Positions 1 through 64,000 of a DNA stretch of 64,000 nucleotides are shown piece after piece. The translations under genes were made by a program, and so were the position numbers. The DNA is from Variovorax sp. Root411 (GTDB lineage: Bacteria; Pseudomonadota; Gammaproteobacteria; Burkholderiales; Burkholderiaceae_C). The stretch lies in the NCBI RefSeq assembly GCF_001425205.1, contig NZ_LMDW01000015.1, positions 1-64,000 of the forward strand, in the 5' to 3' direction. Below the pieces are notes generated by a model that saw only the letters and a list, made by a program, of their open reading frames with translations, was not told the origin of the DNA and made no database searches. How positions within the stretch are numbered: position 1 is the stretch's first letter; each line of letters opens with the position of its first letter.

Positions 1-92
1 GTGCACAGGGCGTCGGGTGCTCCCCGCAGCGAAATAAAGGAGGAGCGAAGCGGGGGACATTCGCGGAGGGGAGTACCCGGCGGCCTGTGCAC
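1..92 (+). repeat. Palindromic repeat, family A (copy A1)
   Basis: About 92 bp with complementary ends: GTGCACAGG at 1-9 and CCTGTGCAC at 84-92, followed inward by TCGGGT-CTCCCC and GGGGAG-ACCCGG. The centre carries the family core GAAATAAAGGAGGAGC next to GCGGGGGACATTCGC. The same element recurs at 41,913-42,002 (same orientation) and 60,884-60,975 (reverse orientation). It lies downstream of purT. In the other loci an A element is paired with a B element; here a partner, if any, would lie left of the window edge. Confidence 0.9.
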
Positions 93-117
93 GCGCCCCG
101 AACAAGAGGCGCCCAAG

Positions 118-128
118 CCCCCCCCCCC
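118..128. other. 11-C homopolymer tract
   Basis: Eleven consecutive C residues lie between repeat A1 and the purT stop codon, 10 bp beyond the stop. It is non-coding. Tracts this long are prone to slippage during replication and sequencing, so the exact length is uncertain. Confidence 0.8.
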
Positions 129-138
129 AAGAACAGCG

Positions 139-1341
139 TCAGGCCTTGCGAGGCTTCACGCGCGAGGCGGCTTCCTTGGCCAGCACGCGGGCCGTGTCGG
201 TGTCGGCCGCGTGCACCAGCGCCACGCCCATGCGGCGCTTGGCGAAGCTCTCGGGCTTGCCGAACAGGCGCACGTCGCTGCCGGGCACCTGCAGGGCCTC
301 GGCCACGCCGTCGAAGGCGATGCCGGTGGCGTCCACGCCGCCGTAGATCACGGCGCTGGCGCCCGGGCTCTTGAGCGAAGTGTCGACCGGCAGGCCGAGG
401 ATGGCGCGCGCATGCAGCTCGAACTCGTTCTGCCACTGGGTGGCCATGGTGACCATTCCGGTGTCGTGCGGACGGGGGCTGACCTCGCTGAACCAGACTT
501 CGTCGCCTTTCACGAACAGCTCCACGCCGAACAGGCCCTGCCCGCCGAGGTCGGCCGTGACGGCCTGCGCGATCTGCTGCGCCTTCTGCAGCGCGGCGGG
601 CGCCATGGGGTGCGGCTGCCAGCTTTCCACGTAGTCACCACTCACCTGCACGTGGCCGATGGGGTCGCAGAACTTGGTTTCCACGGCGCCTGCGGCATCT
701 CTGGCGCGCACGGTCAGCAGCGTGATCTCGTAGTCGAAGTCGATGAAGCCCTCGACGATCACGCGGCCGTGGCTCACGCGGCCGCCGGCCATGGCGTAGT
801 CCCAGGCCTTCTGCACGCCGGCGGGGCCGTCGATCTTGCTCTGGCCCTTGCCGGAGCTGCTCATCACGGGCTTGACGATGCACGGATACCCGATGCCCCC
901 GTCGATGGCCGCCTGCAGCTCGGCCAGCGAGTCGCAGAACTTGTAGGGGCTGGTGGGCACGCCCAGCGTCTCGGCGGCCAGGCGGCGGATGCCTTCGCGG
1001 TCCATGGTCAGGCGGGCGGCGCGCGCGGTGGGAATCACGCGCACCACGCCCGCGTCTTCGAGCTGCTGGAGCATCGGCGTGGCGATGGCCTCGATCTCGG
1101 GCACCACCAGCGTGGGCTTCTCGGCCTCGATCAGCGCCTTGAGCTGCGCGGGGTCGCTCATGGTGATGGTGCGCGCGTGGTGGGCCACCTGCTGGCCGGG
1201 CGCGTTCTCATAGCGGTCGACCGCGATGGTCTCGACGCCGAGGCGCTGCAGGGCGATCAGCACCTCCTTGCCGAGTTCGCCGGAGCCGAGAAGCATCACG
1301 CGGGTTGCCGAGGGGGAAAGGGGAGTGCCGAGGGTGGTCAT
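139..1341 (-). CDS. purT: Formate-dependent phosphoribosylglycinamide formyltransferase PurT (GAR transformylase 2)
   Basis: Encodes 400 aa from the ATG at 1341. It catalyses the ATP- and formate-dependent formylation of glycinamide ribonucleotide, the folate-independent route in de novo purine synthesis, in the cytosol. The N-terminus reads [15 protein letters not shown] and continues with [15 protein letters not shown] and VPEIEAIAT, the same order as in E. coli PurT (392 aa); an ATP-grasp domain follows ([14 protein letters not shown]). An in-frame ATG at 1512 would add 57 residues with no family counterpart, so the shorter start is chosen. It is transcribed away from the dehydrogenase gene at 1524; the 182-bp gap holds both promoters. 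Identification is firm. Confidence 0.96.
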
Positions 1342-1523
1342 GGTCGGAGGTCGAAAGAGCGGGGGAAGAGCGAAAAAAGCAACCGCCGCACTGTAAGCCA
1401 CCCACGAAGCCCGGGTGTCACACGCGGCAACGGCCCGGCCTGGGGGCTGATTCACAATCGATGGTTTCGCCGTGGCGCCCGCCCCGTGCATCCCCTTTTT
1501 TTGTTTCCTCAAGGAGTTCTCTC

Positions 1524-2372
1524 ATGGCTATCCAGACTGTCGGCATCATCGGCGCCGGAACGATGGGCAACGGCATCGCGCAGGCCTGCGCGGTGGCCGG
1601 CGTGAACGTGGTGATGGTCGATATCGCCCAGGCGGCGGTCGACAAGGGCCTGGCCACGGTGTCGGGCAGCCTCGACCGCCTGATCAAGAAAGAGAAGCTC
1701 ACCGCCGAGCAAAAGACCGCCGCGCTGGCGCTCATCAAGGGCTCGACCAACTACGACGACCTGAAGAGCGCGCAGCTGGTCATCGAGGCGGCCACCGAGA
1801 ACCACGCGCTCAAGCTCAAGATCCTCAAGCAGGTCGACGACATGCTGGCACCCGAGGTGATCATCGCCTCGAACACCTCGTCGATCTCGATCACCCAGCT
1901 CGCGGCCGCCACCTCGCGCCCCGACCGCTTCATCGGCATGCACTTCTTCAACCCGGTGCCGATGATGGCGCTGGTGGAGCTGATCCGCGGCTACCTCACG
2001 AGCGACGCCACGCACGACGCGGTGAAGGCACTGGCCGAGCGCCTGGGCAAGTCGCCCATCACCGTGAAAAACGCGCCGGGCTTCGTGGTCAACCGCATCC
2101 TGGTGCCGATGATCAACGAGGCCTTCTTCGTGCTGGCCGAAGGCATCGCCACGGCGGAAGACATCGACGCCGGCATGAAGCTGGGGTGCAATCAGCCGAT
2201 CGGGCCGCTGGCGCTGGCCGACATGATCGGCCTGGACGTGTGCCTGGCGGTGATGGAGGTGTACCTCGAGCAGTTCGGCGACTCCAAGTACCGCCCCTGC
2301 CCGCTGCTGAAGGAAATGGTCGCCGCGGGCCAGCTCGGCCGCAAGACCGGTCGCGGCGTGTACACCTACTGA
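1524..2372 (+). CDS. 3-hydroxybutyryl-CoA / 3-hydroxyacyl-CoA dehydrogenase
   Basis: A 282-aa single-function dehydrogenase of the Hbd/PaaH/MmgB type that oxidises (S)-3-hydroxyacyl-CoA to 3-ketoacyl-CoA with NAD(P). The Rossmann nucleotide loop GIIGAGTMGNGIAQ is at residues 8-21. The catalytic His lies in MHFFNPVPMMALVE, and the C-terminal domain has NQPIGPLALADMIGLD. Length matches the family (about 282-295 aa). AAGGAG at 1511-1516 is a good ribosome-binding site for the ATG at 1524; an upstream start at 1305 would read through the purT promoter region and is not credible. The crotonase gene follows after 37 bp, suggesting a beta-oxidation or butyrate-type pair. Exact substrate chain length cannot be read from sequence. 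Confidence 0.93.
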   Translation: MAIQTVGIIGAGTMGNGIAQACAVAGVNVVMVDIAQAAVDKGLATVSGSLDRLIKKEKLTAEQKTAALALIKGSTNYDDLKSAQLVIEAATENHALKLKILKQVDDMLAPEVIIASNTSSISITQLAAATSRPDRFIGMHFFNPVPMMALVELIRGYLTSDATHDAVKALAERLGKSPITVKNAPGFVVNRILVPMINEAFFVLAEGIATAEDIDAGMKLGCNQPIGPLALADMIGLDVCLAVMEVYLEQFGDSKYRPCPLLKEMVAAGQLGRKTGRGVYTY

Positions 2373-2409
2373 GCTGCAGAGCCATAACAACAACACGGAG
2401 ACAAGACCG

Positions 2410-3225
2410 ATGACTGCGACCCCCACCACCCCGCCAGCCGAGGGCTGCATCGACACCGAGGTGCTCGGCCACGTGCTGCTGATCGGCATCAACCGCCCTG
2501 CCAAGCGCAACGGCTGGACGCCGCCGATGTTCAGGCAGCTCGCCGAGGCCTACACCCGGCTCGGCGACGACCCCAACCTGCGCGTGGGCGTGCTGCATGC
2601 CTTCGGCGACCACTTCACGGCAGGCCTCGACCTGCCGGCGGTGGCCGAGTACATGAAGCGTGGCGAGAAGGCGGTCCCGCAGGGCCTGGTCGAGCCGCAC
2701 GACTTCGGGCTCGAAGGCTACCGCCGCCGCACCAAGCCGATGGTGGCTGCCGTGAAGGGCATCTGCTTCACGGTCGGCATCGAGCTGATGCTGGGCGCCG
2801 ACATCGTGGTGGCGGCCGACGACTGCCGCTTCTCGCAGATGGAAGTGCAGCGCGGCATCATGGCCACGGGCGGCGCCACGCTGCGTATGGCCGAGCGCGC
2901 CGGCCTGGGCAACGCGATGCTGCACCTGCTCACGGCCGACGAGTTCGACAGCGCCGAGGCCTATCGCCTCAACTTCGTGCAGAAGGTGGTGCCGGCCGGC
3001 CAGGAGCTCGACGCGGCGCTAGCCATTGCGCAGCGCATCGCCGCCCAGGCGCCGCTGGCGGTGGTGGCCACGCGGCTCAACGTGCTGAAGGCCATCGAGC
3101 ACGGGCCGCTGGCCGCGGTGTCGGAGTTCATCGAGACGCAGAAGCGCCTGTCGAACAGCGAGGACGCCGCCGAGGGCGTGCGCTCTTTCGTCGAACGCCG
3201 GCCGGCGCGCTTCAGCGGCCGTTGA
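2410..3225 (+). CDS. Enoyl-CoA hydratase/isomerase (crotonase) family protein
   Basis: 271 aa of the crotonase fold, acting on acyl-CoA thioesters. The oxyanion-hole regions are visible as HFTAGLDL (about residues 62-69) and KGICFTVGIELMLGADIV (about 116-133), with the helix ADDCRFSQMEVQRGI following. One of the usual catalytic Glu positions cannot be assigned with certainty, so hydratase and isomerase activity are both possible. It is 37 bp downstream of the 3-hydroxyacyl-CoA dehydrogenase on the same strand, and the two probably act in one fatty-acid degradation route. The serine hydrolase begins 20 bp beyond its stop. Confidence 0.88.
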   Translation: MTATPTTPPAEGCIDTEVLGHVLLIGINRPAKRNGWTPPMFRQLAEAYTRLGDDPNLRVGVLHAFGDHFTAGLDLPAVAEYMKRGEKAVPQGLVEPHDFGLEGYRRRTKPMVAAVKGICFTVGIELMLGADIVVAADDCRFSQMEVQRGIMATGGATLRMAERAGLGNAMLHLLTADEFDSAEAYRLNFVQKVVPAGQELDAALAIAQRIAAQAPLAVVATRLNVLKAIEHGPLAAVSEFIETQKRLSNSEDAAEGVRSFVERRPARFSGR

Positions 3226-3245
3226 TCACCTTCACCGACCTCACC

Positions 3246-4568
3246 ATGTCCCTTTTCATTCGCACGACGCTTGCCGCCGCCCTGCTCGCAGTGAACACCA
3301 CCTCCGCCCAGACACCCGCGCCCGCCGCGCTGCCCGACCCCGCGGCCACCTCGGTCGACGCGCTGGGCTGGATGAAAGGCTTCCCGCCCGCGCCCGACAA
3401 GCTCATCACCTTCGACAACCCGGCCGGTGGCGTGTTTCCGCGCACGCGCTGGAGCTTCTCGCACGTGCGCGAGACCGTGCCCACGGCCAACGTGTGGCGC
3501 GGCAGCGGCGCGGCGAGCCCGCTGCCGGCGGCCACGCCGCGCTTCGACATCGAGGCGGTCACTTTCAAGCCCCTGGGCAGCGACCAGACGCTCAACTTCG
3601 CCCAGATGATCGCCGGCACCTACACCGACGGCATCCTCGTGATGCACCGCGGCAAGGTGGTCTACGAGAAGTACTTCGGCGCGCTCGCGCCCGAGCGCCC
3701 GCACATCGCGATGTCGGTCACCAAGTCCTTCGTGGGCACGCTGGCGGCCATCCTCGCGGACGAAGGCAAGCTCGACCCGGCCGCGCCCGTCACCAAGTAC
3801 CTCCCCGAACTCAAGGACACGGCGTACGGCGACGCCACCGTGCGCCAGGTGATGGACATGACCGTCGGCGTGCACTACTCCGAGAACTACGCCGACCCGA
3901 AGGCCGAGATCTGGGACTACGCCCGTGCCGGCGGCATGCTCACGCAGGGCCAGAACTACGCCGGCCCCAAGTCGTTCTACGAATTCCTCGTCACGCTGAA
4001 GAAGGAAAGCGAGCACGGCGATGCCTTCGCCTACAAGACGGTCAACGCCGAGGTGCTCGCCTGGATCCTTCGCCGCGCCAGCAACCAGTCACTGGCCGAC
4101 CTGCTGAGCGAGAAGATCTGGCGGCGCATCGGCGCCGAGCAGGACGCGTACTTCATGGTCGACCGCATCGGCACCGAGTCGGGCGGCGGCGGCCTCAACA
4201 CCGTGCTGCGCGACCTGGCCCGCTTCGGCGAGACCATGCGCAACGGCGGGCGCGCCTCCAACGGGCAGCAGGCCATTCCGAAGGCGGTGGTGGAAGACAT
4301 CCAGCGCGGCGGCGACCCGGCGAAGTTCGTGAAGGCCGGCTATCCGCTGCTCAAGGGCTGGTCGTACCGCGACATGTGGTGGGTGTCGCACAACCCGCAC
4401 GGCGCGTACATGGCGCGCGGCATCCACGGCCAGAGCATCTACGTGGACCCGAAGGCCGAGATGGTGATCGTGCGCTACGCGGCGCACCCGGTGGCCGCCA
4501 ACGGCGGGAACGATCCGCTGACCCTGCCCGCGTTCCAGGCGATGAGCGAAGCGCTGATGCGCCCCTGA
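3246..4568 (+). CDS. Secreted serine hydrolase, class C beta-lactamase / 6-aminohexanoate-dimer hydrolase-like
   Basis: 440 aa from the ATG at 3246; the first 22 residues (MSLFIRTTLAAALLAVNTTSAQ) form a Sec signal peptide, so the product is periplasmic or outer-membrane associated. The nucleophile motif is S157-V-T-K160 within MSVTKSFVGTL. A Y-S-E-N motif (HYSENYAD) and a C-terminal HGQSIYVDPK segment, in the place of the KTG box, resemble NylB-type amide hydrolases and DD-peptidase-like esterases rather than true beta-lactamases. A TTG at 3222 overlapping the upstream stop is a less likely start because it would spoil the signal peptide. The natural substrate is unknown; an ester or a short amide is the likely class. 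Confidence 0.85.
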   Translation: MSLFIRTTLAAALLAVNTTSAQTPAPAALPDPAATSVDALGWMKGFPPAPDKLITFDNPAGGVFPRTRWSFSHVRETVPTANVWRGSGAASPLPAATPRFDIEAVTFKPLGSDQTLNFAQMIAGTYTDGILVMHRGKVVYEKYFGALAPERPHIAMSVTKSFVGTLAAILADEGKLDPAAPVTKYLPELKDTAYGDATVRQVMDMTVGVHYSENYADPKAEIWDYARAGGMLTQGQNYAGPKSFYEFLVTLKKESEHGDAFAYKTVNAEVLAWILRRASNQSLADLLSEKIWRRIGAEQDAYFMVDRIGTESGGGGLNTVLRDLARFGETMRNGGRASNGQQAIPKAVVEDIQRGGDPAKFVKAGYPLLKGWSYRDMWWVSHNPHGAYMARGIHGQSIYVDPKAEMVIVRYAAHPVAANGGNDPLTLPAFQAMSEALMRP

Positions 4569-4584
4569 GCCGGCTTCTTTCTTC

Positions 4585-5370
4585 CTATGCGGCGGCCCGC
4601 TCGCGGGCAATCACGAGCAGCCCGTCCATGATCAGGCTCTCGACCAGCTCGAAGTGCCCGTTCATCACGGGCGCCATCTTCCAGCCCGCGCCGCCGGTCA
4701 TGTAGCAGGCCGGGTCGGCGCCGCAATGCGAGCGCACGTGCTGCACCATGCGCTCGACCGCGCCGGCGATGGCGTAGGTGCCGCCGCTGGTCAGCGCATC
4801 GCTGGTGTTGGTGGGGAATTCGCGCACCTCGCCGGTCGGCACGTGCAGCCCGGCCGTGCCCGACTCCAGCGCGCGCAGCATGATGCCGTGGCCCGGCAGG
4901 ATCAGGCCGCCGAGGAACCTGCCGTCCGCGTCGATCGCCTCGACGGTCACTGCCGTGCCGATCATCACCACCACCATCGGCCGCGGCGGCTGCCCCGGCC
5001 TTGCGGCCAGCATGCGGTGGCGCGCGCCGATCATCGCCACGAAGCGGTCGGCGCCCAGGCGCGTCGGATGGTCGTAGCCGTTCACGATGCCGGCCTCGCC
5101 CGCGCTGGACATCACCCAGCGCGGCGCGCAGTCGAAACGCTCGACGATCTGTTCCTCGGCACGCCGGCGCACCGCGTCCCCGGCCACCACGCAGCCCAGC
5201 ATGGAACCGGGCGCCGGCAGGTCGGCCCAGGGGCCGTCGGCCAGCCGTTCGATGTGGTCGAGGAATTCGGCGCCGTGCGCCTGCAACTCGGCGCCGGGGC
5301 GGGCCGAGTCGTAGAGCGCCCATTTGAGGCGGGTGTTGCCGATGTCGATGGCGAGGAAGGGGGATGGCAT
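4585..5370 (-). CDS. coaX: Type III pantothenate kinase
   Basis: 261 aa; phosphorylates pantothenate in the first step of coenzyme A synthesis. The ASKHA-fold phosphate-1 motif is [12 protein letters not shown] (residues 8-19), followed by [14 protein letters not shown] and the [12 protein letters not shown] segment that form the substrate and nucleotide site. Type III enzymes are the usual pantothenate kinases of Comamonadaceae. The gene is convergent with the serine hydrolase (16-bp gap) and divergent from the BON-LysM gene (135-bp gap). No birA neighbour is visible on either side. Confidence 0.93.
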
Positions 5371-5505
5371 GCGCGGGATTATTGCGACTTTGCTGTTATT
5401 CCTGCTCGCGGGCCTCGCACACGCGGCATGGGACTACGCGGGCGAACCCCGCCGCGCCGCTAAATTGACGGGTCCATCCACCAACCACGGCACAAGGAGA
5501 ACACC

Positions 5506-5967
5506 ATGGGTTTGCTCAGTTTCATCAAGGAGGCGGGTGAAAAACTGTTCGGCGGCTCGTCGGCCAACGCCGCCACGCCCGACGCCAACCAGGCCGCCGC
5601 TGCGGCCATCAAGACCTACATCGAAACGCAGAACCTGGGCCTTACCGGGCTCGAGGTGACCTACGCGGCGAGCAGCGGCGTGGTCACCCTCGCGGGCCAG
5701 GCGCCTTCGCAGGAGGCCAGCGAAAAAGCCTCGCTGGCCGCGGGCAACGTGGCGAACGTGACGAGCGTCGAGAACAACCTCGTCGCCCCGGCCGCGCCAC
5801 CCGCGCAGTACCACGACGTGGTCAGAGGCGACACGCTCTCGGCCATCTCGAAGAAATACTACGGCGATGCGAACAAGTACAACGCGATCTTCGAGGCGAA
5901 CAAGCCGATGCTGAGCAATCCGGACAAGATTTATCCGGGGCAGAAGCTGCGCATTCCACCGCTCTGA
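5506..5967 (+). CDS. BON and LysM domain protein, Kbp/YgaU-like
   Basis: 153 aa with the arrangement of E. coli Kbp (YgaU, 149 aa): a short amphipathic N-terminus (MGLLSFIKEAGEKLFG), a BON domain at about residues 30-90 (VTLAGQAP...VTSVENNL) and a C-terminal LysM at about 103-151 (YHDVVRGDTLSAISKKYYGD...YPGQKLRIP). Kbp is a cytosolic potassium-binding protein tied to osmotic stress; the same role here is inferred from architecture only. No signal peptide is present, consistent with Kbp. AAGGAG upstream of the ATG supports the start. A strong intrinsic terminator follows. Confidence 0.88.
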   Translation: MGLLSFIKEAGEKLFGGSSANAATPDANQAAAAAIKTYIETQNLGLTGLEVTYAASSGVVTLAGQAPSQEASEKASLAAGNVANVTSVENNLVAPAAPPAQYHDVVRGDTLSAISKKYYGDANKYNAIFEANKPMLSNPDKIYPGQKLRIPPL

Positions 5968-5996
5968 AGCGACGCTCGAAGCGGACAGTCTCTAGG

Positions 5997-6025
5997 GGCC
6001 CGCCGAGAAATCGGTGGGCCTTTTT
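5997..6025 (+). terminator. Intrinsic terminator of the BON-LysM gene
   Basis: GGCCCGCCGA (5997-6006), loop GAAA, TCGGTGGGCC (6011-6020), then TTTTT. The ten-pair stem has one G-T wobble. It lies 30 bp after the stop codon. Confidence 0.9.
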
Positions 6026-6043
6026 GCTTCTTTCGGGGGGCGT

Positions 6044-6133
6044 GCGAATGACACCGGGTACTCCCCTCCGCGAATGTCCCCCGCCTTCGGCTCCTCCTTT
6101 ATTTCGCTGCGGGGAGCACCCGGTGCCATTCGC
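6044..6133 (-). repeat. Palindromic repeat, family A (copy A2)
   Basis: Core in minus orientation (GCTCCTCCTTTATTTCGC). The inner arms CCGGGTACTCCCC and GGGGAGCACCCGG match A1 and A4, but the outer arms are GCGAATG (6044-6050) and CATTCGC (6127-6133) instead of GTGCACAGG/CCTGTGCAC. Outer sequence differs yet complementarity is kept. It is immediately followed by B2 in opposite orientation. Confidence 0.85.
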
Positions 6134-6134
6134 C

Positions 6135-6224
6135 TCACGCCGATGGGGTGCCTTGCGCAGCGAAATAAAGGAGGAGCCCGAAGGGCGGGGGACATTCGCG
6201 GAGCAAGGTACCCCGTCGGCGTGA
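6135..6224 (+). repeat. Palindromic repeat, family B (copy B2)
   Basis: Core in plus orientation (GCGAAATAAAGGAGGAGC). Arms are TCACGCCGA (6135-6143) and TCGGCGTGA (6216-6224), then GGGGT-CCTTGC paired with GCAAGG-ACCCC. The TCACGCCGA arm type is shared with the B elements at 41,777-41,868 and 61,020-61,075. A2 and B2 abut with one base between them and form an inverted pair between the BON-LysM terminator and the rhodanese gene. Confidence 0.85.
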
Positions 6225-6240
6225 TCGTGCCCGGAACGAC

Positions 6241-6651
6241 TCAGTTCTGCTTCCAAGGCAGCCCGTGCTTGCGCCAGCCGCCGATGAGCCCACGATGCCC
6301 CTGCTCGTCCGGATTCCCCTCGAAGCCTTCGAGGATGTTGTAAGCCTCCGCGCCCAGTTCGGTCGCGCGCTTGGCGGCCGCGATGGAGCGCACGCCGCTG
6401 CGGCATAGCAGCACCAGCTTCTTCCTGCCTTCGACGGCGGCGCGGATGCCGTCGTCGAAGGCGGGGTTCATCGCCATGCCCGGCCACTGCTTCCAGGCCA
6501 GCGGCACGGCGCCGGGCACGTAGCCGACCCATTCACGCTCGGCGTCGGTGCGCACGTCGACCAGCACGGCCTCGCCGCTGGCCATCCATTGCGCGGCCTG
6601 CTCGGGCGTCACGTCGCCGGCATAGCCCTTTTTCTCTATGGACTCGGTCAT
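6241..6651 (-). CDS. Single-domain rhodanese-like sulfurtransferase
   Basis: 136 aa, one rhodanese domain. The persulfide-forming Cys sits in the active-site loop CRSGVRS (about residues 84-90), preceded by VLVDVRTDAEREWVGYVPGA, the typical CH2A-CH2B arrangement. There is no signal peptide, so the product is cytosolic. Such proteins pass sulfane sulfur from thiosulfate or persulfides to thiols; the actual donor is unknown. Its stop lies 16 bp from repeat B2. The 179-bp gap upstream is shared with the divergent TRAP operon. Confidence 0.88.
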   Translation of the reverse strand: MTESIEKKGYAGDVTPEQAAQWMASGEAVLVDVRTDAEREWVGYVPGAVPLAWKQWPGMAMNPAFDDGIRAAVEGRKKLVLLCRSGVRSIAAAKRATELGAEAYNILEGFEGNPDEQGHRGLIGGWRKHGLPWKQN

Positions 6652-6712
6652 TTCCTTGCTTCCTTTTTTGCGATGCGGTTTTCAATCACCGGAATTCTTC
6701 ACCAGTTCGTGA

Positions 6713-6796
6713 AAACCCTGTTTGTCGCGCTTTCTTGCGCGCCAAAGATGCGGCTTGGGCCTGCCGAACATAGCGACAAGACTGCGGGCAGGGTTT
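6713..6796. promoter_or_regulatory. Two-part inverted repeat upstream of the TRAP operon
   Basis: AAACCCTG (6713-6720) pairs with CAGGGTTT (6789-6796), and TTGTCGC (6722-6728) pairs with GCGACAA (6773-6779). The inner loop is 44 bases and the right side carries a 9-base bulge. It ends 34 bp before the dctP start, so it could be a leader structure or a spaced operator. Function is not known. Confidence 0.45.
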
Positions 6797-6830
6797 CTTC
6801 GTCATCAGAACTTGTTTGGAGAGAGACAAC

Positions 6831-7940
6831 ATGACAGACAGCAAATCACCCCGCCGCCGCAGCCTTCTCAAGGGTGCGGCCGTGGCCGCAGGCGCCATGT
6901 CGGCGCCGATGGTCAGCATGGCCCAGACCACTTCCCTGCGCTTCCAGAGCACCTGGCCGGCCAAGGACATCTTCCACGAGTACGCCAACGACTTCGCCAA
7001 GAAGGTCAATGACATGGCCGGCGGGCGCCTCAAGATCGAGGTGCTGCCCTCGGGCGCCGTGGTGCCCGCGTTCCAGCTGCTCGAAGCGGTGAACAAGGGC
7101 ACGCTCGACGGCGGCCACGGCGTGGTGGCCTACCACTACGGCAAGAATTCGGCGCTCGCGCTGTGGGGATCGGGCCCGGGCTTCGGCATGGACGCCAACA
7201 CCGTGCTGGCCTGGCACAACTACGGCGGCGGCAAGGCCCTGCTCGACGAGATCTACAAGAGCCTGAACATGGAAGTGGTGTCGTACCTCTACGGCCCGAT
7301 GCCCACGCAGCCGCTGGGCTGGTTCAAGAAGCCGGTGGCCAAGGTGGAAGACATGAAGGGCCTGAAGTTCCGCACCGTCGGGCTGGCGGTCGACATGTTC
7401 ACCGAGATGGGCACGGCGGTGAACCCGTTGCCCGGCAGCGAGATCGTGCCCGCGCTGGACCGCGGGCTGATCGATGCGGCCGAGTTCAACAACGCGTCGA
7501 GCGACCGCGTGCTCGGCTTCCCGGATGTGGTGAAGAACTGCATGCTGCAGAGCTTCCACCAGTCGGGCGAGCAGTTCGAGGTGCTGTTCAACAAGGGCAA
7601 GTACAGCGCACTGTCGCAGGAGCTGCGCTCGATCATCGACTACGCGGTGCAGGCCGCGAGCGCCGACATGAGCTGGAAGGCCGTGCAGCGCAACTCGCAG
7701 GACTATGCCGACATGAAGAAGGCCGGCATCAAGTTCTACAAGACGCCCGACGCGGTGCTGCGCGCGCAGCTTGCTGCGTGGGACAAGACGGTGGAGAAGA
7801 AGTCCGGAGAAAACCCGCTGTTCAAGAAGGTGCTGGAGTCGCAGCGCACATTCGCCGAGCGCGCGCTGCAGTGGCAGAACGACTACAGCGTCGATTTCAA
7901 GATGGCCTACAACCACTACTTCGGCAAGAAGAAGAGCTGA
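6831..7940 (+). CDS. TRAP transporter solute-binding protein DctP, Tat-exported
   Basis: 369 aa from the ATG at 6831. The N-terminus SPRRRSLLKGAAVAAGAMSAP is a twin-arginine signal ending near VSMAQ (residue 28), so the protein is folded before export to the periplasm. The mature part (SLRFQSTWPAKDIFHEYAND...GGRLKIEVLPSGAVVPAFQLLEAV) is of the DctP family, in the branch often annotated for mannitol or chloroaromatic compounds; such names are not proof of ligand. RRGLIDAAEF-type ligand-loop residues (LDRGLIDAAEFNN) are present. DctQ and DctM genes follow, completing the transporter. Repeat C1 begins directly after its stop codon. Confidence 0.92.
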   Translation: MTDSKSPRRRSLLKGAAVAAGAMSAPMVSMAQTTSLRFQSTWPAKDIFHEYANDFAKKVNDMAGGRLKIEVLPSGAVVPAFQLLEAVNKGTLDGGHGVVAYHYGKNSALALWGSGPGFGMDANTVLAWHNYGGGKALLDEIYKSLNMEVVSYLYGPMPTQPLGWFKKPVAKVEDMKGLKFRTVGLAVDMFTEMGTAVNPLPGSEIVPALDRGLIDAAEFNNASSDRVLGFPDVVKNCMLQSFHQSGEQFEVLFNKGKYSALSQELRSIIDYAVQAASADMSWKAVQRNSQDYADMKKAGIKFYKTPDAVLRAQLAAWDKTVEKKSGENPLFKKVLESQRTFAERALQWQNDYSVDFKMAYNHYFGKKKS

Positions 7941-8040
7941 CCCCCAGGCTTCGCGCACTTCGTGTCGCTTCTCCTTCCCCCTTCCAGGGGGCAACACCGG
8001 TGGCCCGGCAAAGCCGGTTCCACGGTGTTCCACGAATGGG
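7941..8040 (+). repeat. Structured intergenic repeat, family C (copy C1)
   Basis: Begins at the base after the dctP stop. It has a small hairpin of CCCCC and GGGGG followed by a larger one: AACACC (7993-7998) with GGTGTT (8024-8029), GTGG (8000-8003) with CCAC (8020-8023), CCGGC (8005-8009) with GCCGG (8013-8017), loop AAA. The second copy is at 33,713-33,809, also between two genes of a transporter operon, with compensatory pair changes. Confidence 0.88.
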
Positions 8041-8062
8041 CCTCTTTCATGCTCTTGCTGTC

Positions 8063-8731
8063 ATGACCATCCAACGCTTCCTCCACGCCGTCGACCGGTT
8101 CAGCATGGTCGTGGGCAAGACCTTCTCGTGGCTCATCGTGGCGCTGATGCTGCTGGTGTGCGGCGAAGTGTTCAAGCGCTATGCGCTCAACGCGCCCACC
8201 GCCTGGATCTTCGACGCCAACAACATGCTCTACGGCACGCTCTTCATGATGGGCGGCGCCTACACGCTCTCGCAGGCGGGCCACGTGCGCGGCGACTTCC
8301 TCTACGGCAGCATGAAGCCGCGCACGCAGGCCGCGCTCGACCTCGTGCTGTTCGTGCTGTTCTTCCTGCCCGGCGTGGTGGCGCTCACCTGGTCGGGCTG
8401 GACCTATTTCGGCGAATCGCTGGCGATGCGCGAGCAGACTTTCAACGCCGACCCGATTCCGGTCTATCCGTTCAAGTTCGTGATCCCCGTGGCCGGCGCG
8501 GTGCTGCTGCTGCAGGGCATCGCGGAAATGGTGCGCTGCGTGCTGTGCCTGAAGACCGGCGCATGGACGCCGCGCCTGAAAGACGCGGAAGAGATGGACG
8601 TGGTCGGCCAGCAGCTCGCGGGCAGCACCTATGTCGACGAGGCCGCCAAGCGCGAGGTGATCGACAAGGCCAAGGCCATCGAACAGGCCGCGCAGCAGCG
8701 CAAGAGCGATTCGACGGGAGGCAGCGTATGA
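8063..8731 (+). CDS. TRAP transporter small permease DctQ
   Basis: 222 aa inner-membrane protein. Four hydrophobic segments are visible: about residues 14-34 (GKTFSWLIVALMLLVCGEVF), 53-70, 88-108 (ALDLVLFVLFFLPGVVALTW) and 140-160 (VIPVAGAVLLLQGIAEM). A hydrophilic, charged tail of about 50 residues follows (QLAGSTYVDEAAKREVIDKAKAIEQAAQQRKS), longer than in most DctQ proteins. An ATG at 8036 would add 9 residues taken from repeat C1 and is less likely. It pairs with DctM in transport energised by an ion gradient. Confidence 0.88.
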   Translation: MTIQRFLHAVDRFSMVVGKTFSWLIVALMLLVCGEVFKRYALNAPTAWIFDANNMLYGTLFMMGGAYTLSQAGHVRGDFLYGSMKPRTQAALDLVLFVLFFLPGVVALTWSGWTYFGESLAMREQTFNADPIPVYPFKFVIPVAGAVLLLQGIAEMVRCVLCLKTGAWTPRLKDAEEMDVVGQQLAGSTYVDEAAKREVIDKAKAIEQAAQQRKSDSTGGSV

Positions 8732-8792
8732 GCCCCCGCCCGGCCGCTCCAAAGAGGGCTCTCACCGCAGCGCGTCGCGCGGAGGTTACGGA

Positions 8793-10724
8793 ATGAGCGA
8801 ACCCGCACTCGGCCTTTCGATGCTCGGCCTGATCGTGGTCGTGATCATGCTGGGCTTCCCCACGGCATTCACGCTGATGGGGCTGGGCATGTTCTTCGGC
8901 TTCATCGCTTTCTACGATCCCGCCTCGCACTGGCTGGACAACAAGGTCTTCGACCTGATGGTGCAGCGCGCCTTCGGCGCCATGACCAACGAGACGCTGC
9001 TGTCTATTCCGCTGTTCGTGCTGATGGGCTACGTGATGGAGCGCGGCGCGCTGGTCGACAAGATGTTCCACAGCGTGCAGCTCGCGTTCCGCCGCGTGCC
9101 GGGCTCGCTGGCCGTGACCACGCTGATCGTCTGCACCTTCTGGGGCATCGCGAGCGGGCTGGTCGGCGCGGTGGTGGTGCTGATGGGCGTGATCGCGATG
9201 CGGCCGATGCTCAATGCGGGCTACGACACGCGGCTGGCGGCCGGCGTGATCACCGCGGGCGGCACGCTCGGCATTCTCATTCCGCCCTCGGTGATGATCA
9301 TCGTGTACGCGGCTGTGGCCGGGCAGTCGGTGGTGAAGCTCTATGCGGCCGCGATGTTCCCGGGTTTCTTCCTCGCGTTTCTCTACCTGCTCTACGTGAT
9401 CGGCTGGGCCATGCTGCAGCCGAAGGTAGCGCCGAAGCTGCCGCCCGACCGGCAGCGCGCACCGGTCACGCCGTGGGTCGCGCACATCGCGGCCAGTTAT
9501 TCGCCGCGCATGCTGCCGGCGCTGTTCGCGGCCGTGGTATCGCCCGCGCGTGCCATGCACGGCGCGGCGCAGGGCGTGCGCATCACGTGGTGGCTGCTGC
9601 TGCGCAGCCTGCTGAATGCGCTGGTGCCGCTGGCGCTCGCGGCCGCAACGCTGGGCGCGGTCTGGTGGTACGTGACGATCTACTCGCAGAAGGACGACAA
9701 CACGCCGGTCGCGCAGCAGCAGGCGACGCAGAAGACCGCGGCGGCGCACCCCGAGGCTGCGTCAGCGTCTTCCTCCGGCACCGGGCTCGCCGAGCCGCCG
9801 ACGTCCGATGAACCGAAGGAGTCCGCATCGGAAGGCGGCCTGCAGGAGCCCCCTGGCGGTGTCGAGGAACCACCCGGCAGCGAAGCCGCTTCGGCCCCAC
9901 CGGCTGCGGAGGGCGGCCTGCAGCAGCTCGGCGAGGCCGTCGATGCGCCAAAGATCGCCGCGGTGCCCGAGGCCTTCTACACAGGCTTCCTGCTCGCCAG
10001 CCTCTTCACGATCGCGCTGCTCGCGTGGTACTACTGGCGCATGGACGCGGAGCAGTTCGAGATCCTGCGCATGCTGGTGTCGTCGGTGATGCCGCTGGCC
10101 ACGCTCACGCTGGTGGTGCTGGGCGTGATTTTGTTCGGCATCACGACCGCCACCGAGTCCGCGGCGGTCGGTGCGGCCGGCGCCTTCCTGATGGCGTGGC
10201 AAGCCGGCACGCTGGACTTCAAGAAGACCAAGGAGGCGGTGTTCCTCACGCTCAAGACCACGTCGATGGTCTGCTGGCTGTTCGTGGGCTCGGCGCTGTT
10301 CTCGGCGGTGTTCGCGCTGCTGGGCGGCCAGCGCATCATCGAGGAATGGGTGCTGGGCATGAACCTCAGCCCGCTGCAGTTCCTGCTGCTGTCGCAGGCG
10401 ATCATCTTCGTGCTGGGCTGGCCGCTGGAATGGACCGAGATCATCGTGATCTTCGTGCCCATCTTCCTGCCGCTGCTCGCGCACTTCCAGATCGATCCGC
10501 TGCTGTTCGGCGTGCTGGTGTTCGTGAACCTGCAGGCGGCTTTCCTTTCGCCGCCGGTGGCGATGTCGGCCTTCTACCTGAAGGGAGTTTCGCCCTCGCA
10601 CGTGACGCTCAACCAGATCTTCGCGGGGATGATGCCGTACATGCTGATCGTCATCCTGTGCATGGTGTTCATGTACATCTGGCCGGGGCTGACGCTGTGG
10701 CTGCCGCAGTATCTGTACGGCTGA
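8793..10724 (+). CDS. TRAP transporter large permease DctM with a large internal insertion
   Basis: 643 aa, against about 430 for a usual DctM. Residues 1-210 carry the first membrane block, including the conserved NETLLSIPLFVLMGYVMERG and ITAGGTLGILIPPSVMIIVY. The second block resumes near residue 425 (TTATESAAVGAAGAFL...WPLEWTEIIVIFVPIFLPLL). Between them, residues about 213-420 hold two extra hydrophobic segments (near 275-297 and 390-408) separated by a Pro/Glu/Ser/Ala-rich stretch of about 90 residues. The frame is intact, so this is not a pseudogene. GGAGG at 8781-8785 supports the ATG. The gene ends 6 bp from the convergent yedE-type gene. Confidence 0.88.
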   Translation: MSEPALGLSMLGLIVVVIMLGFPTAFTLMGLGMFFGFIAFYDPASHWLDNKVFDLMVQRAFGAMTNETLLSIPLFVLMGYVMERGALVDKMFHSVQLAFRRVPGSLAVTTLIVCTFWGIASGLVGAVVVLMGVIAMRPMLNAGYDTRLAAGVITAGGTLGILIPPSVMIIVYAAVAGQSVVKLYAAAMFPGFFLAFLYLLYVIGWAMLQPKVAPKLPPDRQRAPVTPWVAHIAASYSPRMLPALFAAVVSPARAMHGAAQGVRITWWLLLRSLLNALVPLALAAATLGAVWWYVTIYSQKDDNTPVAQQQATQKTAAAHPEAASASSSGTGLAEPPTSDEPKESASEGGLQEPPGGVEEPPGSEAASAPPAAEGGLQQLGEAVDAPKIAAVPEAFYTGFLLASLFTIALLAWYYWRMDAEQFEILRMLVSSVMPLATLTLVVLGVILFGITTATESAAVGAAGAFLMAWQAGTLDFKKTKEAVFLTLKTTSMVCWLFVGSALFSAVFALLGGQRIIEEWVLGMNLSPLQFLLLSQAIIFVLGWPLEWTEIIVIFVPIFLPLLAHFQIDPLLFGVLVFVNLQAAFLSPPVAMSAFYLKGVSPSHVTLNQIFAGMMPYMLIVILCMVFMYIWPGLTLWLPQYLYG

Positions 10725-10730
10725 TGGCGC

Positions 10731-11174
10731 TCAGGCTGCGCCTGAAGCCGGGCGCAGCGCGCGGCGGAGCTCGATCAGTTCGAACAGGTCCATGCCCAGC
10801 AGCATGGCGCCCACGAAGACCACGGCCTTGAACTCGCCCGTGCCGAGCGAGACCAGCGCGGGGCCGGGACAGAAGCCCGCCACGCCCCAGCCAACGCCGA
10901 ACAGCAGGCTGCCGCCGACGAGGCGGCGATCGATACGTCGCGCGGTGGGCAGCATGATCGGCGCGCCGAGCAGCGACAGCTTGCGCCGGCGCGCGAACAG
11001 GAAGGCGACGGCGCTCACCGCCACCGCCCCGCCCATCACGAATGCGAGCGAGGGGTCCCAGGCGCCGGCAAGGTCGAGAAAACCGAGCACCTTGGCCGGA
11101 TTGGCCATGCCGGAGACGATGAGGCCGAGCCCGAAGACCAGGCCGACGAGCAGGGAGGCGATGACGGTCGGCAT
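10731..11174 (-). CDS. YeeE/YedE-family membrane protein, C-terminal-half type
   Basis: 147 aa with four hydrophobic segments and the family signature GVGWGVAGFCPGPALVSLG near residue 100, whose Cys corresponds to a conserved cysteine of thiosulfate-permease-like proteins (TsuA/YeeE). Together with the next gene upstream it makes up the two halves of a full-length YeeE. AAGGAG lies 12 bases before the ATG at 11,174. The gap to the upstream gene is 20 bp, so the three genes bigR and two halves form one operon. A role in moving a sulfur compound across the inner membrane is inferred from family and context. Confidence 0.85.
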   Translation of the reverse strand: MPTVIASLLVGLVFGLGLIVSGMANPAKVLGFLDLAGAWDPSLAFVMGGAVAVSAVAFLFARRRKLSLLGAPIMLPTARRIDRRLVGGSLLFGVGWGVAGFCPGPALVSLGTGEFKAVVFVGAMLLGMDLFELIELRRALRPASGAA

Positions 11175-11194
11175 GAGGGCGAATCGCTCCTTCG

Positions 11195-11632
11195 TCACAG
11201 GTTCAACAGATGATGCGCCACGAACACCGTGGCGAATCCGGCGGCCATGAAAACCCCGGTGGCGGCCAGCGAACGCGGCGACAGCCGCGCCACGCCGCAC
11301 ACGCCGTGGCCGCTGGTGCAACCCGCGCCGTAGCGCGTGCCCACGCCCACCAGCAGGCCGGCCAGCACGAGCGCGCCGTGGCCGGCATCGATCCGCGCAG
11401 CAGGCAGCACGGCGAACAGCCCGTAGGCGGCGGGCGCAGCGACCAGCCCGAGCACGAAGGCCGCGCGCCAGGCCGCATCGCCTTTCACGGGTCGCAGCAA
11501 GCCGCCCAGCACGCCGCTGATGCCCGCGATGCGCCCGTTGAGCAGCACGAACATCGCCGCGGCGATGCCGATGAGAACGCCGCCGGCCAGCGCGGTCCAT
11601 GGCGTGAAATGGAGCCAGTCGATGGCGGGCAT
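11195..11632 (-). CDS. YeeE/YedE-family membrane protein, N-terminal-half type
   Basis: 145 aa. The hallmark motif [23 protein letters not shown] is at about residues 97-119, with Cys residues in the positions that carry sulfane sulfur in TsuA-type transporters. Preceding hydrophobic segments ([38 protein letters not shown]) are membrane-spanning. The start ATG is 2 bp beyond the stop of the ArsR gene, so translation is probably coupled. It pairs with the downstream half-size partner. Confidence 0.87.
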
Positions 11633-11634
11633 CT

Positions 11635-11958
11635 TCAGCTTTCCTTCGGGCAGTAGAGGCGGTAGAGCACCGCGAGGATGTCGAGCAGGGCGGCGTCGGC
11701 CACGCTGTAGTGGATGTTCTTTCCCTCGCGGCGGGTGCTGACCACGCCTTCCGCGCGCAGCACCGAGAGTTGCTGTGACAAGGTGGGCTGGCGGATGCCC
11801 AGCGCGCTTTCGAGGTCGCTCACGCACATCTCGCCCTGCGAGAGCTGGCACAGCAGCAGCAGCCGGTCTTCGTTGGCCAGCAGCTTGAGCACCCCGACCG
11901 CCTGGCGGGCACCGCCGCGCAGCACTTCGGGATCGATGACGAGGGTGGAAGCCTTCAT
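11635..11958 (-). CDS. bigR: ArsR-family persulfide-sensing repressor, BigR/SqrR-like
   Basis: 107 aa from the ATG at 11,958 (a TTG at 11,967 would add three residues). It has a winged-helix DNA-binding domain ([21 protein letters not shown]). Cys37 (LLLLCQLS) and Cys103 ([10 protein letters not shown]) are 66 residues apart, the same spacing as the redox pair Cys42/Cys108 of BigR, which forms an intramolecular tri/tetrasulfide bridge and releases DNA when persulfides rise. A further Cys45 is present. The divergent neighbour is a persulfide dioxygenase and the genes behind it are YeeE halves, which is the classical bigR context. A perfect AT-rich palindrome lies between the two start codons. 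Confidence 0.9.
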
Positions 11959-11984
11959 GGAGGGCAATTTCAGTTAGTTCGCCA

Positions 11985-12008
11985 ATATTATATCAATTCA
12001 TATAATAT
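11985..12008. promoter_or_regulatory. Candidate BigR operator
   Basis: Arms ATATTATAT (11,985-11,993) and ATATAATAT (12,000-12,008) are exact inverted copies separated by CAATTC. The site sits in the 75-bp gap between bigR and the divergent dioxygenase gene, 26 bp before the latter's ATG, and is strikingly AT-rich in this high-GC region. BigR is known to bind an AT-rich palindrome overlapping its promoter. Confidence 0.82.
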
Positions 12009-12033
12009 CAGCAGCTTGACTGAAGGAGTGCCC

Positions 12034-12945
12034 ATGACGACGACCGCAGCGCCCCGCCGCACCACCACCCAGGCATTCTTCGATCCCGTGACGGGCACGG
12101 TGTCCTACGTGATCTGGGATCACGCCACGAAGCACGCCGCGATCATCGATCCGGTGCTGGCGTACGACTTCAAGTCCGGCCACACCAGCACCGCCCCCGC
12201 CGACCGCCTGCTGACCTATGTGCGCGCGCAGGCGCTGCAGGTCGACTGGATCCTTGAGACCCACGCGCATGCCGACCACCTCTCGGGCGCGCGCCATGTG
12301 CAGTCGCAGGCCGGCGGGCGCATCGCCATCGGCGAGCACATCCGCACGGTGCAGGCCACCTTTCGCACGCTCTACAACCTGGAGCGCGACTTCCTGCCCG
12401 ACGGCAGCCAGTTCGACCATCTCTTCAAGGACGGCGAGTCCTTCCGCATCGGCGACGCCGAGGCGGTCGCGCTCCTGGTGCCCGGCCACACGCCAGCCGA
12501 CATGGCGTACCTCGTGGACGGCACGGTCTTCGTCGGCGACACGCTCTTCATGCCCGACCTGGGCAGCGCGCGCGCCGATTTTCCGGGCGGCGATGCGCGC
12601 CAGCTCTACCGCTCGATGCACCGGCTGCTCGCCCTGCCGCCCGAGACGACCATCTATGTCTGCCACGACTATCCGCCCGCCACGCGCGAGCCCCGCTGGC
12701 AGAGCAGCGTCGCGGAACAGCGCGCCCACAACATCCACGTGCGCGACGGCATCGGCGAAGAAGAATTCGTGCGCATGCGCACCGCGCGCGACGCCACGCT
12801 CGACGTGCCGACGCTGATCCTGCCGTCGATGCAGGTCAACGTGCGCGCCGGGCGATTTCCGCCGCCCGACGACAACGGGGTGGCCTACCTGCGCATTCCG
12901 CTGAACGCCCTTCCGGTCCGTCGAGGCGCCGCCGCCCCGGAGTGA
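12034..12945 (+). CDS. blh: Persulfide dioxygenase, ETHE1/Blh-type metallo-beta-lactamase fold
   Basis: 303 aa. Oxidises glutathione persulfide to sulfite and glutathione with a mononuclear iron. The metal motif ETHAHADHLSG (about residues 76-86) gives HxHxDH; a further His is in PGHTPADMAY, the Asp in FVGDTLFMPDLGSARADFPGG, and the last His in IYVCHDYPP. AAGGAG at 12,023-12,028 precedes the ATG. It is transcribed divergently from bigR over a shared palindrome, so induction by persulfide or sulfide is expected. The name blh follows the beta-lactamase-like hydrolase of the bigR operon. Confidence 0.92.
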   Translation: MTTTAAPRRTTTQAFFDPVTGTVSYVIWDHATKHAAIIDPVLAYDFKSGHTSTAPADRLLTYVRAQALQVDWILETHAHADHLSGARHVQSQAGGRIAIGEHIRTVQATFRTLYNLERDFLPDGSQFDHLFKDGESFRIGDAEAVALLVPGHTPADMAYLVDGTVFVGDTLFMPDLGSARADFPGGDARQLYRSMHRLLALPPETTIYVCHDYPPATREPRWQSSVAEQRAHNIHVRDGIGEEEFVRMRTARDATLDVPTLILPSMQVNVRAGRFPPPDDNGVAYLRIPLNALPVRRGAAAPE

Positions 12946-12949
12946 AGGC

Positions 12950-14995
12950 TCAGCGCCGCCGCTCCACGTACGGCCGCGCCTGCAGCAGCACGATGCGGTC
13001 GCCCATGGTGGCCCACTCGATGTCCTGGTCCGCCGCATTGAAGGTGCGCTTCACGGCTGCGCCCACGTTCGCCAGCCGCACCACCAGTTCATCGGTCAGC
13101 ACGCTGCGCCCGGCTTCCACCGGCACTTCCTTCACCCCGCCGTCCTTGTCGAGCTGCAGCGACGTTTCTTCGGCCGAACGGCTCAACACCTGGATGGCCT
13201 TCGACCAGCTCGAATACATCACCTGCTCCGCCACCCGCTGCCCCTCGACCACGCGAATGCCGATGCCGCGCTTGGCCGAGATGTAGGTGACGTGCGGATG
13301 CCCCGCGTCGAACGGGTCGCGCGTGATCATCACGCCGGCGTTGGTCGAGTCGATGGCGGTCTGCACGAACACCCCCATCAGCACCGATTCGGCGCCGAAG
13401 CCTGCGGCGCTGCGTGCCTCCCAGGCCTCGGGGTTGAAGACCGAGGCCCAGACCTTCTTCACCGCGACCTCGAGCGCATCGCCGGTCTTGACGTTGGGCA
13501 CCGTGGTGTAGAGCCCCGCGCCGCTGAAGCCGGGCAGGTCTTCGGAGTTGGACGAGCTGCGCACGAACACGCCGCCGCCGCCCAGTTGCGACTGCCACGC
13601 GGCGCGCCATGCGGCGGCGGTGGCGGCATCGACAGGCCATTGCACGATCTCTTCGCGCAGCTGCGCCAGCGCCTTCTGCCGGGCCTTCGGATCGCTCGCG
13701 AAGCCCGGCTGCTGCTGCATGCGCGCGATGCGTTCGGCCAGGCCGTTGGCGCGCATGAAGCGGTCGTAGTGCGCAAACGGAATGCAGAAGCCGTCGGGCA
13801 CCGACGTGCCCGGAATGTGCGCGGCCAGCATGGCGCCGAGGTTCGCGGCCTTGGTGCCGCATTGCGCGTTGTTGCGCGCGCGCAGCGAGGCCAACGGCAA
13901 CAGACGGGTTTCGTGCAGGTCGGGCCTGATGGCGCGCGCGCTACCGGGCGTCGCGCCGGTGGCGGCGGTGCGCACGGTGCGCGGCGGCAGGGCGGCGATC
14001 TCTTCGGGCGCGAGGCGGCGCACCTGGTAGCCCGAGGCCGCCACCTTCAGCGCCACCCACTGGCCCGCGTGCGCCTTCAGCACCGTGGCGGCATCGCGCA
14101 CGTAGGCGTTCGGAATTCCCCAGCCCTTGGCCAGCAGGTTGACGTGCGACAGCGCGGTCGACGGCCGCTCGGTCAGCACGCCGGCCACCGGCGGCAGGCT
14201 GATCGGCACCTGCCGCAGCACGGCGATATCGTCGGGCAACAGCGCGTTGATGCCCGATTCGTCGTCCACGATGCGCACGCGGCCGGTGGCGGTGCCGAGG
14301 TTCATCGGCAGAAAAGGCTGCTCGCGGATCAGCGCCTCCTGGCTCACGAAGTCGATGCCGACTTCCTTCGCCACGCGCTCGTGCAGCGTGGAGTTGGTCT
14401 TGAACTTCACGGGCGCGAAGAAGCTGGCCTTGACCTGCGCATCGGCCTGCCGCAGCAGCGGCACAGTGAGCCGGTCGCCCTCCCAGAACTCGTAGGTGAA
14501 GGTGCCGATGTTCTGTTGCCAGCTCAGCGTGCCGAACAGGAAGCGGCGGTCGGGCACGAGGTAGTTGCGGTCGATCTCGCGCTTGATCGTGTTCGGCACG
14601 AGCCGGGTGTCGCGCAGGAAGCGCACGTGCAGCTGGTAGCGCGGCGTGTCGATGTAGTACGTGCGCGCCGGCTTCGCCTGCCGGTCGATGGCGAACAGCA
14701 CGTGCGCGAGCTGCATCGGCGTGCCGGCGTCGTAGACGCGCGCCAGCTGGTCGAAGTCGCCCTGGCTGCGCAGCGCAGGCAAAGACGAGGGTACCGCCGG
14801 GCGTGGCGCGAGCTGCGCGGCCGGGCCTTCGGGCAGCGGCTGGTTCTGCTGCTGGTAGTAGGAGGGCTTGCGCGCCAGCTGGGCCGCGGCGGGCATGGCC
14901 GCCAGAACCATGGCGAGCGCTGCGCACAGCGCGATCAAGCTATCGGTTTCGGAGCGCATGGCGCCCGTGGGGCGTGCGCGATCCTGGTTTTTCAT
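12950..14995 (-). CDS. Secreted PEP/pyruvate-binding (PPDK_N-type) dikinase-like protein
   Basis: 681 aa. A signal peptide (hydrophobic run LIALCAALAMVLAAMPAAAQ, ending near residue 39) indicates export. The C-terminal third (about 375-681) matches the nucleotide-binding domain of PEP synthase and pyruvate phosphate dikinase: GTKAANLGAML, VPDGFCIPFAHYD, FVRSSSNSEDLPGFSGAGLY, and WATMGDRIVLLQARPYVE at the end. Ahead of it, near residues 272-297, is TERPSTALSHVNLLAKGWGI, which looks like a phosphohistidine swivelling loop with its catalytic His. This order (His domain before ATP domain) is that of glucan-water dikinases rather than PEP synthase. Residues 40-270 are unassigned. Convergent with the persulfide dioxygenase gene (4-bp gap). 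Confidence 0.75.
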   Translation of the reverse strand: MKNQDRARPTGAMRSETDSLIALCAALAMVLAAMPAAAQLARKPSYYQQQNQPLPEGPAAQLAPRPAVPSSLPALRSQGDFDQLARVYDAGTPMQLAHVLFAIDRQAKPARTYYIDTPRYQLHVRFLRDTRLVPNTIKREIDRNYLVPDRRFLFGTLSWQQNIGTFTYEFWEGDRLTVPLLRQADAQVKASFFAPVKFKTNSTLHERVAKEVGIDFVSQEALIREQPFLPMNLGTATGRVRIVDDESGINALLPDDIAVLRQVPISLPPVAGVLTERPSTALSHVNLLAKGWGIPNAYVRDAATVLKAHAGQWVALKVAASGYQVRRLAPEEIAALPPRTVRTAATGATPGSARAIRPDLHETRLLPLASLRARNNAQCGTKAANLGAMLAAHIPGTSVPDGFCIPFAHYDRFMRANGLAERIARMQQQPGFASDPKARQKALAQLREEIVQWPVDAATAAAWRAAWQSQLGGGGVFVRSSSNSEDLPGFSGAGLYTTVPNVKTGDALEVAVKKVWASVFNPEAWEARSAAGFGAESVLMGVFVQTAIDSTNAGVMITRDPFDAGHPHVTYISAKRGIGIRVVEGQRVAEQVMYSSWSKAIQVLSRSAEETSLQLDKDGGVKEVPVEAGRSVLTDELVVRLANVGAAVKRTFNAADQDIEWATMGDRIVLLQARPYVERRR

Positions 14996-15136
14996 GGAGA
15001 TTTCTTCCTTACAGCCGGTTTCCGAATGCACGCGCGCTTCACCAAGCAGCGGGTTGGCGATGACAGCGGCAGCGGATTCTCGCGCGTTACAAATTCAGCG
15101 CTTTCGCATCGTCCCAACGACTGGGGAGAACACGCC

Positions 15137-17059
15137 ATGAACCCATCCGCCATTTCCATGCATTCCGCCACGCTGCGCCGCTGGCTGCTCGGCCTGGCCA
15201 TGCTGTGCGTCGGCCTCGCGGCCAGCGCCCAGCAGGACCCGCCGGGCCGCGTGGCCCGTCTCAACTTCCACCAAGGCACCATCAGCTTCGCGCCGGCCGG
15301 CGACGACAGCTGGTACGACGCGCAGCCCAACCGCCCCATCACCACCGGCGACCGCCTCTGGACCGACCGCAACGCCCGCGCCGAGGTGTACATCGGCTCG
15401 GCAGCCCTGCGGCTCGACGGGCAGACGCACGTGGAGTTCTCCGAACTCGACGACGACACGGCGCGCATCACCTCGAACCAGGGCAACCTGCAGCTGCGCG
15501 TGCGCGACGAGCTGGCAGGCCAGCGCGTCGAGATCGACACCGGCAACCTCGCCGTGGTGATCGACGCGCCGGGCGAATACCGCATCGCCTCCGATCCGGC
15601 CGCCGGCACCACCTGGGTGGCCGTGGCCTCGGGCCGCGCCACGCTCTACGGCGAGAACGGCCAATCGCAGTCGCTGGGCGCGCGCCAGCAGCTCACCGTG
15701 TCGGGCCGCGACCTCTCCGCCGTGGGCGGTGCGCCGTCGCAGGCTGGCGGCTTCGACGCCTGGGTGGCCGAGCGCAACCGCCTCGAGGACCAGTCGGTCT
15801 CGGCGCGCTATGTGTCGCGCGAGGTGGTCGGCTACCAGCAACTCGACAACTACGGCGACTGGCAGAACGACGCCACGTACGGCGACGTCTGGTTCCCGCG
15901 CAACGTCGATGCCGACTGGGCGCCGTACCGCGACGGCCAGTGGGTCAACGTCGCGCCGTGGGGCCTGACCTGGGTCGATGCCGCGCCGTGGGGCTTCGCG
16001 CCCTTCCACTACGGCCGCTGGGCGCGCGTGGGTCCGCGCTGGGGCTGGGTGCCGGGGCGCACGAGCGGCCGGCCGGTGTATTCGCCGGCACTGGTCGGCT
16101 TCGTGGGCGGCGGCGGCGCAAACGCGGGCGTCCAGATCGGCAACGGCCGCAGCGGCGTGGGCTGGTTCCCGCTGGCCCCGGGCGAGCAATGGCGCCCCGG
16201 CTACCACGCGAGCCAGCGCTATGTGGACCAGGTGAACCGCATGGCCATCTACAACCGGACAGGCGGGCCGCGCAACGACTTCTATGCCAACCAGCAGATG
16301 CCGGGCGCCGTGACCGTGCTGCCCGCCGACCGCTTCGGCCGCGGCCCCTTCGGCCGGCGCGACCTCGTGCGGCTGCCGGACGACCGCTTTGCGCGCGTGC
16401 CGGTGGCCCCCACGCCGGGCGTCGCGATCAACGGCTTCGGCGGCGGCTTCGGCCGGCCCGCCGCAGTGGTCCCGCCGGCTGCGGCGCTGATGGCGCGGCA
16501 GCAGCAGATCCAGCTCCAGCAGGCGCAGCAACAGCAATTGATGCAGCAGCGCGCGGCACAGGCCACGCAGCAGCAACAACATCAGCAGCAGTCGGAATGG
16601 CAGCGCCAGCAGGACTGGCGTCAACAACAGGATGGGCGAGCGCAACAGGATTGGCGCCAGCGCGGCGAGCAGGAGCGTTGGCAACAACAACAGCAACAAC
16701 AACAGGCGCTGCGCCAGCAGCAGGAAATGCAGCAGCGCGCGGCGCAGGCGCAAGCCCAGCAGCAGCAACAGCAACAGCAGCTTCAACAACAGCAGTTGCA
16801 GCAACAGCGCGCGGCCCAGCAACAGCAGCAGCAGCTTCGCCAGCAACAGGAAATGCAATTGCGTGCCGCGCAGGCGCAGCAGCAGGCGCAAGCCCAGCTG
16901 CAGGCCCAGCAGAACGCGATGCGCCAGGCACAGGAGGCCCAGTTGCGCGCGATCCAGCAGCAGCGCGGCATCGCGCCAGCACCGCAGCAGCCGCAGCCGC
17001 CAGGCCAGCAGCGCAGCGACGATCCGCGCAGGCTCTGGACCTCGCCCGACTCGCGCTGA
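15137..17059 (+). CDS. Secreted FecR-like, Trp-rich protein with a long Gln-rich C-terminus
   Basis: 640 aa with a signal peptide ending near ASAQQ (residue 32). Residues about 45-190 resemble a FecR-type beta domain ([20 protein letters not shown]...[13 protein letters not shown]). Residues about 235-325 form a Trp/Pro/Gly-rich block ([20 protein letters not shown], then more WG repeats) as in DUF6600 proteins. From about residue 453 to 620 the chain is dominated by Gln with Ala and Arg, encoded by mixed CAG/CAA codons, and probably forms an extended or coiled-coil arm. It is divergent from the dikinase-like gene (141-bp gap). Function unknown; an envelope role is inferred. Confidence 0.82.
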
Positions 17060-17136
17060 ACGCCAGCCGCCGCGCAAGTCCCGCCGGAAGCGCTTCCTTC
17101 GGCCCGCCGCTACAGTCGGCGGCCAAGGAGCCTTTC

Positions 17137-18495
17137 ATGCCCACATTCGACTTCGATCTCTTCGTCATCGGCGGCGGCAGCGGCGGCGTTCGCGCCGCGC
17201 GCATGGCGGCGCAGACGGGCGCCCGCGTCGGGCTGGCCGAGGCCGCCGAACTCGGCGGCACCTGCGTCAACGTGGGCTGCATCCCGAAAAAGCTCTACAG
17301 CTATGCGGCCGGCTACGCCGAATCGTTCGAAGAAGCCGCGGGCTACGGATGGAAGCTGCCCCAGGCGCCGCAGTTCGACTGGGCGCACCTGAAGTCGCAA
17401 CGCGCCAGGGAGATCACGCGGCTCAACGGCATCTATGCCTCGCTGCTGAAGAACTCGGGCGTCACGCTCATCGCCGGCTGGGCGCAGCTGGCCGACGCCC
17501 ATACGGTGGAAGTCGACGGCAAGCGCCACACCGCGCGGCACCTGCTGGTGGCCACCGGCGGCACGCCCTACGTGCCCGACATTCCGGGCCGCGAACACGT
17601 CGTGAGCTCCGACGCGATGTTCGACCTCGACCCCTTCCCCAAGCGCCTGCTGGTGGTGGGCGGCGGCTACATCGCGTGCGAGTTCGCATCGATCTTCAAC
17701 GGCCTCGGCGCTCAGGTCACGCAGTTGCACCGCCGCGCGCACCTGCTCACCGGCTTCGACGACGACGTGCGGCAGTTTCTTGCGAACGAGATGGGCAAGG
17801 CCGGCGTCGACGTGCGGCTGAACTGCGAAGCCGCATCGGTCACGCGCGGGCCGCACGGGCTTGCCGTCACGCTGGCGCGCGGCCAGCAGATCGAGGCCGA
17901 CACGGTGCTCTTCGCCACCGGTCGCGTGCCCAACACGCAGGGGCTCGGTCTCGAGGCGGCGGGCGTGAAGCTCGACGAGCGCGGCGCCATCGCGGTCGAT
18001 GCGCACTACCGCAGCTCGGTGCCGTCGATCCATGCGGTGGGCGATGTATCGACGCGCGTGCAACTCACGCCGGTGGCGCTGGCCGAGGCGATGGTGGTGG
18101 TCGACGAACTCTTCGGCAAGGGCAAGCGCCGGCTCGACTACGAGTTCATTCCCACGGCCGTGTTCACGCACCCGAACATCGGCACCTGCGGCTACACCGA
18201 ACTCGAAGCGCGCGCGAAGTTCGGCGAGGTCGCGGTGTTCTCGAGCGAGTTCAAATCGCTGCGCCACACGCTGTCGGGCCGCAGCGAGCGCACGTTCATG
18301 AAGCTGGTGGTCGAGAAGGCCACCGACCGCGTCGTCGGCCTGCACATGGTGGGCGCGGACGCGGGCGAAGTCGTGCAGGGCTTCGCGGTGGCGATGCGCG
18401 CCGGCGCGACGAAGGCGCTGTTCGACAGCACCATCGGCATACACCCGACCGCGGCCGAAGAGTTCGTGACGATGCGCGAGCCCATGCCAGGCTAG
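17137..18495 (+). CDS. gor: Glutathione-disulfide reductase
   Basis: 452 aa FAD-dependent disulfide oxidoreductase that reduces GSSG with NADPH. The FAD loop is [13 protein letters not shown] (residues 9-21), the redox disulfide is [13 protein letters not shown] (about 41-53), the NAD(P) loop is [15 protein letters not shown] followed by HRRAH, where the Arg pair favours NADPH, and the catalytic His-Glu is in [10 protein letters not shown] near the C-terminus. Length matches bacterial Gor (about 450). AAGGAG lies 8 bases before the ATG. Its stop overlaps the stop of the convergent panE-type gene in the tetranucleotide CTAG. Confidence 0.93.
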
Positions 18496-19388
18496 CGCTG
18501 CTTGCCTTCGAGCAGCTTCACCATCACGAACAGCACGCGGTTCGCCGGCGTGGGCACGCCGAGCGCCTCGCCGCGACGCACGACCAGGCCGTTGAGGTGG
18601 TCGATCTCGCTGAGCTTGCCGCGCGCGAGATCCTGCGCGGTGGACGAGTACTGCGAGGGCATGGTCTGCGCGATGCCGCGCACGGCGGCGTCGGTGTCGC
18701 CGGGCACCACGACGCCCTCGGCTTTTGCGACAGCGAGGCATTCGGCCACCACGTCGCGGATCACCTCGGCCACGCCCGTGCCTTTCACGAGCACGCCGTA
18801 CGGCAGCTGCGTGACGGCCGACAGCGCGTTGTAGGCACAGTTGAGGATCAGCTTGGCCCACAGCGAGCCGCGCACGTTGTCGGAGATCTGCGTGGGCACG
18901 CCTGCGGCGGCCAGATGCCGAGCAACCTGTTCGCTCATGCGCGAGGGCGCAATCACCAGCTCGCCGCGCCCGTGGTGCTTCACGTGGCCCGGCCCCGCCA
19001 TCTCTGTCGCCACGTAGACCACGGCCGCCGCCACCTCGTTCGACGGCAGCACCGGGCGCACGCGCTCGTCGTTGTCGACGCCGTTCTGCAATGTGAGCAC
19101 CAGCGCGCCGGGAGAGAGGTGCGGCTTGATCTGCGCGGCGGCCGATTCGCTGTCGGTGGACTTCACGCAGAACAGAACGAGGTCGGCGCCGTGCACCGCG
19201 CTGGCTTCGGTGCTGGCTGCCACCTTCACGAATTCGTCGAAGGCCTTGGTCTCCAGCCGAAGCCCGCTGGCGTTGACGGCCTCCACATGCGAAGGCCGCC
19301 CGATCAGCACCACCTCGTGTCCGGCGCGCGCCAGCATGGCGCCGTAGTAGCACCCGACTGCGCCGGCGCCCATGATTGCGACTTTCAT
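18492..19388 (-). CDS. 2-dehydropantoate 2-reductase family protein
   Basis: 298 aa. NADPH-dependent reduction of ketopantoate to pantoate is the family reaction. The Rossmann loop is [20 protein letters not shown] at the very start; the catalytic Lys region appears as [18 protein letters not shown] and the C-terminal domain has [20 protein letters not shown] with the conserved Glu. Several paralogues of PanE are common in Comamonadaceae, so this copy may act on another 2-keto acid. It overlaps gor tail-to-tail by 3 bp and is divergent from the UDP-glucose dehydrogenase gene. Confidence 0.87.
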
Positions 19389-19532
19389 TGCATCACCCTT
19401 CGCGGTTGTTCCTGTGAGCCGCCGAGGTTAATGGTTCGGTGCCGGGCGCGGCCGACCGGCCGGCCATGCCCGCGCTGAAGGCCGTACCTTGGACAGGAAC
19501 GCCGCGGCACGTGTGCTGTCATCATCGGACAG

Positions 19533-20948
19533 ATGCATGTCGACACATCTTTCCCCCGCTCCCCCTCGGCCGCCAGCGGCACCGCACAGGCCACGCCAGT
19601 GGAGAGCCTGCGCGTGTGCGTGGTGGGCACGGGCTACGTGGGCCTGGTGTCGGGCGCCTGCCTCGCGACCTTCGGCCACACGGTGTGCTGCGTCGACACC
19701 GACGCCGCGCGCCTCGCGCAACTCGCGGCCGGCCAGGCGCCGTTCCACGAACCCGGACTGCAGGCATTGCTCGCCCAGGGGCTGGAGCGCCTGCGCTTTT
19801 CGCCACACGCCGCCGAAGCCGCCGCCGACGCCGAGGTGGTGATCGTGGCGGTCGGCACGCCGCTCGCGCACGACGGCGTGGGCACCGACCTGTCGCAATT
19901 GCTCGCGGCCGTGCAGGCGGTGGCCCCCGCCCTGCCGGCCTCGGCGGTGCTGGTGCTCAAATCGACCTCCCCCGTGGGCACGGGCGATGCCGTGGCCACC
20001 CTGCTGCGCGAGCTGCGCCCGGAGGCGGACATCGCGGTCGCCTGCAACCCCGAGTTTCTGCGCGAGGGCCATGCCATCTCGGACTTCTGCCACCCCGACC
20101 GCATCGTCTTCGGCACCGACAGCGCGCATGCCGAGGCGGTGCTGCGCCGGCTTCACGCGGCGCAGTTGCAAGCCGGCGTGCCGGTGGTGGCCACCACGCG
20201 GCGCACAGCCGAACTCGTCAAGTACGCGGCGAATGCCTTCCTGGCGACCAAGCTGGCATTCATCAACGAGATCGCCGACCTCTGCGAGTGCCTGGACACC
20301 CAGGTGGAAGACGTGGCGCTCGGCATCGGGCTCGACCCGCGCATCGGCGCGCAGTACCTGCGGCCCGGCCCGGGCTACGGCGGCTCCTGCCTGCCCAAGG
20401 ACCTCGTCGCGCTGGCGGGCACCGCACGCGCGCACGGCATGCCGCTGGCCATCGTGGAAGCCGTGGCCCAGCTCAACGAGGACCGCAAGGTGCGCATGCA
20501 GCGCAAAATCACCGAGGCCTGCGGCGGCGACGTGCGGAGCCGTGCGATCGCGTTGCTGGGCGCGGCCTTCAAGCCCGACACCGACGACGTTCGTGCCTCG
20601 CCGGCGCTCTCGCTGGCCGCCGCGCTGCTGGCCGCGGGCGCGACGGTGCGGCTGTCGGACCCGAAGGCGCTCGAACGCGCGCGCACCGTGCTGCCCGGCG
20701 CGGCGTTCTTCGCCGACCCCGTCGAATGCGCCGCGGGCTGCGACGCCGTGGTGATCGCGACCGAGTGGCCCGTCTACGCCCAGCTCGACCTGCACCGGCT
20801 GCGCGCCGGCATGCGCGGGGCGGTGCTGATCGACCTGCGCAACCTCCATGCGCCCGCCGCCGCCCGCGCCGCGGGCTTCACCTATGTCGGACTGGGCCGC
20901 GGCAAGGGCGGCCTCGGCGAAACGGCCACCTTGACGCGTACCCCATGA
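19533..20948 (+). CDS. ugd: UDP-glucose 6-dehydrogenase
   Basis: 471 aa. Oxidises UDP-glucose to UDP-glucuronate with two NAD for polysaccharide or lipid A-type sugar synthesis. NAD loop VVGTGYVGLVSGACLA follows an N-terminal extension of about 25 residues; the central signature is AELVKYAANAFLATKLAFIN, the catalytic Cys is in PGYGGSCLPKDL, and the C-terminal domain begins at ALLGAAFKPDTDDVRASPAL. The next gene, a glycosyltransferase, starts inside its stop codon (ATGA), so the two are coupled and the sugar nucleotide may feed a glycan built by it. Confidence 0.94.
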   Translation: MHVDTSFPRSPSAASGTAQATPVESLRVCVVGTGYVGLVSGACLATFGHTVCCVDTDAARLAQLAAGQAPFHEPGLQALLAQGLERLRFSPHAAEAAADAEVVIVAVGTPLAHDGVGTDLSQLLAAVQAVAPALPASAVLVLKSTSPVGTGDAVATLLRELRPEADIAVACNPEFLREGHAISDFCHPDRIVFGTDSAHAEAVLRRLHAAQLQAGVPVVATTRRTAELVKYAANAFLATKLAFINEIADLCECLDTQVEDVALGIGLDPRIGAQYLRPGPGYGGSCLPKDLVALAGTARAHGMPLAIVEAVAQLNEDRKVRMQRKITEACGGDVRSRAIALLGAAFKPDTDDVRASPALSLAAALLAAGATVRLSDPKALERARTVLPGAAFFADPVECAAGCDAVVIATEWPVYAQLDLHRLRAGMRGAVLIDLRNLHAPAAARAAGFTYVGLGRGKGGLGETATLTRTP

Positions 20949-22060
20949 ACCCCGCTGCCGAACAACCCCGCACCTGCGTCTACACCATCCTCGTGGGCGA
21001 CTACGAACCCCTGAACGAGCAGCCGGTGGCGGCGCGCTCGTCGCTGCCCTTCCTGTGCCTGACGGACGACCCGGCACTGACCAGCGACACCTGGCAGGTG
21101 GTGCAGGTGCCCACCGTGTTCGGCATGGACCCGGTGCGCAGCCAGCGCATGCTGAAGATCTGCCCGCACGAGGTGGAGGCGCTGCGCGGCTTCGACCGTT
21201 CGCTCTACGTGGACAACTCGGTGATCCTGCGCGAGACGCCCGAAGAGGTGATCGCGCGCCACCCGCACGGCTCGGGCATGGGGTTGCCGCTGCACAGCTA
21301 CCGCGACAGCGTGCTGGACGAGTTCATCGAGGTGGCGCGACTGGGCCTGGACGATTCCGGGCGCATCTTCGAGCAGCTCAACCACTACCTGGGCGAAGAC
21401 GATCCCGCGCTGGCCGAGCCGCCGCACTGGACGGCCATTCTGCTGCGCGACCACCGCCATCCGAAGGTGCGCGACGCGATGTCGCGCTGGCTGGCGCACG
21501 TGCTGCGCTATTCGCGGCGCGACCAGCTCTCGTTCAATACGGCGGTGCGCGCGGCGGGGTTCGCGCCCGACGCCTGGCCGCTCGACAACCGGCAGTCGTG
21601 GTTTCACACCTGGCCGCACACTGCACAGCGCCGGCATCTGGGCGGCATGCGCCATCCGGTCAATTCGGCCATGCCCTGGCAGGCAAGGCTGCGCGAACTG
21701 CAGGGCCAGCTCGAGACGGCGCGCACGGAAACCGACAGGCTGCGTGCCGACCTGCAGGGCGCGGGCGCGCACGCGGCCGACCTGGCGCACCGCCTCCAGT
21801 CGGCCGAGGCGGCAGCCGTCGCCCGCGACACGCAGGAACGGCAGCAGGCCGAGGTACATGCCGCCGTGGCAGCCCGATGGCAGGAAGAGAGCAGCGCCCT
21901 GAAGGCCGAATTGGCCGGTGCGCGGCACCGCGCCGAGCAGTTGCAGCGCGAGGCCGAAACGGCGCACGGCGGCACCGCTGCCGTATTGGCCGCCGTACGC
22001 GCGAGCACCAGCTGGCGCGTGACGGCGCCACTGCGCCGCCTGAAGCGTTGGCTGAGGTGA
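20945..22060 (+). CDS. Putative glycosyltransferase with coiled-coil tail (DUF616/TOD1-like)
   Basis: 371 aa. The N-terminal 230 residues (CVYTILVGDYEPLNE, LCLTDDPALTSDTWQVV, FDRSLYVDNSVIL) resemble the DUF616 glycosyltransferase-like domain; YVDNS occupies the place of a DxD-type metal site. Residues about 240-345 are a heptad-like, Ala/Glu/Gln/Arg-rich coiled coil, and the protein ends with STSWRVTAPLRRLKRWLR, a tail seen on many cell-surface glycosyltransferases. It overlaps ugd by 4 bp. Substrate unknown; surface polysaccharide assembly is inferred from the neighbour. Confidence 0.72.
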   Translation: MNPAAEQPRTCVYTILVGDYEPLNEQPVAARSSLPFLCLTDDPALTSDTWQVVQVPTVFGMDPVRSQRMLKICPHEVEALRGFDRSLYVDNSVILRETPEEVIARHPHGSGMGLPLHSYRDSVLDEFIEVARLGLDDSGRIFEQLNHYLGEDDPALAEPPHWTAILLRDHRHPKVRDAMSRWLAHVLRYSRRDQLSFNTAVRAAGFAPDAWPLDNRQSWFHTWPHTAQRRHLGGMRHPVNSAMPWQARLRELQGQLETARTETDRLRADLQGAGAHAADLAHRLQSAEAAAVARDTQERQQAEVHAAVAARWQEESSALKAELAGARHRAEQLQREAETAHGGTAAVLAAVRASTSWRVTAPLRRLKRWLR

Positions 22061-22091
22061 AACCGGCGCGGCCGCATTGCACAATGCCGCC

Positions 22092-23609
22092 ATGCCCTAC
22101 ATGCCCACCTTCGTCGCTCCCGCCCGCTTCACCGACGCCGCCGCCGCACTCGAACAGGTCAAGACCATCTACCAGGGCGGCCTGGCCCACCTGCGCGAAT
22201 CGATGCTGCGCTTCGTTGCCGGCGAGGCGCTGCCGGGCCGGGCGCGGGCCTGCTATCCCTTCGTGCGGGTGCATACGCACACCGTCTCGCGCCACACGCC
22301 GCCAGCCAACGCCGGCCTGAGCTACGGCTTCGTCGCCGGGCCCGGCCGCTACGAGACGACGCTGACGCGGCCCGACCTGTTCTCGCGCTACTACCTCGAC
22401 CAGTTCCGCCTGCTGCTGGAGAACCACCAGGTCGAGCTCGAGGTGGGCACCAGCACGCAGCCCATTCCGATCCACTTCTCCTTTGCCGAGAACGATCACA
22501 TCGAAGGCACCATGAGCGCCGAGCGCCGCGCCCTGATGCGCGACGTGTTCGACCTGCCCGACCTGGGTGTGATGGACGACGGCATCGCCAACGGCACCTA
22601 CGAGGCGCGCGACGGCGAGGCCCAGCCGCTGTCGTTGTTCACGGCCGCGCGCGTGGACTACTCGCTGCACCGGCTGCGCCACTACACGGGCACCGCGCCC
22701 GAGTGGTTCCAGAACTTCGTCCTGTTCACCAACTATCAGTTCTACATCGACGAGTTCGTGCGCCTGGGCCACGAGGCGATGGCCGACGAGAACAGCGAGT
22801 ACGTCGCCTTCATCGAGCCCGGCAACGTGGTCACGCGCCGGCGCGGGCTGCCGGCCGGTTCGAGCACCACCTACGGCCACCTGCTCGACGGCAGCCAGGG
22901 CACCGCGCCGCCGCGGCTGCCGCAGATGCCGGCCTACCACCTGGTGCGCGAGGACTGCAGCGGCACCACCATGGTCAACATCGGCGTCGGCCCGGCCAAT
23001 GCCAAGACCATTACCGACCACATCGCGGTGCTGCGCCCGCATGCCTGGATGATGCTGGGCCACTGCGCCGGCCTGCGCAACACACAGCAGCTCGGCGACT
23101 ACGTGCTGGCCCACGCCTACGTGCGCGAAGACCACGTGCTCGACGAGGAGCTGCCGCAGTGGGTGCCGATTCCGGCGCTGTCGGAAATCCAGCTCGCGCT
23201 GGAAAAAGCCGTGGCCGACGTCACGCGCTACGAAGGCCCCGACCTCAAGAAGATCATGCGCACCGGCACCGTGGCCAGTACCGACAACCGCAACTGGGAG
23301 CTGCTGCCCGGCAACCAGCCGCAGCGCCGCTTCAGCCAGAGCCGCGCGGTGGCGCTCGACATGGAAAGCGCGACCATCGCGGCCAATGGCTTCCGCTTTC
23401 GCGTGCCCTACGGCACCCTGCTGTGCGTGAGCGACAAGCCGCTGCACGGCGAGATCAAGCTGCCCGGCATGGCCAACCACTTCTATCGCGAACGCGTGGA
23501 GCAGCACTTGCGCATCGGCATGCGGGCCATCGACATCCTGCGCGCGGAGGGATCGACACGGCTGCACAGCCGCAAGCTGCGCAGCTTCGACGAGGTGGCG
23601 TTCCAGTAA
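22092..23609 (+). CDS. amn: AMP nucleosidase
   Basis: 505 aa. Hydrolyses AMP to adenine and ribose 5-phosphate, controlling the AMP pool. The N-terminal AMP nucleosidase domain (YPFVRVHTHTVSRH, GRYETTLTRPDLFSRYYLDQ) and the C-terminal nucleoside-phosphorylase-like domain (MVNIGVGPANAKTITDHIA, WMMLGHCAGLRNTQQLGDYV, ALDMESATIAANGFRFRVPY) are both present; DMES carries the purine-binding Asp/Glu. Length fits the long AMN form (about 480-500). The ATG at 22,092 is preferred over a TTG 15 bases upstream. It lies 31 bp beyond the glycosyltransferase and may be cotranscribed without a functional link. Confidence 0.93.
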   Translation: MPYMPTFVAPARFTDAAAALEQVKTIYQGGLAHLRESMLRFVAGEALPGRARACYPFVRVHTHTVSRHTPPANAGLSYGFVAGPGRYETTLTRPDLFSRYYLDQFRLLLENHQVELEVGTSTQPIPIHFSFAENDHIEGTMSAERRALMRDVFDLPDLGVMDDGIANGTYEARDGEAQPLSLFTAARVDYSLHRLRHYTGTAPEWFQNFVLFTNYQFYIDEFVRLGHEAMADENSEYVAFIEPGNVVTRRRGLPAGSSTTYGHLLDGSQGTAPPRLPQMPAYHLVREDCSGTTMVNIGVGPANAKTITDHIAVLRPHAWMMLGHCAGLRNTQQLGDYVLAHAYVREDHVLDEELPQWVPIPALSEIQLALEKAVADVTRYEGPDLKKIMRTGTVASTDNRNWELLPGNQPQRRFSQSRAVALDMESATIAANGFRFRVPYGTLLCVSDKPLHGEIKLPGMANHFYRERVEQHLRIGMRAIDILRAEGSTRLHSRKLRSFDEVAFQ

Positions 23610-23639
23610 GCAAGTAAGAAGAACGGCTCCAGGAGGGCT

Positions 23640-23656
23640 GCCCCGAGCCTCGGGGC
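23640..23656 (+). terminator. Possible weak terminator after amn
   Basis: GCCCCGA (23,640-23,646), loop GCC, TCGGGGC (23,650-23,656). The stem is perfect, but only a broken T run (GGGTTTG) follows, so termination may be inefficient. Confidence 0.45.
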
Positions 23657-23711
23657 CTCAGGGTTTGTCCTGCCCGCTGCCGTACGGGATTGCCGAGTTT
23701 CGCGGACATCA

Positions 23712-23737
23712 TCCGGTGTACCCCACAGACAACCGGA
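23712..23737 (+). promoter_or_regulatory. Conserved hairpin or operator upstream of Bug gene 1
   Basis: TCCGGT (23,712-23,717) and ACCGGA (23,732-23,737) with a 14-base loop containing CACAGAC. It ends 6 bases before the ATG at 23,744, where a ribosome-binding site is expected. The paralogous gene has TCCAGTT/AACTGGA in the same place, a compensatory change. Confidence 0.6.
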
Positions 23738-23743
23738 AAAAAG

Positions 23744-24754
23744 ATGCCCCAGTCGCCTTCCGTTCCCCTCTCCCGCCGCAGCTTCTCGGCATGGATCGCG
23801 GCCTCGGCCGCAGCAGTCGGCGGGGGGCAGGCCGCCCTCTGGCCGCGCGCCGCGCACGCCGCCGACGCGCCCGTGAGCAGCAGGCTGCGCATCGTGATTC
23901 CCGCCAATGAAGGCGGTGGCTGGGACCAGACCGGCCGCGCGCTCGGCGCCGCGATGCTGGCGTCCGGCGCGGTCGGCAGCGTGGTGTACGAGAACATCGG
24001 CGGCAAGGGCGGCACCATCGGCCTGGCGAAGTACGCCGAGAAATACGATGCGGACCCCGACACGATCCTGATGAGCGGCATGGTCATGGTCGGTGCGGTG
24101 GCGCTGCAGAAGCCCGCCGTCACCATGGCCCACGTGGCGCCCATCGCCCGCCTCACCAGCGACTACGAGGTGGTGGCGGTGAAGGCCGATTCGCCCATCA
24201 AGACACCCAAGGACCTGATCGCGCAGCTGCGCGCCGATGCGGCCAACACCGTCATCGCAGGCGGCTCGGCCGGCGGCGTGGACCACATGTACGCCGGCAT
24301 GCTGGCGCGCGTGGCCGACGCCTCGCAGACGCTGGTCTACCAGCCGCACCCCGGCGGCGCGGAGGTGGTCGAGGCGCTGGCCAGCGGCAAGGCCGCGGCG
24401 GGCATCTCGGGCTACAGCGAATTCAGCGAAGGGCTGGCCAGCGGCAAGCTGCGCGCCATCGGCGTGTCGTCGAAGCGGCCGTTCCAGGGCATCGCGTCGG
24501 TGCGCGAGCAAGGCGTGGACGCCGATCTCGCCAACTGGCGCGGCGTGCTCACCGGCCGCAAGGTGCCGCCCTATCGCAAGGCGGCTCTGCTCGCCGTGGT
24601 ACGGCGCGCCACCGCCACCGATCTGTGGCAAAAAACCATCAAGCAGAACAACTGGGACCCCTTCTGGCTGGAGGGCAAGGATTTCGAGAATTTCCTCGAA
24701 ACCGACACGGCGATGGCCGGCCCGCTGATCTATCTGCTCAAGCTGAAAGCCTGA
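23744..24754 (+). CDS. Bug/TctC-family solute-binding protein, Tat-exported (copy 1)
   Basis: 336 aa from the ATG at 23,744. A twin-arginine-type signal (LSRRSFSAWIAASAAAVGG) ends near AHAAD, so the product is periplasmic. The mature protein (RLRIVIPANEGGGWDQTGRALGAAML, ENIGGKGGTIGLAKYAEKYD, LVYQPHPGGAEVVEALASGK) is of the tripartite tricarboxylate transporter receptor family; ANEGGGWDQTGR is the variant of the ligand loop typical of TctC-like carboxylate binders. No tctA or tctB gene is adjacent. It is the first of two tandem paralogues that are nearly identical after the signal peptide. Ligand unknown, probably an organic acid. Confidence 0.9.
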   Translation: MPQSPSVPLSRRSFSAWIAASAAAVGGGQAALWPRAAHAADAPVSSRLRIVIPANEGGGWDQTGRALGAAMLASGAVGSVVYENIGGKGGTIGLAKYAEKYDADPDTILMSGMVMVGAVALQKPAVTMAHVAPIARLTSDYEVVAVKADSPIKTPKDLIAQLRADAANTVIAGGSAGGVDHMYAGMLARVADASQTLVYQPHPGGAEVVEALASGKAAAGISGYSEFSEGLASGKLRAIGVSSKRPFQGIASVREQGVDADLANWRGVLTGRKVPPYRKAALLAVVRRATATDLWQKTIKQNNWDPFWLEGKDFENFLETDTAMAGPLIYLLKLKA

Positions 24755-24833
24755 AGGGCAACGGTTGCCGCTCAATTCCAAGGGTTTTCCCTAGATGTAA
24801 AACCTCAGAAGGCTGCTCGTTTTTCGGACATCA

Positions 24834-24859
24834 TCCAGTTACTTCTACAGACAACTGGA
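24834..24859 (+). promoter_or_regulatory. Conserved hairpin or operator upstream of Bug gene 2
   Basis: TCCAGTT (24,834-24,840) and AACTGGA (24,853-24,859), loop of 12 bases with TACAGAC. It ends 6 bases before the ATG at 24,866, matching the site before copy 1 in position and pairing. Confidence 0.6.
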
Positions 24860-24865
24860 AACAAA

Positions 24866-25873
24866 ATGCCGCAACCCGTGCCAGCCGGCCTTTCTCGCCG
24901 CAGCCTCGCTGCATGGATGGCATCAGCCGCCGTTGCGGGCGTGGTGCCCGAAGCGTTCTGGCCCCGGTTGGCTGGCGCGGCCGAACCGCAGCTGATCCCC
25001 AAGCTGCGCATCGTCATTCCCGCCAACGAAGGCGGCGGCTGGGACCAGACCGGCCGTGCGCTCGGTGCCGCGATGCTGGCGTCCGGCGCGGTGGGCGACG
25101 TCATTTACGAGAACATCGGCGGCAAGGGCGGCACCATCGGCCTGGCGAAGTACGTCGAAAAATACGACGCCGATCCCGACACCCTGCTGGTGAGCGGCAT
25201 GGTCATGGTCGGTGCGGTCGCACTGCAGAAGCCTGCCGTCACGATGGCGCAGGTCGCCCCCGTGGCACGGCTCACCAGCGACTACGAGGTGGTGGCGGTG
25301 AAGGCCGACTCGCCCATCAAGACACCCAAGGACCTGATCGCGCAACTGCGCGCCGATGCCGCCAAGACGGTCATCGCCGGCGGCTCGGCCGGCGGCGTGG
25401 ACCACATGTACGCCGGCATGCTGGCGCGCGTGGCCGGCAACGCAGCCGCACTGGTCTACCAGCCTTACCCCGGCGGGGCACAGGTGGTCGAAGCGCTCGA
25501 ATCGGGCAAGGCGGCCGCCGGCATCTCGGGCTACAGCGAGTTCAGCGACGGCTTGGCCAGCGGCAAGCTGCGCGCCATCGGCGTATCGGCCAAGCGTTCG
25601 TTCCTGGGCATTCCGGCGGTGCGCGAACAGGGCGTGGACGCCGACCTCGCCAACTGGCGCGGCGTGCTCACCGGCAAGAAGGTCCCGGCCGAACGCCGCG
25701 CCGTGCTGCTCGAAGCCGCGCGCCGCGCCACCCAGGCCGACCTCTGGCAAAAGACCATCAAGCGCAACAACTGGGACGCGTACTGGATGGCGGGCAAGGA
25801 CTTCGAGAGCTTCCTCGACCTCGATACGGCGATGGCCGGCCCGCTGATCTATCTGCTCAAGCTCAAAGCCTGA
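24866..25873 (+). CDS. Bug/TctC-family solute-binding protein, Tat-exported (copy 2)
   Basis: 335 aa, paralogue of the protein at 23,744. The signal again carries a twin arginine (LSRRSLAAWMASAAVAGV) and ends near AGAAEPQ. The mature part differs at scattered positions only (for example KYVEKYDADPDTLLVS against KYAEKYDADPDTILMS). Both keep the ANEGGGWDQTGR loop and the C-terminal MAGPLIYLLKLKA. The two may have diverged in expression or in ligand fine-tuning. The convergent regulator gene ends 12 bp beyond its stop. Confidence 0.9.
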   Translation: MPQPVPAGLSRRSLAAWMASAAVAGVVPEAFWPRLAGAAEPQLIPKLRIVIPANEGGGWDQTGRALGAAMLASGAVGDVIYENIGGKGGTIGLAKYVEKYDADPDTLLVSGMVMVGAVALQKPAVTMAQVAPVARLTSDYEVVAVKADSPIKTPKDLIAQLRADAAKTVIAGGSAGGVDHMYAGMLARVAGNAAALVYQPYPGGAQVVEALESGKAAAGISGYSEFSDGLASGKLRAIGVSAKRSFLGIPAVREQGVDADLANWRGVLTGKKVPAERRAVLLEAARRATQADLWQKTIKRNNWDAYWMAGKDFESFLDLDTAMAGPLIYLLKLKA

Positions 25874-25885
25874 TCGCCCGGCGCT

Positions 25886-26578
25886 TCAAGAAAAAAGCTC
25901 CGGCATCTCCCGCTGCGCCTTCGGCGTCAGCGTGAGCGCCCGCCCGTCCAGCTCCTGCCGTACCCATCCCCGGCGCAGCGAGAGCTGCAGCCACGCGGCA
26001 CCCAACGCGCCGCCCAGGTGCGGCCGGCGCTCGCTCCAGTCCAGGCAGGCGCAGGCAAAGCGCCGGCGCGAGCGGCGCACCACATCGACCTCGACGCCCA
26101 GGCTCTCCAGCGCGATCGCGCCTTCGGAGGTGAGCTCGTACGAGCCGCTCTGCAGGCCGCTGAGCCAGCCCTGGGCATGCAGCCGGTCGTGCAGCGCGAC
26201 GCCCGCCGTGCCCGCCATGTGGTCGTAGCAGGTGCGCGCGCTGCGCAGACGGCTCGGCGTGCTCGGCTCGAACCCGGGCGTGCGCGGCGTGCCGGCCACC
26301 ACCATCAGGCTTTCGAGCGCGGCGGCGACGTCGTCGCTGGCGAGGCGGAAGTAGCGGTGCTTGCCCTGCACCAGCAGATCGACGAGGCGTTCGTCCTTCA
26401 GGCGCGCGAGGTGCGCGCTGGCGGTCGACGCGGCCACCTCGGCGACGGTGGCGAGCTCGGTGGCGGTGCGCGCGTGGCCGTCCATCAGGCAGCTGAGCAT
26501 GCGGGCGCGCGCCGGTTCGGCGATGGCGCCGGCCAGGCGGGCCAGCTGGAAGTCGGCGGAGGAGGAAAGGGTGTCCAT
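25886..26578 (-). CDS. ArsR-type winged-helix transcriptional regulator, long form
   Basis: 230 aa. The N-terminal 95 residues are an ArsR-like winged helix (AIAEPARARMLSCLMDGHARTATELATVAEVAASTASAHLARLKDERLV, then a wing with GKHRYFRLA). A C-terminal extension of about 130 residues, with HMAGTAGVALHDRLHAQGWL and a Cys pair in RFACACLDWSERR, is typical of the group annotated simply as helix-turn-helix proteins. The ATG at 26,578 is preferred over one 144 bases upstream that would run into the P450 promoter. It is divergent from the P450 gene across an 82-bp gap holding a perfect inverted repeat, so it probably controls that gene and itself. Confidence 0.82.
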   Translation of the reverse strand: MDTLSSSADFQLARLAGAIAEPARARMLSCLMDGHARTATELATVAEVAASTASAHLARLKDERLVDLLVQGKHRYFRLASDDVAAALESLMVVAGTPRTPGFEPSTPSRLRSARTCYDHMAGTAGVALHDRLHAQGWLSGLQSGSYELTSEGAIALESLGVEVDVVRRSRRRFACACLDWSERRPHLGGALGAAWLQLSLRRGWVRQELDGRALTLTPKAQREMPELFS

Positions 26579-26607
26579 GCGCGCATCGTAGAACGGCGCT
26601 GCATCCG

Positions 26608-26631
26608 ACACTTCGTTCGTGGGCGAAGTGT
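26608..26631. promoter_or_regulatory. Candidate operator in the regulator/P450 divergent gap
   Basis: ACACTTCG (26,608-26,615) and CGAAGTGT (26,624-26,631) are exact inverted copies with an 8-base spacer. The site is centred 42 bp from the P450 start and 41 bp from the regulator start. Binding by the adjacent ArsR-type protein is an inference. Confidence 0.68.
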
Positions 26632-26660
26632 GATGGCGGCTTCGATCGCACACTGCGGCC

Positions 26661-27845
26661 ATGAACGAAAACAACCGCCCCGTCGATATCGACATGCCCG
26701 CCGATCCGGTCTCGGCCGCCACGCATGCCGATCCGTATCCCTGCTACGCCGCCCTGCGCGACGGCCCGCCGCTCGCGTGGAACGAGAAGCTGCGCCTCTG
26801 GGTCGCGAGCCGCGCGGATGTCGTCGAGCAGGTGCTGCTCGCGCATGGCGCGCTGCGCGTGCGGCCAGCCGCCGAGCCGGTGCCGCGTGCCATCGTGGGC
26901 AGCCCGGCCGGCGAAGTGTTCGGACATCTGGTGCGCATGAACGACGGCGTGGCGCACCAGGCGCACCGGCCTGCGCTGCAACGAGCGCTGGCCGGTCTCG
27001 ACCTGAACGCCGTGCATGTGGCCGCCTTGCGGGTGGCACAGCGCGTGCCCGGGCAGCAGCCGCTGTCCGACACGCTGTTCTCGATGCCCGTGCAGGCCGT
27101 CGCGCACCTGCTGGGTTTTGCCGACGATGCACTGGCGCAGGTGGACCGGTGGATGCGCGACTTCGTGGCCTGCCTGTCGCCGCTGTCCACGCCCGAGCAG
27201 TTGGAGCGTGCTAGCGCCGCAGCGGGCGAATTGATGGCGCGCTTTGAAATGCTGGCAGCGGTCGCACCGCCGCGGCACGGCACGCTGCTCGCGGCCGTGC
27301 TCGCCGAGAGCGCGGGCGATGCGCGCGTGTCGCGCTCGCTGCTTGCGAACCTCGCCGGCCTGCTAACGCAGACCTGCGACGCCACGGCGGGCCTGGTCGG
27401 CAACAGCCTGATCGCGCTGATGCGCGAGCCTTCGCTGCTGCGCCCGCTGTCCGGCACGCGCAACGGCCTGCAGGCCATCGTCGAGGAGACCGCGCGCCAC
27501 GACCCGTCGGTGCACAACACGCGGCGCTTTGCCGCCGAAGCCGTCACCATCGCCGGCACCCCGCTGGCAGCCGGCGATGCGGTGCTGGTGCTGCTGGCCT
27601 CGGCCAACCGCGACCCGGCGCTTAACCCCGACCCCGATCGCTTCATGCCCGTGCGCGCCCGCCGCCGCATGCTCGGCTTCGGCCACGGCATGCACGCGTG
27701 TCCGGGGCAGGCGCTGGCCTGCACGCTGGCGGCAGCCAGCCTCGAAGCCTTGTTGCCGCGCCATGCAGCCGACTTCGACGCGCAGCGCCTGCGCGGCTGG
27801 AGCTACCGGCCGTCGGTCAACGGGCGCATCCCCGTGTTCCACTGA
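26661..27845 (+). CDS. Cytochrome P450
   Basis: 394 aa soluble bacterial P450. The heme-thiolate loop FGHGMHACPGQALA gives Cys347 as the iron ligand; the K-helix ExxR is in EETARHDPS. The I-helix segment LTQTCDATAGLVGNSLIAL lacks the usual A/G-G-x-D/E-T-T pattern in clear form, so oxygen activation may differ from the textbook case. No ferredoxin or reductase gene is adjacent; redox partners must come from elsewhere. It is divergent from an ArsR-type regulator and its last 43 bp overlap the convergent PNPOx-like gene. Substrate unknown. Confidence 0.9.
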   Translation: MNENNRPVDIDMPADPVSAATHADPYPCYAALRDGPPLAWNEKLRLWVASRADVVEQVLLAHGALRVRPAAEPVPRAIVGSPAGEVFGHLVRMNDGVAHQAHRPALQRALAGLDLNAVHVAALRVAQRVPGQQPLSDTLFSMPVQAVAHLLGFADDALAQVDRWMRDFVACLSPLSTPEQLERASAAAGELMARFEMLAAVAPPRHGTLLAAVLAESAGDARVSRSLLANLAGLLTQTCDATAGLVGNSLIALMREPSLLRPLSGTRNGLQAIVEETARHDPSVHNTRRFAAEAVTIAGTPLAAGDAVLVLLASANRDPALNPDPDRFMPVRARRRMLGFGHGMHACPGQALACTLAAASLEALLPRHAADFDAQRLRGWSYRPSVNGRIPVFH

Positions 27846-28795
27846 CCCGTGCCCGCCAGGTGGGGCGACAGTTGCGCATCGCCCCAGCGCAGCGGCAACG
27901 CCGCCGGGCGCCGCAGGGCGTGCGTGACCCGAAAGCGCATCAGCCGCTCCGCACCTTCGAACGCGGCCACCTCGGGCCCTTCCGACACGATCTCTGCCGT
28001 GGCTGCCACGTGCAGCAGGTCGCCGCTGTCGAAGTCGACGAACAACAGCCCCGCGCGCGGATGCGCCGCCAGGTTGCCGAGCGTGTTGAAGAAGCGGTTG
28101 CCGTTGAAGTCCGGCACGGTGAGCACGCTGTCGCCGTCGATGCGCACGAAGCCCGGACGGCCACCGCGGTGCGACACGTCGACGCCGTGCGAACTTGCAT
28201 CGGCCTCGTCGCCCGCCGCCACCTCGTTCGGATAGGCGGTGGCAATGAACAGCGTATCGGCGCTGCCGATCAGGCGATGCGCCGCCAGATCGAGCTTGTC
28301 GAGCCACTGCCCCTGCGGCGCCGCATTGCCGCGCGGCGATGCGAACACCGGCTCGCGCGCCTGAATGTAGCGCGGGCAGTTGCCGAAGCTCTGCTGCACC
28401 GCGACCATGAAGCCCGCGCCATCGAGCGCCTCGACAGTGCCGTTCAGGCGGTTGCGCCGCCGCGTGTGCGGCTGGATGCCGAGCAGGCCCAGCGTGGCGC
28501 CCTGCTTCAGCTGCCCGGCGAGCGGATCGCCCGCCGCCGGCAGCGCATCGACGCGCAGGTGAGTGGCATCGGGCGAATGCACAAAACCGGCGGGCGCCGC
28601 GAGCACGCTGGCCCACGGCTGCAGTTCCGCGTCGAGACTGCCGACCACGAGGAACGGCAGCAGCCCGAAGAATTCGCGGTGCTGATCGGGCATGTGGTCG
28701 CGAATGACGCGCGGGCCCGCGGCCTCCATCTGCTCGCGCGAGCCTGCCAGGGCCTGCATCGCGCGCTCGCCCGCATGGAACGGCGCGGCGATCAT
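27803..28795 (-). CDS. Pyridoxamine 5'-phosphate oxidase-fold flavin-binding protein
   Basis: 330 aa. The FMN-binding split-barrel fold is suggested by EFFGLLPFLVVGSLDAELQPWAS at the start, LGLLGIQPHTRRRNRLNG in the middle and a second barrel (RPGFVRIDGDSVLTVPDFNGNRFFNTLGNL) near residue 225. A motif FGNCPRYIQ, common in this family, is present. True PdxH enzymes are about 210 aa, so this is a two-domain relative and unlikely to make pyridoxal phosphate. It overlaps the P450 gene by 43 bp tail-to-tail and its start overlaps the GST stop in ATGA, so it is translated with the GST. Confidence 0.8.
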   Translation of the reverse strand: MIAAPFHAGERAMQALAGSREQMEAAGPRVIRDHMPDQHREFFGLLPFLVVGSLDAELQPWASVLAAPAGFVHSPDATHLRVDALPAAGDPLAGQLKQGATLGLLGIQPHTRRRNRLNGTVEALDGAGFMVAVQQSFGNCPRYIQAREPVFASPRGNAAPQGQWLDKLDLAAHRLIGSADTLFIATAYPNEVAAGDEADASSHGVDVSHRGGRPGFVRIDGDSVLTVPDFNGNRFFNTLGNLAAHPRAGLLFVDFDSGDLLHVAATAEIVSEGPEVAAFEGAERLMRFRVTHALRRPAALPLRWGDAQLSPHLAGTGQWNTGMRPLTDGR

Positions 28796-29442
28796 GCAAC
28801 CGCCCCGAGCCCGATGGGCGTGCGCACCATCGGCACGAAACCCGGCAAAGCTTCCACCCGTTCGAGCCAGCCGCGCACGTTCGGATAGGCGTCGAGCGAC
28901 ACGCTGCCTTCGGGCGCATGCGCCACGTAGGCGTAGTTCGCGATATCGGCGAGCGTCGCATCGGGGCCGGCGAGGAAGGGTTGCTGCTGCAAATGAATTT
29001 CCATCACCGAGAGCAGCGTATGCGAACGCGCGACGGTCTCCGCCGGGTCGGTGTCACGGCCGAACAGCGCAATGACCCGCGCCGCCGCCGGGCCGTAGGC
29101 CAGCGGGCCGGCCGCCACCGAGAACCAGCGCTGCACGCGCGCCGCACCGACGGGGTCGCGCGGCATCCAGCGCGCGGGGTCCGGCGCATAGCGTTCGTTG
29201 AGGTAGACGAGGATGGCGTTGGAATCGGCCAGCGCGAGTTCGCCGTCCTCGATCACCGGCACCTGGCCGAAAGGGTTGCGCGCCAGGAATTCGGGCGCGC
29301 GGTTCTCGCGCTTGCGCATGTCGAGCTCGATGTTCTCGAATGGAAGGCCGAGCATCGCGAGGAACAGGCGCACGCGGTGCACGTGGCCCGAGATGGCGGA
29401 ACCGTAGAGCTTGATGGGCTGGGCGGGGCGGACGGCGGTCAT
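28792..29442 (-). CDS. Glutathione S-transferase family protein
   Basis: 216 aa with the canonical two domains: a thioredoxin-like N-terminus (KLYGSAISGHVHRVRLFLAML, NPFGQVPVIEDGELALADSN) and a helical C-terminus (FLAGPDATLADIANYAYVAH with the conserved Asp cap). The Ser after GSAI is the likely thiol-activating residue. It conjugates or reduces electrophiles with glutathione. The ATG at 29,442 is chosen over one further upstream because it aligns with the usual start. It is cotranscribed with the PNPOx-like gene (4-bp overlap) and divergent from a LysR regulator, which probably controls the pair. Confidence 0.9.
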   Translation of the reverse strand: MTAVRPAQPIKLYGSAISGHVHRVRLFLAMLGLPFENIELDMRKRENRAPEFLARNPFGQVPVIEDGELALADSNAILVYLNERYAPDPARWMPRDPVGAARVQRWFSVAAGPLAYGPAAARVIALFGRDTDPAETVARSHTLLSVMEIHLQQQPFLAGPDATLADIANYAYVAHAPEGSVSLDAYPNVRGWLERVEALPGFVPMVRTPIGLGAVA

Positions 29443-29558
29443 GGGGGGACTCCTTGTTTGAGGATGGCGGGGCGTTGCCTGGATTGTTCTCTCTTGCATC
29501 AGACGAATGAATAGCCAATTCGGTATTTGACTGCTGCGTTTTCCGGTTTAATCGCGCC

Positions 29559-30449
29559 ATGGATCGTTTCAAGGCCATGCAGACCTTCGTTCAGATTGCC
29601 GACCAGGGCAGCCTGACCCGCGCCGCCGAGGCGCTCGGCAGCTCACTGCCCGCGGTGGTGCGTTCGCTCGCCGCGCTGGAGGCTCACCTGGGCGTGCGCC
29701 TGTTCCACCGCACCACGCGCCGGCTGTCGCTCACCGAGGAGGGCCGCCACTACCTGTCGAGTACACGCGAAGTGCTGCTCGCGGCCGACGCCGCCGACCT
29801 CGCGCTGAAGGCCGAGGCGCGCGAGCCGGCTGGCCAGCTCACCATCACCGCGCCGGTGCTCTTCGGCCACATGTACGTGGCGCCCGCCATCGTGCGCTTC
29901 ATGCAGCGCCACGAAAAGGTGCGCTGCAGCGTGCGCCTGTATGACCGCACCGTGAACCTGCTCGAGGAGGGTATCGACGTGGGCATCCGCATCAGCCCGC
30001 TGGAAGACTCGTCGCTGGTAGCGCAGACGCTCGGCACCATCCGCCGCGTGGTGGCCGCGAGCCCCGAGTACCTCGCGCAGCACGGCACGCCGCGGCATCC
30101 GCGCGACCTGAACGGTGCGCCCTGCGTGCGCGGCCGCGTCGACGCGCCGGCGCAGTGGCTGTTTCGCGACGGCGGCAAGACGATCAGCGTGACGCCGAAC
30201 AATCGCCTGGAGTTCAACCACCTGGCACCGGCGATCGAGTCGTGCGCGGCGGGCATGGGCTTCGGCACCTTCTTCTCGTACCAGGTGATGCCGCATGTGG
30301 CGCAGGGCCGGCTGAAGCTGGTGCTCGAAGACTTCGAGCCGCCGCCGCGGCCGGTGAGCGTGATCTATCCGAACGCGCGGCTGCTGCCCACGCGCACGCG
30401 GGCATTCATCGAGTGGATGAAGATGGAGTTCAGCGGCCTCAGGCTCTGA
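29559..30449 (+). CDS. LysR-family transcriptional regulator
   Basis: 296 aa. N-terminal winged helix (MDRFKAMQTFVQIADQGSLTRAAEALGSSLPAVVRSLAALE), with the two-helix turn at about residues 18-37, and a periplasmic-binding-type effector domain from about 90 (GQLTITAPVLFGHMYVAPAIV). It belongs to the large subgroup that begins MD-F and regulates glutathione transferases, quinone oxidoreductases and the like. The divergent gst gene starts 116 bp away and is its probable target. Effector unknown. Confidence 0.9.
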   Translation: MDRFKAMQTFVQIADQGSLTRAAEALGSSLPAVVRSLAALEAHLGVRLFHRTTRRLSLTEEGRHYLSSTREVLLAADAADLALKAEAREPAGQLTITAPVLFGHMYVAPAIVRFMQRHEKVRCSVRLYDRTVNLLEEGIDVGIRISPLEDSSLVAQTLGTIRRVVAASPEYLAQHGTPRHPRDLNGAPCVRGRVDAPAQWLFRDGGKTISVTPNNRLEFNHLAPAIESCAAGMGFGTFFSYQVMPHVAQGRLKLVLEDFEPPPRPVSVIYPNARLLPTRTRAFIEWMKMEFSGLRL

Positions 30450-30461
30450 GCCCGGGCGGTG

Positions 30462-31043
30462 TCAAGCGGCACGCCCCAGCCAGCCGTCGTCGAGCGACTC
30501 GCGGCTGTCGTGCAGGCAGAGCTCGCTGTCCTGCTTCAGCAGCGGCCAGCTTTCGCGTTCCAGCTGGCTTGCCAGTGCCGTCACCCGGGCCTTGAACCCG
30601 GCCAGCGGCTCGCGGCTGCGCAGCGTCACGAAGCGCATGCCGGTCTCGCCCATGAGGCTGTTGCGCGACAGCCGCGCGCCATGCGTCTCGCACAGATGCT
30701 GCAGCGCGGATGCGTCGTGCAGCTGCAGCTTGCCGCGCCACTCGAAATACTGGTCGGGCTGGCTCAGGCGCTCCCAGCCCTGGACCGGCGCCTCGATCTT
30801 CACGCGCCGCACCGCCATGCCCGCGCGCGCAAGCCACTGCCCCAGGGCCATGGCCTCGGCCTTCGCTTCTTCGAGCGTGCCGCGAAGCCAGCCGGTGGCG
30901 ATGGGCTGCTGCTTCTGCTCCCCGCGGGCGAGGTCGATCAGCATCGGCTTGAGCCCGACCTGCTCGCACACCACGACGAAGGCCGCCATTTGCGCTTCTT
31001 GCAATGCGCCGCACGTCAGGTGCAGCTTCAGCATGCGCTTCAT
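30462..31043 (-). CDS. Conserved hypothetical protein (third gene of an unknown operon)
   Basis: 193 aa, not recognised. It begins MKRMLKLHLTCGALQEAQ and has no signal peptide or membrane segment. Features include a Gln/Glu-rich helix region (ATGWLRGTLEEAKAEAMALGQ), a beta-looking segment VRRVKIEAPVQGWERL and a Ser-rich end. Its start codon overlaps the stop of the upstream secreted protein gene by 4 bp, and it is the last gene of three. It is convergent with the LysR gene (12-bp gap). Confidence 0.7.
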   Translation of the reverse strand: MKRMLKLHLTCGALQEAQMAAFVVVCEQVGLKPMLIDLARGEQKQQPIATGWLRGTLEEAKAEAMALGQWLARAGMAVRRVKIEAPVQGWERLSQPDQYFEWRGKLQLHDASALQHLCETHGARLSRNSLMGETGMRFVTLRSREPLAGFKARVTALASQLERESWPLLKQDSELCLHDSRESLDDGWLGRAA

Positions 31044-31720
31044 GGCACGGCCACCGGCTCGGGCAGCGGCCGGCCGTCGCAGAGCGCGGCGGCGTCGCTC
31101 GCCATGCCGCGCACCGCCTCTTCGAGGCCGAGGTTCAGCACCGACATGAACTCGCCGTTGGCGCTGGTCCAGTTGGTGCGCGTGCCCATGCCGTGGTACT
31201 GGCGCGCGACGGTCTCGCCGCCGGGCAGGCGGTAGCTCACCTTGAGCACGACGTGCGAAACCAGGTTCAGGCCCGCGGACCACGCATGGGCGAGGCGCAG
31301 CGCGACGTCGGCCGCGACCTGCCTGGCACCACCGCCGCTTGCGGGCGGCGCACCCGGCACCGCCTGGAATCCGTAGCGGCCCAGCGACTGCAGCGCGCCG
31401 CGCGTCCATGCCGTGGCGTCGCCGCTGCGCAGCGACTGCACGGACCGGGGCGTGGCGTGCACCGTCGGCATCATCACCGTGAGGTTGCCGGCGTTGGCCT
31501 TGTTGCTGCGCGCGTCCTCGATCGCGGGCAGGTACAGCGTGCAGTTGCGCGCGAGCCGCAGCGACGCGGCCGGCACGCCGTTGGGCCGCTCGGCCGGCTC
31601 AAGCGCCGGCTCGAAGACCATGGAGAGCGGCTCGCTCTCGGTGAGGGCGTGCGAGAGGGTGGGCAGGGCGCAGAGCGCGGCGAATGCAGCAGCGGCGAGT
31701 TGTTCGTGGCACAGCCTCAT
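31040..31720 (-). CDS. Secreted protein of unknown function (second gene of the unknown operon)
   Basis: 226 aa with an N-terminal signal peptide ([27 protein letters not shown]). Two Cys residues (RNCTLYLP and ALCDGRPL) could form a disulfide in the periplasm. The segment SRLPGGETVARQYHG-like (YRLPGGETVARQYHGMGT) followed by NWTSANGEFMSVLNLGLEEAV hints at a lipoprotein or secretin-accessory-like beta domain, but no family is claimed. Overlaps both neighbours by ATGA, so its translation is coupled to the lipoprotein gene in front and the cytosolic protein gene behind. Confidence 0.7.
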   Translation of the reverse strand: MRLCHEQLAAAAFAALCALPTLSHALTESEPLSMVFEPALEPAERPNGVPAASLRLARNCTLYLPAIEDARSNKANAGNLTVMMPTVHATPRSVQSLRSGDATAWTRGALQSLGRYGFQAVPGAPPASGGGARQVAADVALRLAHAWSAGLNLVSHVVLKVSYRLPGGETVARQYHGMGTRTNWTSANGEFMSVLNLGLEEAVRGMASDAAALCDGRPLPEPVAVP

Positions 31721-32559
31721 GGTGCGGCGCTCCTGACCGAATACATGGCGCCGCCCTGGTCGCGGAAGAGCACGCGCCCCGGCTGCTCGTCGAAGCCCTG
31801 GCCGGCCAGCGTCACCCATGAGCCGTTGACGTTGAAGCGCGCGGTCTTCACGCCGCCGGAGCGGGCGCCGGCAATGTCCAGCGCCACCGCATGCAGGGTC
31901 TGCGCCATCGACTCGCGCATCACGCCGCGCAGCAGCTGTCCGTCGTTCGCCGTGAGCCGGCGCAGCACGGCGGCGCGCGCCGTGCCGCCGATGGGCGTCT
32001 GGAAGATGGCCGCGGCGCGGTAGCTGGGCTCGCTGCGGCCGTCCTGCCACAGCAGGGCCGAGGTTCGCGTGGTGAAGGCGCCCAGGCCGGGCTCCAGCGC
32101 GTACTGCAGCAGAAGCACCATGTAGGCGGGACCGGTCTTCGTGGCGGCGATGCGAGCCTCCTGCTCGGCCTTGGGCGGCATGGCCGCGAGCACCTGCGAC
32201 GAGCGGATCTTCAGCGGAAACGAACCCGGCTCGGCCAGCATCGTTCCGAGCGCCTTGCCGGCCTCCACGCGGTAGTCGTAGTCGAGCAGCGGGCCGACGA
32301 TGGCCTGCACCTCGGCGCTCATGTCCTTCTGGCGGGATTGCTGCACCGACGAATCGATCAGCGCGCCGATCAGCCCGCCGCCCGTGGCCGCGCTCACGCC
32401 GGGGGCCTGCGCGGAGAACATGAAGCTCTCCTGCGCAACGACGACGCGCACGTCGACTTCCTGGACCTTGTGGCGGTCCGCGGCCGCCAGCGGCCGATGA
32501 AAAGGTGCGCAGGCGCTGAACAGCATCAGCATCGGCAACACCAGCCAGAAACGCAGCAT
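31717..32559 (-). CDS. Putative lipoprotein of unknown function (first gene of the unknown operon)
   Basis: 280 aa from the ATG at 32,559. [19 protein letters not shown] is a lipoprotein signal with lipobox FSAC, so Cys17 is the likely lipidation site. The mature part includes [20 protein letters not shown], a Gly-rich segment, and [32 protein letters not shown] longer start 54 bases upstream would destroy the lipobox spacing. It heads a three-gene operon with two 4-bp overlaps; all three look like parts of one envelope function. The 193-bp gap to the NodI-type gene contains both divergent promoters. Confidence 0.75.
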
Positions 32560-32752
32560 CTTTGGGCCTCCCCCCCGCACAAACGCCATTCTTGCCGTCG
32601 ATTGTGCCGCCACCGGCGCGCGGTCCGACCCGGGTTATCGAGGGTCCGCCGGAGGCCCCCGCCATGTACATGTAGTGGCCCCGAACACGGGCGGGTTGTC
32701 CATCGATCGAAGCGATGGGGCGGCCGCGGCACGGCTGCGTCAGAATGGCCGC

Positions 32753-33700
<948 letters not shown>

Positions 33701-33712
33701 GAATGCGGCACA

Positions 33713-33809
33713 CCCCCAGGCTTGCCCACTTCGTGTGGCCTCCTACCCCCTCGCCGGGGGCAATACCAGCGGCCCGGCAAAGCCGGTTCCGCGGTATTCC
33801 TGAAATGGA
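33713..33809 (+). repeat. Structured intergenic repeat, family C (copy C2)
   Basis: Starts 12 bp after the ATPase stop. Hairpin: AATACC (33,762-33,767) with GGTATT (33,793-33,798), GCGG (33,769-33,772) with CCGC (33,789-33,792), CCGGC (33,774-33,778) with GCCGG (33,782-33,786), loop AAA. Relative to C1, a C-G pair has become T-A and a T-A pair has become C-G. An upstream CCCC/GGGG hairpin is also kept. Confidence 0.88.
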
Positions 33810-33818
33810 GAGGAAATC

Positions 33819-34646
33819 ATGAACAACACTACGACCGCTGCGCCGCCGCCTGCGCCTTCGGTGTGGCGCGCGCCCGAACTCTCGCTGCGCTGGTGGCCCG
33901 TGTTCCTGCGCAACCTGCTGGTGTGGCGCAAACTCGCCATTCCGAGCCTGATCGGCAACATCGCCGAGCCGCTGATCTGGCTCGTGGCCTTCGGCTACGG
34001 CATGGGCGCGCTGGTGGGGCAGGTGTCGGTCGACGGCGTGAAGGTGCCGTACATCCTGTTCCTGGCGAGCGGCTCGATCTGCATGAGCGCGATGAACGCG
34101 GCGAGCTTCGAGGCCCTGTACTCGGCGTTCTCGCGCATGCATGTGCAGAAGACCTGGGACGGCATCATGAACGCGCCGGTCGGTCTCGACGACATCGTGC
34201 TGGCGGAGATGCTGTGGGCGGCATTCAAGTCGATCTTCACGGTCACGGCGATCCTGTTCGTGATGCTCGGGCTGGGCATCAGCCACAGCCCGAAGCTCGT
34301 CGTCGCGTGGATGGTGCTGGTCGGCGCCGGCATCACCTTCTCGTCGATCGCGCTGATCTTCAATGCGCTGGCGAAGGGCTACGACTTCTTCACGTACTAC
34401 TTCACGTTGTTCATGACGCCGATGATGTTCCTGAGCGGCGTGTTCTTTCCGCTGGAGCAGCTGCCTTCCGCCGTGAGGGCCGTGGCGGCGTGGCTGCCAT
34501 TGACCAATGCGGTGGCGCTGGTACGGCCCCTCTTCATGGACCAGTGGCCGACCGGCTGGTGGGTACACGCGGCGGTGCTGGCCGTCTATGCGGTGGTGGC
34601 GTTCTGGATTGCGCTGGCGTTGACGCGCAAGCGGTTCAGGGGCTGA
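33819..34646 (+). CDS. ABC-2 type permease, NodJ type
   Basis: 275 aa inner-membrane protein with about six hydrophobic segments (IPSLIGNIAEPLIWLVAFGYG, YILFLASGSICMSAMNAAS, SIFTVTAILFVMLGLGI, LVVAWMVLVGAGITFSSIAL, YFTLFMTPMMFLSGVFFPLE, VLAVYAVVAFWIALALT). FLSGVFFPLEQLP and LPLTNAVALVRPLF are NodJ-like signatures. AGAGGAAA lies just before the ATG, immediately after repeat C2. It forms the exporter with the preceding ATPase. The ohrR gene follows after 83 bp on the same strand. Confidence 0.9.
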   Translation: MNNTTTAAPPPAPSVWRAPELSLRWWPVFLRNLLVWRKLAIPSLIGNIAEPLIWLVAFGYGMGALVGQVSVDGVKVPYILFLASGSICMSAMNAASFEALYSAFSRMHVQKTWDGIMNAPVGLDDIVLAEMLWAAFKSIFTVTAILFVMLGLGISHSPKLVVAWMVLVGAGITFSSIALIFNALAKGYDFFTYYFTLFMTPMMFLSGVFFPLEQLPSAVRAVAAWLPLTNAVALVRPLFMDQWPTGWWVHAAVLAVYAVVAFWIALALTRKRFRG

Positions 34647-34700
34647 GCAGCCCTGTTGCAGCCAGGAACAGGTACCAACACTTCCGAATTACATTGCACA

Positions 34701-34711
34701 CAATTCAATTG
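34701..34711. promoter_or_regulatory. Candidate OhrR operator
   Basis: CAATTCAATTG, a perfect palindrome 18 bp before the ohrR ATG, in an AT-rich stretch that also has ACAATTC again at 34,719-34,725. OhrR sites in related bacteria are AT-rich inverted repeats around AATT, so autoregulation of ohrR is likely. Confidence 0.6.
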
Positions 34712-34729
34712 CTCGCTACAATTCGACCC

Positions 34730-35185
34730 ATGCGCTCCACCCCGGCCTCCACCGACGAAATGCTCAAGCTGGACAACCAGCTGTGTTTTGCCGTGTATTC
34801 CGCTTCGCTGGCCATGACCCGGCTCTACAAGCCGGTGCTGGAAAAGCTGCAGCTCACCTACCCCCAGTACCTCGTGATGCTCGCCCTGTGGGAGCAGGAC
34901 GGCCCCACGGTCTCCGCGCTCGGGGATCGCCTGTCTCTCGACTCCGGCACGCTCACGCCGCTGCTCAAACGCCTCGAGGCCAACGGCTACGTGGCCCGCG
35001 TGCGCGACGCGGCCGATGAGCGCCGCGTGCACATCACGCTGACATCCGCCGGCCGCAAGCTCAAGGGCCGCGCGGCCGGCGTGCCCGAGTGCCTGATGGC
35101 GGCGGCCCAGTGCTCGGTGCCCGAACTGGTTTCCCTCACCCAGCAGATCCAGACGCTGCGCGACCGCATCAAGAAGGCAGCCTGA
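34730..35185 (+). CDS. ohrR: MarR-family organic hydroperoxide sensor OhrR
   Basis: 151 aa winged-helix regulator. The peroxide-sensing Cys is in [13 protein letters not shown] (Cys19 from the ATG at 34,730), the typical OhrR N-terminus; Tyr residues of the sensing pocket ([28 protein letters not shown]) are present, and the DNA-binding wing is [14 protein letters not shown] further Cys pair ([11 protein letters not shown]) near the C-terminus fits the two-Cys type. Oxidation by organic hydroperoxides or HOCl releases DNA and induces ohr, which follows 94 bp downstream. Confidence 0.92.
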
Positions 35186-35279
35186 CGCAGCGCAACATTT
35201 CTCCCCGCTTCGATCGGTCTTCGGAAACGGACGAAGCTTTCTCGCCACTCTCCTCCACTCCATCATCAAAGGAATCACC

Positions 35280-35705
35280 ATGACCACCAAGCTCGACAAA
35301 GTGCTCTACACCGCAGAAGCCCACACGGTCGGCGGCCGCGACGGCGCAGGCAAATCCAGCGACGGCGCCATCGACGTCAAGCTGAGCTCGCCCGGTTCCG
35401 GCAAGCCCGGCACCAACCCCGAGCAGCTGTTCGCGGTCGGCTACGCCGCCTGCTTCATCGGCGCGATGAAGGCCGTGGGCCCGAAGATCGGCGTGAAGGT
35501 GCCCGAGGACGTCGCCATCGACTCCAGCGTTTCGCTTGGCCCGACGAACGGCGGCGCCGCCTACGGCATCGCCGTGAAGCTCGCGATCACGCTGCCCGGC
35601 CTGGATGCAGACGCCAAGCAGAAGCTGGTTGACGCCGCTCACCAGGTGTGCCCGTATTCGAACGCCACGCGCGGCAACATCGACGTCGAATTGACGATCG
35701 CCTGA
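35280..35705 (+). CDS. ohr: Organic hydroperoxide resistance protein Ohr
   Basis: 141 aa thiol peroxidase of the Ohr/OsmC fold. The peroxidatic Cys is in FAVGYAACFIGAMK and the resolving Cys in HQVCPYSNATRGNIDVEL, about 64 residues later; the catalytic Arg is expected within the early loop. It reduces organic hydroperoxides, preferably of fatty acids, with a lipoylated protein as electron donor in known cases. It is the direct target of the OhrR gene in front. A strong terminator follows. Confidence 0.95.
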   Translation: MTTKLDKVLYTAEAHTVGGRDGAGKSSDGAIDVKLSSPGSGKPGTNPEQLFAVGYAACFIGAMKAVGPKIGVKVPEDVAIDSSVSLGPTNGGAAYGIAVKLAITLPGLDADAKQKLVDAAHQVCPYSNATRGNIDVELTIA

Positions 35706-35723
35706 CCGCTTGTTGCACACGCG

Positions 35724-35759
35724 AAAAAGCGACCTCGCCACGAGCCGGGTCGCTTTTTT
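35724..35759 (+). terminator. Intrinsic terminator of ohr
   Basis: AAAAAGCGACC (35,724-35,734), a 13-base loop, then GGTCGCTTTTTT (35,748-35,759). The stem continues into the T run, 18 bp beyond the stop codon. Confidence 0.93.
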
Positions 35760-35867
35760 CATGCCCGCCGATGTCTCACGGGTGACGCCGAAACGTGCCG
35801 CGCGGTAGCGCCTTTCATCGAGCTTGGCTAACGTCGGGAGCACCAACCAATTGCCGGAGCTTCGCCC

Positions 35868-36983
35868 ATGAGCACCACCAGCCTTCTCATCCGCAAAGAC
35901 CAGCTCGCCACCACGCGCCTGCACACCGCCAGCGACGAGCCGCTCGCCGACGGCCAGGTGCGCGTGCGCATCGACAGCTTTGCGCTCACTTCCAACAACA
36001 TCACCTACGCCGCCTTCGGCGAAGCGATGAGCTACTGGCAGTTCTTTCCGTCCGAGGACGAAGGCTGGGGCAGTATTCCGGTGTGGGGCTTTGCGAGCGT
36101 GGTGCAGTCGCTGCACCCCGGCGTGGCGGTGGGCGAGCGGCTCTACGGCTACTGGCCGATGGCCTCGAGCGCGGTGCTGAGCCCCGACCGGCTGTCGGTC
36201 GCGCGCTTCACCGACGCCGCCCCGCACCGCGCCGAGCTGCCCGCGGTCTACAACCAGTATTTCCGCTGCAACGCCGACCCGCTCTACACCACCGACACCG
36301 AAGACCTGCAGGCGCTGCTGCGCCCGCTGTTCATCACCTCGTGGCTGATCGACGACTTCATGGCCGACAACGACTTCTTCGGCGCCAGCACCATGCTGCT
36401 GTCGAGCGCATCGAGCAAGACGGCCTACGGCACGGCCTTTCAGCTGCACCAGCGCAAAGGCATCGAGGTGATCGGCCTGACCTCGCCAGCCAACGTCGCT
36501 TTCTGCGAAAGCCTGGGCTGCTACCACCGCGTGGTGACCTACGACGCGCTCGACGGCATCGCGGCGGACACGCCTTGCGTGTACGTCGACTTCGCCGGCA
36601 ACGGCGGGTTGCGCAACGCCATCCACGAGCGCTTCACGAATCTGAAGTACAGCTGCTCGATCGGCGGCACGCACGTGGAGCAACTCGCTTCCAAGGGCAC
36701 GGGCAAGGACCTGCCGGGCCCGCGTGCCACGCTGTTCTTCGCGCCGGCGCAGATCAAGAAGCGCACCACCGAATGGGGCGCGGACGAATTCGGCCGGCGC
36801 ATGGTGGCGGCCTGGCACAACTTCCTCGCCACGGTGACCGACGTCAACAACCCCTGGCTGCACGCCGAGCACCACCACGGCGGCGAGGCCGTGCAGGCCG
36901 CCTACGCGCAGGTGCTGACCGGCAAGGGCGACCCGCGCACCGGGCATATCCTTTCGCTTTACAAGCAACCGGGCGGGCTGTAA
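35868..36983 (+). CDS. DUF2855 family protein (MDR-like)
   Basis: 371 aa. The family is a distant branch of the medium-chain dehydrogenase/reductase superfamily: an N-terminal GroES-like half (DGQVRVRIDSFALTSNNITYAAFG, YWPMASSAVLSP) and a Rossmann-like half (STMLLSSASSKTAYGTAFQL, YVDFAGNGGLRNAIHERF). The usual glycine-rich nucleotide loop is replaced by SSASSKTAYG. No zinc-ligand set is visible. Activity is not established for the family. It stands between the ohr terminator and the kinase gene, 34 bp before the latter. Confidence 0.85.
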   Translation: MSTTSLLIRKDQLATTRLHTASDEPLADGQVRVRIDSFALTSNNITYAAFGEAMSYWQFFPSEDEGWGSIPVWGFASVVQSLHPGVAVGERLYGYWPMASSAVLSPDRLSVARFTDAAPHRAELPAVYNQYFRCNADPLYTTDTEDLQALLRPLFITSWLIDDFMADNDFFGASTMLLSSASSKTAYGTAFQLHQRKGIEVIGLTSPANVAFCESLGCYHRVVTYDALDGIAADTPCVYVDFAGNGGLRNAIHERFTNLKYSCSIGGTHVEQLASKGTGKDLPGPRATLFFAPAQIKKRTTEWGADEFGRRMVAAWHNFLATVTDVNNPWLHAEHHHGGEAVQAAYAQVLTGKGDPRTGHILSLYKQPGGL

Positions 36984-37017
36984 CAGCCTCGGGGGTCCGT
37001 GTGGCGACAATCGCTGC

Positions 37018-38052
37018 ATGACCCCTTCCCCCGCAGCGCCCGCCAACACCCATCCCTACGAGAGCCTCACGCCCGACGTGGTGCTCGACGCGCTCGCGAC
37101 GCTCGGCCTGCACGGCGACGGCCGGCTCACCGGCCTGAACTCCTATGAAAACCGGGTCTACCAGGTCTACCTGGAAGATCGCTCGGCGGTCGTGGTCAAG
37201 TTCTACCGACCCGGTCGCTGGAGCGAGGCGGAGATCCTCGAAGAGCACGGCTTCTCGCTCGAACTGGCCGCGGCAGAAGTGCCCGCGGTGGCGCCGCTGG
37301 AATTCGACGGCCGCACCCTGCACCACCACGCCGGCTTCGCGTTCAGCGTGAGCCCCTACCGCGGCGGCCGCGCGCCCGAGCTCGACGACTTCGAAGTGCT
37401 CGAATGGGTCGGCCGCTTCCTCGCGCGCATCCACACGGTGGGCAGCGCCAAGCCTTTCGAGGCCCGCCCCGCGCTGGACCTGCAGACCTTTGGTCTCGAT
37501 TCGCGCGACTGGCTGCTCGAGAACGACAAGATCCCGCTCGACGTGCAGCGCGACTGGGAAACGGCCTGCAACGCGGCGCTGGACATGGTCCGCGCAACCG
37601 CTCTCGCACTGCAGCCGCCGGCCTCCGATTTCACGCCCCGCAAGCTGCGCCTGCACGGCGACGTGCACCCCGGCAACATCCTTTGGACGCCCACCGACCG
37701 CCCCGGCGGCGGCCCGCACTTCGTCGACCTCGACGACGCGCGCACGGGCTTCGCGGTGCAGGACCTGTGGATGCTGCTGTCGGGCGACCGCGCACAGCGC
37801 ACCTCGCAGCTGTCGGGCCTGCTCGACGGCTACGAGCAGTTCCGCGAATTCGACCGGCGCGAGCTGGCGCTGATCGAGCCGCTGCGCACGCTGCGGCTCA
37901 TTCACTACAGCGCATGGCTGGCACGGCGCTGGGAAGACCCGATCTTTCCGATCAACTTCCCGTGGTTCGGCTCCAGCGACTACTGGAAGGGGCAGATCCT
38001 CGTGCTCGAAGACCAGTGCGAGCAGATGGCGGAAGAGCCGCTCTACGCCTGA
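37018..38052 (+). CDS. srkA: Stress response kinase A (YihE/SrkA-type protein kinase)
   Basis: 344 aa of the choline-kinase-like protein kinase fold. The catalytic loop is LRLHGDVHPGNILW (Asp in HGDVHPGN), the metal Asp is in HFVDLDDARTGF, and the phosphate-loop region reads NSYENRVYQVYLEDRSAVVVKFYRPGRWS with the ATP-binding Lys in VVVKFY. E. coli SrkA (328 aa) counters MazEF-type death under stress. It could form an operon with the DUF2855 gene 34 bp upstream. Its last 10 bp overlap the convergent LysR gene. Confidence 0.92.
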   Translation: MTPSPAAPANTHPYESLTPDVVLDALATLGLHGDGRLTGLNSYENRVYQVYLEDRSAVVVKFYRPGRWSEAEILEEHGFSLELAAAEVPAVAPLEFDGRTLHHHAGFAFSVSPYRGGRAPELDDFEVLEWVGRFLARIHTVGSAKPFEARPALDLQTFGLDSRDWLLENDKIPLDVQRDWETACNAALDMVRATALALQPPASDFTPRKLRLHGDVHPGNILWTPTDRPGGGPHFVDLDDARTGFAVQDLWMLLSGDRAQRTSQLSGLLDGYEQFREFDRRELALIEPLRTLRLIHYSAWLARRWEDPIFPINFPWFGSSDYWKGQILVLEDQCEQMAEEPLYA

Positions 38053-38948
38053 CTTTCCACGGCGGCGGCCGAAAGGCTGTCCGCCACGCCCTGCAGCAGC
38101 CGCTCGACCAGCACGTTGTTCGGCCCGGCGCGCCAGATGCCATAAGCCTCCGACTGCGCCACCACCCGGTCGAGCGGCCTGAACACCGCGCCGCGCAGGG
38201 CCGAATGCCGCATCGCCTGCGGTACCAGCGCCACGCCCATCCCTTGCGACACCAGCGAGACCACGGCCAGCCAGTGGCGCACCTCGTGCCGCACCTCGGG
38301 CAGGAAGCCCGCATCGGCACAGATCGACAGGATGCGCTCGTGGTAGTCGGGCGAGGCCTCGCGCGAGAACAGCACGAAGGGCTGCTCGCGCAGGTCCTCC
38401 GGCGCCAGCACGCGCTTGCGGGCCAGCGCATGCCCGGCCGGCAGGCAGGCCACGAAGGGCTCGGACAGCAGCAGCCGGTGCTGCAATTCGGGCGGCACGC
38501 GCCGCGTGTGGGCAAAGCCGAGGTCGAGCCGGTCGTTCAGTAGCTCGGTGATCTGCACGCCGGAGTTGAGTTCGCTCAGCGTGATGCGCACCGCCGGGTG
38601 CTTCGCCTGGAAGGCACGCAGCGCCTGCGGCAAGCCCCGGTACAGCATCGCGCCGACAAAGCCGATGCGCAGCCGACCCGCCGAGCCCAGCGCCACATCG
38701 CGCGCTTCGATGGCGGCCTCTTCCGCCTGCAGCAGCACGCGCCGCGCCGAGAGGCGCAGCGCTTCCCCCGCGGGCGTGAGCCGCACTTCCTTGCTGTTGC
38801 GCTCGAACAGCCGCGCGCCCACGTTGTCCTCCAGCTGCCGGATCGCCACCGACAGCGGCGGCTGCGAGATCGACAGGCGCCGCGCCGCGCGCCCGAAGTG
38901 CAGCTCTTCGGCGAGCACGGAGAAGTAGCGCAGGTGCCGCAGTTCCAT
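38043..38948 (-). CDS. LysR-family transcriptional regulator
   Basis: 301 aa. DNA-binding helix-turn-helix MELRHLRYFSVLAEELHFGRAARRLSISQPPLSVAIRQLE at the N-terminus, effector domain from about residue 92 (GRLRIGFVGAMLYRGLPQALRAF). It belongs to the CatR/BenM-like branch that often governs aromatic or carboxylic acid catabolism. The divergent gene 93 bp away encodes an AidB-like acyl-CoA dehydrogenase, followed by a Bug binding protein and a CoA-transferase, which are its likely targets. The gap holds AATCGA and AAATCGAT, compatible with LysR binding but unproven. Confidence 0.9.
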   Translation of the reverse strand: MELRHLRYFSVLAEELHFGRAARRLSISQPPLSVAIRQLEDNVGARLFERNSKEVRLTPAGEALRLSARRVLLQAEEAAIEARDVALGSAGRLRIGFVGAMLYRGLPQALRAFQAKHPAVRITLSELNSGVQITELLNDRLDLGFAHTRRVPPELQHRLLLSEPFVACLPAGHALARKRVLAPEDLREQPFVLFSREASPDYHERILSICADAGFLPEVRHEVRHWLAVVSLVSQGMGVALVPQAMRHSALRGAVFRPLDRVVAQSEAYGIWRAGPNNVLVERLLQGVADSLSAAAVESQA

Positions 38949-39041
38949 GGATAGTCAGATCGAATCGAACAAGACCAAATCGATATTAGACACGGATCGT
39001 CGCGGCTTCAACAATGCGGCAAAACCAAGGAGACAAAGCGC

Positions 39042-40736
39042 ATGTCCGCAGAGCACGCCCATCCGATTCCCGATCGCCACGGCCAGAACCTGTTCACCAC
39101 CGACGCCGAGCTGCACGCCCTGCTCGCGCTCTACCTGCCCGACGACCTGCGGCGCCACATGCAGCCGCACTTCGAGCGCCTGGGCGGCCTCGCGGGCGGC
39201 CTGCTCGACGAGCTGGCCGGCACCGCCGACCGCAACCCGCCCACGCTGAAGCAGCGCACGCGCACCGGTCTCGACGAGCAGAAGGTCGTCAAGCACCCTG
39301 CCTACGTTGAGATGGAACGCCTCGCACTCGCCGAATTCGGCCTGGCCGCCATCTCGCACCGCGACGACACGCTGGGCTGGAAGGGCAAGATGCCGCCGCT
39401 CGTGAAATACGTCCTGACCTACCTGTTCGTGCAGGCCGAGTTCGGCCTGTGCTGCCCGGTGTCGATGACCGATTCGCTCACGCGCACGCTGAAGAAGTTC
39501 GGCAAGCCGGAGCTGGTCGCCAAGTACCTGCCGCGCCTGACCTCGCTCGACTTCGACGAACTGGCCCAGGGCGCGATGTTCATGACCGAACAGGCCGCCG
39601 GCTCCGACATCGCCGCCACCGCCACCATGGCGCACGCCGAGGCCGATGGCAGCTGGCGCCTTACCGGCGACAAGTGGTTCTGCTCCAACCCCGACGCCGG
39701 CTTCGCGATGGTGCTCGCACGCGCCGACGATGGCGCGGCGGGCATGAAGGGCGTGTCGCTGTTCCTGCTGCCGCGCCGGCTCGACGACGGCAGCCTCAAC
39801 CACTACCGCATCATCCGCTTGAAGGACAAGCTGGGCACGCGCTCGATGGCCAGCGGCGAGATCCGCCTCGAAGGCGCGGTCGCGTACCTCGTGGGCGAAG
39901 CGGGCCGCGGCTTCGTGCAGATGGCCGACATGGTCAACAACTCGCGCCTGTCGAACGGCGTGCGGGCCGCCGGCCTGATGCGCCGCGCCGTGGCCGAAGC
40001 CGAGTTCATCGCCTCGGAGCGCCGCGCCTTCGGCCGCACGCTCGACCAGATGCCGCTGATGCAGCGCCAGCTCGACAAGCTGCGCCTGCCCGCCGAGCAG
40101 GCGCGCACGATGGTGTGCCAGACCGCGCTGGCGCTGGCCCGCTCCGATGCCGGCGAACCCGATGCCTATGCGCTGCTGCGCATCCTCACGCCGCTCATCA
40201 AGTTCCGCGCCTGCCGCGATGCGCGGAAGGTCACGGGCGACGCGATGGAAGTGCGCGGCGGCTGCGGCTACATCGAGGAGTGGAGCGACGCGCGCCTCGT
40301 GCGCGACGCGCACCTGGGCTCGATCTGGGAAGGCACGAGCAACATCGTGGCGCTCGACGTGATCCGCGCGGTGAAGCGCGAAGGCTCGCTGCCGGTGCTG
40401 CGCGCGCATTGCGAAATGCTGCTCGACGATGCGGCGCTGCCCCCCGCTTTCGCGAAGGCGCTGGGCGATGCGCTGGAGCGCGCCGCCGCGCTGTCCGAAA
40501 CCGCCGCGCGCGAAGGCGGCGACGTGCTCGCGCGCCAGGCCGCCTCGGCGCTCTACCACTGCACCAGCGCCATCGCGATGGCCTGGGAGGCCTCGCGCAG
40601 CGGCTCCGCGCCGCGCCTGCGCTGGTCGCAGCTGGTGCTGCTGCACCGCGTGTTGCCGCGCGATCCGCTCTCGCCCGATGCCATGCCTGCGGACTGGAAC
40701 GGCGCCGCGGTGCGCCCTGCGAAAGCGCTCGCTTGA
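39042..40736 (+). CDS. AidB-like acyl-CoA dehydrogenase
   Basis: 564 aa flavoprotein, nearer in length and order to E. coli AidB (541 aa) than to short acyl-CoA dehydrogenases (about 380). Visible family features: MTEQAAGSDIAAT and LTGDKWFCSNPDA around FAD, RIIRLKDKLGTRSMASGEI, and GGCGYIEEWSDARLVRDAHLGSIWEGTSNIVALD at the active-site end. AidB protects DNA from alkylation in E. coli, but this homologue lies beside CoA-ester genes, so an acyl-CoA substrate is equally possible. AAGGAG is upstream of the ATG. The Bug gene follows after 38 bp. Confidence 0.87.
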   Translation: MSAEHAHPIPDRHGQNLFTTDAELHALLALYLPDDLRRHMQPHFERLGGLAGGLLDELAGTADRNPPTLKQRTRTGLDEQKVVKHPAYVEMERLALAEFGLAAISHRDDTLGWKGKMPPLVKYVLTYLFVQAEFGLCCPVSMTDSLTRTLKKFGKPELVAKYLPRLTSLDFDELAQGAMFMTEQAAGSDIAATATMAHAEADGSWRLTGDKWFCSNPDAGFAMVLARADDGAAGMKGVSLFLLPRRLDDGSLNHYRIIRLKDKLGTRSMASGEIRLEGAVAYLVGEAGRGFVQMADMVNNSRLSNGVRAAGLMRRAVAEAEFIASERRAFGRTLDQMPLMQRQLDKLRLPAEQARTMVCQTALALARSDAGEPDAYALLRILTPLIKFRACRDARKVTGDAMEVRGGCGYIEEWSDARLVRDAHLGSIWEGTSNIVALDVIRAVKREGSLPVLRAHCEMLLDDAALPPAFAKALGDALERAAALSETAAREGGDVLARQAASALYHCTSAIAMAWEASRSGSAPRLRWSQLVLLHRVLPRDPLSPDAMPADWNGAAVRPAKALA

Positions 40737-40774
40737 GCCTCTTTGTCAATTTACAAAAAAATCGGAGACATCCC

Positions 40775-41752
40775 TTGAAACGCCTCACCTTCCTGCTGGT
40801 CGCCTGCGCCACGTTCATGACGGCAATGCCGGCCGTTCACGCGGCCGACGCCTTTCCCGCCAAGCCGCTGATGCTGGTCGTCCCCTTCCCGCCCGGCGGC
40901 CCTACCGACGCCATGGCGCGCACGCTCGCCGCCGAGATGAAGGACCGTCTCGGCCAGCCCATGATCGTGGAGAACCGTGCGGGCGCCGGCGGCAACATCG
41001 GCGCCGAGTACGTGGCGCGCGCCGAGGCCGACGGCCACACGCTGCTGTTCGGCACTTCGGGCCCGCTGGCCATCAACGCGAGCCTGTACCGCAAGATCAA
41101 CTACGACCCGGTGAAGAGCTTTGCGCCGGTGATCCAGATCGGCTACCTGCCCAACATCCTCGTGGTGAACCCCGCGCTGCCGGTGAAGAACGTGCCCGAG
41201 CTCGTGGCCTACGCCAAGGCCAACCCCGGCAAGCTCAGCTATGCCTCGTCGGGCAACGGCGCGTCGTCGCACCTTGCGGGCGTGCTGTTCAACTCGGTGG
41301 CCGGCACCGACCTGCAGCACATTCCCTACAAGGGCACGGGCCCGGCGCTCAACGACCTGCTGGGCAACCAGGTCAGCATGACCTTCACCGACATCCTCAC
41401 GGCGCTGCCCTACGTCAAGGCCGGCAAGCTGCGCGCGCTGGGCGTGGCCACCGTCGCACGGTCGCAGGCGCTGCCCGACGTGCCGACGATTTCGGAGCAG
41501 GGTTACAAGGGCTACGACGTGAGCGTGTTCTTCGGCATCGTCGCGCCGGCCGGTACGCCCGCCGATCGCGTGACCAAGCTCAACCACGCCTTCGCCGAGG
41601 TGCTGAACTCGCCCAAGGTGAAGCAGATGTTCGCTGCCCAGGGCCTCGAGGTGCCTGCCGATACCTCGCCGCAGAAGCTCGGGCAGTTCATCGGTGCCGA
41701 GTCGGTGAAGTGGAAGGACGTGGTGAAGAAGTCGGGGGCGCAGTTGGACTGA
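40775..41752 (+). CDS. Bug/TctC-family solute-binding protein, TTG start
   Basis: 325 aa. The TTG at 40,775 is supported by GGAGA at 40,764-40,768 and by the signal peptide it begins (LKRLTFLLVACATFMTAMPAVHAADA). The mature protein has the classic Bug pattern: FPAKPLMLVVPFPPGGPTDAMARTLA, ENRAGAGGNIGAEYVARAEADGHTLLFGT, IPYKGTGPALNDLLGNQVSM. No TctA/TctB genes are near. It is cotranscribed with the acyl-CoA dehydrogenase and probably binds the acid that the pathway degrades. Repeats B3 and A3 follow its stop. Confidence 0.92.
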   Translation: MKRLTFLLVACATFMTAMPAVHAADAFPAKPLMLVVPFPPGGPTDAMARTLAAEMKDRLGQPMIVENRAGAGGNIGAEYVARAEADGHTLLFGTSGPLAINASLYRKINYDPVKSFAPVIQIGYLPNILVVNPALPVKNVPELVAYAKANPGKLSYASSGNGASSHLAGVLFNSVAGTDLQHIPYKGTGPALNDLLGNQVSMTFTDILTALPYVKAGKLRALGVATVARSQALPDVPTISEQGYKGYDVSVFFGIVAPAGTPADRVTKLNHAFAEVLNSPKVKQMFAAQGLEVPADTSPQKLGQFIGAESVKWKDVVKKSGAQLD

Positions 41753-41776
41753 ATTGATGGTTGTTGTTCAGGGGGG

Positions 41777-41868
41777 CGATCCCGCCGACGCGGTGACCTT
41801 TTTCGCGAATGCCCCCCGCTTCGCTCCTCCTTTATTTCGCGAAAAAGCCCCCCGCATCGGCGTGATCG
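41777..41868 (-). repeat. Palindromic repeat, family B (copy B3)
   Basis: Arms begin CGATCCCGCCGACGCGG (left) and end CCGCATCGGCGTGATCG (right), then TTTTTCGCGAA pairs with TTCGCGAAAAA. The core GCTCCTCCTTTATTTCGC is in minus orientation. It begins 24 bp after the Bug gene stop and forms an inverted pair with A3. Confidence 0.87.
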
Positions 41869-41912
41869 TTCAGAGCACCGGTTGATCAGCGATACCACCA
41901 GCAGCGTGCCCC
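41869..41912 (-). repeat. Conserved spacer of the A-B composite repeat
   Basis: These 44 bases, read on the minus strand, contain ACGCTGCTGGTGGTATCGC and TGATCAACCGGTGCTCTG. The spacer at 60,976-61,019 has the same order on the plus strand (GCGCTGCTGGTGTACCGC and TGATCAACCAGTGCTCTG). A plus-strand TGATCA at 41,883-41,888 is a palindrome in its middle. Confidence 0.8.
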
Positions 41913-42002
41913 GTGCACAGGGCGTCGGGTGCTCCCCGCAGCGAAATAAAGGAGGAGCGAAGCGGGGGACATTCGCGCAGGGGAGTACCCGGCGGCCTGT
42001 GC
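41913..42002 (+). repeat. Palindromic repeat, family A (copy A3), ending at a gene start
   Basis: Almost identical to A1 (GTGCACAGG left arm, CCCGGCGGCCTGTGC right arm). The last bases of the right arm are altered (CC instead of AC) and the CoA-transferase ATG follows 3 bases later at 42,006. The repeat thus supplies the whole leader in front of that start codon. Confidence 0.9.
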
Positions 42003-42005
42003 CAA

Positions 42006-43145
42006 ATGACGCAACCTCAAGGCGCCCTCGCAGGCATCCGAGTCCTCGACATCTCCCGCATCCTCGGCGGCCCCTATTGCGGCCAGATCCTCGGCGACCA
42101 CGGCGCCGACGTGCTCAAGGTCGAGCCACCGCAGGGCGACGACACGCGCACCTGGGGCCCGCCGTTCAAGGAAGGCGTGGCTTCGTACTACCACGGCCTG
42201 AACCGCAACAAGCGCGTGCAGCACCTCGACTTCTCGACCGAGGAAGGCCGCGACGCACTGATCGCTTTGGTGGCCGAGGCCGACGTGCTGATCGAGAACT
42301 TCAAGACCGGCACCATGGAGCGCTGGGGCATCGGCTACGAAGAACTGTCGAAACGCTTCCCGCGCCTCGTGTGGTGCCGCGTGTCCGGCTTCGGCGCCGA
42401 CGGCCCGCTCGGCGCGCTGCCCGGCTACGACGCCGCCGTGCAGGCCATGACCGGCATCATGAGCATCAACGGCGAGGCCGACGGCGGTCCGCTGCGCGTG
42501 GGCCTGCCCGTGGTCGACATGGTGACAGGACTCAACGCCGTCATCGGCGTGCTGCTCGCGCTGCAGGAGCGCAACCGCAGCGGACGCGGACAGTTCGTGG
42601 AGGCGGCGCTTTACGACAGCGGCCTCTCGCTGCTGCACCCGCATGCGGCCAACTGGTTCATGGACGGCACCGCGCCGCGCCGCACGGGCAACGCGCATCC
42701 CAACATCTATCCGTACGACGCACTGGCCACGGGCACCGACCCCGTGTTCGTCGCGGTCGGCAACGACCGGCAGTTCGCGATCCTGTGCCGCTGCATCGGC
42801 CTGCCCGGCCTGGCGGACGATCCGCTCTACCGCACGGCCGGCGCGCGCTCGGTGCATCGCGATGGGCTCAAGCAGCAGCTCGAAGCGGCGATGGCGGCGT
42901 TCGACGGCCGCGCGCTCGTCGAGCAGCTGATGGCCGCCGGCGTGCCCGCCGCGCCGGTGCTGCCGGTCGATGCCGCGCTCCAGCACCCGCACACGCTGCA
43001 CCGCGAGATGGTGGTCGAGATGCCCGGCGGCTACCGCGGCATCGGCGCGCCGGTCAAGCTGAGCCGCACGCCGGCAAGCTACCGGCATGCGCCGCTCACG
43101 CCGGGCAATGCCTTCCTGCCCCTGGACGAATCAGCGCAACAGTGA
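42006..43145 (+). CDS. Class III (CaiB/BaiF family) CoA-transferase
   Basis: 379 aa from the ATG at 42,006. It moves CoA between carboxylates, for example formyl-CoA- or succinyl-CoA-dependent activation. Family marks: GIRVLDISRILGGPYCGQILGDHGADVLKVE at the N-terminus, NFKTGTMERWGIGYEEL, and the catalytic Asp in LPVVDMVTGLNAVIGVL (about residue 169). An in-frame GTG at 41,913 would add 31 residues translated entirely from repeat A3; the same peptide could be read from A1, which has no gene attached, so the longer start is rejected. No good ribosome-binding site precedes the ATG. Confidence 0.88.
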   Translation: MTQPQGALAGIRVLDISRILGGPYCGQILGDHGADVLKVEPPQGDDTRTWGPPFKEGVASYYHGLNRNKRVQHLDFSTEEGRDALIALVAEADVLIENFKTGTMERWGIGYEELSKRFPRLVWCRVSGFGADGPLGALPGYDAAVQAMTGIMSINGEADGGPLRVGLPVVDMVTGLNAVIGVLLALQERNRSGRGQFVEAALYDSGLSLLHPHAANWFMDGTAPRRTGNAHPNIYPYDALATGTDPVFVAVGNDRQFAILCRCIGLPGLADDPLYRTAGARSVHRDGLKQQLEAAMAAFDGRALVEQLMAAGVPAAPVLPVDAALQHPHTLHREMVVEMPGGYRGIGAPVKLSRTPASYRHAPLTPGNAFLPLDESAQQ

Positions 43146-43285
43146 AGATCGCCCGCGGCCCATGCCGCAGTACGCAATGCCCGCAACCTGGGCAGGCCCG
43201 CGGCACCCGGCACTGGTGGCGGGAGCAGTTGTGCGATAAAAGCGGGATGCAAGTCTTCAAGTCAATGTCCGGACAGGAAAATTCG

Positions 43286-44311
43286 ATGATGCCCGATGAA
43301 GTTGCCGCGCGATGCGCGCTGGTCCTGGAGACCAACAACCTGCGCGGCGGACCCGATGCCGAAGCCAGGGCGGGCACCAGCCTGCAGCGCCTGGTCGCCC
43401 TGCTGGCGAAGCAGAAGCTGCCGCTCGGCGCGCTCGCTCAGGTGGTCATCACGCACGACGGGCTGAGCCCCGCCACCTGCGAGGCCGTGAGCGCGCTCGC
43501 GGGCCGCCGGGTCGACTTCGTGCGCATCGACGCGAGCACCGGTTACTACGACGCCAAGAACGCCGGCTTCGCGGCCACCGATGCGCAGCGCTGCACGCAC
43601 GTGGTGTTCGCCGATGCCGACTGCCTGCCCGACGACGACTGGCTGCTGCAGGTGCTGCTGCCGTTCACCAAGGCCGATGCCCCCGCCGTGGTGGCCGGCC
43701 GCACCAGCTACGCCGCGAACGTGGTGGGCACCGCCCTCACGACCATCGACTTCATGTACTTTCCCAATGCCGGCCACGCAGGCGCCACGAGCAACTTCTA
43801 CGCGAACAACGTGGCCTTCCGCCGCGACGTGTTCGAAGAGCACAGCTACCAGGCGCTCGACGGCGTATACCGCGCGCACTGCCAGGTGCTGGGCATGCGG
43901 CTGAAGGCGGCGGGCGTGCCCATCCACTACGCCGCGCAGGCCCATACCGAACACCGCCTGCCCGACACGCGCGCCGAGGCGCTCAAGCTGCGCTGGATGC
44001 GCGGGCAGGACACGTACTCGCTCACGCCGCACCTGCTGCGCAGCTATGTGTCGCCGCGCTGGCAGTGGCTCGCGAAGAGCGGGCCGATCGGTCCGCTGTG
44101 CGTGCTGTTCACGCGGCTGGGTTTCAGCATGAAGGCGTTGAACCATCAAGACCTGCCGCCGCTGCGCGGACTGCGCTGGCTGGCGGGCGTGGCACTCATC
44201 CTGGGCTTCTCGGCCGTCGACATGCTGGGCGCGTTCGCGCGCGGCATCGGCTGGCACACCACCGGCCGCACCAACGCCGACGCGCAGGCACTTTCGTATC
44301 ACCGGCCCTGA
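43286..44311 (+). CDS. Glycosyltransferase family 2-like protein
   Basis: 341 aa from the ATG at 43,286, chosen because AGGAAA lies 7 bases upstream; in-frame ATGs at 43,247 and 43,265 are alternatives. The GT-A fold begins ALVLETNNLRGG, with the metal-binding region VVFADADCLPDDDWLLQVL (DAD), and IDFMYFPNAGHAGATSNFYANNVAFRRDVFEE as acceptor loop. One or two hydrophobic segments near the C-terminus (LRWLAGVALILGFSAVDMLGAFA) suggest membrane attachment. It opens a five-gene run that includes two more glycosyltransferase-like proteins. Acceptor unknown. Confidence 0.83.
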   Translation: MMPDEVAARCALVLETNNLRGGPDAEARAGTSLQRLVALLAKQKLPLGALAQVVITHDGLSPATCEAVSALAGRRVDFVRIDASTGYYDAKNAGFAATDAQRCTHVVFADADCLPDDDWLLQVLLPFTKADAPAVVAGRTSYAANVVGTALTTIDFMYFPNAGHAGATSNFYANNVAFRRDVFEEHSYQALDGVYRAHCQVLGMRLKAAGVPIHYAAQAHTEHRLPDTRAEALKLRWMRGQDTYSLTPHLLRSYVSPRWQWLAKSGPIGPLCVLFTRLGFSMKALNHQDLPPLRGLRWLAGVALILGFSAVDMLGAFARGIGWHTTGRTNADAQALSYHRP

Positions 44312-44345
44312 TCGCCGCTGCCCAGAAGAACAACAACCAAAGACC

Positions 44346-45353
44346 ATGCACATCCTCTCTTCGCTTTCCGTTCGCCGCGCGACGCTGGGCCTCGCGCTCG
44401 CGGGCGCCTTCACCCTGGCCAGCGCCGCCGACTTCACCGGCCGCGGCGTCTTCAACTTCGGGTCCGAAGCCGGCTGCCCCTTCGCCGCGCTCGCGGGCGC
44501 CGGCAACGACTGCAACCGCCTCGCCCTCGACGACGCCGACACCCACGCCGCGCTCGACCTCGCGGCGCACACCATCCGCTTCGCCAGCACCCGCAGCTAC
44601 CCCGAGAAGACCATCGTGGGCGACGTGCTGCTGCAGGGCTCGGGCCGCGCGCGCGACGGCCAGCGCGTGCCGCTGACCTTCCACGCGCTGCTGAGCCGAT
44701 CGGGCAGCGAATGGTCGGTGAGCAGCCATGCCCACTCGCCGGTGAGTGGCGAGTTCGACGACATCCGCATCGACCCGTACAAGGTGACGGTGAACGAGCC
44801 CGGCACCGAGCGCGTGATGCTCACCGCCGAGCAGATCGTCGAGGCGCTCGCCAAGCCCTCGCTGACCGCGCGCCTGGCCAACGTGCTGGTGCAGGTCGAT
44901 GACAACCGTGCCGATGGCGCAAAGGATGCCGACATCACCATCGGCCTCGGTCTGGGCAAGGCCTCGAAGTCGGTGGCGCGCGCACGCTTTCGCGCACCGG
45001 GCGCCAAGGGGCGCGAGCTGGCCGAGGCCATACAGCAGGGCAACTGGACACTGGAACTGCAGGCCCTGAGCGGCCAGATTCCGCGCCAGGTGGTGCAGCG
45101 CGACCTGTTCCTGTATGGGCTCGAATCGCAGTCGCTGCTGCAGCCGCTGCTGCAGCGCGGCTTCCACAAGAACGAGAAGCTGGTGCTCGGCGCCACCAAC
45201 GGCAAGGGCTACGTGCGCTACGACGGCCAGCAGCGCGAGTTCGCGGGCGCCGACGCCGCCGCGCGCGCCTTCCTGCAGGACAGCTTCATCGGGCTGGTGC
45301 TGGGCTGGCAGCAACAGCAGCAGCCCGCGAAGGCCAGGGCCAATGGCCGCTGA
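44346..45353 (+). CDS. Secreted protein of unknown function
   Basis: 335 aa; the signal peptide MHILSSLSVRRATLGLALAGAFTLASAAD directs export. Not recognised. Two Cys residues (EAGCPFAALAGAGNDCNRL) near the mature N-terminus could form a disulfide. The C-terminal half contains FLYGLESQSLLQPLLQRGFHKNEKLVLGATNGKGYVRYDG. Its end overlaps the start of the diiron gene by 11 bp, so both are translated together. Placement between glycosyltransferase genes suggests an envelope function. Confidence 0.75.
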   Translation: MHILSSLSVRRATLGLALAGAFTLASAADFTGRGVFNFGSEAGCPFAALAGAGNDCNRLALDDADTHAALDLAAHTIRFASTRSYPEKTIVGDVLLQGSGRARDGQRVPLTFHALLSRSGSEWSVSSHAHSPVSGEFDDIRIDPYKVTVNEPGTERVMLTAEQIVEALAKPSLTARLANVLVQVDDNRADGAKDADITIGLGLGKASKSVARARFRAPGAKGRELAEAIQQGNWTLELQALSGQIPRQVVQRDLFLYGLESQSLLQPLLQRGFHKNEKLVLGATNGKGYVRYDGQQREFAGADAAARAFLQDSFIGLVLGWQQQQQPAKARANGR

Positions 45354-46110
45354 CCCGGTCGGCACCGCAGCCGGCTTCGACTGCCTCGCCCCGCCTTCGT
45401 TGCGCGGCTGGCCCGCCCTGCAGGCGCGCCTCGTGCACCACGTCAAGCGCGCCGCGCTGCGCCAGCTGCACGCGAGCAACGCGGGCGAGATGCTGCTGCT
45501 GCGCTTCTACCTCGTGGGCGAGGAATCGTCCGAGCAGGCGCTGCAGCGCGAACTGCGCATCGCCCCGCCCGACTGGCTGGTGCGCCAGCTCGACCAGCAC
45601 CTGGCCGACGAGCAATTGCACGCGCGGCTGTTCGCCGAAGCCATCGTCGAGCGCGGCGGCAGCGCGCAGGCCGCCGCATCGCCCGAAGAGGCGCCGCAGC
45701 CCGACTGGTTCAGCCGCCGCAAGCTCGCGCGCTGGCAGGCGCTCATTCGCCGCCACGCGCCGCACTTCGCGCACGGCGGGCTGGTGCCGGCCTATGCCAT
45801 CGGCCTCGCGGCCGAGCAGATGGCCTCGCGCATCCTGCAGCGCCATTGCGCGCTGATCGGCAAGCAGCATGCGCTGCACCCGCTGCTGTCGCGCGTGCTG
45901 GCCGATGAGGACCGCCACATCCGCCTGTGCAGCCACACGCTGCAGCGCTGCGTGGCGCCGCATGAGCAGGCGCGGCTCGTGCAGCTGATGCGCGAGGTGC
46001 GCGACACCGAGCGCGGCTTCGGCATCACCGGCGCGGCCGGCATGTGGCTCGCCGGCGTGGCGCTGCGGCTGCGCCCCGGCGCGCCGCGGCCCGTCCAGCA
46101 CCACGCCTGA
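45343..46110 (+). CDS. Ferritin-like four-helix diiron protein
   Basis: 255 aa without signal peptide. A complete carboxylate-bridged diiron set can be read: Glu49 (SNAGEMLLL), Glu90-x-x-His93 (ADEQLH), Glu159 (LAAEQMAS) and Glu189-x-x-His192 (ADEDRHIRL), with spacing typical of ferritin-like oxygenases or oxidases rather than iron-storage ferritins. A hydrophobic segment occurs near the C-terminus (FGITGAAGMWLAGVALRL). Its start lies inside the preceding gene (11-bp overlap) and a glycosyltransferase gene follows after 3 bp. It may hydroxylate or otherwise oxidise a glycan or lipid intermediate; that is inference. Confidence 0.78.
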   Translation: MAADPVGTAAGFDCLAPPSLRGWPALQARLVHHVKRAALRQLHASNAGEMLLLRFYLVGEESSEQALQRELRIAPPDWLVRQLDQHLADEQLHARLFAEAIVERGGSAQAAASPEEAPQPDWFSRRKLARWQALIRRHAPHFAHGGLVPAYAIGLAAEQMASRILQRHCALIGKQHALHPLLSRVLADEDRHIRLCSHTLQRCVAPHEQARLVQLMREVRDTERGFGITGAAGMWLAGVALRLRPGAPRPVQHHA

Positions 46111-46113
46111 GCG

Positions 46114-47235
46114 ATGCCGCCGCGCATCCTCTACCTCGCGACCGCGGACGCGCGCGGCCACCTGATGCGCGCGCAGCTGCTCACGCACGCGCTGCGCGCA
46201 GCCGGCGCGCAGGTGCAGGTGCTCACCACGTCCGACGAAGGCGTGCGCTTCCTCGCCGGCTTCGGCATCGACGCGATCGTGCTCTCGTACCACTACGCGG
46301 TGCAGTTCGACGCGCAGCAGAACATGCTGCGCCACGAGACCGACCGCAACGTGGCGCACTACATGTTCCGGCCCGAACGCATGCTGCGCGACGTGTGGCG
46401 GCTGCGCGCGCATTTCCGCGATGCCGACCTGGTGGTGAACGACTCGTTCCACCCCGCGCTGCTGCTGATGGGCTGGCTGCCGTTCTGGCGGCGCAAGGTG
46501 GTGCACGTGTACGGCGCCAGCCTGCGGCGCGCGCTCGAAACCAATTTCAAGGGCCGCATGCCGGGCGCCATCGCGAAGCTGTTCGGCGGCATCGTGGCGT
46601 GGCAGATCGACCGCAGCCTCGCGCGCATCGAGCACGACTTCGCGTACGGCGAGCCGCAGCACGACGGGCGTGGCCGCCACCGGCTGGCCACGCCGGTCGC
46701 GGTGGTGGACGCCGTGGACCGGAGCGATGCCGCGCAGCATGCCGCCGCCGTGTACCTCAACCCGCATTTCAGGGAGCCGGCATTGGCCGACGGCCTCGAA
46801 CAGGGCCTCGCCGACGCGGGCCTGCCCGCGCACTTCGTCGGCGAAGGCTACGCCCATCGGCCGCACTGGCATGCGCGCGACGAGCGCTGGATCGAGGCGG
46901 CCGCGCACAGCGCCTTCATCGTCTCCGCACCGGGCATGGCGGCGCTGTCCATCGCGGCGGTCTACTGCAGGCCGATCCTGCTGCTGCTGACCGACCAACC
47001 CGAGCAGGCGATCAACGCGGGCCGCGCGGCGCAACTCGGCCTGGCGCACCGCGTGGTGGTGTGGCGCGGCGATGCGCCGAAGTTCGCGCGGGCCGTGGCT
47101 GCTGCGGCCGGCGAGCTGCGCGCCGCGTCGGAGGACGCCTCGCACGCGACCGCGGGCCGCCAGGCCGCCATCGACCGGCTGCAGCATTGGGTCGCGCTGC
47201 TGTCGCGCCTGTCGGCCGCGCCGGCTAGCCGGTGA
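46114..47235 (+). CDS. GT-B-type glycosyltransferase-like protein
   Basis: 373 aa. Starts with RILYLATADARGHLMRAQLLTHALRAAGA, the nucleotide-sugar transferase N-terminal pattern of the MurG/UGT kind, and has the nucleotide-binding C-terminal motif SAPGMAALSIAAVYCRPILLLLTDQPEQAINAGRAAQLG. The segment FPFWRRKVVHVYGASLRR-like (LPFWRRKVVHVYGASLRRAL) may contact the membrane. It follows the diiron gene by 3 bp and ends 11 bp inside the convergent gene. Donor and acceptor unknown. Confidence 0.78.
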   Translation: MPPRILYLATADARGHLMRAQLLTHALRAAGAQVQVLTTSDEGVRFLAGFGIDAIVLSYHYAVQFDAQQNMLRHETDRNVAHYMFRPERMLRDVWRLRAHFRDADLVVNDSFHPALLLMGWLPFWRRKVVHVYGASLRRALETNFKGRMPGAIAKLFGGIVAWQIDRSLARIEHDFAYGEPQHDGRGRHRLATPVAVVDAVDRSDAAQHAAAVYLNPHFREPALADGLEQGLADAGLPAHFVGEGYAHRPHWHARDERWIEAAAHSAFIVSAPGMAALSIAAVYCRPILLLLTDQPEQAINAGRAAQLGLAHRVVVWRGDAPKFARAVAAAAGELRAASEDASHATAGRQAAIDRLQHWVALLSRLSAAPASR

Positions 47236-48883
47236 CCCCGCGCGCCGAATCGACCAGCGCGCGGAACGCACGCGTCATCGCGCGCACCGGGGACATCTCG
47301 GACCATCGTGCCGGCCTGGCCTGCGGCGGTGCCGAGATCACGCCCCGGCCCATGCGCAGCGACACCTGCAGCTTCCTGAGCGTGAAGGCCGGTCGCACTG
47401 TGCCCCGGCGCACGCTGCCGCCGGGCCCGGTGCCGGCGACGACGAATTGCAGCACCAGGCACTTGCGCCCCGCTGCCGCTTCGACCTCGAACACCAGGCT
47501 GCGCCGCCGTGCGCCCGTGACGCGCTGGCCGGGCAGCACCACGCCGTCGAGCATCGCGTGGACGCCGGTGGCCTTGGCGTTGCTGCGGTAGTCGATGCGC
47601 ACCTCGACGCGGTGCGGCTGCGGGTGCGACAGCGCGGGCAGCGGCACGACGAGGCAGGCCAGTTCGCCCTCGCTGCGCGCGCCCTCGCCATCGAAGCCCG
47701 ACCAGCCGTGGCTCAGCCAGCTCATCGCCGGGCTGCCGGGGTGGAACAGATAGGGGCGGCCCGGCTGCAGCTCGGCCACTTCGGGCAGGCCGTGGGCCTG
47801 GTCGTCGAGACCCCAGCGCAGCAGGAAGGCGCGGTCGATCGCCGCCGCCGGCCAGGCCGGGAAGAGCTTCGGCGCGGCGTCGCCGTTGACGCCGCTCACG
47901 CCGCAGGCCGCGGCCATGAAGTCCATCGACCCCAGCGCGGCGCCCACCGGCATCCAGTCCGAGCAGGCTGCGGGCAGCAATGCGGCCGCGTTGCGGTCGG
48001 CACAGATCAGTGCGTGGGCGGGCTTGCGGAAGTAGCGCGCCTCGGTCAGCACACTCGACGACAGGCTGGCGGCGAAGTGCACGTTGGCCGCCGACAGCAG
48101 CGCGTAGGTGTTCCCCTGCGTCCACGCCACGTTGGGAATGGCGCGCGCGATGGGCGCCAGGTCGTGCAGCGCAGGTTCGTAAGGGTGCGGCTTGATGACC
48201 AGCAGGTCCACGCCGTTCGCCAGCTCGCGCAGCGGCGCGATCACGCTGGCCGGATGCATGGTGCGCCCGCCGCTGACCAATGACAGGTCGACCAGGCTCT
48301 GGCCGAAGAACAGCCCCACGCGCAGGCATGGATCGAACAGCGAATCCGCGCCGTGGCGCGCGAAGCGGCCCTTGAGCGCGCTCGCGTGGTTCCAGAACAG
48401 CTCTTCGTCCACGCGGCGTGCCAGCAGCGCGGCTTCGATGGCCGGGTCGTTGGTGCGCGTGCAGAAGTGCAGGTGCTCGGTGAAGCGGCGCGGATCGATC
48501 TCGATGTCGAGGTAGCTGGCACCGCTGCCGTCGATGCAGTGCTGCAGCGCGGGCGTGAGGCCCCAGCCGATCACGAGGCAGCCGGGCTCGAGCATCGGCA
48601 GGCCTCCGCGCCCGGCCAGCGGCAGCAGGTCGGCGATGCAGGCGCGCGCCCAGCCGGACGGGGTGCAGGGCAGTTCCAGCCCCTCCATGAGGCGCGCGAC
48701 GTCGATGCCGCCGCCCTCGGACAGCGGTGCGATCTCCCGCACCGGCAGGCCCAGCCGGCCCAGTGCGGTGTCGAAAAAGCCCCGCAGGAAGCGCCGGTTG
48801 GCCGCGTGGTGCTGAAGCCCATTGGCGGGAGAGCGGAAGAAGTCGTCCGCAAGAATGACTTGATGGAACCGGCGAGTGGTCAT
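47225..48883 (-). CDS. Putative glycosyltransferase, possibly Kdo-transferase-like
   Basis: 552 aa from the ATG at 48,883. The middle part VDLLVIKPHPYEP, WTQGNTYALLSAANVHFAAS and SLSSSVLTEARYFRKPAHAL has the layout of capsule-type and GT99-like Kdo transferases (HP motif, then NxYxLL and SSSVLTEA). The last 130 residues, beta-rich (RRRSLVFEVEAAAGRKCLVLQFVVA), may be a separate carbohydrate-binding or cap domain. It runs opposite to the preceding four genes, overlapping by 11 bp. Family assignment is tentative. Confidence 0.6.
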   Translation of the reverse strand: MTTRRFHQVILADDFFRSPANGLQHHAANRRFLRGFFDTALGRLGLPVREIAPLSEGGGIDVARLMEGLELPCTPSGWARACIADLLPLAGRGGLPMLEPGCLVIGWGLTPALQHCIDGSGASYLDIEIDPRRFTEHLHFCTRTNDPAIEAALLARRVDEELFWNHASALKGRFARHGADSLFDPCLRVGLFFGQSLVDLSLVSGGRTMHPASVIAPLRELANGVDLLVIKPHPYEPALHDLAPIARAIPNVAWTQGNTYALLSAANVHFAASLSSSVLTEARYFRKPAHALICADRNAAALLPAACSDWMPVGAALGSMDFMAAACGVSGVNGDAAPKLFPAWPAAAIDRAFLLRWGLDDQAHGLPEVAELQPGRPYLFHPGSPAMSWLSHGWSGFDGEGARSEGELACLVVPLPALSHPQPHRVEVRIDYRSNAKATGVHAMLDGVVLPGQRVTGARRRSLVFEVEAAAGRKCLVLQFVVAGTGPGGSVRRGTVRPAFTLRKLQVSLRMGRGVISAPPQARPARWSEMSPVRAMTRAFRALVDSARGVTG

Positions 48884-49032
48884 GGGCCTCGGGAGGAGCG
48901 GCCTGCCCTTTTGCAAGCCGTCTCGCCGACCTTTTCTGTGCGATGCGCCAATCTAGGCAGCGACTCTTAGCGCGGCGTGAGAAAGGCGCCGCGCCTGCGC
49001 AAAGCTGGCGTAAAGGGCAGGCCCTGCGGGCT

Positions 49033-50028
49033 TCAGTCCAGCGACAGGTTGAGATCGCGGATCAACGGATGCCAGCGCGCCGACTCTCCCTGCAGCAGCG
49101 CCGCGAACTGCGCGGGTGCGTCGCCCACGGGCTCGGCGCCGAACTCGGCGAGCTTGCGCTGCACGGCGGGGTTGTGAATGGCGCTGGCCACCGATCGCTG
49201 CAGCCGCGCCACGATCTCCTCCGGCGTGTTGGCGGGCACCACCAGCCCCATGAGCGCGGCCGCCTCCACCTGCGGCATGCCAAGCTCGGCGAAGGTCGGC
49301 ACGCCGGGCAGCTGTGCGAGGCGCGCGGGGTGCGCCACCGCGAGCGCGCGCAGCCTGCCGCTCTGGATGAAGCGGCGTGACGCGGCCAGGTCGCACATCA
49401 TCACCGGCAGCTGGCCGCCGGCCACGTCGGCCAGCGCAGGCGCGGCGCCGCGGTAGGGCACGTGCACCATCTGCAGCCCGGCCTGCCGCTCGAGCAGCGC
49501 CATCGCGAGGTGCTGCGGGCTGCCGGTGCCGGCCGAGGCGAAGCTGACCTTGCCGGGAAATGCCCGCGCATCGTCGATGAAGGCCCGTGCGTCCTTCACG
49601 CCGCTGGACGGGCCGACCAGCAGCACCATCGGCAGCCGCCCCAGCAGGGTGACGGGCGCGAAGTCGCGCGAGGGGTTGTAGCTGAGGTTGCGGTACAGCG
49701 CCGGGTTGAACACCAGCGTGCCGTTGTCGGCCGACAGCAGCGTGTAGCCGTCGGCCGGTGCGCGCGCAGCCTCGATGGCACCGAGCGCGGTGTTGCCGCC
49801 CGCGCGGTTCTCGATGGTCACCGGCTGGCCCGCGTCGATGGCGAGCTGGGTGCCGATGGTGCGCGCGACGATGTCGGCGCCGGCCCCGGCGGGGTAGGGA
49901 ACGATCCAGCGGATGGGCCTGGCGGGGTAGGCGAACTGCGAGGACTGCGATCCGGCCGCGCGGGGCAGCGCCGCCGCCGCAAGGGCGGCCATGGCCAGGA
50001 GGTGCAGCAGCAGCGGTCGGCGGGTCAT
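49033..50028 (-). CDS. Bug/TctC-family solute-binding protein
   Basis: 331 aa. Signal peptide MTRRPLLLHLLAMAALAAAALPRAAGS, then the Bug pattern YPARPIRWIVPYPAGAGADIVARTIG, ENRAGGNTALGAIEAARAPADGYTLL, VPYRGAAPALADVAGGQLPVMM. Fourth member of the family in this window and, like the others, without a transporter partner. It is divergent from nothing: the neighbours on both sides run the same way. The 149-bp gap up to 48,883 contains no recognisable gene. Confidence 0.9.
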   Translation of the reverse strand: MTRRPLLLHLLAMAALAAAALPRAAGSQSSQFAYPARPIRWIVPYPAGAGADIVARTIGTQLAIDAGQPVTIENRAGGNTALGAIEAARAPADGYTLLSADNGTLVFNPALYRNLSYNPSRDFAPVTLLGRLPMVLLVGPSSGVKDARAFIDDARAFPGKVSFASAGTGSPQHLAMALLERQAGLQMVHVPYRGAAPALADVAGGQLPVMMCDLAASRRFIQSGRLRALAVAHPARLAQLPGVPTFAELGMPQVEAAALMGLVVPANTPEEIVARLQRSVASAIHNPAVQRKLAEFGAEPVGDAPAQFAALLQGESARWHPLIRDLNLSLD

Positions 50029-50104
50029 GGGCGGGCGTCTCCGCCCCGATGTTAGGCCGGGTTCGGGCGGCCCTGCTGGTCTCGAGGCCTTGCCGCGCCG
50101 CTCC

Positions 50105-50533
50105 TCAGGGCGCGACAGGATTGCCGGGCGTACCGGCTTCGCGCAGCGAGGCCGGGGCGGCGGCCGGCGTGCGGTAGGTGACGTTCATGGCAGGCGCCGC
50201 GGCGGGCGCCACGGCGCCCGTCGGCGCCGCCTTGGGGTCGTAGAGCACCGCGCCCTTGCCGACCCCTGCGCCCACCGGCCCCACCCCGACGCCCACGCCG
50301 GCCGAGCCTGACACCTGCCCGCCGTTGTTCACGGCCACGCCGGCACCGAGCGGGCCGAAGCCGGTGTTGAGCCCCACCGAGAAATTGCCGTCCTTGGTGG
50401 CGCCCAGCCCGAGCGAGAGCCCGGGCACCAGCGGAATGCCGATGTGATAGTGCGAACAGCCGCCCGTCAGAAGCAACAGCAGCGCGGCCGGAACGACCGC
50501 CGCTGCGCAAAGGACGCGCGGCCGGGCGTTCAC
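50105..50533 (-). CDS. Small Gly-rich lipoprotein
   Basis: 142 aa from a GTG at 50,533 that overlaps the htpG stop (GTGA). Lipobox LTGGC at about residues 21-25 after the hydrophobic stretch [16 protein letters not shown]. The mature part is rich in Gly/Val with internal repetition ([19 protein letters not shown]) and ends in an Ala/Pro-rich tail. No family recognised. Coupling to htpG by overlapping codons is unusual for a lipoprotein gene and suggests shared induction. Confidence 0.72.
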
Positions 50534-52566
50534 ACCAGCAGCGCGTTGACGCGCCTCACGTACGCGGCGGGATCGGCCGGCAGCCCGCCTTCGGCGAGCA
50601 GCGCCTGGTCGAACAGGATGTTCGCGAGGTCGTCGAAGTGCGCGGAGCCTTCGAGCTTCTTCACCAGCGGATGCTCGGCGTTCACCTCGAGCACCGGCTT
50701 CAGCTCGGGCGCGGGCTGGCCGGCCTGCTTGAGCATGCGCGCGAGCTGCGTGCTCATGCCGCCGTCCTGCACCACGAGGCAGGCGGGCGAGTCGACCAGG
50801 CGCGTGGTCACGCGCACGTCCTCGGCCTTGTCCTTGAGGGCTTCCTTGAGCTTCTCGAGCAGGGGCTTGAACGACTCGGCGGCTTCCTCGGCGGCCTTCT
50901 TCTCGGACTCGTCCTGCAGCTTGCCGAGGTCGACCGCGCCCTTGGCCACGCTCTGCATCGGCGTGCCGTCGAACTCGTTGAGGTAGTTCAGCGCCCACTC
51001 GTCGACGCGGTCGGTCATGAGCAGCACCTCGATGCCCTTCTTCTTGAAGACCTCGAGCTGCGGGCTGTTCTTCGCGGCGGCGAGCGTGTCGGCCGTGATG
51101 TAGTAGATCGCGTCCTGGCCTTCCTTCATGCGCGCCTTGTAGTCGGCGAAACTCACGCTCACCGCATCGGTAGTGGTGGAGGCGTAGCGCAGCAGCTTGG
51201 CGATGCGGTCGCGGTTGCCGAAGTCTTCGCCCAGGCCTTCCTTCAGCACGGCGCCGAACTCGGCGTAGAACTTGGCGTACTTGCCCGATTCGTCGGCGGC
51301 CGCAACGGCGGCTTCGGCGGCGGTCGGCGCATTCTTGTCGACCACGTCGGTCACTGCCTCGGTCGGTTCGGGCGCGGGCACCGATTCGCCCGAGCCCACG
51401 TCGATCTTGCCCTCGCCGCTCTCGGGCGCGGTCTTCTGCTTCTTCGCCAGGTCTTCCAGCATGCCGAGCACGCGCTTGGTGCTGCCTTCGCGGATCGCCT
51501 TCACGTCGCGGCTTTCCTGCAGCAGCTCGCGGCTCACGTTGAGCGGCAGGTCGGCCGAGTCGATCACGCCCTTCACGAAGCGCAGGTAGCTGGGCATCAG
51601 CGCCTCGGCGTCGTCCATGATGAAGACGCGCTTCACGTAGAGCTTCACGCCCGCGCTCTTCTCGCGGTTCCAGAGGTCGAACGGCGCCTTGGCCGGGATG
51701 TAGAGCAGCTGCGTGTACTCGGTGCTGCCTTCCACGCGGTTGTGGCTCCAGGCGAGCGGCGCCTCGAAGTCGTGGCTGATGCTCTTGTAGAACTCCTCGT
51801 ACTGCTCGGTGGTGATGTCCTTCTTGGGGCGGCTCCACAGGGCGTTGGCCTTGTTGACGGTTTCCCATTCGCCGGTCTTCACCATGTCGCCGGGCTGGTC
51901 GTTCTCGCCCTCTTTCCACTCTTCCTTTTCCATCAGGATGGGCAGGGAGATGTGGTCGGAGTACTTGCCGACGATCTGCTTGATCTTCCAGGCGTTGAGG
52001 TATTCGTCGGCGTCATCGCGCAGGTGCAGCGTGATGCTCGTGCCGCGCGCGGCGCGCGTGATGTCGGCCACCTCGAAGTCGCCGGCGCCGCCGCTGGCCC
52101 AGCGCACGCCCTGCTCGGCCGGCAGGCCCGCGCGGCGCGATTCGACGGTGATCTTGTCGGCCACGATGAAGCCCGAGTAGAAGCCCACGCCGAACTGGCC
52201 GATCAACTGCGCGTCGGCCTTCTGGTCGCCGCTCAGGCGGCTCATGAAGTCCTTGGTGCCGCTCTTGGCGATCGTGCCGAGGTTGTCGATGGCCTCCTGG
52301 CGCGACAGGCCGATGCCCTTGTCGGTGATCGTGAGGGTGCGCGCGGCCTTGTCGAACGACAGGCGCACGTCGAGTTCGGGCTGGTCTTCGTACAGCTCGG
52401 GATGGTCGAGCGCCTCGAAGCGCAGCTTGTCGCATGCGTCCGACGCGTTCGAGATCAGCTCGCGCAGGAAGATTTCCTTGTTCGAGTAGAGCGCATGCGT
52501 GACGAGGTGCAGCAGTTGCGCGACTTCGGCCTGGAACGGGAGTTTGGTGTTGGAGGAGTCAGCCAT
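50530..52566 (-). CDS. htpG: Chaperone protein HtpG (Hsp90) with a middle-domain insertion
   Basis: 678 aa from the ATG at 52,566; E. coli HtpG has 624. ATP-dependent chaperone. The GHKL ATP site shows [36 protein letters not shown] and [13 protein letters not shown]. In the middle domain, after [13 protein letters not shown], residues about 377-428 are an extra acidic Ala/Pro/Glu-rich stretch ([19 protein letters not shown]...) before the sequence rejoins the family at [21 protein letters not shown]. The leader TATCTTTTTTTCCC before the ATG has no clear ribosome-binding site. An upstream in-frame start would add 33 unsupported residues. Confidence 0.94.
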
Positions 52567-52683
52567 GGGAAAAAAAGATATCGAACAAAAAATTCTAAGT
52601 CCAGCCGCCAGGATCGGGCCGGGCTCGCCAAATTCGTGATCTGGGGCCTGTGTCCGGGAAATCAACAGGCTCCTGCGAACGGC

Positions 52684-53718
52684 CTACCGCGGCTGCGACT
52701 CGACTTCGCGCGTCCAGCGGTCGATCAGCCGCTTGCGCTCGGCCGCCTTCCCGTACTTCTCGAAGTCGTACTTGATGAGCTTCACGTCGGCCATCGAGGG
52801 GATGCGGGGGTCCGGCTTGAAGGTCTTGTTGGCCGGCGACTGCAGGCTGCCGACGGTTCCACCGATGGCCTGGCCCGCCGGGCTCATGAGCCAGTCGTAG
52901 TAGCGCTTTGCGTTCTCCTTGTTGCGCGCGCCCTTCACGAGCGCGATGCCGCCGACCTCGTAGCCCGTGCCTTCGCAGGGCGCGGCGGTCTTCACGGGAA
53001 ATTTGTCATAACGCCAGCGCTCGAAGCCGAAGATGAAGCTCACGCCGATGGCCACTTCTCCCTTGGCCACGTTGGGCGCCTGCGCCTGCCCGCTGCGGGT
53101 GTAGCTGGTGACGTTGCGGTGCAGCTTCTTCAGGTACTCGAAGGCCGCGTCCTCGCCCATCTGCTGCACCAGGCCCGCGATGATGGTGTAGGCCGTGCCG
53201 CTGGAGGCCGGGTGCGAGATCTCGATCTCGCCCTTGTACTCGGGCCTGACCAGATCGGCCCAGCACTTCGGCTCGCGCAGCTTCTTTTTCTTGAGCAAAT
53301 CGGTGTTGAAGCCGAAGCCGATGGCGCTCGTGTAGAAGCCGCCCACCATGTTCTGTGACAGCGCGTATTGCCGCACCGCCCAGTCGTGCAGGTCGTTGAT
53401 GTAGGCCGGGCGGTAGGGTTCGAGCAGGCCCTGCTCGGCGGCCTGCAGGAACGGGTCGCCGGTGCCGCCCCACCAGATGTCGGTCTTGGGATTGGCGGCT
53501 TCCGCGCGCAGCTGCGCGCCGATCTCGCCAGTGCCCTTGTGCGCCTGCTGCACCTTGATGCCGGTCTCCCGCGTGAACGCCGCGGCCGCCGCTTCGCACC
53601 AACCCGCGTCGGTGCTGCACAGCGCGTTGACGGTGCCCTGCGCGGCGGCGTTCGGTGCGCCCAGGAGGGCCGTTGCCGCAACGCATGCGGCAGCGGCAAG
53701 GTGTCGGATGGGGTGCAT
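52684..53718 (-). CDS. ABC transporter solute-binding protein, FbpA/AfuA-like
   Basis: 344 aa from the ATG at 53,718, which has GGAGA 7 bases upstream. Signal peptide MHPIRHLAAAACVAATALLGAPNAAAQ. The mature part (VNALCSTDAGWCEAAAAAFTRETGIKVQQAHKGTGEIGAQLRAE, ADIWWGGTGDP-like NPKTDIWWGGTGDPFLQAAE, HPASSGTAYTIIAGLVQQMGEDAAFEYLKKLH) belongs to the group that binds ferric iron, phosphonates or hexose phosphates. A disulfide C-x(7)-C near the N-terminus is likely. No permease or ATPase gene is adjacent, so it works with a distant transporter. Ligand cannot be assigned. Confidence 0.85.
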   Translation of the reverse strand: MHPIRHLAAAACVAATALLGAPNAAAQGTVNALCSTDAGWCEAAAAAFTRETGIKVQQAHKGTGEIGAQLRAEAANPKTDIWWGGTGDPFLQAAEQGLLEPYRPAYINDLHDWAVRQYALSQNMVGGFYTSAIGFGFNTDLLKKKKLREPKCWADLVRPEYKGEIEISHPASSGTAYTIIAGLVQQMGEDAAFEYLKKLHRNVTSYTRSGQAQAPNVAKGEVAIGVSFIFGFERWRYDKFPVKTAAPCEGTGYEVGGIALVKGARNKENAKRYYDWLMSPAGQAIGGTVGSLQSPANKTFKPDPRIPSMADVKLIKYDFEKYGKAAERKRLIDRWTREVESQPR

Positions 53719-53833
53719 GCGCGGGTCTCCTCGTGGTTCTTCGAAGGCGCAGGATAGCGCCCGCACGCAGTTTCAGGGGCCCTGGCCGTTCTGGCAGGTC
53801 GTCGAGACACCCTGAAGACAAGACCTTCAAAGA

Positions 53834-53848
53834 CGCAACGCGGTTGCG
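53834..53848. promoter_or_regulatory. Perfect hairpin/palindrome upstream of the aquaporin gene
   Basis: CGCAACGCGGTTGCG: six-base arms around GCG, in the 271-bp divergent gap between the ABC binding-protein gene and aqpZ, 141 bp before the aqpZ start. It could be a protein-binding site. Nothing else is recognised in this gap. Confidence 0.4.
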
Positions 53849-53989
53849 AAATTGCACAAAACCGACCCATCCGTGAATAGATTCCGTTAGTGCGAAAGAC
53901 GTGCTCGACGCCCCCTTCGGCCGTTCCTAGAATCCGCCCGCGCACGGGCTCGTGCCCTGCGCGTTTTCGCAACTTAATGATGGGATTTT

Positions 53990-54697
53990 ATGGAACACAG
54001 TACCTACAAAAAATGGTCCGCGGAGTTCATTGGTACTTTCTGGCTCACGCTCGGAGGCTGCGGAAGCGCAGTTCTGGCCGCGGCCTTCCCGGGTGTCGGC
54101 ATCGGCCTGCTCGGAGTCTCGCTTGCCTTCGGCCTCACGGTGGTAACGGGGGCCTATGCACTGGGCCCGATCTCGGGCGGGCACTTCAACCCGGCAGTGT
54201 CGATCGGCCTCGCGGCTGCGGGCCGCTTCAAGGCTTCGCAGCTCGCGGGCTACATCATGGCGCAGGTGCTCGGCGCCATCGCGGCGGCCGGCGTGCTCTA
54301 TCTCATCGCCACGGGCAAGCCGGGCGCGGACATCGGCGGCTTCGCCACCAACGGTTTTGGCGAACACTCGCCGGGCAAGTACGGCATGACGGCCGCGCTG
54401 CTGTGCGAAGTGGTGATGACGGCCGTGTTCCTGATCGTGATCCTCGGGTCCACCGCCCGGCGCGCGGCCGGCGGCTTCGCGGGCCTTGCCATCGGCCTGT
54501 GCCTCACACTGATCCACCTGATCTCGATCCCGGTGACCAACACCTCGGTCAATCCGGCGCGCAGCACGGGCCCGGCCCTGTTCGGTCCGTCTTATGCCGT
54601 GTCGGAACTGTGGCTGTTCTGGGCGGCGCCCATCGCAGGCGCCATCATCGGCGCAGTGATCTACCGCGCACTGCTCAGCAGCGGCAACGACGACTGA
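53990..54697 (+). CDS. aqpZ: Aquaporin Z
   Basis: 235 aa water channel of the inner membrane. Both half-helix NPA motifs are present ([12 protein letters not shown] and [13 protein letters not shown]), as is the N-terminal [21 protein letters not shown]. The selectivity-filter Arg follows the second NPA (NPAR), and a His in LIHLISIP fits the narrow water-selective type. Length matches E. coli AqpZ (231). The ATG at 53,990 has TGATGGGA upstream. It is convergent with the small secreted repeat protein gene (32-bp gap). Confidence 0.95.
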
Positions 54698-54729
54698 TCG
54701 TTGTCAGTGGCGGCGGTGCAGCTTCTTCT

Positions 54730-55068
54730 TCAGCTGCCGCTGCCCGACTTCACCATCGGCAGTGAGGTCGATTGCCCGATCGGCTCGGTGCCGGTCGGAT
54801 GCGACGCCGCATAGGCGCCGGCCTGGACGTCGGCCACCGGCAGCGTCGAGTTCATGGCGGGTGCGCTGGTCGACTGGCCCACCGGCTCCGTGCCGCTCGG
54901 ACGGGCCGCGGCCATCGCGCCGGACTGGACTTCGGGATTCTCTGGCGAGTTCATCTGCAGCGGATGGAAGTCCGAGCCATCGGTGGTCTCGGCCGATGCG
55001 GTAACTGCGCCCATCGCTGCCAGCGCAGCGAACGAACCGACGGCGAGAAGCTTGAAAGAAATGCGCAT
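54730..55068 (-). CDS. Small secreted protein with two internal repeats
   Basis: 112 aa from the ATG at 55,068 (GGAGAGC upstream). Signal peptide MRISFKLLAVGSFAALAAMGAVTASA. The mature 86 residues contain two copies of a segment of about 24 residues: VQSGAMAAARPSGTEPVGQS and VQAGAYAASHPTGTEPIGQS, each followed by T-S. No Cys, no membrane segment. The two-component system genes lie 142 bp upstream on the same strand and could control it. Family not recognised; DUF4148-like small periplasmic proteins are a possible comparison. Confidence 0.72.
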   Translation of the reverse strand: MRISFKLLAVGSFAALAAMGAVTASAETTDGSDFHPLQMNSPENPEVQSGAMAAARPSGTEPVGQSTSAPAMNSTLPVADVQAGAYAASHPTGTEPIGQSTSLPMVKSGSGS

Positions 55069-55210
55069 GACGTGCTCTCCTGAGGACAGGTTGTCTCCGG
55101 TCACCCGGCACGCGCGAACTGCGCGTGGCAGGACCTGAGTGCACTCTAGGCAGCCAGACTGAGGCGAAGGTGAGCGATGTGTTAGCAGCGCGTGAGCGGC
55201 GCGCTGCCCG

Positions 55211-56593
55211 CTACGCCGCCGCCGAGGGCAGATGCACGCGCGCCATCAGCCCCGGCCCGTCGACACGGTTGCACAGCTCGATGCGCAGGCCGTGCCGCTC
55301 GGCCGCCGTGCGCGCGATCGCAAGCCCGAGCCCGCTGCCGCCGGCCGCCGCACCCGGCACGCGAAAGAAGCGGTCGAACACGCGGCCGATCGCGGCCTGC
55401 GGAATGCCGGGGCCGTTGTCCAGCACATCCACCACTGCGACGCCTTCGACCCGGTGCAGCTTCACGTCGACCACGCCGCCTTCGGGCGCATAGCGCAGCG
55501 CGTTGTCGATGAGGTTGTCGAACACGCTGCGCAGCTCGGCGGCTGGAGCAAACACCACCGCGGCGATACTGCCCTCGAAACCGACGTCCACGCGCCGTGC
55601 ATCGGCCAGCACCATCAGCTGGCTCACGCTCTCGCGCAGCAGCACCTCGATGTCGACGCGCTCGCGCGCATCGGCGCCCTGCGGCGGCGCATCCTGCCGC
55701 GACAGGTGCAGCAGCTGTTCGATCAGGTGCTGCGCGCGCGTGACGCCCGCTTCGAGCTGGTTGAAGCGCTCGGTGGCTTCGCCGGCCGGCACGTGCGCGC
55801 GCAGGTTCTCGATCTGCAGGCCGATGGCGGCCATCGGCGTGCGCAGTTCGTGGGCCGCGTCCTGCACGAAGCGCCGCTGCGTGGCGAAGGCGCTGCGCAC
55901 GCGCGACAGCAGGTTGTTGAAGGCTCCCACCAGCGGCGCGATCTCGTCCGGCACGCGCGCGAGCGACAGCTCGGTGGGACTGCGTTCGTCCTGCGAGGCC
56001 ACGTCGCGCGCCACCACGCGCAGCGTGCGCGAGGCGGCCGACACGATGATCCACAGGATCAACAGCGCCAGCGGCAGCAGCAGCGTGATCGGCAGGCCTT
56101 CGAGCAGAGCGCGGCGCAGGGCGCGGCGGCGGCGATAGTCCTCGTTCTGCAGCACCTGCACGCGCGGCTGGTCGGCGCGCGTGCCGGGTGGCGCGGTGAA
56201 CACGCGCCAGGCGGAACCCGCGTGCGTACCGGTGTTCACGTCGCCGAAGCCGGGCTCGGCCTGCAGGGGCACCGTGAGCACGGGCCACGAGGTGGCGCGC
56301 AGCGTACGGCCATCGGCGCTCCAGATCTGCACGATGAAGGCGCCGCGCGAGAAGGCCGCCTCGCCGTCCATCGGGCGCGGCAGCTTCGCCGGATCGCTGC
56401 CCGCGTACGACTCGGCCACGAGGCGCATCTGTTCGTCCAGCGCGTTGTGCACGAGGTTGCCGTAGGCGACGAACGAGAACCACGCCGTGAGCATCGCCGC
56501 GCCCAGGTGCAGCGTGACGAGCCACAGCAGCAGCTGCGTGCGCAGCGAACGCGGCCGCCACCAGCGGCCGGTGCCGCGCACGCCGGGGTTCAT
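55211..56593 (-). CDS. Sensor histidine kinase, QseC/TctE-like
   Basis: 460 aa. Two membrane segments (about 19-42, LLLWLVTLHLGAAMLTAWFSFVA, and about 168-190, LPITLLLPLALLILWIIVSA) enclose a periplasmic sensing part of about 125 residues. HAMP-like linker, then the H-box FVQDAAHELRTPMAAIGLQ with the phosphorylated His, N-box NLIDNALRYAPEGG, G1 DNGPGIPQAAIGRVFDRFFR and G2 GSGLGLAIARTAAERHG. Start overlaps the response regulator stop by 4 bp. Stimulus unknown; QseC- and TctE-like kinases respond to metals, peptides or carboxylic acids. Confidence 0.92.
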   Translation of the reverse strand: MNPGVRGTGRWWRPRSLRTQLLLWLVTLHLGAAMLTAWFSFVAYGNLVHNALDEQMRLVAESYAGSDPAKLPRPMDGEAAFSRGAFIVQIWSADGRTLRATSWPVLTVPLQAEPGFGDVNTGTHAGSAWRVFTAPPGTRADQPRVQVLQNEDYRRRRALRRALLEGLPITLLLPLALLILWIIVSAASRTLRVVARDVASQDERSPTELSLARVPDEIAPLVGAFNNLLSRVRSAFATQRRFVQDAAHELRTPMAAIGLQIENLRAHVPAGEATERFNQLEAGVTRAQHLIEQLLHLSRQDAPPQGADARERVDIEVLLRESVSQLMVLADARRVDVGFEGSIAAVVFAPAAELRSVFDNLIDNALRYAPEGGVVDVKLHRVEGVAVVDVLDNGPGIPQAAIGRVFDRFFRVPGAAAGGSGLGLAIARTAAERHGLRIELCNRVDGPGLMARVHLPSAAA

Positions 56594-57246
56594 GCGGCGA
56601 CGCGCCAGCCCAGGCCGCGTACGTTGCGGATGGAATCGGCGCCGAGCTTGCGGCGCATGCCGTGAATGAGCACGTCGATCGCGTTGCTCGTGACTTCCTC
56701 GCCCCAGCCGTAGATGCGGTTCTCGAGCTGCTCGCGCGAAAGGATGGCGCCGGGCCGCTCCAGCAGCGCATGCAGCAGCGCGAACTCGCGCGCGGTGAGC
56801 GCCTCGCGCTCGCCGTTGGCCACCACTTCGCGCGTGGTGAGGTCGAGCTGCAATGCACCGCTGCCGACCAGCGAATGCGCCGCGCCGTCGCGGCGGCGCA
56901 CGACGGCGCGCATGCGCGCAAGCAGCTCGCGAAACTCGAAGGGCTTGAGCAGGTAGTCGTCGGCGCCGAGGTCGAGGCTGTGGATGCGGTCGTCGAGGCC
57001 GTCGCGCGCGGTGAGCACCAGCACCGGAGTGGCGTCGCCGCGTTCGCGGGCGCGGCGCAGCACCTCGGTGCCGTCCTGCTTCGGCAGGCCGAGGTCGAGC
57101 AGCACGCAGGTGTAGCCGCCATCACCGAGCGCGCTCTGCGCCAGTTCGCCGTCGCGCACCCAATCCGCGGACCAGCCCGCGCCCTCGAGCGCCTGCTTGA
57201 GGCTGCGCCCGATCATTTCATCGTCTTCCACCAACAGCACGCGCAT
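56590..57246 (-). CDS. OmpR-family response regulator, QseB/TctD-like
   Basis: 218 aa. Receiver domain with acidic pocket VEDDE (residues 6-10), phosphorylated Asp in VLLDLGLPKQDG (about residue 51), Thr in LVLTARD and Lys in YLLKPFEFREL. The C-terminal winged helix (LTAREFALLHALLERPGAILSREQLENRIYGWGEEVTSNAIDVLIHGMRRKLG) binds DNA. Works with the sensor kinase that follows in a 4-bp overlap. A perfect 16-bp palindrome lies 55 bp upstream and may be an autoregulatory site. Confidence 0.94.
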   Translation of the reverse strand: MRVLLVEDDEMIGRSLKQALEGAGWSADWVRDGELAQSALGDGGYTCVLLDLGLPKQDGTEVLRRARERGDATPVLVLTARDGLDDRIHSLDLGADDYLLKPFEFRELLARMRAVVRRRDGAAHSLVGSGALQLDLTTREVVANGEREALTAREFALLHALLERPGAILSREQLENRIYGWGEEVTSNAIDVLIHGMRRKLGADSIRNVRGLGWRVAA

Positions 57247-57300
57247 CGCGGCAACTCCTTCGGCCGCAAGGTAGCACGCGATCGGAATGATCGGAAGTGC

Positions 57301-57316
57301 CTGCGCCGCGGCGCAG
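57301..57316. promoter_or_regulatory. Perfect 16-bp palindrome upstream of the two-component operon
   Basis: CTGCGCCGCGGCGCAG, in the 118-bp gap between the pseudouridine synthase stop and the response regulator start. No T run follows on either strand, so a terminator is unlikely. A regulatory site is possible, but GC-rich palindromes occur by chance in such genomes. Confidence 0.35.
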
Positions 57317-57364
57317 CGTAGTGGCGCAGAGTTACGCGGGACTTAAAGGCCCTGTCTTGCTCCC

Positions 57365-58198
57365 TCAGAACTTCTCGTGCGGCCCGAGGTAGCGCCATTG
57401 CCCCACCGGCAGGTTGCCGAGCATCACCTTGCCGATGCGCACGCGCTTCAGCCCCACCACCTTCAGGCCGACCAGCTCGCACATGCGGCGGATCTGCCGC
57501 TTCTTGCCTTCGGTGAGCACGAAGCGCAGCTGCTCGGGGTTCTGCCATTCGACCCGCGCCGGCTTCAGCGCCTGCCCGTCGAGGCTCAGGCCGTGGCGCA
57601 GCTTCGCCAGCATGGCCGGTGGAAAGACCGCCTGCACGTTGGTGGTAACGGGATCGTCGTCGTCCATGCGCACCAGCTGGCCCGTGGGCGCGGGCTGGCC
57701 CAGGCCGTGGTAGGCCACGCGCACGAGGTATTCCTTCTCCATCACCGAGTCTTCGCCGATCAACTGGCGCGCGACGCGGCCGTCCTGCGTCATGACGAGC
57801 AGGCCGATGGAGTCGATGTCGAGCCGGCCGCACGGCGCGAGGCCGCGCAGCTGCTGGGGGCTGAAGAAGAAGCGCGCGTTGTCGTCGGCCCAGCGGTTCT
57901 GCGGCGTGAACAGCGTGACCGCGGGCTCGTGGCCGTCCTCGGCCTGCCCGCTCACGTAGCCGATGGGCTTGTTGATGAGGATGGTGACCTGGTTGGCCTG
58001 CTGGCCCTTGGCCGCCTTGTCGATCTCGATGCGGTCGGACGGCACGACCTTCACGCCCATCTCGGCCGGCTTGCCGTTCACCTTCACCCAGCCGTTGGCG
58101 ATCCACTCGTCGGCCTCGCGGCGCGAGCACATTTTCAGTTCGGCCATGCGCTTGTTGAGGCGTACGGCACCAGCGGGGGAAGTGGAGGGCTCGGTCAT
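57365..58198 (-). CDS. rluF: 23S rRNA pseudouridine synthase, RluF/RsuA family
   Basis: 277 aa. N-terminal S4 RNA-binding domain ([34 protein letters not shown]), catalytic domain with the nucleophilic Asp in [18 protein letters not shown], and the C-terminal [36 protein letters not shown] typical of RsuA-type enzymes. RluF modifies U2604 in E. coli; site specificity here is inferred. The gene is divergent from nadM-nudix, 83 bp away. Confidence 0.88.
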
Positions 58199-58281
58199 CG
58201 GAAGGCTTGATCAATGTGCGGCACCGATGCTATCCTGAACGCAAGCGCGAGTTGATCGCGCCCTTTTTGGGGGATTCCCAA

Positions 58282-59352
58282 GTGAGCACACGCAAGTACC
58301 AGTACGCCATCGTCATCGGGCGCTTCCAGCCCGTCCATTTCGGACACCAAAGACTCATCGAAGAAGGCCTGCGCGCCGCCGATCGGGTCATCGTGGTGGT
58401 CGGCTCCGACCGCAAGCCACGCAGCGTCAAGAACCCCTTCACCTTCGACGAACGCGAACGCATGGTGCGCGCCTGCCTGCGCGGCACCGAGCAGATGCGC
58501 GTGAGCGTGGTGGGCGTGGGCGATTCGCCCTACAACGACCAGCTCTGGATCGCATCGATCCAGTCGGCGGTCGAGCGGCTCATCGTGCAGGACGGCCATG
58601 CGCCCGCCAAGACCAGGGTCGCGCTGGTGGGCCACCTGAAGGACGCGTCGAGCTACTACCTCAAGCTCTTCCCGCACTGGGAATTCGCCGGCCAGAACAG
58701 CGTGGAGAGCCTCAACGCCACCGACGTGCGCGGCCTCTACTTCGACCCCGAGAACCGCGGCCAACTGGCAAGGGCCGACCTGCCCGACGGCACCGCCGCC
58801 TTTCTCGAGCAATTCACGAACACCGCCGACTACGCCGAACTCTGCGAAGAGCGCGCCTTCCTCGTCGACTACCGCGACAAGTACCGTTATGCGGGCAGCG
58901 ACTTTCCGCCGATCTACACCACGGTCGACGCCATCGTGGTCGAGGCGGGGCACATCCTGCTCGTGCAGCGAAAGTTCCATCCCGGCAAGGGCACCTGGGC
59001 GCTGCCCGGCGGCTTCGTCGGCCAGCACGAGCGCCTGCAGGACGCGGCCATCCGCGAGCTGAAGGAAGAAACCCGGCTCAAGGTGCCCGTGCCCGTGCTC
59101 AACGGCAGCATGAAGGCCAGCCACGTGTTCGACGCGCCCGACCGCTCGCAGCGCGGGCGCACCATCACGCACGGCTTCTTCTTCGAGCTGGCGCACAACC
59201 AGTGGACGGGCCTGTCGGAGGTGCGCGCCGACGACGATGCGGCCGAAGTGCGCTGGGTGCCGATCGCAGAATTCCTCGACATGCAGGACCGCATCTACGA
59301 AGACCACTTCTTCATCGCGAATCATTTTTTGGGTGGCCTGGGCAAGAACTGA
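58282..59352 (+). CDS. nadM: Bifunctional NMN adenylyltransferase/Nudix hydrolase
   Basis: 356 aa from a GTG at 58,282. The N-terminal half is an archaeal-type nucleotidyltransferase (YAIVIGRFQPVHFGHQRLIEEGL, with the H-x-G-H set) that makes NAD from NMN and ATP. The C-terminal half holds the Nudix box GGFVGQHERLQDAAIRELKEETRL, matching G-x5-E-x7-R-E-x2-E-E; such domains hydrolyse ADP-ribose. The fusion resembles that described in Synechocystis and Francisella. It lies 71 bp before a nicotinamide phosphoribosyltransferase gene; the two make a short nicotinamide-to-NAD route. Confidence 0.92.
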   Translation: MSTRKYQYAIVIGRFQPVHFGHQRLIEEGLRAADRVIVVVGSDRKPRSVKNPFTFDERERMVRACLRGTEQMRVSVVGVGDSPYNDQLWIASIQSAVERLIVQDGHAPAKTRVALVGHLKDASSYYLKLFPHWEFAGQNSVESLNATDVRGLYFDPENRGQLARADLPDGTAAFLEQFTNTADYAELCEERAFLVDYRDKYRYAGSDFPPIYTTVDAIVVEAGHILLVQRKFHPGKGTWALPGGFVGQHERLQDAAIRELKEETRLKVPVPVLNGSMKASHVFDAPDRSQRGRTITHGFFFELAHNQWTGLSEVRADDDAAEVRWVPIAEFLDMQDRIYEDHFFIANHFLGGLGKN

Positions 59353-59423
59353 AGTACAGACCAGGCTTTGTCAGCAAGAACGGCCCCGGTTGACGGGCGC
59401 CACAGTGAAAGGAGCTTTCACAC

Positions 59424-60869
59424 ATGAACCGCAATCTCACCTCCACGCCCCTGGGCAACAACCTGCTGCTTCGCACCGACTCCTACAAGGTGTCGCACTG
59501 GATGCAGTACCCGCCCGGCACGCAGACGGTGTACAGCTACATCGAATCGCGCGGCGGCATCTTCAGCCACTCTCTCTTCTTCGGCCTGCAGGCCTACCTG
59601 CGCGAATACCTGCAGACGCCGGTGACGCTGGCCGACGTGGAGGAAGCCGCCGCACTCATGGCCGTGCACGGCGAGCCTTTCAACCGCGAAGGCTGGCTGC
59701 GCCTGATCGAGAAGCATGGCGGGCTGATGCCGGTGCGCATCCGCGCGGTGCCCGAGGGCAGCGTGCTGCCGGTGCACAACGTGCTCGCGACCATCGAGAA
59801 CACCGACCCCGAGTTCTTCTGGGTCACGAGTTTTCTCGAGACCGAGTTGCTGCGCGCCATCTGGTATCCAACCACGGTGGCCACGCTCTCGGCCGCCGCG
59901 CGCACCACGCTGCTGCGGTACCTCGAAGCGACCTGCGACGACCCGCAAGGGCAGATCGCCTTCAGGCTGCACGACTTCGGCGCGCGCGGCGTGTCGAGCC
60001 TCGAATCGGCCGCGCTCGGCGGCATGGCCCACCTGGTGAACTTCATGGGCACCGACACGCTGGCCGCACTGGTGGCCGCGCGCCGGTATTACGACTGCGA
60101 CGTGGCGGGCTTCTCGATTCCCGCGGCCGAGCACAGCACCATCACGGGCTGGGGCCGCGACCATGAAGCCGACGCCTACAGCAACATGGTCGACCAGTTC
60201 GGCAAGCCCGGCGCGACCTTCGCGGTGGTGAGCGACAGCTACGACATCTTCAACGCCTGCGCGCGCATCTGGGGCGGCGAGCTGAAGGCGAAGGTGATGG
60301 CCTCGGGCGCGACGCTGGTGGTGCGGCCCGATTCGGGCGACCCGGCCGAAACCACGCTGAAGGTGGCGCAGATCCTGGCCGAGCGCTTCGGCACGACGAC
60401 CAATGCCAAGGGATTTCGCGTGCTGAACAATGTGCGCATCATCCAGGGCGACGGCGTGAACCTCGACTCGCTGCGGTTGTGCCTGTCGAACTTCTTCCAC
60501 AACGGCTTCTCGACCGAGAACATCTCCTTCGGCATGGGTGGCGGGCTGTTGCAGCAGGTCAACCGCGACACGATGCAGTGGGCGATGAAGTGTTCGGCCA
60601 TGCAGGTGAACGGCGAGTGGCGCGACGTGTACAAGTCTCCCGTGGGCGATGTGGGCAAGGCCTCGAAGAAGGGGCGGCTCGCGCTGGTGAAGAACCTGCG
60701 CGGCGAGGTGCAAACATTGCGTGAAGAGGCGCTCTCGGCGGGGCAGAGCGATCTGCTGCAGACGGTGTTCGAGAACGGGCGCATCGTCGAGAGCACTGCG
60801 TTCGAGGCTGTTCGGGAGCGGGCGGCTATCGGGGTGAATCAGTTCATTACTTCTCGGGCGCCGCTCTGA
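59424..60869 (+). CDS. nadV: Nicotinamide phosphoribosyltransferase (NAMPT)
   Basis: 481 aa. Joins nicotinamide and phosphoribosyl pyrophosphate to give NMN. The N-terminus LLLRTDSYKVSHWMQYPPGTQTVYSYIESRGG and the active-site block SIPAAEHSTITGWGRDHEADAYSNMVDQF with the catalytic His match human NAMPT and bacterial NadV; LVVRPDSGDPAETTLKV is the PRPP region. AAAGGAG precedes the ATG. With nadM it bypasses nicotinamide deamidation. Rare in betaproteobacteria outside some lineages, so horizontal acquisition is possible but not shown; base composition is like the neighbours. Confidence 0.95.
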   Translation: MNRNLTSTPLGNNLLLRTDSYKVSHWMQYPPGTQTVYSYIESRGGIFSHSLFFGLQAYLREYLQTPVTLADVEEAAALMAVHGEPFNREGWLRLIEKHGGLMPVRIRAVPEGSVLPVHNVLATIENTDPEFFWVTSFLETELLRAIWYPTTVATLSAAARTTLLRYLEATCDDPQGQIAFRLHDFGARGVSSLESAALGGMAHLVNFMGTDTLAALVAARRYYDCDVAGFSIPAAEHSTITGWGRDHEADAYSNMVDQFGKPGATFAVVSDSYDIFNACARIWGGELKAKVMASGATLVVRPDSGDPAETTLKVAQILAERFGTTTNAKGFRVLNNVRIIQGDGVNLDSLRLCLSNFFHNGFSTENISFGMGGGLLQQVNRDTMQWAMKCSAMQVNGEWRDVYKSPVGDVGKASKKGRLALVKNLRGEVQTLREEALSAGQSDLLQTVFENGRIVESTAFEAVRERAAIGVNQFITSRAPL

Positions 60870-60883
60870 GGCTTCAGGGGCGC

Positions 60884-60975
60884 GTGCACAGGACACCGGG
60901 TACTCCCCTCCGCGAATGTCCCCCGCTGCGCTCCTCCTTTATTTCGCTGCGGGGAGCACCCGGTGTCCTGTGCAC
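60884..60975 (-). repeat. Palindromic repeat, family A (copy A4)
   Basis: The most symmetric copy: GTGCACAGGACACCGGGT on the left is answered by ACCCGGTGTCCTGTGCAC on the right, with CTCCCC/GGGGAG inside, giving 25-base arms with a single mismatch. Core GCTCCTCCTTTATTTCGC in minus orientation. It begins 14 bp after the nadV stop and could also end transcription on either strand. Confidence 0.92.
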
Positions 60976-61019
60976 GAGGGCGCGCTGCTGGTGTACCGCT
61001 GATCAACCAGTGCTCTGGA
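60976..61019 (+). repeat. Conserved spacer of the A-B composite repeat
   Basis: 44 bases that match the reverse complement of 41,869-41,912 at most positions, including GCTGCTGGTG, CGCTGATCAACC and GTGCTCTG. The spacer is conserved although it is not part of either palindrome, so the A-spacer-B unit spread or was copied as a whole. Confidence 0.8.
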
Positions 61020-61075
61020 CGATCACGCCGAAGCGGGGGACATTCGCGAAAAAGGTCACCGCGTCGGCGTGATCG
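61020..61075 (+). repeat. Palindromic repeat, family B (copy B4), internally deleted
   Basis: Ends CGATCACGCCGA and TCGGCGTGATCG are as in B3, but only 56 bp separate them instead of 92. Compared with B3 read on the same strand, a 36-base stretch including the AAATAAAGGAGGAGC core is missing; the break falls at repeated CGA triplets. Confidence 0.85.
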
Positions 61076-61155
61076 CGCCCCAGACCCAAGCCCCCTGCAG
61101 CAGCAAGCAGAAGTGCCACACGCCATAGCCATAATCCGCGCAACTTCCGGAATTC

Positions 61156-62310
61156 ATGACCAAACTCCTGATCCTCAGCGTGAGCGCCGGCAACGGCCAC
61201 GTGCGTGCAGCACAGGCGCTTGCCGCCACCGCCCAGTCCCTCGCCCCGCCCTGCACAGCGGTCCACATCGACGCGATGGCCCACGTGGCCGGCGGCTTCC
61301 GCAAGGTTTACACCGACTGGTACATCCAACTGGTGAACCGCGCACCCGAGCTGTGGTCGTACCTGCACCAGCGCACCGACAGCACGCCGCACCACGCGCC
61401 CTCGCAGCGCCTGCGCCGCGGCATCGAACGGCTGAGCACCGGCGCCCTCGTGAAGGAGATTCGCCGCGAGAAGCCCGATGCCGTGGTCTGCACGCACTTC
61501 CTGCCGGCCGAGCTGCTGATGCGCGAACGCAACCGCGGCCGCATCGACTACCCGGTGTGGCTGCAGATCACCGACTACGACCTGCACAACATGTGGCTGG
61601 TGCCCGGCATGGCCGGCTACCTGGCCGCGACGGAAGAGGTGGCGTTCCGCCTGCGCGCGCGCGGCATTCCTGCGGACCGCATCCACGTCACCGGCATTCC
61701 GGTGATGCCGGCGTTTTCCGAACCCGATGTGCCGGCGCTCGCTCGCAACGCCTGCGTGGCGGAACTCGGCCTCGATCCTTCGCGGCCCGTGCTGCTGATG
61801 GCATCTGGCGGCGCGGGGGTCGGCGACCTGGCGAGCATGGTCGAACGCGTGCTCGGTCTCGGCGGTGAGGGCAACTTCCAGGTCATCGCCGTGGCGGGCC
61901 GCAACGTGGAAGCGCACGGCAAGCTCGAAGCGCTGGCCCAACGCTACCCGGGCCGCGTGGTGGCCATCGGCTTCACCAACGAGATGCACAAGATGATGGC
62001 CGCGGCCGACCTCGTCGTGACCAAGCCCGGCGGCCTCACGGTGTCCGAATGCCTGGCACTCGGCAAGCCGATGCTGCTGATCTCGCCCATTCCGGGGCAG
62101 GAGGAGCACAACGCCGGCTTCCTGATGGAGGAAGGCGCGGCCTGGCTTGCCTACGACGCCATCGGGCTCGACTACAAGGTGGCGCGCCTGATGGCCGACC
62201 CCGCCAAGCTCGCGCACATGGCCTCGCGCAGCCGGGCGCTGGGCAAGCCGCAGGCCGCGCGCGCGGTGCTGCAGCACGTGCTGGCTGCGCCGGCGGGAAC
62301 GGCGGCGTGA
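61156..62310 (+). CDS. MGDG synthase/UgtP-like glycosyltransferase (GT28)
   Basis: 384 aa. The N-terminal MGDG-synthase domain (LLILSVSAGNGHVRAAQALAA, THFLPAELL) and the C-terminal GT28 domain (LLMASGGAGVGDLASMVERVLG, VIAVAGRNVE, VTKPGGLTVSECLALGKPMLLISPIPGQEEHNAGFL) are complete. Relatives transfer glucose or galactose to diacylglycerol. The enzyme is probably membrane-associated at the inner leaflet. It overlaps the next gene by GTGA. A role in glycolipid synthesis, perhaps under phosphate limitation, is inferred from the family. Confidence 0.9.
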   Translation: MTKLLILSVSAGNGHVRAAQALAATAQSLAPPCTAVHIDAMAHVAGGFRKVYTDWYIQLVNRAPELWSYLHQRTDSTPHHAPSQRLRRGIERLSTGALVKEIRREKPDAVVCTHFLPAELLMRERNRGRIDYPVWLQITDYDLHNMWLVPGMAGYLAATEEVAFRLRARGIPADRIHVTGIPVMPAFSEPDVPALARNACVAELGLDPSRPVLLMASGGAGVGDLASMVERVLGLGGEGNFQVIAVAGRNVEAHGKLEALAQRYPGRVVAIGFTNEMHKMMAAADLVVTKPGGLTVSECLALGKPMLLISPIPGQEEHNAGFLMEEGAAWLAYDAIGLDYKVARLMADPAKLAHMASRSRALGKPQAARAVLQHVLAAPAGTAA

Positions 62311-62807
62311 GCGGCGCCGCCGAAAAGACGGGCGTGGCCCGCACGCTCGGCTACCTTGCATGGGTGGTCGTCATGGGCTTCTTCTTCGCCAACGCCGAGA
62401 TCCAGATCGAAGGCGGCGCGGGCTGGGCCACGTCGCTGCCGACCTGGCGCATCGAGAACAGCATCTGGCTCGACCTGTTCTGGGGCGGCCGCGCGATGAC
62501 CGGCTACCACGCATGGGTGTTCACCTTCATGGCGCTGGTGTTCTTCTCGCCGCTGGCCTTCAACGGGCGCTGGACGTGGCGCGACGTCGGATTGGCGGTG
62601 GCGGGGCTCATCGTGTTCTGGGTCTGCGAAGACTTCCTGTGGTTCATCATCAACCCGGCCTTCGGCTGGGCGCGCTTCAACGCGGTGGATGCGTTCTGGC
62701 ACAAGCACTGGGTTTGGGGCGCGCCGGTGGACTATTGGGGCGGGCTCGCGGTGGCGGCGCTGATCCTGGGGACGCGGCACTGGCGGCGCGAGAAGAAGAA
62801 GCAATGA
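62307..62807 (+). CDS. Small membrane protein of the glycolipid operon
   Basis: 166 aa from a GTG that overlaps the preceding stop. About four hydrophobic segments: TLGYLAWVVVMGFFFANA, YHAWVFTFMALVFFSPLAF, WRDVGLAVAGLIVFWVCEDFLWFII and YWGGLAVAALILGT; the end is highly basic (RHWRREKKKQ). Trp and Phe are abundant. Not assigned to a family. Its coupling to a glycosyltransferase and a phosphatase suggests a lipid-linked substrate or product. Confidence 0.78.
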   Translation: MSGAAEKTGVARTLGYLAWVVVMGFFFANAEIQIEGGAGWATSLPTWRIENSIWLDLFWGGRAMTGYHAWVFTFMALVFFSPLAFNGRWTWRDVGLAVAGLIVFWVCEDFLWFIINPAFGWARFNAVDAFWHKHWVWGAPVDYWGGLAVAALILGTRHWRREKKKQ

Positions 62808-63376
62808 CGAAGAAGCACAAGACGGCAGCAGCAACAGCCGAAGAAGGCATCGCCGACCCGCGCCCCGGCCACTGGGCCGACCCGCTGGACGAACTGCAGG
62901 TCGAGAACCTGCACCGCATCACGCCCACGCTCTACCGCAGCGCGCAGCCGCGGCGCGCCAACATGGCGGCGCTGCAATCGCTGGGCATCCGCACCGTGGT
63001 GAGCCTGCGCTCCTTCAACGACGACAGGAAGGTGTTCGCGGGCACCGGCATCCGGCTGGTGCGCGTGCCGATCAACACCTGGTCCATCGACGACGCCAAG
63101 GTGCTGCGCGCGCTGGTGGCGATCCGCGAGGCCGGGAAGCACGGCCCGGTGCTCATCCACTGCATGCACGGCGCCGACCGCACCGGCGTGATCGCGGCGG
63201 TCTACCGCATGGCGGTGCAGGACTGGGACAAGGACAGCGCGCGCCACGAGATGCTGCGCGGCGGCTACGGCTATCACACGCTATGGCGCAACATTCCGCG
63301 CTACATCGAGCGGCTCGACCCGGTGAAGATGCGCCACGCGCTGGCCCATGCGCCGGTGGTTCCCGTGGTGTCCTGA
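62804..63376 (+). CDS. Tyrosine/dual-specificity-type phosphatase
   Basis: 190 aa. The P-loop is HCMHGADRTG (HCx5R) at about residues 123-132, giving a catalytic Cys and Arg; the general-acid region is probably NTWSIDD. LYRSAQPRRANMAALQSLGIRTVVSLR is the pattern of DSP/PTPMT1-like phosphatases, some of which act on phosphatidylglycerophosphate or lipid phosphates. There is no signal peptide. It overlaps the membrane protein gene by 4 bp, so it is the third gene of a coupled operon with the GT28 enzyme; a lipid phosphate substrate is a fair guess. Confidence 0.86.
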   Translation: MTKKHKTAAATAEEGIADPRPGHWADPLDELQVENLHRITPTLYRSAQPRRANMAALQSLGIRTVVSLRSFNDDRKVFAGTGIRLVRVPINTWSIDDAKVLRALVAIREAGKHGPVLIHCMHGADRTGVIAAVYRMAVQDWDKDSARHEMLRGGYGYHTLWRNIPRYIERLDPVKMRHALAHAPVVPVVS

Positions 63377-63463
63377 AGGCGCCAGCAGCTTTCGCACCCC
63401 GCTCCTATACTGGCCGCCCCGTGGCCACAGGCCATCTGCGAACCGTCTGAAAAGGGGTCTTCC

Positions 63464-64000
63464 ATGGCACTGCAAATCCGCTCCCTCGTTCGCGCGAACG
63501 GCGAACTCGAACTCTCGCTGCACGACGACCCGATCCCCGAACCGCAGGCCCACGAAGTGGTGATCCGCGTCGAGGCGTCGCCATTGAACCCGTCGGACCT
63601 CGGCCTGCTGTTCGGTGCGGCCGACATGAGCACCGCCAAGACCTCGGGCACGGCCGAGCGCCCCGTCGTCACCGCCACCGTGCCAGCGCGTGTGCTTTCC
63701 GCCATGGCGGCGCGGCTCGACGAATCGATGCCGGTCGGCAACGAAGGCGCGGGCGTGGTGGTCAAGGCCGGTTCGTCGCCGGCCGCGCAGGCGCTGCTCG
63801 GCAAGACCGTGGCGGCCATCGGCGGCGCGATGTATTCGCAGTACCGCTGCCTCGCCGCTGCCCAGTGCATGGAACTGCCCGAAGGCACCACGCCGGCCGA
63901 AGGCGCTTCTTGCTTCGTGAACCCGCTCACCTCGCTGAGCATGGTCGAGACCATGCGCATGGAAGGCCACAAGGCGCTGGTGCACACGGCCGCCGCTTCG
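63464..64000 (+). CDS. Zinc-binding-type MDR alcohol dehydrogenase/quinone oxidoreductase (partial)
   Basis: The first 179 residues only; the frame is open at the right edge. The GroES-like N-terminal domain is visible (ELELSLHDDPIPEPQAHEVVIRVEASPLNPSDLGLLFG, PVGNEGAGVVVKAGSS), and the Rossmann half is just beginning at MEGHKALVHTAAAS. NPSDLG and NEGAG place it with zeta-crystallin-like NADPH oxidoreductases. AAGGGG lies before the ATG. Substrate unknown. Confidence 0.85.
   Translation, partial: MALQIRSLVRANGELELSLHDDPIPEPQAHEVVIRVEASPLNPSDLGLLFGAADMSTAKTSGTAERPVVTATVPARVLSAMAARLDESMPVGNEGAGVVVKAGSSPAAQALLGKTVAAIGGAMYSQYRCLAAAQCMELPEGTTPAEGASCFVNPLTSLSMVETMRMEGHKALVHTAAAS

Follow-up and report, generated by a model that had tools for sequence, protein, structure and literature searches.

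A palindromic mobile unit of Comamonadaceae, probably translated as a frame-tolerant bridge within operons

Among the small repeats described so far, the Rickettsia palindromic elements (RPE) are palindromic, about 150 bp long and repeated, and contain open frames that are translated with host genes (passages of PMC10969869 and PMC2229807), while the BOX elements of Streptococcus pneumoniae are modular palindromic repeats whose expressed open frames form operon extensions (passages of PMC3049150). ERIC/IRU, YPAL and Correia/NEMIS are likewise small non-autonomous repeats with open frames fused to genes, according to the relevant part of PMC2229807, and the 235-bp Chunjie MITE of Geobacter uraniireducens leaves operon structure undisturbed, judging by the title of the work cited in excerpts of PMC10969869. 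High-copy intergenic inverted palindromes are known as REP/BIME sequences and are associated with RAYT (excerpts of PMC2817692 and PMC3733652); these excerpts contain no Comamonadaceae, and Variovorax occurs once, in PMC2817692, in another connection. Finally, the BRE of Bordetella and other Betaproteobacteria is a repeat of this same class, about 90 bp long, with up to 29 copies in Polaromonas (part of PMC3110155). A literature search, conducted only partly by the names Variovorax and Comamonadaceae, returned no published description of the unit reported here.

The unit was encountered in the Variovorax sp. Root411 genome (6.06 Mb in 21 contigs), in a stretch of 64,000 nt that is referred to as the window (G000:C15:1–64000). 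An initial annotation of this DNA had drawn a composite of hairpin A, a 44-bp spacer and hairpin B from position 60,884 onward, with a second copy in the opposite orientation. The three parts were present at exactly these positions (Table 1) and were 91%, 84% and 93% complementary to 41,768–42,002 read in reverse (pairs I2, I5 and I4). The count of two copies was too low, as four touch the window, and hairpin B of the first copy, although correctly placed, was incomplete, as the core half CTCCTCCTTTATTTCGC and one of the arms are missing. Likewise, the core layout was drawn correctly but the unit extends further, with outer inverted repeats and, in better copies, tails, and the spacer, described as non-palindromic, contains, on inspection by eye, no self-complementarity beyond a brief CTGGT/ACCAG pairing. 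The gene upstream of the first copy encodes a product with Pfam matches to NAPRTase (6.1e-61) and NAMPT_N (5.8e-27). Three other repetitive stretches were observed in the window: an intergenic repeat with the core GGCCCGGCAAAGCCGGTTCC at 7,971–8,039 and 33,740–33,808 (83% identical), similar sequence also being found in the orthologous gaps of L280 and L296; a 300-nt direct repeat at 23,800–24,099 and 24,919–25,218 (82% identical, 1,119 nt apart), probably reflecting tandem paralogous genes; and a CAG/CAA-rich tandem stretch at 16,499–16,958, which would be glutamine-rich if translated.

Table 1. Copies of the unit in the window and features of the copy at 60,873–61,085.
Feature	Coordinates	Strand	Basis or remark
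Upstream gene, NAMPT-type nicotinamide/nicotinate phosphoribosyltransferase	59,424–60,869	+	ORF list; TGA stop at 60,867–60,869
Outer inverted repeat, A side, TCAGGGGCGC	60,874–60,883	+	Pattern scan
Hairpin A (A4)	60,884–60,975	+	Core at 60,912–60,947
Conserved spacer	60,976–61,019	+	Sequence comparison
Hairpin B remnant (B4)	61,020–61,075	+	One arm and core half CGGGGGACATTCGC at 61,034–61,047; rest deleted, compared with intact copies
Outer inverted repeat, B side, GCGCCCCAGA	61,075–61,084	+	Pattern scan
Downstream gene, MGDG-synthase-like glycosyltransferase	61,156–62,310	+	ORF list, Pfam
Second copy, gene->[B..A]->gene	41,757–42,002	+	Hairpin B core at 41,805–41,840, spacer, hairpin A core at 41,941–41,976
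Third copy, short A–B form minus most of the spacer	6,032–6,236	+	Between convergent genes
Fourth copy, comprising just hairpin A with its outer repeat	1–102	-	Cut by the contig edge

A scan of the whole genome with the core GCTCCTCCTTTATTTCGC, allowing up to 2 mismatches, yielded 183 matches (92 forward, 91 reverse), whereas the same pattern read backwards yielded none, which excludes an origin by chance or low complexity. With this 18-nt core and at most 1 mismatch, 79 of 100 Variovorax genomes were positive, with 0 to 343 matches per genome. Seven of 300 genomes of the order contained a 15-nt version of the core without mismatch: the Root411 genome, another genus of the family (G270, 13 matches) and five genomes with one match each, which may be chance matches. 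Named records with the core were, among the matches listed, mostly Variovorax but also Pseudorhodoferax and Xylophilus, together with single core matches in unrelated taxa; the only plasmid records were Variovorax megaplasmids (4 records in one search and 3 in another, unannotated). Spread on phages was rejected, since the core was absent from a phage search and from viral contigs searched for the exact 18-mer. In total, 77 distinct units (67 with two cores, 10 with a single core) of the approximately 90 implied by the 183 core matches were sampled in Root411, along with 58 pairs in 60 loci of a second species (G066), all within the first 2.6 Mb of a genome in which 289 exact cores imply about 145 units, and at least 80 loci from named records. 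The nearest copies were at most 95.7% identical in Root411 (median 90.9) and up to 98.4% identical in G066 (median 95.6). Thus, the many intergenic copies in A–spacer–B order by which the initial annotation had proposed to recognise a family were found in Root411 and in related genomes, and neither free shuffling of A, spacer and B nor a restriction to two loci was seen.

The complete unit spans about 230 bp between the outer inverted repeats, or about 300 bp with tails, and consists of the outer repeat TTCGGGGCGC, hairpin A, the spacer, hairpin B and the outer repeat GCGCCCCGAA, with tails on the outside that reach about 50–60 nt in the better copies. The terminal inverted repeats (TTCGGGGCGC/GCGCCCCGAA-like) are present and imperfect. 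The distance between the cores was 116–121 in the long form and 48–91 in short forms, which look like internal deletions rather than products of free shuffling. The earlier claim of an invariably opposed orientation of A and B largely stood: by a fixed rule, 62 of the 67 two-core units of Root411 were opposed, but 4 were scored as A–A and 1 as B–B. At L005, L008, L010, L023 and L240 each unit is without one outer arm, and the remaining arm indicates an A–B pair. Opposed orientation was seen in all 58 pairs of G066 and, at further loci, in 40 of 43 pairs (two too-short units and one ambiguous unit having been left out); in the remaining three the arms had diverged too far for the rule to apply. 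The palindromes of Root411 and G066 thus alternate in orientation, as they do in REP/BIME, and A and B as independent repeats were ruled out by the pairing kept in Root411, G066 and further loci.

The hairpin arms fall into several sequence types, with pairing kept within each hairpin: in 140 hairpins of Root411, 2638 of 3220 arm positions formed standard pairs compared with 1798 for shuffled partners, and in 159 hairpins from other loci the figures were 3101 of 3657 and 2030. The apical stem varies as well (GCTTCGC, GGCCTGCGGCC, GCCCTTCGGGC and longer forms), while a conserved purine internal loop, GCGAAATAAAGGAGGAG/CGGGGGACATTCGC, reads outward at both ends of the unit. Mismatches within the hairpins were mostly A–C on the strand with the pyrimidine core, equivalent to G–T on the strand with the purine core, where G–T prevailed 255 to 53 in Root411 and 363 to 24 elsewhere; the bias was similar for hairpin A (160:26) and hairpin B (193:31). 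Since A and B are carried by opposite strands and share the wobble bias, it is probably the outward-reading strand that folds at each end, which we interpret from these patterns as a probable DNA-level feature of mobility, and the purine-loop hairpins at both ends look like an end-recognition structure in DNA. A minimum-energy fold of the consensus predicted a single long hairpin in which A pairs with B, with no two local hairpins. An intercistronic RNA hairpin that stabilises, attenuates or otherwise regulates mRNA, perhaps through the Shine-Dalgarno-like AAAGGAGG or its complement, would also account for the strong arm covariation, the conserved purine loop and the scarcity of units between divergent genes (2 of 67 in Root411, 1 of 54 in G066). 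However, because wobble on the purine-core strand means opposite strands in A and B, no single transcript explains both hairpins, and a known RNA family was rejected, no Rfam family having reached its gathering score in the window and only weak, sub-threshold, hairpin-like matches having appeared at 41,700–42,100. We regard an RNA-level role as improbable.

That the unit was copied as a whole, as had been proposed, agrees with its conserved order at many places, but neither target-site duplications nor a cognate transposase was found. As for duplications, proposed earlier as a sign of transposition, matches between the two junctions of 33 units were no more frequent than in shuffled pairings (p 0.46 upstream, p 0.73 downstream of the ATG); duplications suspected by eye at three sites failed this shuffle test. 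The unit is nevertheless non-autonomous and multi-copy and has sites that are empty in relatives, all features of MITEs, and a composite mobile unit is well supported. The search for a cognate transposase covered one family genome-wide, PF01797, and returned a sole RAYT-like Y1_Tnp gene (G000:C1:281,108–281,440, or 1,501–1,833 of L061), whose product scored 74.2 bits against the NCBIfam model REP_Tyr_transpos (cut-off 80). If the unit were a REP/BIME family mobilised by such a RAYT (a tyrosine transposase of the Y1 type) and its translation secondary, this gene and the paired inverted hairpins, read as single strands, would fit, but we consider this very improbable: no core with up to 4 mismatches lies within 1.5 kb of the gene, 96 of the 100 Variovorax genomes carry the gene, among them each of the 21 without a core, four genomes with 4 to 32 cores (three of them incomplete assemblies) show no Y1_Tnp gene, and the hairpins, at about 90 nt, are far longer than REPs. 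The Y1_Tnp gene is single-copy in nearly all genomes and looks domesticated and vertically inherited. At one G066 locus (L311, 1,531–3,259), considered as a candidate autonomous version, the A and B cores are about 1.7 kb apart, either by insertion into the spacer or as a cargo-bearing form; three internal ORFs tried from this split pair had no Pfam match.

The flanks of 14 units were compared with four related genomes, and 30 orthologous loci were read for 13 of these units. No core was present within 650 bp in 28 of the 30, and at least 6 of these 28 (L277, L285, L289, L290, L292 and L293) keep pieces of the unit by eye, so that part of the absence reflects loss. Unit pieces also remain at the NAMPT site (L174) of G087, the closest relative found, and deletion of units is common. 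G087 has few intact units and carries deletion remnants at sites that are occupied in Root411 (L174, L277, L285, L289 and L293), which suggests that units were lost on a large scale or are missing from its assembly. At four sites (L014, L027, L031 and L039) the empty junctions, as read by eye in 12 loci, were tight, with -1, 1, 2, 4 or 6 nt between stop and start; at L252 the empty junction was loose in 3 loci, again by eye.

Gene contexts were called with a codon model trained on the genes of the window, the same rules being applied to G066, for which 4 ambiguous units were left out. The 67 units of Root411 were predominantly placed as gene->[B..A]->gene (49), with 5 as gene->[A..B]->gene, 11 between convergent and 2 between divergent genes. 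A similar distribution was obtained for 54 units of G066 (31 B->A tandem, 6 A->B tandem, 16 convergent, 1 divergent) and, among the matches listed, for 23 units from named records, the NAMPT site being excluded (18 B->A, 2 A->B, 3 convergent, 0 divergent). As called, all of these units (67 + 54 + 23) were intergenic and none lay inside a host gene. The flanking genes had Pfam matches fitting operons in 10 of 10 cases tried, for example an acyltransferase followed by a cytidylyltransferase, an efflux protein followed by a multicopper oxidase, and parts of ABC transporters. Typically, the stop codon of the first gene lies at the B end and the start codon of the second gene at the A end. The copy at 60,873–61,085 has the rare orientation, gene->[A..B]->gene. 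Both cores were found at the NAMPT site in the loci of 13 species, in 12 of 13 in this same reversed orientation, and the unit at this site is ancient. The Root411 copy is old, decayed, reversed and situated at a looser junction; it makes no bridge itself and is informative mainly as an entry point to the family.

Of the 98 tandem B->A units, 62 had an ATG between -4 and +4 nt from the upstream stop codon and 36 did not; under this rule, such an ATG was present at 5 of 73 gene ends in other contexts. The stop–ATG gap was -4 in 19, -1 in 5, 0 in 7, +1 in 26 and +2 to +4 in 5 of these 62 bridging units. Termination–reinitiation coupling requires that genes overlap or lie much less than 20 nt apart (part of PMC10666635), and the bridging gaps match those of translationally coupled genes. 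In 42 of these bridging units the frame set by the ATG extended to the downstream gene: in 36 its stop fell between -4 and +19 nt from a start codon of that gene (13 at -4, 12 at +1), and in 6 it was fused in frame with the gene. The remaining frames closed early (11) or ended elsewhere (9). With reading started at the outer repeat, the two alternative frames reached the gene in 13 of 124 cases (11 by a stop near the start codon, 2 by fusion) and had early stops in 103; the control was started at the outer repeat because frame +1 from the ATG is biased by the stop contained in ATGA. The ATG frame coincided with the open body frame in 50 of 60 units (subsets 21/26, 8/11 and 21/23) against 23.7 expected for a random frame. 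Counts over copies are not independent, since the copies have common ancestry. When the test was anchored on a codon of hairpin B, the edge was modest (21/27 in Root411 versus 10/20 and 6/15). At the other end, the A end often reads (A/C)ACTGA-N-ATG, and in 51 of the 98 units a TGA lies 0–3 nt before the start codon or overlaps it. One frame stops at the TGA 1 nt before the start, one stops in the ATGA overlap and one fuses; all three outcomes occur. In the window, the copy at 41,757–42,002 begins with an ATG at 41,757 (gap +4 from the TGA at 41,750–41,752) and is followed by a downstream ATG at 42,006, but the frame set by the first ATG closes early at 41,885. From 41,886 onward the reading frame of the downstream gene is uninterrupted, and a GTG at 41,913 may allow a second restart within the unit.

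Both the peptide and its frame vary among copies, typical translations being SGRDHADGVPCSANVPR in Root411 and SGRRSRRHGALFRECPPLRSSFISRK in G066, both open to the end. Between L055 and L319, which are copies from two species at the outer-membrane efflux protein–multicopper oxidase junction of a copper operon, 11 gaps are not multiples of three, and each copy keeps a complete stop-to-start frame despite these frame-shifting gaps. Since frames differ among copies yet stay open, it is translatability that appears to be selected, and not the peptide. That the units encode a family of genuine small proteins, each some 110 residues long, would account for the recurrence of complete frames with start and stop in operons but is hardly credible given the shifts of the peptide frame between copies, the absence of a Pfam match for 8 of 8 translations and the absence of an NCBIfam match for three of four, the fourth having been below the cut-off (E = 0.028). 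This fourth translation (L027, 1,468–1,758, minus strand) weakly matches NF040902, the CCxxC prefix domain of NuoF, at a sub-threshold level, and perhaps other prefix domains are translated repeats.

The strand and context of the open frames differed between samples. In G066, an open frame was present on the B->A strand in 44 of 54 units and on the opposite strand in 11 (closed in 43), and units without any open frame were restricted to other contexts (9/23, versus 0/23 in the bridging context). Root411 showed no such difference (2/26 bridging versus 2/18 other), and among the matches listed in named records units without an open frame were 2/11 in the bridging and 1/5 in other contexts, with the two strands equally open (18/23 and 17/23). 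The independence from context in Root411 would be expected of an ordinary MITE- or BIME-like unit that prefers stop/start junctions, its orientation following from this preference and its open frame being a by-product of a GC-rich palindrome with ATG and TGA ends. Such a unit would be palindromic, repeated and intergenic with outer inverted repeats, as observed, its empty sites would be tight junctions, and open frames are known in many small repeats (passages of PMC2229807 and PMC3049150). A by-product does not readily explain, however, that the ATG-set frame is the open one in 50 of 60 units against 23.7 and reaches the gene in 42 of 62 cases against 13 of 124, that copies differ in frame and by frame-shifting gaps, or that the opposite strand is mostly closed in G066 even though it has the same composition and the unit is nearly self-complementary. 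We consider this reading unlikely, though less so than the other alternatives.

We favour, with a probability of roughly two in three, the reading that the Root411 copy belongs to a non-autonomous palindromic mobile unit of Comamonadaceae that, as the sequence comparisons suggest, is translated as a frame-tolerant bridge keeping operon translation coupled. In its common orientation the unit typically opens with an ATG overlapping or adjoining the upstream stop codon, and in the sequence the frame so set mostly stays open. Ribosomes finishing the first gene would reinitiate at the unit, open up its hairpins while translating it and then pass to the second gene, and an insertion into a tightly coupled operon would thereby be non-polar. 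By means of such a bridge the unit may spread without silencing downstream genes. A more specific version, to which we give even odds, is that the unit is selfish DNA made polarity-neutral, mimicking a stop–start junction at both ends and being translatable in whichever frame arrives, with host selection keeping its openness and not its peptide. In this version, ribosomes arriving in any of the three frames could be received at the A end by (A/C)ACTGA-N-ATG(A).

If the bridge is real, ribosome read-through would be a general answer to the question of how structured repeats spread in gene-dense, coupled operons, and the single orientation of the copies would be explained. The cost of an insertion would be testable by one reporter experiment, and the unit would be a natural frame-tolerant linker for synthetic operons. 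Caution would also be advisable with small hypothetical proteins annotated in such operons, which may be translated repeats and not genes.

Compared with the systems described above, RPE are in-frame inserts inside genes, whereas the Variovorax unit is intergenic and docked with its own start and stop, with fusions in 6 of 62 cases; this comparison is made by description only (passages of PMC10969869 and PMC2229807). In BOX elements frames occur on both strands and stop–start docking is not described in the relevant passages of PMC3049150, while the orientation of the Variovorax unit follows gene direction. The part of PMC2229807 that treats ERIC/IRU, YPAL and Correia/NEMIS makes no mention of a two-ended docking with gaps of -4, -1 or +1, and the Chunjie MITE differs by its direct repeats (excerpts of PMC10969869). 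REPs are 20–40 bp long and carry a GTAG- or CGTC-type tag (excerpts of PMC2817692 and PMC3733652), in contrast to the Variovorax unit, which is without a cognate RAYT association. BRE, for which no operon docking is described in the corresponding part of PMC3110155, were set apart by description. As far as these partial sources go, open frames in small repeats are already known, and what is new in the Variovorax unit is docking at both ends with gaps of -4, -1 or +1 together with frame tolerance.
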